Source: a virus
Reading direction: 5' to 3' (one strand)
Virus record (IMG/VR): IMGVR_UViG_3300037493_000930
Span: 1-24,933 of that record
Length of the DNA: 24,933 bases
Under the pieces are notes generated by a model. The model did no database searches. It was not told the DNA's origin and saw only the letters and a program-made list of their open reading frames with translations. Numbering within the stretch: position 1 is the stretch's first letter; every line of letters starts with the position of its first letter. This document shows positions 1 to 24,933 of the stretch, piece after piece. The position numbers were made by a program, and so were the translations under genes.

Positions 1-2
1 AC

Positions 3-752
3 TACTGGAATTTGGTAGAAGCTATTTACAACTGGCAAGCGATGGACTTGTATGAGACGGCCTCCGTGTGCGTTGGCGAGACTGGCGAGGCTGAAAAGAT
101 TAGGAAGATGCGACCAGCCCCCAAGATCAGCATCGTTCACGCCACAAGGGGCAGACCACAAGTGGCTTGGCAGAGGCGATGGATGTGGCTTTCTTTAGCC
201 GAGAAGCCCATAGAAATTGAGTGGTTGTTTATGGTCGATCATAACGACCCCACGGACTACACCCCCCACCAAGCCATTAGGTGCAATCCGGGCGGGATGA
301 TTAACGCTTGGAACGCAGGGGCGAAAATAGCCAAAGGGGAAATTATCATTCAGATGAGCGATGATTGGACACCCCCCCGCCATTGGGATGCCCTAATTTC
401 AAACGCTATTGGGGATACAACGCAAGAGAAAGTGCTGGCAGTATCTGATGGGCTACGGCAAGACAAGCTCCTTTGTATGGCGATTTTGACGCAATCTAGG
501 CTCAAGAAGCAGGGGCATCTATTCCACCCAGACTACCAAGACTCTGACGGCATCTATTCCGACAACGAGTTCACGGAAAGAGCCTATGCAGAGCAAGTGG
601 TAGTTGAGGCTAGACAAATCCAATTTAAGCACGATAACCCTATGTTTAATGGCGGGCAACCAGACGAACAACTAAAGAACCACAACAAACCAGAATTTTA
701 TGAGAAAGGGAAAGCGATCTATGAAAAACGCAAAGCAAATAATTGGATGTAG
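3..752 (+). CDS. Family 2-like glycosyltransferase (5' partial)
   Basis: Probable GT-A fold glycosyltransferase that would transfer a sugar from a nucleotide-sugar donor. The core begins near residue 38 with a SIVHATRGRP strand, followed by a VDHNDP acidic strand, a NAWNAGAKIAKG segment and the metal-binding-type QMSDDWTPP motif; a DGIYSDNEFTERAY segment lies where the catalytic-base region usually is. The frame is open to the left edge of the window, and about 35 residues precede the fold, so the real start is probably outside; a TTG at 12 is the only internal start candidate before the fold and lacks a convincing ribosome site. It leads a cassette of sugar and methyl transferases. The acceptor is unknown: virion protein, DNA or host glycan are all possible. 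Confidence 0.75.
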   Translation, partial: YWNLVEAIYNWQAMDLYETASVCVGETGEAEKIRKMRPAPKISIVHATRGRPQVAWQRRWMWLSLAEKPIEIEWLFMVDHNDPTDYTPHQAIRCNPGGMINAWNAGAKIAKGEIIIQMSDDWTPPRHWDALISNAIGDTTQEKVLAVSDGLRQDKLLCMAILTQSRLKKQGHLFHPDYQDSDGIYSDNEFTERAYAEQVVVEARQIQFKHDNPMFNGGQPDEQLKNHNKPEFYEKGKAIYEKRKANNWM

Positions 753-975
753 AAAGTCTAAAAAGGGAGAGGATGCGAAGGGGCTGGGTGTAATTAAGTT
801 TGGCAAGTCTCGCATCGACAAAACAAGGTATGTGCTAGTGGATATTAACTATGATGAGAAGGCGGGAAAGGAATTGTATGAAGCGGGGATGCTTGCCTTG
901 AAGCACGACCCAGAAGCCGTCATTGAGTATGCAATTAAAAAAGCACTAGCCGAGATGGTGAAATGCAAGAAATAA
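721..975 (+). CDS. Small basic hypothetical protein
   Basis: An 84-residue lysine-rich protein of no recognised family. It overlaps the end of the upstream glycosyltransferase by about 30 bases and the start of the next methyltransferase by 13 bases, which fits translational coupling. I chose the ATG at 721 because a purine-rich GAAAGGGAAAG stretch lies just upstream; an in-frame ATG at 700 is also possible. The middle reads as a beta strand (RYVLVDINYD) followed by a helical C-terminus (AGKELYEAGMLALKHD). Its place inside the transferase cassette is the only hint of function. Confidence 0.6.
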   Translation: MKNAKQIIGCRKSKKGEDAKGLGVIKFGKSRIDKTRYVLVDINYDEKAGKELYEAGMLALKHDPEAVIEYAIKKALAEMVKCKK

Positions 976-1571
976 CCATCAACGATTCATTTGGTAAAGC
1001 CCTTGCAAAATATAGCGAGGGACTTGAAGTTGGCCTAGAGATCGGGGGAGGAACTGGGGATGGCTCGACTCAATGTATTAGGACAAAAAGGCTATTCAGC
1101 ATAGAGAACCACCCAGACCGAATAGGTAGGCACTCGATGAATCTATCAGCAAGGGGTGGTATTTCGGTTAAAGGAACTGCGACCTTGCCGAGCCTATGGA
1201 TGAATCAGTTAGACATAGCGGAATTTTACGGCACAAACAAAACCACCCTTAACCAATACCCCCTAACTCAAGTAATTGGTTGGTATCACGAATGTGTTGA
1301 ATTTGCCCAACCATATAGCACCAACGCAATCGAGGACATCCATATTGAGCATAAGGTGAATTTCAACTTTGTTCTGATTGATGGTTCGCCTTTTTCTGGT
1401 GAGGCCGAATTGCGTTGTGTTCGTCCATTCCTAGCCGAGAAGGCAATCATCGCCTTGGACGATGTGAACGATATTAAGAACTGGGCGAACTACAACAAGC
1501 TCAAGGGATTTGCAAAACTGCTCTGGGAGGATTGGTCGGTTCGTAATGGGGCGGCCATATTTGAACTATGA
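963..1571 (+). CDS. SAM-dependent methyltransferase-like protein
   Basis: A 202-residue class I (Rossmann) methyltransferase-like protein. The glycine-rich SAM motif I is visible as VGLEIGGGTGDGSTQ near residues 23-37, then RLFSIENHPDR as the acidic second strand, and FVLIDGSPFSGEAELR followed by AIIALDDVND as motifs around strands 4 and 5. This arrangement resembles the Methyltransf_24 / macrocin O-methyltransferase group that acts on sugars. The ending overlaps the next gene by ATGA. In a cassette with glycosyltransferases the likely job is methylating a sugar added by them, but this is inferred from context only. Confidence 0.7.
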   Translation: MQEITINDSFGKALAKYSEGLEVGLEIGGGTGDGSTQCIRTKRLFSIENHPDRIGRHSMNLSARGGISVKGTATLPSLWMNQLDIAEFYGTNKTTLNQYPLTQVIGWYHECVEFAQPYSTNAIEDIHIEHKVNFNFVLIDGSPFSGEAELRCVRPFLAEKAIIALDDVNDIKNWANYNKLKGFAKLLWEDWSVRNGAAIFEL

Positions 1572-2080
1572 CTAAAGGAATCATAACTTCTGAATCACCA
1601 GAAATTCATTGGAAACATCTTAATGTTTGTGGTGGCAGAGTGCTGGACTTGGGATGTGCATTTTGGACGGAAGCAGAAAGGCAAGAGGCCAACGGAACGA
1701 CCAAGTATTTCCTATCACAAAAGCCAGAGTTCTATATGGGGGTGGACATAAACCAAGGAGACATCACAACCCTTTCTCAACAATATCCACAAGGAAAGTT
1801 CTTGTGCGAAAAGGCAGACTCCGCATTTCAAATGGATACTTGGATAACAGAGAACTCCATCACCCACATTAAGTGCGACATCGAAGGAGACGAGACGCAA
1901 CTTCTGCAAATTGGGAATGTTCACAATCTAAAGGAGATTGCGATTGAGCTACACTATTCAGATACTTGGCTAAAGGAGTTTATGGCTTGGTTCGATTCGA
2001 TTGGGTTTGAGTGCTACCGCCACGACTCTGTTTCTTTCTGCTCCGAGATAAGCGTTATCTATGGGCGATTGAAATGCTAA
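1568..2080 (+). CDS. FkbM-like methyltransferase
   Basis: A 170-residue protein with a SAM-binding start (GRVLDLGCAFW, residues 23-33), an acidic second-strand motif (FYMGVDINQGD) and the hallmark HIKCDIEGDE near residue 100, close to the K(I/C)DIEGxE motif of FkbM-family O-methyltransferases. After it comes LKEIAIELHYSD and a C-terminal strand. It is shorter than typical FkbM proteins but has all the core motifs. It starts by ATGA overlap with the previous methyltransferase and ends inside an ATGCTAA overlap with the next gene, so the cassette is probably translated as a coupled unit. Likely role: methylation of a glycan. Confidence 0.68.
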   Translation: MTKGIITSESPEIHWKHLNVCGGRVLDLGCAFWTEAERQEANGTTKYFLSQKPEFYMGVDINQGDITTLSQQYPQGKFLCEKADSAFQMDTWITENSITHIKCDIEGDETQLLQIGNVHNLKEIAIELHYSDTWLKEFMAWFDSIGFECYRHDSVSFCSEISVIYGRLKC

Positions 2081-2841
2081 CCATCTTTACCATCGTCCTC
2101 AATGGGATGCCCTATATCCAGAGGCATCTAGCAGAGTTCCAGAAGCTAAAGATTCCGTGGGAGTGGAGGATTGTAGAAGGGGTGAGCGAGCCTCTGGGAT
2201 GTACTCGATGGTGCAAGCAAGTTCCCGACAAGTACCACAAGAACTTTGTGAGCATAGACGGAACGCACGAATATCTTGAGAGCATTAGGGGCGAGAATGT
2301 TTCAGTCTATTGGCAAGCCAAGCCTTTCCCCGGTAAGCTGGCGATGATTAGCGAGGCTTTGCAGGGGGTGGATAAGGGCGTTGTGATGCAGATTGATTCT
2401 GACGAGATGTGGCGAGCCGACCAGATAGACGCAATCTTTGGGCATCTAAAGGGATGTGAGGATGGGCGGGCGATGCAGTTTCATTGTAATTACTATGTGG
2501 GGCAGAATAAGAAAGTAGTGACTAGGGAAGGATTTGCTTCGCATTGGTACGAATGGTTTAGGGCGTGGAAGTGGGGAAGGGGAGTTGAGTTTGTGAGCCA
2601 CGAACCGCCCAAGCTGAATGTCCAGTCGATGATGATTCCAAGGGGAGTGACAGAAACTTGGGGACTAACCTTTGACCACTTCGCCTACGCAACCAAGGAG
2701 CAAGCCCAATTTAAGGAAGATTTCTATGGCTACAAGGGGCTAGTTGAAGGATGGGAAAAGCTACAACAAACCACAACCCCAGTTAGGTTGAGGGATTACT
2801 TCCCATTCATAACGGACAAGAGCGTTGCCGATGAGTGTTAA
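2074..2841 (+). CDS. Glycosyltransferase-like protein (GT-A type)
   Basis: A 255-residue protein starting at the ATG in the ATGCTAA overlap. Reading from an earlier start would add an unlikely N-terminus. It opens with LTIFTIVLNGMPYIQRHL, the usual first strand and loop of GT2-type enzymes, and carries VVMQIDSDEMWRADQI near residue 110, a DxD-type metal and nucleotide-sugar site. Later segments include FHCNYYVGQNKK, WYEWFRAWKWGRG and SHEPP. The family is glycosyltransferase-like; the donor and acceptor cannot be told from the sequence. It sits between an FkbM-like methyltransferase and a GT9-like gene. Confidence 0.68.
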   Translation: MLTIFTIVLNGMPYIQRHLAEFQKLKIPWEWRIVEGVSEPLGCTRWCKQVPDKYHKNFVSIDGTHEYLESIRGENVSVYWQAKPFPGKLAMISEALQGVDKGVVMQIDSDEMWRADQIDAIFGHLKGCEDGRAMQFHCNYYVGQNKKVVTREGFASHWYEWFRAWKWGRGVEFVSHEPPKLNVQSMMIPRGVTETWGLTFDHFAYATKEQAQFKEDFYGYKGLVEGWEKLQQTTTPVRLRDYFPFITDKSVADEC

Positions 2842-3505
2842 AACTATCAAATACTCGCAGAGGCTAGGGGATGTGCTTCGTTGCCTACCCGCCGCCAAGC
2901 ATCTAGCAGATCAAGGCCACGAAGTTTTCTTTGATTGCTTCGCACAATATCACGGAGTTTTTGAACTGACTAGCTATGTGAAGGCTGGGCATAGGCAGGG
3001 CGATGTTATTGATTTAGAGGTTTGGCCGAATCAGTATGAGGCTTATAGGAAAAGCAAAAGAAGCTGGACTGACTTCGTTTATAGCCACCCAGAGATTAAG
3101 GACGCAGACAAGACCAACATTATCCTAGATAAGCTAGACGATAAACCAGCCGAGGGACTCCCAGAAACTTACAACCTAGTTGCCCCTTTCGGGCTATCAC
3201 AAGGCTACTATCGAAACCCGCTAGAACTAATCGTGAGGGCTAGGCAAACTATGGGCAAAGACAACTTCTTTGTGCTATGCCCAGAGGACATTAAGATTCA
3301 AGGCTTAAATACCTACACAGCCCAATCGCTCGAACAGATGGCAAAGGCAATCCGGGGGGCTACGGACTTTTGGGCAATCAATAGCACCCCGATTATCCTC
3401 GCTTCGGCAACTAGGAGAGACAAGCAAACTGGCTTTTTCCCGCAGAAAAACGAGTGGGAAACTGACAACATTTTCAGCTTTGAGGGTATGATAACTATGG
3501 ATTGA
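2831..3505 (+). CDS. GT9/heptosyltransferase-like protein
   Basis: A 224-residue protein with the GT-B-like N-terminal pattern of heptosyltransferase-type enzymes: VKTIKYSQRLGDVLRCLPAAKHLADQGHEV, where the loop after the first strand binds the substrate, followed by a FDCFAQYHGVFE strand. A second domain begins around VAPFGLSQGYY and contains FFVLCPEDIK and the phosphate-side helix LEQMAKAIRGATDFWAINSTPIILASA. It is shorter than the usual 300-plus residues of GT9, so one domain is reduced. The ATG at 2831 overlaps the previous stop by 11 bases; a TTG at 2825 is possible. It closes the transferase cassette; tail genes follow after 16 bases. Confidence 0.58.
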   Translation: MSVKTIKYSQRLGDVLRCLPAAKHLADQGHEVFFDCFAQYHGVFELTSYVKAGHRQGDVIDLEVWPNQYEAYRKSKRSWTDFVYSHPEIKDADKTNIILDKLDDKPAEGLPETYNLVAPFGLSQGYYRNPLELIVRARQTMGKDNFFVLCPEDIKIQGLNTYTAQSLEQMAKAIRGATDFWAINSTPIILASATRRDKQTGFFPQKNEWETDNIFSFEGMITMD

Positions 3506-3521
3506 CATAAGAGGTGGTTTT

Positions 3522-3839
3522 ATGGCTGGCAGTATCCCCACCTCCTACTTTGCAACTGACCTCTCTTATATGATTGAGGACTTATATCAATCTGTGACTG
3601 GCTTGGGTTCGTCCTCGGTTTCTGCTTCTGTTACCGACCTCACCACGGCAAGCGAGTTGGAGATAGGCGGGGAAGTGTTCCGGGTGACTCAAAGCCTTGT
3701 AGTTTTAGCTTCTGGAATCTCTGCCCCAGTTATCGGTTCTCTTTGTACGGTTAGCGGGGTGGAGCGTATGATCGGAGGATTTTCGCAAAGCACAGATGGC
3801 CTTTCCTTTACCATTGAGCTTGCGGAGATTACGACCTAA
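3522..3839 (+). CDS. Possible head-closure (stopper-like) protein
   Basis: A 105-residue protein without a recognisable motif. It has a helical start (TSYFATDLSYMIEDLYQSV) and then short beta strands (ELEIGGEVFRVT, LSFTIELAEI), a pattern seen in small head-tail joining proteins. It has a good ribosome site (AGAGGTGG, about six bases before ATG) and is coupled by TAATG to the tail-terminator-like pair downstream. The position right before terminator-like genes is the main reason for the call. A TTGACA hexamer lies 15 bases upstream of the start. Any small virion protein is an alternative. Confidence 0.45.
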   Translation: MAGSIPTSYFATDLSYMIEDLYQSVTGLGSSSVSASVTDLTTASELEIGGEVFRVTQSLVVLASGISAPVIGSLCTVSGVERMIGGFSQSTDGLSFTIELAEITT

Positions 3840-4255
3840 TGGCCTCAATAGAGAGGGAGGTCGAGAACGCCCTCCTTAATGTGGTTTCTGGTGTTACTGG
3901 GGTGAACTTCTTTACGAGTGAAAGAGGTACGGCTAGGACGATGCCGAGCGTCACAGTTCAAGCACAGATCGGGTCAGAGGAACTTGTGCCTTTCTCCGGC
4001 GTATTCAAAACCCCCGCATCCATCACCTATGTTGCAAGGGCAGACACAACGGCAAGGGCAGATTTTGATGCCAAGTTCTACGACATCCTAGAGCAACTCT
4101 ATCGTGACCCAGACTTGGCGAGCTACCTTACAACCAATTCAAACATCACCTTCTATGTTGCAAAGGTGACTGGTGATAGCCCAGCCGTGATAAGCCAAAA
4201 CCGCACTTGGTCTAGGGCTATGACTTTAGACATCACGGCAACCGCAAAGAAATGA
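3839..4255 (+). CDS. Tail-terminator-like protein, first of two paralogs
   Basis: A 138-residue protein with a long N-terminal helix (IEREVENALLNVVSGV), central strands (PSVTVQAQIGSEE, PASITYVARAD), another helix (RADFDAKFYDILEQLYRD) and C-terminal strands with SRAMTLDITA. This alpha/beta order and length fit tail-terminator or tail-completion proteins of siphoviruses, which join the tail tube to the head. The next gene has the same order of motifs and recognisable identities, so the two look like a duplication. Starts overlap in TAATG and ATGA style. Function is inferred from architecture and position. Confidence 0.5.
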   Translation: MASIEREVENALLNVVSGVTGVNFFTSERGTARTMPSVTVQAQIGSEELVPFSGVFKTPASITYVARADTTARADFDAKFYDILEQLYRDPDLASYLTTNSNITFYVAKVTGDSPAVISQNRTWSRAMTLDITATAKK

Positions 4256-4743
4256 ACCAGAGCGTCCAAATCAATATCGAGGATGCGATTGGCGATCTCC
4301 TTGCTGGCGTGGCGGGGCTCAATATATGCAAGACCAATAAGACAGGGAAAAAGCTTTTCCCCTACGCAACTATATCAGCCTCGGTTGGGGGGCAACTCTT
4401 GGGCAATTATACCGGGGTGTTTGAAGTGGATGTATCCGTGGACTACTCCGACACGGCGGCCAAGATTAGCCAAGAGGACTTCGACAATACCTACTGCCAA
4501 ATCTTCGAGGCTTTTTATGAGGAAACCCCACCTCTATTTACCAAGATACAGAACAACATTTTAGACACGAAAGTTTATACTGCACGAATCACTAGCCAAA
4601 CCCCAACGATTCGGACGGCGAAAAGAGCTTGGCAGAGGGGCTTGAAGATGAGCCTTATTTGCACCCCATCAGAGTCAGACGATGGCTTGCGGTTCTTGGA
4701 TTTCAGCGAGGGCAGAAACTCGATGTATGTCGGCGTGATTTAA
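4252..4743 (+). CDS. Tail-terminator-like protein, second paralog
   Basis: A 163-residue protein matching the previous gene along most of its length: INIEDAIGDLLAGVAGLN against IEREVENALLNVVSGVTGVN; ATISASVGGQLLGNYTGVF against VTVQAQIGSEELVPFSGVF; SQEDFDNTYCQIFEAFYEE against ARADFDAKFYDILEQLYRD; and KVYTARITSQTP against FYVAKVTGDSP. It carries about 25 extra C-terminal residues. It begins in an ATGA overlap. One copy may terminate the tail while the other has moved to another joint or regulatory role. Confidence 0.5.
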   Translation: MNQSVQINIEDAIGDLLAGVAGLNICKTNKTGKKLFPYATISASVGGQLLGNYTGVFEVDVSVDYSDTAAKISQEDFDNTYCQIFEAFYEETPPLFTKIQNNILDTKVYTARITSQTPTIRTAKRAWQRGLKMSLICTPSESDDGLRFLDFSEGRNSMYVGVI

Positions 4744-4759
4744 CAAGGAGCTTGAGAAT

Positions 4760-6010
4760 ATGGCACTTTCAATTTTAGACGGCACACAGACGGCAACCAC
4801 GCTCTCAACCATCCTTTCTAGTGGGCAACATATCACCGCCCATACGGTTGTTAGCCTTGGAACTCAAGCAATTACAGATATAGTCAATGCCACTTCTGCT
4901 GGATTGACTAATACTCAACTTCGAGCAAATGCGGTGACGATTGCTGGTACGGTAACTGCAAATATAGGTGGTATTGCAAATAGCGTAACCCTGCCAGTTC
5001 GTCTTATTGCTGAAAGAACTGGTGGAGCACCAACTGGCGAAGATACTTTGCTGACTTGTAACTCAAGTGGGATGTTGTTAATCGACGCACAATCCGCCGG
5101 AACATCAGTTTTAGGTTTTGATGGAAATGCCTTTGTGCAAGTAAAGCCAGTTTCTGGCTCTTCTGTAACGATTGGCAACAGCGTCACCATCGGCTCGCTT
5201 CCTGCCATTTCTGGAACGGTGACGGCCAACGCTGGACAAGTGGTAGTTGATCAAGGAGGTGACCCAGTTGACCCCAGTAATCCATTCCCGATCTTTGGCA
5301 CAGTAGACATCACAGCCCTCCCCGCTGGCACAAACCGCATCGGAGTGGTGACGATTGGAGCAGGGACAGTCACACTTGGAGCAGGCACAGCACAGATTGG
5401 AAGCGTCACGGCCAGCATCAGCGGGACAGTCCCAGTCAGCATCTCCTCCGTCACGGTTGGCAATAGCGTCACCATCGGATCGCTCCCCGCAATTAGCGGT
5501 ACGGTGACGGCGAATGGTGGGGACGGCACTTTTCTTGTTGGAGGACTTCGCTCGGGAGGAAAAACTGCCTTACAACTGGATACTGGAACTGGCTATTTGC
5601 AGACAAAAGTTGAGTCGCTCCCGTCATTGGTCGCTGGCACAGCCCAGATCGGCTCAGTCACCGCATCCATATCGAACAGCGTCACGATTGCGTCGCTCCC
5701 TGCAATTAGCGGGACAGTCACCGCCAACACCTTCGCCTTGCAAGGCACGGCAGTTACCACATCTAACTTTACCAGCACAACCGCCTCTACGGTGCTTGCT
5801 AATTTCAATGCGACAAGGGAAGTGCTAACAATTTTTAACGAGGGGGCTGGCAATCTTCACATCTGTGCAGGGGCAACTTGCACCACCATCGCTTACCAAG
5901 TTCGCCTATCAGCGGGTGACTACTACGAAGTTCCCAATCACCAAACGAGCATCACCCACTCGGCTGTGTTTGCCACCGCAGGCACGGCTAGGGTGACGCA
6001 AATTAGCTAG
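4760..6010 (+). CDS. Repetitive tail fibre / receptor-binding protein
   Basis: A 416-residue Ser/Thr/Gly/Val-rich protein with no long helices, as expected of trimeric fibres. The module NSVTIGSLPAISGTVTAN recurs at about residues 140-157, 235-252 and 306-323 (the last with A for G), and GTAQIGSVTASIS occurs twice. A partial copy is at 57-68. The last 80 residues form a distinct globular-looking end (ATREVLTIFNEGAGNLHI, VRLSAGDYYEVPNHQ, GTARVTQIS) similar to C-terminal knob domains seen on phage fibres. AAGGAG lies about ten bases before the ATG. Likely exposed on the virion and binding the host surface; it could also be a head-decoration fibre given its early position. Confidence 0.65.
   Translation: MALSILDGTQTATTLSTILSSGQHITAHTVVSLGTQAITDIVNATSAGLTNTQLRANAVTIAGTVTANIGGIANSVTLPVRLIAERTGGAPTGEDTLLTCNSSGMLLIDAQSAGTSVLGFDGNAFVQVKPVSGSSVTIGNSVTIGSLPAISGTVTANAGQVVVDQGGDPVDPSNPFPIFGTVDITALPAGTNRIGVVTIGAGTVTLGAGTAQIGSVTASISGTVPVSISSVTVGNSVTIGSLPAISGTVTANGGDGTFLVGGLRSGGKTALQLDTGTGYLQTKVESLPSLVAGTAQIGSVTASISNSVTIASLPAISGTVTANTFALQGTAVTTSNFTSTTASTVLANFNATREVLTIFNEGAGNLHICAGATCTTIAYQVRLSAGDYYEVPNHQTSITHSAVFATAGTARVTQIS
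5177..5728 (+). repeat. Three dispersed 54-base coding repeats in the fibre gene
   Basis: Units at about 5177-5230, 5462-5515 and 5675-5728 encode the same 18-residue fibre module. Many copies differ at third positions (for example CTTCCTGCC against CTCCCTGCA for Leu-Pro-Ala), so the protein repeat is conserved more strongly than the DNA. That points to selection on a structural repeat and not to a recent slippage event. Confidence 0.7.
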
Positions 6011-6019
6011 GAGTAGGCG

Positions 6020-6637
6020 ATGCCGCTTACAAAATACAGGACGCCCTTTACAAAAAGGATAATCCTTGGCGATGCCTCGCAAACTGGAAATTTAACTATA
6101 CCAATAAACAACTATGACCCAATTATTTTTGGTAATATAGCAAGCAATACATCCTCTGTTTTTACAACTGATTTTTCAAATATAGGTAATGCGCTAGATT
6201 CCAATTCGGCTTACGCCATAGAGCTATCGAACGGAAGGTTTTTTTTCTTGGATACCTCCACAACTAAAACTTCGGCAAACTCGACTGCAACCATTCTTAC
6301 TGTTCTTGGATTTCCTCTAGTTTTATCTGGAGAAAGTTTCGCAAACCTAACATTTAGAATCCGTAGGGTAATATCATTTTATGACTTAATCTTTGGAGGG
6401 CTTGTTATCTCTGGGACATTGAAATCTGGGGCGAGTGGTACGGGTGATCAGGCCACAGTTTATACTGAAACAGGAAGTGCATTTTCCAGTCTTTTTAGAA
6501 CATCTACAACTTGGAGAAATTCAAGCAATGTAACTATTAATAATTACCCTGTAAATGCGTTTACTATTTTTCAAAGAACTGCACTTGCAACAGGTGGAAC
6601 AGCAATTATAGAAGTTCCAATTTCAAAAATAGTTTAG
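6020..6637 (+). CDS. AT-rich hypothetical virion-associated protein
   Basis: A 205-residue protein of unknown family. It is beta-rich and Ser/Thr/Asn-rich (GNLTIPINNYDPIIFGN, YAIELSNGRFFFLDTST, AIIEVPISKIV), which suits a tail or capsid surface protein. The DNA is visibly more AT-rich than the genes on either side, with many A and T third positions, so it may be a recent acquisition. It has an AGGAG ribosome site before the ATG and follows the fibre gene by nine bases, so it could be a fibre cap, a chaperone-like partner or a distinct adsorption protein. Confidence 0.5.
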   Translation: MPLTKYRTPFTKRIILGDASQTGNLTIPINNYDPIIFGNIASNTSSVFTTDFSNIGNALDSNSAYAIELSNGRFFFLDTSTTKTSANSTATILTVLGFPLVLSGESFANLTFRIRRVISFYDLIFGGLVISGTLKSGASGTGDQATVYTETGSAFSSLFRTSTTWRNSSNVTINNYPVNAFTIFQRTALATGGTAIIEVPISKIV

Positions 6638-6647
6638 TTAGTTTCTA

Positions 6648-6773
6648 ATGCCCCTCCTCCTCATCGCCATCTTGCTCTGCTCCTGCTCGCCAAAACACAC
6701 AGATAACACGGGGCTACCAAATTACGATATGATGCAAGCGGCTGAAGACGCAGGGCAAACGCCAAGCAAGTAG
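6648..6773 (+). CDS. Lipoprotein-like microprotein (41 aa)
   Basis: A 41-residue reading frame beginning at an ATG ten bases after the previous stop. The N-terminus is hydrophobic (MPLLLIAILLCSCSPK) and contains a plausible lipobox, LCSC, with the second cysteine as the lipidation site and a Ser at -1; the Cys at -2 is unusual. The remaining 29 residues are polar. Small phage lipoproteins are often outer spanins (Rz1) or superinfection-exclusion proteins. It precedes an XhlA-like membrane protein, so a membrane role is likely. No strong ribosome site is visible. Confidence 0.45.
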   Translation: MPLLLIAILLCSCSPKHTDNTGLPNYDMMQAAEDAGQTPSK

Positions 6774-6780
6774 AGCCGGT

Positions 6781-6921
6781 ATGACGCACCAATACACTTA
6801 TGAGGATTTTATGTCCTCCCTCAAATGGCTTGAGGCCGAGGGCTACATAGAGAAGTTTTACGACTCCAATAACGATTTATGCGTCCGAATCTGCGAAGGA
6901 GCAGAGGATTGTGAGATATGA
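6781..6921 (+). CDS. Small acidic hypothetical protein (46 aa)
   Basis: A 46-residue acidic frame, MTHQYTYEDFMSSLKWLE at the start and two cysteines near the end (LCVRICEGAEDC). It fits exactly between the lipoprotein-like microgene and the XhlA-like gene, ending in an ATGA overlap with the latter. That junction is the best evidence that it is translated. No family or function can be assigned. Confidence 0.45.
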   Translation: MTHQYTYEDFMSSLKWLEAEGYIEKFYDSNNDLCVRICEGAEDCEI

Positions 6922-7172
6922 GTGCAGACCAAGTTGCAGACTTGCGGGAAAGGCTTGCCAGAATTGAAGAAAGGCAGGTGAATTTAATTGCGGTTTTAGA
7001 GCGTCATACTAGCGAAATAGCCGAATGGACGGGTAGGATGAACAGCAAGGTAGACACCCTAGAGAGGGATGCTCACACCATAAAAACAAAGCTATGGCTG
7101 GTTGCCCTAGTGTCGGGTGCGGTATTCTCTACAATCTGGGAGCTAATCAAAGTTCGGGTGTTTCCACGATAA
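6918..7172 (+). CDS. XhlA-like coiled-coil protein with C-terminal membrane segment
   Basis: An 84-residue protein with an N-terminal heptad-rich coiled coil (DLRERLARIEERQVNLIAVLERH), a second helical stretch (MNSKVDTLERDAHTIKTKL) and one C-terminal membrane helix (LWLVALVSGAVFSTIWELI) ending in basic residues. This layout is that of XhlA/hemolysin-type holin accessory proteins, which aid membrane lysis, and of some phage membrane-anchored scaffolds. It lies within the tail region, 7 kb before the main lysis cassette, so a role in lysis is uncertain. Confidence 0.5.
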   Translation: MSADQVADLRERLARIEERQVNLIAVLERHTSEIAEWTGRMNSKVDTLERDAHTIKTKLWLVALVSGAVFSTIWELIKVRVFPR

Positions 7173-7173
7173 T

Positions 7174-7199
7174 TTGACACAATACAAGAACATTATGCA
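7174..7199 (+). promoter_or_regulatory. TTGACA box in intergenic gap (possible promoter or processing signal)
   Basis: TTGACA at 7174-7179 is followed by TATGCA at 7194, a spacing of 14, too short for a standard sigma-70 promoter. The same arrangement (TTGACA, 13 bases, TATGG) occurs upstream of the genes at 3522 and 14102, and TTGACA alone at 11744. It may be a phage or host-specific transcription signal. The evidence is the recurrence only. Confidence 0.25.
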
Positions 7200-7229
7200 A
7201 AACACACTTTCTAACGAGGTTTCAATCTA

Positions 7230-7577
7230 ATGCCCGCCGTCAGCATTGGCACGGCTGGGTTATCGTTCGGCTTAACCGCAGAGGCTGGCATCGGACTTGT
7301 CCAGAGCTTTTCAGAGGCTCGTAATGTTGAGAAGAACGAAGTTCGTAATAATTCCGGCGATATTGTTGCTATTGGATACTATAACGCCACGACCTCCTAT
7401 TCACTCTCGGTTGCTATTACTGGTGCTTACAATGTGACCGCAGGGGCGGCTCTTGCGGCCTTGGCGAATGCAACCACCCTCGGAACTACTCGCATCGACT
7501 CCATCACGCTGAACAAGAGCAACGATGCGTTTGTGACCCTCGACATCTCGGCTACTGGATACCCGAACGTAAGTTAA
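7230..7577 (+). CDS. Possible major tail (tube) protein
   Basis: A 115-residue protein rich in beta-strand patterns: VSIGTAGLSFGLTAEAG, RNNSGDIVAIGYYNATTSYSL and DAFVTLDISATGY. It lies after a 57-base gap that carries a TTGACA box and upstream of the tail chaperone pair and tape measure, the usual place for the tail tube gene. Length is short for a full tube protein (150-250 residues is common), so another virion component is possible. Start by ATG; no strong Shine-Dalgarno sequence is visible, though CGAGGTTT lies further upstream. Confidence 0.4.
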   Translation: MPAVSIGTAGLSFGLTAEAGIGLVQSFSEARNVEKNEVRNNSGDIVAIGYYNATTSYSLSVAITGAYNVTAGAALAALANATTLGTTRIDSITLNKSNDAFVTLDISATGYPNVS

Positions 7578-7612
7578 CAGAGGTTCTAATCCTCTAATGA
7601 AATCCTAAACTT

Positions 7613-7987
7613 ATGACCGAAGCCTATTGGGGAACGACTAATATAAAAGTAGCGAGTGCCGTTGCTTCCTTTGGTGCAAAGCCGAGACAGCTAGACTCGG
7701 TAACGAGGACTATAAAAGAGGATGGAAGCACCCAAGCAACCTTCTGGTTCGAGGCTGGGGCAGGGGCAGAGGCCAAGGCAGAAATGGAACGCACTTGGGC
7801 AGAAATGAAAAGCGACCCAGAAAGCCCAATCCGATATGTGCGTGCCGCCTTGGAGAACCGAGAAACCTTCCTAGGACTACTTAAAAGAGCCGTGCCGGTG
7901 CGGGTGATACAAAGGGGCGGGCAGACTTTACTCATATCAGAAAACGCAACCTCGGAACAACGAAGGGCAATCCTAAAGCATCTATGA
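7613..7987 (+). CDS. Hypothetical tail-region protein
   Basis: A 124-residue protein with an N-terminal beta region (NIKVASAVASFG, LDSVTRTIKEDG, STQATFWFE), a basic/acidic helical centre (AEAKAEMERTWAEMKSD) and a helical end. It has no recognised family. It ends in an ATGA overlap with the tail assembly chaperone gene, so it is probably co-translated with it. A GAAATCCT box sits six bases before the start, where a ribosome site would normally be. Confidence 0.5.
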   Translation: MTEAYWGTTNIKVASAVASFGAKPRQLDSVTRTIKEDGSTQATFWFEAGAGAEAKAEMERTWAEMKSDPESPIRYVRAALENRETFLGLLKRAVPVRVIQRGGQTLLISENATSEQRRAILKHL

Positions 7988-8364
7988 GCATATCCCTAGA
8001 AGAAGAACTAAACTCGGCCTTTATCTCCCCACAAAAGGAGTTTATGGGTGAAAAACTAGCCCCCTACACGGAAGGCTCAAGGTTGCTCCTTTTGCAAGTA
8101 AGGGACGATAACGACTCATCAATCTATTTTATCTGGTCGTTTATCTATGTGCACATTCTCCTAGCCAAGAATAAGAAGGATGCAATTAAGCTATGCTGGA
8201 ACAAGGACTTGTTCCGTGAAAAGATAATGGAATATATCGAAGGCAAGACAGAGGCAGACCGAGAAGTTGCCACAACCATCGTCTCTAACATCTTGGACGA
8301 AGCCCAGAAGGGGAAAGTGGATGTTATCCCAGCCCCGCACCAGCCCGACTTGGGAAACGCCTAA
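7984..8364 (+). CDS. Tail assembly chaperone, short form (G-like)
   Basis: A 126-residue mostly helical, acidic protein. It lies two genes before the tape measure and is followed by a second frame in the -1 phase that can only be joined by frameshifting. This is the arrangement of lambda G and GT, chaperones that coat the tape measure before tail polymerisation. No sequence motif of a named family is obvious, but the location and the frameshift element at 8352-8401 make the assignment firm. The C-terminal sequence PAPHQPDLGNA is a flexible linker, as expected just before a frameshift site. Confidence 0.78.
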   Translation: MSISLEEELNSAFISPQKEFMGEKLAPYTEGSRLLLLQVRDDNDSSIYFIWSFIYVHILLAKNKKDAIKLCWNKDLFREKIMEYIEGKTEADREVATTIVSNILDEAQKGKVDVIPAPHQPDLGNA

Positions 8365-8401
8365 CGCCAGCGGGAACAGCAAGTTTCGTGTTCTCGTTGG
8401 C
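8352..8401 (+). promoter_or_regulatory. Programmed -1 ribosomal frameshift element
   Basis: The heptamer GGGAAAC at 8352-8358 is read in the upstream frame as G GGA AAC, the canonical X XXY YYZ phase, two codons before the TAA at 8362. Seven bases later a 13-pair stem begins: 8366-8378 pairs with 8389-8401, with two G-U pairs and a ten-base loop. Spacing, phase and structure all match known -1 frameshift signals; lambda uses the related GGGAAAG at the same place in gene G. Confidence 0.85.
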
Positions 8402-8570
8402 TGAACGAACTGGTTGGAGCATAGACTATATCTTATGGGACATTCCTTTGGCCTTAATCACCCAAGCAACCCATACCTACCTATGGCAAAATGGGGTGAA
8501 GTGTAGGCGAGTGCTTACAGAGATAGGCGAGGATAGGGCAAACCTAGAGAGGCTATTGGGCTTAACATAA
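8358..8570 (+). CDS. Tail assembly chaperone, frameshift extension (T-like)
   Basis: This frame is open from 8289 to its stop at 8570 and is -1 relative to the upstream chaperone. Slippage at 8352-8358 would join it after residue 125 (LGN), giving a fusion of about 195 residues whose second part reads RLTPAGTASF and then SLAERTGWSIDYILWDIPLA. Helical stretches with TYLW and RANLERLLGL follow. Independent initiation is possible only at the GTG at 8388, inside the predicted stem-loop. In tailed phages the long form bridges tape measure and tail tube subunits. Confidence 0.75.
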   Translation, partial: RLTPAGTASFVFSLAERTGWSIDYILWDIPLALITQATHTYLWQNGVKCRRVLTEIGEDRANLERLLGLT

Positions 8571-8580
8571 GGCAAAGAAT

Positions 8581-9369
8581 ATGATTACCGTGGAGCTATT
8601 AAACCAAGCCAAGTTTATGCACAAGCTCCAACAATACCAGCAAGTATCTAAAAAGAATATGGCCGATGTAATAAATCAGAAGCTCGGTGATGTTGCCGTT
8701 ACCGCTATTGGGACTACCTACCGAACCAACACGGCACAGATAGCCTCTGAACTTCAACGAGTAGAAAGCCAAGTTGTGACCAAGAAAGTGTTTAAGCCAT
8801 TTGGCCTTACAAAGTCTGGTAAGGTTAAGAAGCGTAAGATCGGGGAGTATGCGGTTGGATTTAAGGCCAAATCAGTAAGCTATGCTGGAACATATAAGCT
8901 AGTGAATTGGTTGTTAAAAAACCGAGGATTGCCAACGCTAGGAAAAACAAAGCAAGGAACTGGTGGGCTTGGTATGGGCAACACACCCGGAACGATTGGG
9001 GCATTGGCTCGAAGGCTAGTGGCTGGAAGAAAGCGATCAGTTAATTATATTAGGAACGGATGGGCGGCGGCGGCGGCTGTATTCGGGAAAAGGGCAAGCC
9101 TTACTAGGGGAGATTATAGCCAAAAAGCAATTCAAAGACTTGGTGGTGGAACAAAGGCAGACAGCAAGAAAAGCCAAATGGAAGGGATTATCTTTAATCG
9201 TGCTGGCGATCTTGACACAAGGTACTACCCAGTAAGGAAGAGACCTATTTCTGGTGCGGTTAAGGTCGGCGTTCCGGGTCTTAAAATGGCTATTGATAAG
9301 GTAATGAAGGATATGAATGTTTATCTTGCTCGAAAGAACAAAGAGGCAAGTGACAAACTGAAATTGTAA
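8581..9369 (+). CDS. Basic tail-region protein between chaperone and tape measure
   Basis: A 262-residue strongly basic protein (many Lys and Arg, for example SGKVKKRKIGEYAVG and RRLVAGRKRSV). It has an N-terminal helical segment (LNQAKFMHKLQQYQQVSKKN), a glycine-rich linker (GKTKQGTGGLGMGNTPG) and an alanine-rich stretch (NGWAAAAAVFGKRAS). No family recognised. In this position other phages have minor tail or tape-measure-associated proteins. It starts 11 bases after the chaperone stop with AAGG before the ATG. Confidence 0.5.
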   Translation: MITVELLNQAKFMHKLQQYQQVSKKNMADVINQKLGDVAVTAIGTTYRTNTAQIASELQRVESQVVTKKVFKPFGLTKSGKVKKRKIGEYAVGFKAKSVSYAGTYKLVNWLLKNRGLPTLGKTKQGTGGLGMGNTPGTIGALARRLVAGRKRSVNYIRNGWAAAAAVFGKRASLTRGDYSQKAIQRLGGGTKADSKKSQMEGIIFNRAGDLDTRYYPVRKRPISGAVKVGVPGLKMAIDKVMKDMNVYLARKNKEASDKLKL

Positions 9370-9370
9370 T

Positions 9371-10813
9371 ATGGCAGACGCAACACAAGAACTAATGCTC
9401 CGAGTCCGAGGGGATAATAGCGGAGTAGATAAGGCAGTTGCAGGGACAGAGAGGGCAGTTAAACGCCTTTCTGTTAGCGGTCAAAAAGCTGGGCAAGCCT
9501 TTAAGAACTTTAGCCGTAGCTTGGCAGAGGCTAGGGACGCAAGTGATGTGGCCGCTTCTGCGGCAGAAAGCCTTGGTCAGATTGTTGGAAGGTCTTTGAT
9601 TGGGGCGGTAGCGGTTGGTGGGGTTAAGATATTTACCGATCAAATCAATCGAATGGGGGAGATGCTCAAGGAGACTGCGACCAACGCACAGAAATCTTTT
9701 GATGATATAGAGAAGGCGGGGCAAGCGATGAGCCTATCAGAAGCCATCGCCCAAACAGCTTCTGTAGATGCGAACATCGCTTCTATCAATAATAAATTAG
9801 CAGAGTTAAATAGAAGCCCATTTCAGAGGTTTATATCTGATACTACTGGTGCAACGGAAGAACTTAAGGCATTAGTCAAAACACAGCAAAGGTTAAGGGA
9901 TGCGAAGCTTGCAGAGGGAATAGCAAGTGAAAATGCTCACGATAAACTTATTTTCGGATTGGATGATGAAAGCAAGAAATTGCGAGAGATTGATGATGAA
10001 TATAGAAAGAAACAAAAGACCGCACAATCAATGACCAATCAGTCATCGGCTACATCATTTTCACAAGATGCTAGCGAGATGATGATAAGAAGGCGAAATG
10101 CAATTTTTGATAAACAATCTAAAGATAGGGCAGAATCTCAAATCAAATTCGACAAGATGGTTTTTGATGCGGAACAAAAGCTCGCAGACCAATCAGAAGC
10201 AAGAGAGAAAAAGACAGAGCAAGAACGAGTGCAGAGAAAGATAGACAACAACAACCGCATATATCGTGAGGAACGCTATAACATAGACGAAAAGATTAAG
10301 ATGGAAAGTAACGCTGATGATAGAAAATTTCAGCGTCTTGTTCGTGATGCAAATAGAGCTAGGGAGCAACAGAAAAGAACGCAACAAACATCTGCCGATA
10401 CTGGTGCTGGGGTTCTTGGTGCAAGTGTGGCTGGTAGGCAAGCCCTTGATCTGGCGAGAAAGCAAAGGGAGAGGCAACTCAAAACAGAGAATTTTAAGAC
10501 CGCAGAAAAGATTGCACCAACCCAAAGGGATAGAGAAAAACTAGCGGCACAAGTAGCGGCCAGAGAGATGCCGTCATTGGGCGAGCAAGTTCAGGGCGGA
10601 ATAGCTGGCATTGACCCAGCCCAACTTGCGATGCAAGCCGCCGCAAGTAAGTTTGAGAAGGACAGAATGGTCGGAGTTCCGGGTCGTGGTATGGTCGGAG
10701 GGGTAAGCCCAGACGCAAAGCTAGGGCAAGAACAAAGTAGTTTAAGCAAAGAGACTCTGCAAGCAATTACTACGTTGGTTGACCTTATGAAATCTGGAAC
10801 TTATGTAAAATAA
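9371..10813 (+). CDS. Tail tape measure protein
   Basis: A 480-residue protein that would set tail length. The start (ELMLRVRGDNSGVDKAVAG, then TERAVKRLSVSGQ) is typical of tape measure N-termini, with repeated short amphipathic helices. A hydrophobic stretch (IVGRSLIGAVAVGGVKIF) is near residues 70-88. Residues about 170-370 are long charged coiled coil (REIDDEYRKKQK, AEQKLADQSEAREKK, RDANRAREQQKR). The C-terminal region is looser, with PGRGMVGGVSPD. At about 0.15 nm per residue it implies a tail near 70 nm, shorter than many siphovirus tails. No peptidase or lytic domain is visible. It starts one base after the previous stop. Confidence 0.78.
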   Translation: MADATQELMLRVRGDNSGVDKAVAGTERAVKRLSVSGQKAGQAFKNFSRSLAEARDASDVAASAAESLGQIVGRSLIGAVAVGGVKIFTDQINRMGEMLKETATNAQKSFDDIEKAGQAMSLSEAIAQTASVDANIASINNKLAELNRSPFQRFISDTTGATEELKALVKTQQRLRDAKLAEGIASENAHDKLIFGLDDESKKLREIDDEYRKKQKTAQSMTNQSSATSFSQDASEMMIRRRNAIFDKQSKDRAESQIKFDKMVFDAEQKLADQSEAREKKTEQERVQRKIDNNNRIYREERYNIDEKIKMESNADDRKFQRLVRDANRAREQQKRTQQTSADTGAGVLGASVAGRQALDLARKQRERQLKTENFKTAEKIAPTQRDREKLAAQVAAREMPSLGEQVQGGIAGIDPAQLAMQAAASKFEKDRMVGVPGRGMVGGVSPDAKLGQEQSSLSKETLQAITTLVDLMKSGTYVK

Positions 10814-10814
10814 T

Positions 10815-11468
10815 ATGGCAAGTATAATTATCGGCTCGGCAATCAACACGAAGGTTCTTCAAAGGCAGAACTTCAATAAAGAACCCAATGGTCTAGAGAC
10901 AATCATTGAGGCTTACGCAATCGCAACAGCAAACAGAGACACGGTTGTTCCCAAAAAAAATACCTTGCATTCTGCTTTTTCGTCATCATCTAAAACATAT
11001 TCAAGAATGGCGGTGGAGTCAGTTACAACAGAGGAGCAAGATGGTGGGATAACTCAAATGCTAGTTACATTTGTTGGGCTAACCACATCAACTGGTTTGC
11101 CTCCGCCCATCATAAGGCTTATTCCTACGGCTGGCGAGGGTGTATATGGCCCGCCATTGGTGATTGAGGCAGAGTATGTAACTGATGTAAGTGAAACACA
11201 ATTTATGGCTGGCCAATTATCTCAGAATCAAGGGTCGGCACAGGTTGCATTATTTACACCAACCATAAAGATGCCCGCTGTTATTAACGGAACTGCTATG
11301 CCCCAAGACCCACGATCAGCTTTCTTTGCCGCACCTGAAAGCGGTGGTGGCATAATTGTTCAATATAGTGGTTATTGTGTTTTATCTAAATCTTGCGAAA
11401 GGCGTGGGTTATTTCTTGTTGCAAGAGACACATTCCACGAAGTTCAGCAGATTGCAACAATCACATAA
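10815..11468 (+). CDS. Hypothetical tail-tip region protein
   Basis: A 217-residue beta-rich protein following the tape measure by one base, the place of distal tail or baseplate components. Strand-like segments include ITQMLVTFVGLTTSTG, PPIIRLIPTAGEGVYG, SAQVALFTPTIKMPAVI and GGGIIVQYSGYCVLS. Two cysteines (GYCVLSKSCERRG) lie close together near the end and could pair or bind metal. No named family recognised. The DNA is somewhat AT-rich. Confidence 0.5.
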   Translation: MASIIIGSAINTKVLQRQNFNKEPNGLETIIEAYAIATANRDTVVPKKNTLHSAFSSSSKTYSRMAVESVTTEEQDGGITQMLVTFVGLTTSTGLPPPIIRLIPTAGEGVYGPPLVIEAEYVTDVSETQFMAGQLSQNQGSAQVALFTPTIKMPAVINGTAMPQDPRSAFFAAPESGGGIIVQYSGYCVLSKSCERRGLFLVARDTFHEVQQIATIT

Positions 11469-11479
11469 GGATTACCAAA

Positions 11480-11743
11480 ATGAGGGAAAACCAGCTAAAT
11501 GAATTGCAGGGAACATCAATTCTCACAAAGTCATTCTTTAACAAGCTGATTAGAAGGATTGAATGCACGAAGCCTTTAGCTGGTTCTGGAATTGCAATAT
11601 CAGAAAAAGAAAATGGAATTGAAGTATCTATTAGCGGGGTTGGTGGTGGTAGTGTAGCAGGGTATTCTGCAATCACATTAAATGTATGCTCCAATGGAGA
11701 GCCAGCTCAAATTGTTGTTCTTGGCTCACCAGTTGAGGAGTAA
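11480..11743 (+). CDS. Small tail-fibre-associated protein
   Basis: An 87-residue protein whose start MRENQLNELQGTSILTKSFF and following LIRRIE are helical, and whose second half is beta (GIAISEKENGIEVSISG, SAITLNVCSNGEPAQIVVL). I chose the ATG at 11480, 12 bases after the previous stop; an upstream in-frame ATG at 11393 would overlap the previous gene by 75 bases. Its position between a tail-tip-like protein and the second fibre protein suggests a connector or short fibre base. Confidence 0.5.
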   Translation: MRENQLNELQGTSILTKSFFNKLIRRIECTKPLAGSGIAISEKENGIEVSISGVGGGSVAGYSAITLNVCSNGEPAQIVVLGSPVEE

Positions 11744-11764
11744 TTGACACAAAGGAACACTTAA

Positions 11765-13459
11765 ATGGCTCAAAGTTTAGACATCTACATTGACACAACC
11801 AATGGAAACCTTGTTGCCGCAGGGTCGGCTAGGAATGGTACGCTCCCAACCCTTACCCGCAATGACTCCTATAATCTGCGAGTTCGCTTGCAAGAGAGAG
11901 ATCAAGGCGGTTTCTTGCGAGATTTAGATTTAACTGGTTCTTCAATTAAGCTGGGCATCGGTGGGATTGATGCCGACCCAACAGACGGACAATTCAAGCT
12001 GATTCTCAATAGCGTAACATCAACGGCCATTTCCTTCAACGCAACTACCACTCAAGTCTATAACGCCATTTCTGCAATCGCTAGTGCTGGGGTTGGGGTG
12101 GCAACCTATGGTAATGAGAATTTCGCCTACCTAATTACTTCCGCAACGGCCAACACGGCTATGTCGTTTGGGGGTTCTGCCTTTACCCTTTTCCCCACAA
12201 GTTCGGTTCTTGTAAGTACCCGCAGATTCCCAGCCGCTTCCGTTGCCGCCCAGCAAGTCATTCGTTTGGTTCGCAACCCAGCCGTGTTTGCGGACACATT
12301 CGTTGCCTCGCCTACCGCTGGGGTCTTGTCTCTAACAAGAGTGCAAATTGGCTCAACCACTAAAAACGAAACCTACGATCTTGCAATCGGGTCTGATGCA
12401 GAGGGTGGTTCGGTTGTTCTTAACTATGGAGCTAATTCGACTACGGCTATTCCAATCGGCTCAACTGCGGTATGCTTTGCGGAAGCTTTGAGTGCCGTTA
12501 CCGGGGTTGGTAGCGGAAATGTAAGCGTTGATGTTGGCAACAATGCTGGGAACTATTCAATTTCTTTCGTGCGTAACCTTGGCCTTACGGCTCTCACGAA
12601 CAACCTAACTCTCGATGCAAGTGGAGTTATCTTTGGTAGCTTTTTGCAGACAACGGTTACGATGGCGACCTCCGAGCTAGAGGAGCTATTTGCAGAAGCT
12701 GGTTCAGACACAATCTCGCCCAAGATTGAGGTTGAGCTAACGCAGAATGGAACGCCCAAGACGGTTCTTCAAACTGATGTCACGGTTCGTAGGGATTTGC
12801 TCACCAGCGGTAGTGCCGTTCCCGCCTCACAAGCCTCGTACCTTACCGCCGCCGAAAGCTACGCCGCATTTGTTGAGGATATCAATACCAATGTGGATGC
12901 GACCAACCGAAAACTTTACAACTCTAGTGGTTCAGTATTCCTAGATTGGCAGAATAGCACCATTGGAACTGGAGCAACCATCCTCGATCTATCTGGAACA
13001 GCCGTCACGATCACAGACGGATATAACCTTGGCGTTGGGACAACTACTGGGACAAAGATTGGAGTTAGCACAGCTTCAAAGATTGCCTTTTATGGTTCGA
13101 CTGCCATCACTCAACCCGCAAACATCAATGTAGTTTCTAGCCTTATCAATGTCGGTCTAATCGCAAATGGGGCAACCTACGGCGTTCTTCCGCAATCCAC
13201 AAGAACACTCACCACAACTGCTACCATCAACTTTGGGCTAGTAAACTCAAACTCTACTGCATCAATCACCGCCACAGTCACGGGATGCGCTCTCAACGAC
13301 ATCGTGCTTGTCGGCCTACCATCGGTGGTTTGCCAAGGTCTGTCGTTCTTTGGCCATGTTACAACAGGAAACTTGGTGGAGATAGATGCGGTCAATGCGA
13401 CCAACGGCAATATCACCCAATCCTCGCAAACCTACCGAATCACCGTCATCGGATATTAA
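11765..13459 (+). CDS. Large tail fibre / baseplate protein
   Basis: A 564-residue Ser/Thr/Ala/Val-rich protein. The N-terminal 80 residues (TNGNLVAAGSARNGTLP, then YNLRVRLQERDQGGFLRDLDL) resemble the BppU-like domain that anchors fibres to baseplates. A middle beta-repeat region includes two copies of a segment beginning with (I/T)FNATTTQVYNAI or TAVCFAEALSAV. The last 145 residues form a recognisable end domain: TGTKIGVSTASKIAFYGSTA near 428, TLTTTATINFGLVNSNST near 482 and a final YRITVIGY strand. It has AAGGA before the ATG and a TTGACA box 15 bases further up. Likely host-contacting. Confidence 0.62.
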   Translation: MAQSLDIYIDTTNGNLVAAGSARNGTLPTLTRNDSYNLRVRLQERDQGGFLRDLDLTGSSIKLGIGGIDADPTDGQFKLILNSVTSTAISFNATTTQVYNAISAIASAGVGVATYGNENFAYLITSATANTAMSFGGSAFTLFPTSSVLVSTRRFPAASVAAQQVIRLVRNPAVFADTFVASPTAGVLSLTRVQIGSTTKNETYDLAIGSDAEGGSVVLNYGANSTTAIPIGSTAVCFAEALSAVTGVGSGNVSVDVGNNAGNYSISFVRNLGLTALTNNLTLDASGVIFGSFLQTTVTMATSELEELFAEAGSDTISPKIEVELTQNGTPKTVLQTDVTVRRDLLTSGSAVPASQASYLTAAESYAAFVEDINTNVDATNRKLYNSSGSVFLDWQNSTIGTGATILDLSGTAVTITDGYNLGVGTTTGTKIGVSTASKIAFYGSTAITQPANINVVSSLINVGLIANGATYGVLPQSTRTLTTTATINFGLVNSNSTASITATVTGCALNDIVLVGLPSVVCQGLSFFGHVTTGNLVEIDAVNATNGNITQSSQTYRITVIGY

Positions 13460-13487
13460 ACTTGGGCTAACGCCCTAAGGAAATCCT

Positions 13488-14078
13488 ATGCCACGAGTTC
13501 TCGCCCCATTTTTATTTCCTGGAAGTTCCGACCCTAACGACCCATCTAATAGATGCACAATTCCACCATCGCAAGGAAACTACTGGCAAACTCCGCTGTT
13601 CACAAATTCACAAGCGATGATTGCATACTGGCGAGTTAGAAAGTGGCGGGTAGATGTAACGGTTTCTGGCGGTGTAGTCGGGTCGATTGGTTGCGATGTA
13701 GAGATGCAGGCGGCTGATGAATCACAACTGGTTTGCGGGCCAAGTGCGTATGGGTTTGCACAGACTTCAATGTATTTACCATTTGACGGTGTCGATACCC
13801 CCGTCTTTTTAATTGTAGATGTTTTTTCATTTGCAATATTTGTTGAAGTAGCATTTAACAGTTTTCCAGAGGGAGGGGATAGTCTAATGCGTTGGCAAAC
13901 AACTGATTCTTCTGGCTCAAATCAAATAACACTCACGATGGGAGGCATCACCAAAAATCTAGTTGGAGAATATTTTGGCACTGGACAGCCTATACCTACT
14001 GCAACTGGCACAATGACCGCTGTTGAGTGGTGGTCGTATGATGGGCTTTACAGCACTTCTACTGGCGAACCTCTTTAA
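13488..14078 (+). CDS. Hypothetical adsorption-region protein
   Basis: A 196-residue protein rich in aromatic residues and beta strands (IAYWRVRKWRVDVTVSGG, VFLIVDVFSFAIFVEVAF, QITLTMGGITKNLVG). It is between the large fibre gene and the lysis cassette, so it is probably a tail or adsorption component. No family recognised. GAAATCCT ends exactly at the ATG and no Shine-Dalgarno sequence is obvious apart from AAGGAAA eight bases earlier. Confidence 0.5.
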   Translation: MPRVLAPFLFPGSSDPNDPSNRCTIPPSQGNYWQTPLFTNSQAMIAYWRVRKWRVDVTVSGGVVGSIGCDVEMQAADESQLVCGPSAYGFAQTSMYLPFDGVDTPVFLIVDVFSFAIFVEVAFNSFPEGGDSLMRWQTTDSSGSNQITLTMGGITKNLVGEYFGTGQPIPTATGTMTAVEWWSYDGLYSTSTGEPL

Positions 14079-14101
14079 TCTTTGACACCCCGCCCCTTCT
14101 T

Positions 14102-14272
14102 ATGGAACAAATCTTAACCTTCATTCAGTCTCAAGATGTGTTTGCTTGGGTGGGTGCGTTGGTTGCCCTCCTCTCTGCCGTGATTGCTATTGCTTCTTTG
14201 ATTCCCGGTGACGAGCCAGAGGCGACCCTAACCAAGATCGTTTCCTTCCTCTCGAAGTTCTCTAGGAAATAA
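14102..14272 (+). CDS. Holin-like small membrane protein (56 aa)
   Basis: A 56-residue protein with one clear membrane helix (FAWVGALVALLSAVIAIASL, residues 14-33), a short Pro/Gly/Asp turn (IPGDEPEATL) and a basic C-terminal amphipathic helix (KIVSFLSKFSRK). Size, helix and charged tail fit a class III-type holin or an antiholin. It opens the lysis cassette and is followed after three bases by another membrane gene. A TTGACA box lies 14 bases before its start. Confidence 0.6.
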   Translation: MEQILTFIQSQDVFAWVGALVALLSAVIAIASLIPGDEPEATLTKIVSFLSKFSRK

Positions 14273-14275
14273 AAG

Positions 14276-14437
14276 ATGTGGGAGGCCATTCTCGCCTCGC
14301 TTGCTGGTCTAATTGGAATCATCGCTTGGTGGACTAAAAATCGTGCAAAGACCCGCAAGGAAAGAGACGATGAAGAAATTGCTTACAACCGCCGTCTCCG
14401 TGATTCGGAAGTCGATTCTTGGATTCACCGCCGCTAG
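14276..14437 (+). CDS. Small membrane protein, possible inner spanin
   Basis: A 53-residue protein: a membrane helix at the N-terminus (ILASLAGLIGIIAWW, residues 5-19) followed by a highly charged helical tail (KNRAKTRKERDDEEIAYNRR). This is the layout of inner spanins (Rz), though Rz proteins are usually over 100 residues. Its last 68 bases overlap the start of the lipoprotein gene in another frame, like Rz and Rz1. It might instead be a second holin or antiholin. Confidence 0.5.
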   Translation: MWEAILASLAGLIGIIAWWTKNRAKTRKERDDEEIAYNRRLRDSEVDSWIHRR

Positions 14438-14648
14438 TTTAATTTGCGGGTGTGCAACCACTCGCCCCTACGACATTGGGGAAGTGCCAAACCAAGATTC
14501 GATTACCGACTACATTATGCGGTACGACAAGCTCGACCGAACGAAAGCAACCCCCGAAGAATACAGACAGCTTTTTGGGCAAGCACTCAAAACGATATCT
14601 CGACTCGTGGAGGAAAATGAAAAACTCCGAAAGAGGCTTGATCAATGA
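14370..14648 (+). CDS. Lipoprotein, possible outer spanin
   Basis: A 92-residue protein starting MKKLLTTAVSVIRKSILGF, with a signal sequence and lipobox ICGC near residues 25-28, then a charged polar domain and a C-terminal coiled coil (LVEENEKLRKRLDQ). A purine-rich GGAAAGAGA lies before the ATG. It overlaps the end of the upstream membrane gene in a different frame and the start of the endolysin by ATGA. The embedded arrangement and the lipobox suggest an outer spanin (Rz1), which fuses inner and outer membranes during lysis of Gram-negative hosts; it is longer than most Rz1 proteins. Confidence 0.6.
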   Translation: MKKLLTTAVSVIRKSILGFTAASLICGCATTRPYDIGEVPNQDSITDYIMRYDKLDRTKATPEEYRQLFGQALKTISRLVEENEKLRKRLDQ

Positions 14649-15151
14649 CGATTCGGGAGGCGGTGGAAAGGTCAAGAGGCCACATAGAAAAGTGTGAGCC
14701 TAGTTTCGGCAAGAGAGTGGGGGCTTGGTATAGCGAGTTAATGTCCAAAAAGATTCCAGTTCTGATCTACTGCTCGGTGCGTACTCCCCAAGAGCAAGAG
14801 GAACTATACGCTCAAGGCCGAACCAAGGCAGGGAGGAAGGTCACAAACGCTCGTGGAATACCCCCGCAATCGCTCCATATCGACCAAGGTAAGGGGAGTC
14901 ACGCAATAGACTATGTACCCCTAGCCCGAACCCCTAGTGGCAATCTATTGGCCTCTTGGGACGATGACCAGACCTATTCCATTTGCCAGAAGATTGCGGG
15001 CAAGCACCAGCTACGGCATCTCGACTGGGAACAGCCCCATCTTGAGGACGCAAACATTTCTGGTTGGCGAGAGTTAATCTCGCCACAAAAACAAGAGGTG
15101 AATAATCAGAAAGTTTCTCTAGTCAGTAAGCGTCCGTGGTCTAGCAGATAA
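14645..15151 (+). CDS. Endolysin, L-alanyl-D-glutamate (M15-type) peptidase
   Basis: A 168-residue peptidoglycan-cleaving enzyme of the VanY/M15 type. Visible signatures are YCSVRTPQEQEELYAQGRT (residues 42-60, the usual start of the fold), SLHIDQGKGSHAIDY (76-90) and the end metal motif HLDWEQPHLE (125-134). Zinc would be bound by a His in the second motif (H78 or H86), D89 and H132. The spacing between H78 and D89 is four residues longer than the common SxHxxGxAxD form. Without a signal peptide it needs the holin for release. It ends the lysis cassette, overlapping the lipoprotein gene by ATGA. Confidence 0.78.
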   Translation: MTIREAVERSRGHIEKCEPSFGKRVGAWYSELMSKKIPVLIYCSVRTPQEQEELYAQGRTKAGRKVTNARGIPPQSLHIDQGKGSHAIDYVPLARTPSGNLLASWDDDQTYSICQKIAGKHQLRHLDWEQPHLEDANISGWRELISPQKQEVNNQKVSLVSKRPWSSR

Positions 15152-15155
15152 AAGG

Positions 15156-15518
15156 ATGACATCCGAACAAGGCGTGGAGAAAGCAACTCAAAAACATTTT
15201 ACCAAAAAGCACGAACTCCATTTAACGACTTTGCAAGTTGCGGCGGTTGAGTCGATGGATAAAAAATACAAGCGGGGGGTTGAGGAACACGGCGGGACAA
15301 AACTTTGGGAGATGCCGGCAGTAAAACTGGTTGAGAACGCAATCGAAGAAGCAACCGACCAGCTAACCTATCTGCTCACGCTTCGTTCCCAAATGCACAT
15401 AGTTCTGGAATTAGCTAGGGATGGATGCACAGACGAGACATTGACAAATCCTAGAGCTAGAGAGTGTTGTCACCTTATTTACACAACATTGACTGGTCAA
15501 TCTAAACCTCCTTTATGA
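15156..15518 (+). CDS. MazG-like nucleotide pyrophosphohydrolase-like protein
   Basis: A 120-residue helical protein. The core KYKRGVEEHGGTKLWEMP (residues 38-55) and ENAIEEATDQLTYLLTL (60-76) carry the E..EE..D pattern of a helical metal site like that in all-alpha NTP pyrophosphatases (MazG, DR2231). If active it would cleave NTPs or dNTPs to monophosphate and pyrophosphate; the exact substrate is not visible. It follows the endolysin by four bases and overlaps the phosphoesterase gene by ATGA. Confidence 0.5.
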   Translation: MTSEQGVEKATQKHFTKKHELHLTTLQVAAVESMDKKYKRGVEEHGGTKLWEMPAVKLVENAIEEATDQLTYLLTLRSQMHIVLELARDGCTDETLTNPRARECCHLIYTTLTGQSKPPL

Positions 15519-16255
15519 AGCCCATTAAATTCGTCGCTTGCGGTGACATTCACGGCGACGAACAAGATGCCCCTTCGGTGAAGGCTCTATTGGCCTTTAC
15601 TAAAGAATACCAGCCCGATCTAGTAGTTTGCATTGGCGATCTCTGGGACTTCCGAGCAATCCGAAAAGGGGCAGGGGATGAGGAGCAAGCGTCCAGTTTG
15701 CAGAAGGATTGGGATTGTGGGGAGGAGTTCTTGCGGGAGTTCTTCAAGTTCGGAGATGAGAGAATCTTTTTGAGGGGCAACCACGATGAACGCATATATG
15801 ATATGGCTCGCAACAGCCGAAGCGGAGTGTCTCGTGACTACGCCAACGATGGGATTGAAAATATCGAGCAGATAATGAAGGACACCAAGGCAAGGATGTT
15901 CCCTTATGATTCAGTCGGTGGGATTTACAAGTGTGGCAACCTATCCTTCGTTCACGGGTACGGACACGCTATGCACAGCGGGAAGCAACACGCCGATGCC
16001 TATGGAGATGTTATCTTCGGCCACACCCACGCCATTGATTATTTCCGTAGCGTCTCCATCGACCCCCGCACCGGGTTTAATATAGGTTGTTTATGTAATA
16101 AAACTCCTGAATACAACAGAGGACAGTTGCGTAGGCTTCGATGGCAACACGGCTGGGCTTTTGGTATGATCTACCCCGACAAAACCCACGATGTTTTTCA
16201 AGCAAGACAGAGAGGCAATAAGTTCCATCTCCCAACAAACATAAAATCCTTCTAA
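15515..16255 (+). CDS. Calcineurin-like metallophosphoesterase
   Basis: A 246-residue protein with the complete set of metallophosphoesterase motifs in order: ACGDIHGDE (residues 8-16), CIGDLWDF (39-46), LRGNHDERI (about 86-94), FVHGYGHAMHSG (about 147-158) and FGHTHAID (about 169-176). These bind two metal ions and hydrolyse phosphoester bonds; phage members have been linked to nucleic acid or cyclic nucleotide cleavage. The substrate is not determined. The start is in an ATGA overlap with the previous gene. The eleven bases across its start, ACCTCCTTTATG, resemble the 16S rRNA anti-Shine-Dalgarno tail, probably by chance. Confidence 0.8.
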   Translation: MKPIKFVACGDIHGDEQDAPSVKALLAFTKEYQPDLVVCIGDLWDFRAIRKGAGDEEQASSLQKDWDCGEEFLREFFKFGDERIFLRGNHDERIYDMARNSRSGVSRDYANDGIENIEQIMKDTKARMFPYDSVGGIYKCGNLSFVHGYGHAMHSGKQHADAYGDVIFGHTHAIDYFRSVSIDPRTGFNIGCLCNKTPEYNRGQLRRLRWQHGWAFGMIYPDKTHDVFQARQRGNKFHLPTNIKSF

Positions 16256-16521
16256 TGAAATCCTCAAGAAATCCTTGGCAGAAACTTCTCGAAGAACACA
16301 TCCAAAATAAAGAATGTCCTCCACGACCAGAGGGATTCAAGACGAGGGCAGAGATAATGGAATTGAGTGGGAAAAAATCTAGTTCCATCGACCGCCTGCT
16401 CCGTGAACTCCTAGAAAAAAAGAAATTGGAGGTTACGAAAATTAAGGTTGTGCTTTCAAATAAGAAGGGGCACACATTCTTTAGATGGATAAAAGCCTAC
16501 AAAATGCTCCATCACAAGTAG
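16255..16521 (+). CDS. Winged-helix-like small protein
   Basis: An 88-residue basic protein. The central part FKTRAEIMELSGKKSSSIDR followed by LLRELLEKKKLEVTKIKVV reads as a helix-turn-helix with a recognition helix and a wing strand, as in small DNA-binding proteins. Its TAATG junction overlaps the phosphoesterase stop. It is the last gene before the longest gap in this part of the map, so it might regulate the downstream genes; that is inference. Confidence 0.5.
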   Translation: MKSSRNPWQKLLEEHIQNKECPPRPEGFKTRAEIMELSGKKSSSIDRLLRELLEKKKLEVTKIKVVLSNKKGHTFFRWIKAYKMLHHK

Positions 16522-16605
16522 CGTGTTTATAGAGACTTACAAACAATCGTTAAGATAAGATAAAAAAAGAGTAGACAAGTTGGGGAAGTGTGGTAGGGTT
16601 GGAGT
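16522..16605 (+). promoter_or_regulatory. 84-base intergenic gap, possible promoter region
   Basis: The gap is A-rich and purine-rich on the + strand, with direct repeats TAAGATAAGATAAAAAAA (16551-16568). TTACAA at 16537 with an A-rich block GATAAA at 16559 gives a 16-base spacing, and TAGACA at 16572 with TAGGGT at 16594 another; both are weak sigma-70-like matches. It separates the late/lysis genes from the DNA-metabolism genes, so a promoter here is likely, but its exact place cannot be fixed. No terminator hairpin is seen. Confidence 0.3.
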
Positions 16606-16935
16606 ATGCAAGAAACAACAACACAAACCGAACTCGCAACGGTTCAAGCTGGCGAGACAAAAAAACGAATCACCCTTTCCACCTTTAAGGCTTTCATCAA
16701 AAAGAACTCTGATCGCCTTTATTCTAAAACCACATCTCGCTTCGATGGAATGATTGATTGCGTTTCGGCGGTTAAAGATGAGTTCTCCCCGGTTCAAGCA
16801 GACAAAGTAATACGAGGTGCTATTTGGCTTGTCTTTGGTTCTAGGGATTATTTTCGCCACTTTGAAAATGAATCCTTTGTCGGAATAGAAGTTTCAAATT
16901 GTTGCGGGTGTGGAATCCTAGCGGTGAAAAAATAA
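16606..16935 (+). CDS. Hypothetical phage protein
   Basis: A 109-residue protein first of the DNA-metabolism block. Segments RITLSTFKAFIKKNSDRLY, SRFDGMIDCV and RGAIWLVFGSRDYFRHFEN are typical of a small phage protein seen next to replication genes, whose function is not known to me. Two Cys pairs (NCCGCG) near the C-terminus could bind metal. The start is the first ATG after the 84-base gap, with TTGGAG just before it. Confidence 0.5.
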   Translation: MQETTTQTELATVQAGETKKRITLSTFKAFIKKNSDRLYSKTTSRFDGMIDCVSAVKDEFSPVQADKVIRGAIWLVFGSRDYFRHFENESFVGIEVSNCCGCGILAVKK

Positions 16936-16954
16936 AGAAAGGAAACCAAACCAA

Positions 16955-17041
16955 ATGAATAAAATCCTAGTAGCTTACATCATCGGCCTAATCGTAGGTG
17001 CTGGCGTAACGCTTTGCATAGTTGAACAACTATTAAAATAA
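16955..17041 (+). CDS. Single-span membrane microprotein (28 aa)
   Basis: A 28-residue frame that is nearly all membrane helix (ILVAYIIGLIVGAGVTLCIV) with a Lys near each end. AAAGGAAACC lies before the ATG, a reasonable ribosome site. It fills an otherwise empty 144-base gap. Short membrane peptides in phage early regions are often exclusion or host-takeover factors, but no function can be assigned. Confidence 0.4.
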   Translation: MNKILVAYIIGLIVGAGVTLCIVEQLLK

Positions 17042-17079
17042 GCTTTACACAACCCCACGAAATCCTCTAAAAACAAACA

Positions 17080-17649
17080 ATGACATCCTTACCGCTCCCA
17101 GCAAGGCCAGTAGGTTCAGCCGTACCCGCTAACCACGATGAGTTCTCCGATGGGTTCTCCATTGAGGGAAAGCTCAACGGATGGCGGGGCTGGTTCGACC
17201 AAGAGACCAAGCAGGGTTACAATCGTCACGGCAAGTTCGCATCGAATCACAACCTAATGGCAGATATGATTCTCGGTGCTGGTATCAAATCTCGCTTTGT
17301 AGATTGCGAGATAATGGGGCAACGCACAAAGACTGGCAAAGGCACAATCGTTGTGATGGATGCCTTCGACCCAGCCAACCCCAAGCCCTACGCCGAGAGG
17401 ATGAAAGAGATCGAACACCTCGAAGCCGTGACCTTCGATGTGCCACAGAACAAGCTCTTACGCTTCGTTCGCCTTGCCCACCATAAGATCAATTCGATAT
17501 GGGAGGAAATGAACTTTCAAAACAACAAGGCTGGCGAAGTAATCTGGGAGGGCTTTGTGATGAAGGCTCTGGATGATGGCAAGTATCCCTTCATTACCAA
17601 CCCAAACTACTGCTCCCCATCGTGGCAGAAACAGAGGATTAGGTGGTGA
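17080..17649 (+). CDS. Minimal ATP-dependent DNA ligase-like nucleotidyltransferase
   Basis: A 189-residue protein carrying the adenylation-domain motifs of ATP ligases in order: motif I IEGKLNGWRG (K31 the expected AMP-linked Lys), a RHGK motif (49-52), motif III FVDCEIMG (73-80), motif IV WEGFVMKA (156-163) and a basic motif V-like SWQKQRIRW at the end. The common KxDG is KLNG here, so Asp is replaced by Asn. There is no room for a C-terminal OB domain, making it much smaller than usual phage ligases. It could seal nicks in phage DNA or be a degenerate ligase. GAAATCCT lies 13 bases before its start. Confidence 0.7.
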   Translation: MTSLPLPARPVGSAVPANHDEFSDGFSIEGKLNGWRGWFDQETKQGYNRHGKFASNHNLMADMILGAGIKSRFVDCEIMGQRTKTGKGTIVVMDAFDPANPKPYAERMKEIEHLEAVTFDVPQNKLLRFVRLAHHKINSIWEEMNFQNNKAGEVIWEGFVMKALDDGKYPFITNPNYCSPSWQKQRIRW

Positions 17650-17861
17650 TTATTTTCCTAGTAGCTTTCTTTGGCCTTCTGATTTTGCAAGGGGTTAGGC
17701 TCTTTGCAAAGCACATAGACCAGCAGAACTATGAGCGTAGGCAGTTCTATTTGTATGTGGCCGCCGAGCTAGAAAAGATGGACAAGATCGTGGCCGAGGG
17801 CAACCAGCCCAAGCAACCAGAGCTAGTCGTACCTAGTAAGAACTGGGTGGGGCGTAACTAA
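17643..17861 (+). CDS. Small membrane-anchored protein
   Basis: A 72-residue protein with an N-terminal membrane helix (IIFLVAFFGLLILQGVRLF), then a charged helix (DQQNYERRQFYLYVAAELE) and a polar tail. Two successive GTG codons can start it, at 17643 or 17646; the second forms a GTGA overlap with the ligase-like stop. AGAGGA precedes both. Function unknown; a membrane or envelope role is likely. Confidence 0.5.
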   Translation: MVIIFLVAFFGLLILQGVRLFAKHIDQQNYERRQFYLYVAAELEKMDKIVAEGNQPKQPELVVPSKNWVGRN

Positions 17862-17862
17862 A

Positions 17863-18174
17863 ATGAAACTCACCCCATCGGCCAAGTTTGAGATTCTCTG
17901 GAAGAGCCTTGGGGGTGGGGAACTAAAGAAGGAATACAAGTTTGCAGAGGGTAGAAGGTTTAGGTTTGATTATTATTCTTTTGGAATAGCCATCGAACTT
18001 GAGGGCGGTGTGTGGACAAGTGGGCGACACACAAGGCCAAGTGGGTTCCTTAATGATATGGAAAAATATAACCTTGCCGCTTCGATGGGCATACTAGTTT
18101 TCCGAGTGCCATCTCACGACATCAGCACGAAATGGGTTTCCCCAATAGTTAAAACAATAATGGAAAGATATTAA
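17863..18174 (+). CDS. PD-(D/E)XK nuclease-like protein
   Basis: A 103-residue compact nuclease fold. RFRFDYYSF (D36) and AIELEGGVW (E45, E47) give the D...ExE/K-type metal site, and the following SGRHTRPSGFLNDMEKYNLA with GILVFRV is the typical second half of DUF559/Vsr-like restriction-type nucleases found in phages. It may cut branched or foreign DNA; substrate unknown. It begins one base after the previous stop. Confidence 0.6.
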   Translation: MKLTPSAKFEILWKSLGGGELKKEYKFAEGRRFRFDYYSFGIAIELEGGVWTSGRHTRPSGFLNDMEKYNLAASMGILVFRVPSHDISTKWVSPIVKTIMERY

Positions 18175-18177
18175 ACT

Positions 18178-18393
18178 ATGAGTGAAGGACTTCCCACATT
18201 CTGGTATGAAGAACCAGCGAATAAAAAGCTACCAAATGAAACCACAGATGAATGGGTAGTAAGAGTGTTCGGAGCTTTCCCAGATACCGAGTTCGATCAG
18301 AGGAATGACTTTAGATGTTTGAACTTACCCACAACCGCAAAAGAAAATGCCGAAGGTTTTGGCATATTCGATTACGGACAAGACAAGCAATAA
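18178..18393 (+). CDS. Small acidic hypothetical protein
   Basis: A 71-residue acidic protein (LPTFWYEEPANKKLPNETTD, DEWVVRVFGAFPD) with no recognised family. It starts three bases after the nuclease stop and is followed by a 23-base gap with a strong AAGGAG ribosome site for the next gene. It may accompany the recombination/replication genes. Confidence 0.45.
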   Translation: MSEGLPTFWYEEPANKKLPNETTDEWVVRVFGAFPDTEFDQRNDFRCLNLPTTAKENAEGFGIFDYGQDKQ

Positions 18394-18416
18394 CAACCAA
18401 CAAGGAGAAACAACCA

Positions 18417-19244
18417 ATGAATGAACTAGCAGTAACCAACGGCAACGGAGTCTCAACCCACATTCGCCAAGCGACTGATGTGGCTGGGGCTTGCCGAGCC
18501 ATAGTAAAGGAAACTTGCCAACGCATAGGCCAAAAGGATTATGTCCGGGTCGAAGGCTGGCAAGCAATCGCAGTCGCTCACGGATGCGTAGCAAGTGCAA
18601 GAGATGTCGAGCGTCTCGAAGATGGCTATCGATGCATCGGTGAGGTGAAGCGAATGGATAATGGGCAAGTCATATCGAGTGCCGAGGGCTTCTTGGGTGA
18701 TGACGAGCCGATGTGGGCTAACCGCCCTACCTATGCCAAAAGGGCTATGGTTCAGACGAGAAGTATTAGCAGGGCTTGTCGTTCAGCATTCGCACATATC
18801 GTTGTGCTAATCGATTCCAAGTTGAGCACGACACCGGCAGAGGAGATTCCCATCGGTGGGTTCGAGGACATCAACACGGACAAGTATGAGCAAGCACCAA
18901 AGCCAATAAAGCTAGACACGGTTAAGTCGGATTCGATTAGTAAGGCAGACCTAGCAGACATCACGGCCAAGCTCAACGGAGTTGCGGTCAAGACCAATGG
19001 TGGTGAGCCGAGAGATATGGAACTGAAGTTCGGCAAGCACAAAGGCTCAACTCTACGGCAGATCGCCGCCTTCGGGAACAAGGGCTTGGATTACCTTGAG
19101 TGGTTGTCCAAGCAAGACCTCAAACCCGGAGCAGACGGAAAGCCCTATAAGAACGACATCATTCGCAACGAGATCATAGCGCAGATTCTTGCGGAAGCAG
19201 ACGCAATATCAAAAGGAAATCCCAACGATGAAATCCCATTCTGA
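18417..19244 (+). CDS. Replication/recombination-type protein with SSB-like C-terminal tip
   Basis: A 275-residue protein starting at ATG 18417 with AAGGAG eight bases before. Residues 20-135 form a conserved-looking unit (YVRVEGWQAIAVAHGC, then GEVKRMDNGQVISSAEGF and AMVQTRSISRACRSAFAH) seen in phage proteins of unknown role. Residues 201-231 (LKFGKHKGSTLRQIA, GLDYLEWLSKQ) match the small DUF3820-like domain at exonuclease X C-termini. The final NPNDEIPF resembles the DDDIPF tip that single-strand DNA-binding protein uses to recruit partners. It may bind single-stranded DNA or act in annealing. The next gene starts inside it. Confidence 0.6.
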   Translation: MNELAVTNGNGVSTHIRQATDVAGACRAIVKETCQRIGQKDYVRVEGWQAIAVAHGCVASARDVERLEDGYRCIGEVKRMDNGQVISSAEGFLGDDEPMWANRPTYAKRAMVQTRSISRACRSAFAHIVVLIDSKLSTTPAEEIPIGGFEDINTDKYEQAPKPIKLDTVKSDSISKADLADITAKLNGVAVKTNGGEPRDMELKFGKHKGSTLRQIAAFGNKGLDYLEWLSKQDLKPGADGKPYKNDIIRNEIIAQILAEADAISKGNPNDEIPF

Positions 19245-19404
19245 CCAACTGCAAGACATTATAAATGATGCGATGAGAAAGGCCGCCGCCCTCGAAAGGG
19301 AGCGGTGTGCCGAGCTTGTCCAGAAACTAGCAGACGGAACAGAAGATCAAGTTATCCAAGACATTCTCAACGAGGTTGTCGTAGCCCTGCGGAGGCTCGG
19401 ATGA
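19228..19404 (+). CDS. Small helical protein (58 aa)
   Basis: A 58-residue helical protein (DQLQDIINDAMRKAAALERERCAEL) likely forming a coiled coil. It starts 17 bases before the end of the upstream gene, with AAAAGGAAAT before the ATG, and ends by ATGA overlap with the next gene. Function unknown. Confidence 0.5.
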   Translation: MKSHSDQLQDIINDAMRKAAALERERCAELVQKLADGTEDQVIQDILNEVVVALRRLG

Positions 19405-19619
19405 GCGTTGATGTCGATGTTCCAAGGGTCAAGTGGTCAATGCTTGAATGGAAAACACAAGAGGAGAAACCAAAGAACGATGAAAAAGTGCTTATGGATA
19501 TTGGCGGTGAGGTTTGTGTCGGTCGTTATGTCGATGGCTCGTTTGTGTCTCGAAGCTGGGGGCATTCTGAAAATAATGTTCGGCTTTGGGCAAGCTGGCC
19601 GAAAGCACCCAAATGGTAA
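19401..19619 (+). CDS. DUF551-like protein
   Basis: A 72-residue protein with the DUF551 pattern: a Trp-rich start (WSMLEWKTQEEKPKNDEKVL), a glycine turn and strand (DIGGEVCVGRYVDGSFV) and a closing LWASWPKAPKW. The family is common in phage and has no known function. It starts in an ATGA overlap. Its last bases are also the start of the next gene. Confidence 0.55.
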   Translation: MSVDVDVPRVKWSMLEWKTQEEKPKNDEKVLMDIGGEVCVGRYVDGSFVSRSWGHSENNVRLWASWPKAPKW

Positions 19620-19768
19620 CTTTCCTTTCATCCATAGGGAAAGCTTTGTGGGACTTATTCATCATCGGTTTAGGGTGCTTGAGTCTCTATCTAACCATTC
19701 TGTTTGTGAGCGGCCTATTGTGGGATTTGGGAAAAGACATAATCGAAAGGATTAAGAAAAAGAAATGA
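19613..19768 (+). CDS. Small membrane protein (51 aa)
   Basis: A 51-residue protein with one long hydrophobic segment (LFIIGLGCLSLYLTILFVSGLLW) and a basic C-terminus (IIERIKKKK). The ATG at 19613 forms an ATGGTAA overlap with the previous stop. Function unknown; membrane topology is the only clue. Confidence 0.5.
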   Translation: MVTFLSSIGKALWDLFIIGLGCLSLYLTILFVSGLLWDLGKDIIERIKKKK

Positions 19769-19974
19769 GTGTAAAAAGATTAAAGCTTGTGGACGAGTTC
19801 CACGCAATCGTCTCTAGGCGGTTAAAGGAATTGTTCAAGGACTTTGACCACGCCAAGCGTGAGAACTATAAAGACATTATCAGTCACCTAGATTATAGCC
19901 ATCGTATCACTAAAGAGCTATTAGAACGAGCCAAGAAATACCAGAGGCGGGATATGGAGGACAAAAAGAAATGA
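19765..19974 (+). CDS. Small basic helical protein
   Basis: A 69-residue helical, Lys/Arg-rich protein (RRLKELFKDFDHAKREN, HRITKELLERAKKYQRRD). No family recognised. It starts and ends by ATGA overlaps, so it belongs to the coupled gene string from 19228 to 22462. Confidence 0.5.
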   Translation: MSVKRLKLVDEFHAIVSRRLKELFKDFDHAKRENYKDIISHLDYSHRITKELLERAKKYQRRDMEDKKK

Positions 19975-20348
19975 ACCCGGCACTACAAATTAAAACAAAA
20001 GGGGTAGTCGGCATCTACTTTATTTATGACTTCGATGGTAGATGTTGTTATGTGGGTAAAGCAGATTGCATATTTTCTAGGCTCAAGGCACACTTTCAAA
20101 ACAACTTCCCAATTAAAGAAGTTGCTTGGGCAGACTTCACAAATTCAATTAAGAAGTTGAAACATATTGAGGCCAAGTGGTTTTTAAGATGGAAAGAGAA
20201 TTTGGCAATATACCAGCAGAAACCATATCTAAACAGAACTAACCCCTTTAGTAGCCTTAATAATGTTCATAAGTTTTGGATGGCCGCACCCGACAAAGTT
20301 AAAAAAATGATGGTGGCCTCTCTTCCCTATTTGGCGGTTACAAAGTGA
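19971..20348 (+). CDS. GIY-YIG family nuclease
   Basis: A 125-residue protein with the nuclease fold visible in order: GVVGIYFIYDF (GIY, residues 11-21), CCYVGKA (YVG, 25-31), SRLKAHF with R37 as the catalytic Arg, HIEAKWF with E67 as the metal-binding Glu, and PYLNRTNP with the terminal Asn. It is the catalytic domain alone, without a DNA-binding extension. Free-standing GIY-YIG proteins in phages are often homing-type nucleases; degradation of foreign DNA or a repair role is also possible. Coupled on both sides by overlap. Confidence 0.75.
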   Translation: MNPALQIKTKGVVGIYFIYDFDGRCCYVGKADCIFSRLKAHFQNNFPIKEVAWADFTNSIKKLKHIEAKWFLRWKENLAIYQQKPYLNRTNPFSSLNNVHKFWMAAPDKVKKMMVASLPYLAVTK

Positions 20349-21076
20349 AGTTACCTTGGATTAAATTCTATGTTGCAGATTGGCTTTCCGATGAGGCTCT
20401 ACGATCTTGTTCGGTTGAGGCTAGGGGGCTTTGGGCAGATATGATTTGCTTAATGGCAAAGTCAGATCGACACGGATATTTGCTCATAGGTGGCAAGCCA
20501 GCACGAAGCGAACAGCTTGCAAGAATCTGTGGCCTAACAGCACAACGGACATCGGAGTTGATGGACGAGCTACACGCCTCTGGGGTATTCAGCTTCGAAA
20601 AGGAGACCATCATTTCACGCAGAATGGTGAAGGATGAGCAAATGCGTAAGTCAGACGCTAGTAGGAAGATGCGTATGCGTCACGGCGATGTCCAGAAAAT
20701 GTCCAGCGAATGTCCCACCGAAAGTCCGATGCAGAAGCTAGAAGCTAGAAGCCAGAAGCTAGATAATACAAGGACGCAAGTGCGTCCAGTTCGTGCGGAT
20801 TGGATTGGGTATGCAAAGGAAATTGGCTGGATAGGAACGGATGTGGAAAGTGCTTTTGATTATTACGAATCGAACGGATGGAGGGTAGGAGGCAAAGCCC
20901 CAGTCAAAGATTGGCAAGCGTGTGCCAGAAATTGTCAGCGGAGAAGCAACCAACAACCAACCAAAGGAAACCAACCAATGAAGAAACCAATCAAATCGGG
21001 GTGCGAATCCCCTCCAACCTATAAACTAGCTGGCTTTAGCACTCACGGCGAGTGGGTAGAAGCGGGGTGTCCGTGA
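20345..21076 (+). CDS. Replication-initiator-like protein (DUF1376/DnaD-type)
   Basis: A 243-residue protein beginning WIKFYVADWLSDEALRSCSV and EARGLWADMICLMAKSD, the typical opening of phage DUF1376-like replication proteins. A helix-turn-helix follows (SEQLARICGLTAQRTSELMDEL) with a wing near residues 75-95. A low-complexity linker at about residues 130-138 is encoded by a period-7 DNA repeat. The C-terminal part contains DWIGYAKEIGWIG and a basic tail. It starts by GTGA overlap. It could initiate replication at a site in its own gene, as lambda O does. Confidence 0.6.
   Translation: MKLPWIKFYVADWLSDEALRSCSVEARGLWADMICLMAKSDRHGYLLIGGKPARSEQLARICGLTAQRTSELMDELHASGVFSFEKETIISRRMVKDEQMRKSDASRKMRMRHGDVQKMSSECPTESPMQKLEARSQKLDNTRTQVRPVRADWIGYAKEIGWIGTDVESAFDYYESNGWRVGGKAPVKDWQACARNCQRRSNQQPTKGNQPMKKPIKSGCESPPTYKLAGFSTHGEWVEAGCP
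20733..20763 (+). repeat. Period-7 tandem repeat, possible origin iterons
   Basis: Four copies of AGAAGCT (third copy AGAAGCC) run head to tail from 20733 to 20760 and end with AGA. Seven is not a multiple of three, so the encoded linker (QKLEARSQKLD) is not a simple peptide repeat and selection on DNA is plausible. It lies in the middle of the initiator-like gene, between the helix-turn-helix region and the C-terminal part. Confidence 0.6.
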
Positions 21077-21474
21077 ACTACCCTCAAGATATGGTTTTAG
21101 CGGCCACAATCCACCGGGTGAAGATGTGCGAGGACAAATTAAGGGAGTTTGAGCAAATGGTGACCACACTCACTTCTACAATGGCTCAAAATCGAGCAGA
21201 ATTGGCCTCACAAGGGCTTGAAAAGTTCGTAATAGGGGTAACTACCCCCCTCGACATCCCCAAAGAGCTTATTCCGACCATCGGAAAGGGTGGGGCAAGG
21301 AGAAATCGTGAGTATTCGACTGTCAAGAAGCGATGGACGCTCTGGAAGCACCAGTTAGATAGCGGAATGTCGATGAGCGAGCTTGCTAGAGCTTGGGGAG
21401 TTCATAGAACCACGATTATGTTCGCCAAGAGCCGTAACTTCGTTGTTAGGAAAGCGAAAGGAGGCTCACGATGA
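21073..21474 (+). CDS. Helix-turn-helix protein
   Basis: A 133-residue protein whose start I place at the GTG at 21073, in GTGA overlap with the previous stop; an in-frame GTG at 21052 would also work. The N-terminus is a coiled-coil helix (RVKMCEDKLREFEQM), and the C-terminus has a clear helix-turn-helix (MSMSELARAWGVHRTTIMFA) with a basic end. It could be a regulator or DNA-positioning protein for the neighbouring initiator. It ends by ATGA overlap. Confidence 0.55.
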   Translation: MNYPQDMVLAATIHRVKMCEDKLREFEQMVTTLTSTMAQNRAELASQGLEKFVIGVTTPLDIPKELIPTIGKGGARRNREYSTVKKRWTLWKHQLDSGMSMSELARAWGVHRTTIMFAKSRNFVVRKAKGGSR

Positions 21475-21737
21475 TTGCGATGGTTGAAACAGAGCAGTTC
21501 GAGTTGCCTTTTATGCGAACCACTCACCCACAAAAGACGGAAGGCCACGACCAGAACGCTAGAATCCTAGCCCACTTGCAGGCTGGGCGAACACTCACGG
21601 CTCTGGAAGCGTTGGAATGGTTCAAGTGCTTTAGACTGGCAAGCCGAGTGTGCGACTTGCGGAAGGCTGGGCATCTAGTCGAGAAGCGAACCATCAAGAC
21701 GAACAGTGGAAAGAGCGTGGCGGAGTATTATTTATGA
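21471..21737 (+). CDS. Helix-turn-helix (winged) protein
   Basis: An 88-residue protein. After a short linker it shows the phage winged-helix pattern ILAHLQAGRTLTALEALEWF, LASRVCDLRKAGHLVEKR and a wing strand (KSVAEYYL). Such proteins lie next to replication genes in many phages and may act in DNA binding. It starts and ends by ATGA overlaps, the last of which contains the start of the Mom-like gene. Confidence 0.6.
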   Translation: MIAMVETEQFELPFMRTTHPQKTEGHDQNARILAHLQAGRTLTALEALEWFKCFRLASRVCDLRKAGHLVEKRTIKTNSGKSVAEYYL

Positions 21738-22462
21738 GTTTTGGCGGCGATAGCTCAACAGTAGAGCTTCCCCTATTCCAAGGGGAGGATGGCGGTGCAA
21801 TTCCGACCTCGCCGCTCCAACTTTTATTTAGGCCAATAACAAACCACACGGCAAACCTTGTGGCAGTTGAAAGCCATTACGCTCACAGAAAAGCACCTAT
21901 AACTTGGGCATTCGGAGCGTTCTTTAATAACAATCTGGTTGGCATAATTACATTTGGAAAGCCACCATCACAACATTTGTGCATTGGAGTTTGTGGGCGA
22001 GAAAACCAAGAAAGGGTATATGAATTAAATAGGCTTTGGATGAATGACATTTGCCCGAAAAACTCTGAAAGCAGATTCATCGGTTGGGCATTAAGGGAGT
22101 TAAGCAAAATAAAGCCACCACTAATAATAGTAAGCTATGCAGACACGGAGCAAAACCATTCTGGCATAGTTTATAGATCGACAAATTGGATTTATACTGG
22201 GCAAACAAAGCCAGTTTTAGAATACCAAGTTAAGGGAATTAAAATGCACAGCAAGACGGTGTCGAATAGCGTTGGTCAATCCACCGACAAAAAAAGCAAA
22301 AAGCAAATGCTGGAAGAACTTTATGGCGATAATTTTTATATGAAAGAACGGAGCAAAAAGCATCGGTTCGTTTATTTTTGCAATCCAAAGGACAGAATGC
22401 TTCTGAAGTGGGATGTAGAACAACCCAAAACCACCCCTTGCATCAACCAAGACTCAAAGTAA
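21734..22462 (+). CDS. Mom-like DNA modification protein
   Basis: A 242-residue GNAT-fold protein similar to phage Mu Mom and related phage proteins, which modify adenine in DNA (methylcarbamoylation in Mu) and protect it from restriction. Characteristic segments are ESHYAHRKAPITWAFGAFF (46-64), LVGIITFGKPPSQHL (68-82), YELNRLWMNDICPKN (96-110) followed by SESRFIGWALREL, and VSYADTEQNHSGIVYRSTNW (133-152) with IYTG. An extension at 160-200 is lysine-rich and a C-terminal HRFVYFCNPKDRMLLKW resembles the end of other members. ATG is in an ATGA overlap. No separate com-type activator is recognisable nearby. Confidence 0.68.
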   Translation: MSFGGDSSTVELPLFQGEDGGAIPTSPLQLLFRPITNHTANLVAVESHYAHRKAPITWAFGAFFNNNLVGIITFGKPPSQHLCIGVCGRENQERVYELNRLWMNDICPKNSESRFIGWALRELSKIKPPLIIVSYADTEQNHSGIVYRSTNWIYTGQTKPVLEYQVKGIKMHSKTVSNSVGQSTDKKSKKQMLEELYGDNFYMKERSKKHRFVYFCNPKDRMLLKWDVEQPKTTPCINQDSK

Positions 22463-22474
22463 GTTGCAAATTCG

Positions 22475-22771
22475 ATGAATGAATCCTATGTATCCGCAGA
22501 GGCCAAGGCCAATGGCATCCTTTCCGACCGCTACCCCGGCAAGGAACTGGAAAAACTTTACGCCACGACCCGCAACCAAGCGACCATCGATATGTTGAGG
22601 GATGCCGTGTTCACTCTAATCACAAACGAAATCCCCACTTGCACGATTGCCGAAGTGCTAAAGAAAACCCACGGAGCAATACAGTACCACCTACGATATT
22701 TGGAGGGCAGGGGCAAAATCAAAAGGCCAAACAAGCGATGTCATTGGACGGAGGTGAAGCGTGAAGATTAA
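22475..22771 (+). CDS. Winged-helix-like protein
   Basis: A 98-residue protein. A helix-turn-helix is formed by AVFTLITNEIPTCTIAEVLK and HGAIQYHLRYLEGRGKI with a basic wing (KRPNKRCHWTEV). Its architecture suggests a transcriptional regulator or DNA-binding accessory. Follows the Mom-like gene by 12 bases; ends in an 11-base overlap with the next gene. Confidence 0.5.
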   Translation: MNESYVSAEAKANGILSDRYPGKELEKLYATTRNQATIDMLRDAVFTLITNEIPTCTIAEVLKKTHGAIQYHLRYLEGRGKIKRPNKRCHWTEVKRED

Positions 22772-23315
22772 CAAGATGGAAGCCAAGGCAATCGAGGCAC
22801 AGATCGACAAGCTCAAGACCCCGATTGACAACGAGCAGGGCAAAAGAACCAAGGGAGACGAATCCCCATCGAGACGCTACCGCCATTTGTGCGAGCGACT
22901 CCACTTCTTAACGATGAAAAAAGCACTCATCATCCTAGCCATCACGCTCTTATGCTCAAGCCAAGCGGCGAACATAATGATCGAAACCCCAAAGCCACCA
23001 GCCAAGAAAACCATCAAGGCCAGAATCACGGCCTACTGGTTAGGCGAGGACGAGTTCGGGTGGAAAAGCTCAACTGGAAAACGGTTAGTCTCTGGCAAGT
23101 CTTGTGCAGTAGACCCCAAAATCATCCCCTACGGAACGACCCTACTCATTGAGGGCAAGGCATACCACGCACACGATACTGGAACGGCGGTTATCTCACG
23201 GAAGGCATCGGGCAAAACCAAGCTCCCAGTTATCGACCTTTTCTATGCCAGCGAACGGCAAGCTAGGCGGGAGTTGGCAAGGGTGGGACGGACAGCAGTG
23301 GTTGAAATCCAATGA
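22761..23315 (+). CDS. 3D-domain protein with internal signal-anchor
   Basis: A 184-residue protein. The GTG at 22761 has an excellent GGAGGTGAAGC ribosome site. Residues 1-51 are charged and helical; residue 52 is an internal Met (base 22914) opening a signal-like segment, MKKALIILAITLLCSSQAA. The C-terminal 3D domain (named for three Asp) is clear: ARITAYW (87-93), AVDPKIIPYGTTLLIEG (116-132), YHAHDTGTAV (135-144) and VIDLFYASERQARRELA (157-173), with D118, D139 and D159. Such domains are found in peptidoglycan-active proteins. The long form would be an inner-membrane protein with the enzyme outside; the short form could be secreted. Confidence 0.65.
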   Translation: MKINKMEAKAIEAQIDKLKTPIDNEQGKRTKGDESPSRRYRHLCERLHFLTMKKALIILAITLLCSSQAANIMIETPKPPAKKTIKARITAYWLGEDEFGWKSSTGKRLVSGKSCAVDPKIIPYGTTLLIEGKAYHAHDTGTAVISRKASGKTKLPVIDLFYASERQARRELARVGRTAVVEIQ

Positions 23316-23848
23316 ACTACCACCAAGGCCAAGACCCAGCCGACAGCATCTTGGCGAGCTACACGCCCAATATGGCAGACCACATCGACACGCTTGAGGA
23401 TAGGGTCAAAGAACGGCTCGCCCAAATGAAGGCGATGAACCCAGCCATCGACCTAGACCAGCTTGCGAAGCTCACGGCAGAGGTTGTGGAACAGACCATT
23501 AAGCACGAAGGCGATTCCCAGATGTTGAGGCATAGGCGAGACGATACCCTAGACGAAGCCCTACTAGCCCTAGCATCGAACCGAAGCCCAGACAGCCTCA
23601 CGGCCATAGCCAAGCGTTACATCAACCCCTCAACTGGCAAGCCCTATACCAGAGCGGCCATCTCGGCACGGCTTACGGAGTTAAGTCAACGAACCGGGCT
23701 GGTTTTACGCATCCAACGGAGCGAAAGGGTGAGGCAAATCTACAAGGAGCGAGCCTTACGAGTCCACAAAAAGAGGCGGGAGGAATGCCCCAAATGGAAC
23801 AAGGAAGCGTGGGAAAAAGGCATAAAAAAGCGAGGGAAAAAACGGTGA
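23312..23848 (+). CDS. DNA-binding protein, possibly small-terminase-like
   Basis: A 178-residue protein. An N-terminal coiled coil (HIDTLEDRVKERLAQM) is followed by a helix-turn-helix-like region (DEALLALASNRSPDSLTAIA, RAAISARLTELSQRTGL) and a very basic C-terminus (KRGKKR). The arrangement, and its place near the end of a gene string that may be followed by packaging genes outside the window, would fit a small terminase subunit; a regulator is equally possible. It overlaps both neighbours (ATGA-type and GTGA). Confidence 0.45.
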   Translation: MNYHQGQDPADSILASYTPNMADHIDTLEDRVKERLAQMKAMNPAIDLDQLAKLTAEVVEQTIKHEGDSQMLRHRRDDTLDEALLALASNRSPDSLTAIAKRYINPSTGKPYTRAAISARLTELSQRTGLVLRIQRSERVRQIYKERALRVHKKRREECPKWNKEAWEKGIKKRGKKR

Positions 23849-24141
23849 CAACTGGCTCAAAAGTAGTGTGTGTGGACGATAGATTTCCACCCGACCTTCT
23901 GGCTTTTTACAACGCCCTACCGATCAAGGATAGGCATTACACCATAAGGGGCATAGGCATAGGGGTTGCTTTGAACGGAGAGGCAGGGGAAGTTGTGGTT
24001 TATTTGGAGGGTCTAAACAACCCCTGCTCAACGACCCCTCCCCACCCAGAGCGAGGCTTTGCACAGCATAGATTTCGAGAGATCGAACCAGCCCCATCGG
24101 AGGAGGCAGAGATTGAGGAGCTTGAGGAGGCTCTAGTCTAG
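23845..24141 (+). CDS. Hypothetical phage protein
   Basis: A 98-residue protein beginning in the GTGA overlap at 23845; a further upstream ATG would add a basic tail-like N-terminus read from the previous gene's frame. Segments KVVCVDDRFPPDLLAFYNALP and HYTIRGIGIGV, then GEVVVYLEGLNN and FAQHRFREIEP form a small beta-sheet protein of a type common in phage genomes with no known role. It ends in a very acidic tail (EEAEIEELEEA). Confidence 0.55.
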   Translation: MTTGSKVVCVDDRFPPDLLAFYNALPIKDRHYTIRGIGIGVALNGEAGEVVVYLEGLNNPCSTTPPHPERGFAQHRFREIEPAPSEEAEIEELEEALV

Positions 24142-24172
24142 CCCAAAAAACCAAGCCTTTTTAACCCACGAA

Positions 24173-24196
24173 ACCACAACCACAACCACAACCACA
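24173..24196 (+). repeat. ACCACA tandem repeat in leader
   Basis: Four exact copies of ACCACA in the 71-base gap before the gene at 24213. The stretch has no G and cannot fold on its own, so it may act as an unstructured translation leader; GACATCCT follows just before the start codon. AAAAAA and TTTTT stretches at 24145-24162 do not form a GC-rich terminator stem. Confidence 0.6.
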
Positions 24197-24212
24197 GAAA
24201 GACATCCTAAAA

Positions 24213-24686
24213 ATGAGCGAAAAACAGATCGGAATGGAGCTACAGAAAACGGTGAGGCAGTTAGAAAAGGCCAAGGAAAATGCCATCGAACAGATGGGGC
24301 AAGCGATAGGGCTGGCCGCCGATGCTGGCGACATCCTCCTATCGGCGAGGGTGGAGGGGTTAGACCTCGACACCATCCAAGAGGTAGCAGGAATAAACGG
24401 TGAGCAAGCAAGGCGGTACGAGCGTGTGGCAAAGGCAAGGCCATCCCTGCAAGCCCCTACCCCCGGTGGCCTCAAGCAGTTAGCCCTTTGGACTGGCTTG
24501 CTACCCGACCCCATCGAGACCAGCAACCCAAAGGCCGAGCAAGCGTGGCATAGCTACATAATCAAAGCCCGCCAATGGCTCGCCCGCAAGACCCCCGCCC
24601 AATGGACACCCGCCCAGCGTACCCAGTTCCTTGAGGAGGCACGACCCATAGTGGAGGCATACAAGGAGGCGGGAGGCGAGCTATGA
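24213..24686 (+). CDS. Hypothetical helical protein with helix-turn-helix-like segment
   Basis: A 157-residue helical protein. The N-terminus is a long helix (MELQKTVRQLEKAKENAIEQ), and EGLDLDTIQEVAGINGEQAR with RYERVAKARP reads as a helix-turn-helix. The C-terminal part has repeated WTPAQ/TPAQW and helices (RTQFLEEARPIVEAYKEAG). It might be a regulator or an accessory of the packaging machinery. It is the last gene that looks convincingly coding. Confidence 0.5.
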   Translation: MSEKQIGMELQKTVRQLEKAKENAIEQMGQAIGLAADAGDILLSARVEGLDLDTIQEVAGINGEQARRYERVAKARPSLQAPTPGGLKQLALWTGLLPDPIETSNPKAEQAWHSYIIKARQWLARKTPAQWTPAQRTQFLEEARPIVEAYKEAGGEL

Positions 24687-24933
24687 CCCATAAGGCACAT
24701 ACCCAAAAGGGATATGCGACTTACAAAAGGCGGCTTTTGCAAGTGCTTGATTTGCTAGTAGGTTACGCATTATGCGTAAAGCGATGCACCACAAGGACTT
24801 GCAAGTGGGACAATATGGCACACTCTGTAAGTACCTATAACCACGCACACTTACATAGCTTGCGTAAGTATGCGGTGTATCAACAAGTTAGGAGACTCCT
24901 ATTTTGCCAAAACCCTCCAAACGGGTTCCGAGG
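24683..24933 (+). CDS. Open frame to the window edge (3' partial, doubtful)
   Basis: An 83-codon frame in ATGA overlap with the previous gene and open to the right edge. A good GGAGG sequence lies upstream. The predicted peptide (MTHKAHTQKGYATYKRRLLQ, then many Cys, His and Tyr) has no family resemblance, and the DNA is filled with short palindromes that look non-coding. It could be a real gene read into the next one or a chance frame over a regulatory region. Confidence 0.3.
   Translation, partial: MTHKAHTQKGYATYKRRLLQVLDLLVGYALCVKRCTTRTCKWDNMAHSVSTYNHAHLHSLRKYAVYQQVRRLLFCQNPPNGFR
24719..24869. repeat. Cluster of ACTTRC/GYAAGT hexamers
   Basis: Seven copies of ACTTRC or its complement GYAAGT occur in 151 bases: 24719, 24739, 24797, 24801, 24827, 24849 and 24864. 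They form an imperfect 11-pair inverted repeat (24719-24729 with 24734-24744, loop GCGG), a perfect 10-base palindrome ACTTGCAAGT (24797-24806) and a 6-pair inverted repeat (24849-24854 with 24864-24869). Such clustering suggests a protein-binding array, for example an origin, operator or packaging site. Confidence 0.6.
24763..24779. promoter_or_regulatory. Perfect 8-base inverted repeat, possible operator
   Basis: TTACGCAT at 24763-24770 and ATGCGTAA at 24772-24779 are perfect complements around a single T, giving a 17-base operator-like palindrome. It lies inside the hexamer cluster but has a different core (ACGCAT), so it may bind a different protein, such as one of the helix-turn-helix proteins upstream. 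Confidence 0.45.

Follow-up and report, generated by a model that had tools for sequence, protein, structure and literature searches.

An RNA element in the tail gene cluster of an uncultivated phage is almost certainly a −1 programmed ribosomal frameshift signal, joining two overlapping frames that would together encode a tail assembly chaperone of the λ G/GT type. The element lies in a stretch of 24,933 nucleotides (IMG/VR record IMGVR_UViG_3300037493_000930; hereafter the window) and consists of a slippery heptamer, a short spacer that holds the zero-frame stop codon, and a stem-loop (Table 1). Below, G denotes the product of the zero frame and T the domain encoded in the −1 frame.

Table 1. 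Coordinates of the frameshift element and adjoining genes in the window
Feature	Position	Strand	Basis
Zero-frame ORF, 126 aa, gpG-like tail assembly chaperone (putative)	7984-8364	+	IMG/VR homologues; hhalign to MAG G proteins
Slippery heptamer G_GGA_AAC	8352-8358	+	Phase from sequence; XXXAAAZ in 83/83 distinct junctions
−1 frame (T domain), 72 codons counted from heptamer	8352-8570	+	Translation; viral homologues, protein alignments
7-nt spacer, containing zero-frame TAA stop (8362-8364)	8359-8365	+	Sequence
Stem-loop, arms 8366-8378 and 8389-8401, loop 8379-8388	8366-8401	+	RNAfold, recoding, alignment pairing
262-aa protein between T and presumed tape measure gene	8581-9369	+	Place matches ~270-aa ORFs of L134 and L137
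Presumed tail tape measure protein, 480 aa	9371-10813	+	Position; same-place ORFs in L137 and L134 match PHROG

Results

Heptamer and reading frames

The G frame ends with the codons TTG (8350), GGA (8353), AAC (8356), GCC (8359) and TAA (8362), in agreement with the G GGA AAC phase proposed in a preliminary description of this DNA. That description had placed the heptamer two codons before the stop; its proximity to the stop stands, but a single sense codon precedes the TAA. The spacer of seven bases, the −1 phase of the second frame, its opening across the site and the length of the fusion (125 + 70 = 195 residues) were all found as described. By count the heptamer is not unusual (three copies of GGGAAAC in the window against 4.4 expected), so its significance comes from phase, place and conservation. 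A second heptamer, GGGAAAG at 8311-8317 on the same strand, lies 41 nt upstream and was discarded as a shift site because the chaperone frame reads it as GGG AAA G, a phase unsuited to −1 tandem slippage.

Relatives were drawn from IMG/VR and from Verrucomicrobiota MAGs and number over 80 distinct ones. Homologues of G were found at 50 IMG/VR loci. T had homologues in at least 172 viral stretches, from which 80 loci were retained; many contigs are common to the two sets. Alignments of the viral homologues show that T is conserved as a protein. Conservation of the heptamer, suggested earlier as a check, proved complete: XXXAAAZ is present in the same phase in all 83 distinct junctions, 75 of them of GGG type and 8 of CCC type, in the forms GGGAAAC, CCCAAAC, GGGAAAT or GGGAAAA. 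The A-site codon is AAC in 81 junctions, AAT in one and AAA in one. The glycine codon within the heptamer is GGA in 75/75 cases (codon usage 0.20) and the proline codon CCA in 8/8 (codon usage 0.43). Six different residues (P, L, S, Q, V and E) occur at the codon whose third base opens the heptamer, and this base matches the heptamer in 83/83 junctions, where about 0.30 per sequence would be expected; because the junction sequences are related, these counts do not translate into a formal probability. The residue before the heptamer is free to change, and the last base of its codon is not. In all readable relatives the zero-frame stop is found at +7 or +10 from the start of the heptamer, and the −1 frame spans 71-77 codons except where the contig ends. 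Among the relatives examined, none combines both frames with loss of the heptamer or of the stem.

A maintained stem that also encodes T residues

When positions 8359-8410 were folded with RNAfold, as had been suggested, the program returned exactly the 13-pair stem of the preliminary description, with a free energy of −21.5 kcal/mol (z −3.3); one in 200 dinucleotide shuffles was as stable. As the −1 frame runs through the stem, stability was also assessed by recoding with synonymous −1-frame codons (34 distinct junctions, 500 recodings each). The native stem of the window is more stable than 496 of 500 sequences encoding the same −1-frame protein, the other four doing as well or better. In every one of the 34 junctions the native sequence exceeded the mean stability of its recodings (z −2.0 to −4.6), and at most 21 of 500 recodings were as stable in any of them. 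Among 62 distinct sequences, 88% of cells are paired across the 13-pair helix and 98% across a nine-pair core; when one arm is displaced by 1-3 columns, these values fall to 30-54% and 24-49%, respectively. RNAalifold found the core helix independently. A −1 frameshift element is expected to have a maintained stem 5-9 nt downstream of the heptamer, and the present stem, conserved and 7 nt away in the window, agrees with this. An H-type pseudoknot between UUCG in the loop (8385-8388) and CGAA (8406-8409) found no support, the bases being paired in only 40% of cells, below shuffles. An Rfam search gave no match.

The pair 8371-8396, formed by the middle base of T codon 7 and the third base of codon 15, is C-G where residue 7 is alanine or threonine and G-C or G-U where it is glycine (83/83). 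The codon used for residue 15 switches with the partner base: GTG in 4 against GTC in 17 for valine, TCG in 30 against TCT in 3 for serine, and ACG in 14 against ACC in 2 for threonine. This pair underwent at least four changes on a tree from whose construction the stem region was left out. Compensation was seen in all three contrasts on supported branches, a result that is not significant alone since a sign test with three pairs cannot reach 0.05. The covariation that the preliminary description suggested looking for is present, synonymous switches in the second frame included, and its independent events are few.

These data bear on the view that heptamer and hairpin are by-products of coding for the PAG...SLA and GN motifs, with a second frame that is decaying or separately expressed and no frameshift taking place. 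The arms do encode conserved T residues (P6, A10, L16 and A17). However, the stability of the stem is lost on synonymous recoding, codon 15 and the codon preceding the heptamer have third bases fixed beyond what the amino acid demands, and T is kept as a protein in many phages where it has no start codon of its own. We regard this explanation as very improbable.

Access to the second frame

The preliminary description took GTG 8388 to be the only independent start of the second frame and to be buried in the stem. This codon is indeed near the stem, but G8388 is the last base of the loop, which puts the GTG at the loop/stem border, and in-frame TTG codons are also present at 8397 and 8448. Ribosomes ending at TAA 8362 could conceivably reinitiate at GTG 8388, which lies 24 nt past the stop in the window and is a GTG at the equivalent codon in 29 of 63 distinct junctions. 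In the other 34, however, this codon is GTA, GTC, GTT, CTC, CTT, TTG or TTT, and several relatives (L022, L035-L037, L074, L083, L116 and L122) lack any in-frame ATG, GTG or TTG over a stretch that extends 60 nt upstream and 120 nt downstream of the heptamer. Lack of conservation of the GTG and lack of a start codon in these relatives exclude independent initiation as a general route. Reinitiation would also leave the conserved heptamer unexplained, and the conserved T-frame residues KRLTPAGTAS are encoded upstream of position 8388. Translation of T by this path thus seems highly unlikely, and frameshifting, the route originally proposed, is favored by a second frame that has no conserved start of its own among relatives.

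Polymerase slippage, as usually seen, needs longer runs than three G and three A. Transcriptional slippage, or a +1 or −2 ribosomal shift, instead of −1 slippage is a negligible prospect here given the canonical phase and form of X_XXY_YYZ, the stem 7 nt downstream, and a +1 frame that closes 22-70 nt from the stop in many relatives, even though other modes exist in some phages (PMC5009743); nothing specific points to them in this element.

Gene neighborhood and protein identity

The two overlapping frames are flanked by small tail genes and by a tape measure gene, the latter assigned by position in the window; this layout agrees with the place of a λ-type G/GT pair between the tail tube and tape measure genes. 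ORFs at the tape measure position in L137 and L134, two of the MAG contigs, match PHROG tape measure families; a PHROG search with the 480-aa protein of the window found no match. BLASTP detected no similarity between the 262-aa protein and the ~270-aa ORFs of L134 and L137, and gave E 0.003 for the small tail ORF of the window against L137. Homology between the neighboring proteins of the window and those of L137 was not detected by BLASTP, so that apart from G and T the synteny with L137 is positional. Searches of Pfam and PHROG with G and T returned nothing convincing, the best PHROG score being T against phrog_11996, a family of unknown function (E 0.0024), and INPHARED phages searched with G, T and two neighboring proteins gave no match. 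An AlphaFold2 model of G from a 20-sequence alignment is mostly helical (pLDDT 80). A fold search with this model produced no confident PDB match and one weak match to an uncultured-phage model (probability 1.0, E 0.016). Since no library names the proteins, their assignment rests on architecture and position: from gene order, the two-frame layout and synteny with the tape measure genes of relatives, we infer that G and T form a tail assembly chaperone, in line with the preliminary description of chaperone frames joined by a −1 signal.

Elsewhere in the window, all on the + strand, are a Mom-family protein at 21650-22462 (Pfam PF25680, E 1e-41), encoded by a type of gene for DNA modification (anti-restriction) and related to proteins in 295 phage records; a 416-aa protein at 4760-6010 that may be a fibre or surface protein and contains repeats such as SVTIGSLPAISGTVTA; a calcineurin-like phosphoesterase at 15515-16255 (PF00149, E 2e-9); and a 3D-domain protein at 22761-23315 (PF06725, E 3e-7).

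Discussion

The heptamer, its phase, the stem and their conservation are properties of the sequences themselves, and from these we infer slippage and its frequency. Most ribosomes would translate the gpG-like chaperone and end at TAA 8362. A minority, paused by the hairpin while the GGA and AAC tRNAs occupy G_GGA_AAC, would slip one base back onto GGG_AAA and continue with CGC CTA ACG to position 8570, yielding the G-T fusion with its second domain. By analogy with λ, coating of the tape measure protein may fall to the short form and recruitment of the tail tube protein to the long one. One could go further and imagine that the shift is coupled to termination, the stop always standing zero or one codon past an AAC-type heptamer, within the spacer that precedes a deeply conserved hairpin. 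The ratio of G to G-T might then be set jointly by slow termination in the host and by the hairpin, and the RNA element would dictate residues of the T domain; we offer this as a speculation of rather low probability.

A −1 shift in the G/GT tail chaperone genes is a widely conserved arrangement (PMC5009743). As in λ gpG/gpGT, where the heptamer is GGGAAAG, the proposed shift takes place near the end of the chaperone gene and gives a short and a long product, and the chaperone gene comes just before the tape measure gene (PMC5009743). The present case differs from λ in having AAC rather than AAG as the A-site codon, a stop no more than one codon past the heptamer, one gene that separates T from the presumed tape measure gene, and no match to a named chaperone family. 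The A-site codon AAC is reported to be much less slippery than AAG in Escherichia coli, as judged by comparing A_AAA_AAC with A_AAA_AAG (PMC5009743), and this weakness counts against a frameshift explanation here. GGGAAAC is the slippery site reported for the tail chaperone genes of Caulobacter phage Colossus (PMC3556154) and haloarchaeal virus HCTV-1 (PMC5009743), both likened to the present site by the reported heptamer. In Burkholderia phage KL1 (gp18/gp19), GGGAAAC stands immediately upstream of the zero-frame TGA, with a predicted stem-loop and a single gene standing between this pair and the tape measure gene (PMC3483164). The junction described here thus belongs to a known kind of shift site. 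Profile comparison found no protein similarity between KL1 gp18 and G, and the T part of KL1 is longer (264-aa fusion). Two genomes, and no family-wide test, underlie the prediction of the KL1 site, as against 83 distinct junctions here. New in the present case are an uncharacterised lineage, its likely host phylum, an unusually complete comparative record and a stem in covariation with residues 7 and 15 of the T domain.

Scanning genomes with the T domain identified five Verrucomicrobiota MAG contigs, from Akkermansiaceae, Chthoniobacterales, Verrucomicrobia, Pedosphaera and Chthoniobacter. Their G domains are very diverged (hhalign to the 126-aa family: probability 92, E 7e-7). The junctions have the same layout: the heptamer is CCCAAAC or GGGAAAC, the stop falls at +7 or +10, and the stem is strong. 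L134 and L137 also share the gene order, up to recognizable tape measure genes. The shared junction and gene order point to Verrucomicrobiota as hosts, and the phage group probably infects this phylum, a proposal made from the MAG relatives and not from the window record itself. The tail modules on these contigs (L133-L137) may belong to prophages or to co-binned phage contigs. The notion that AAC is used because host tRNA-Asn is free of queuosine (hypomodified) found no support, as all five MAGs carry a TGT gene.

For a large group of uncultivated phages outside the named families, this work provides a corrected gene model with two products and a clear frameshift signal. The natural alignment of 83 junctions shows an RNA hairpin limiting the choice of codons and amino acids in the protein sequence that hosts it. 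It also reveals that AAC-ending heptamers, held to be weak in E. coli, have been kept almost exclusively in one phage lineage.
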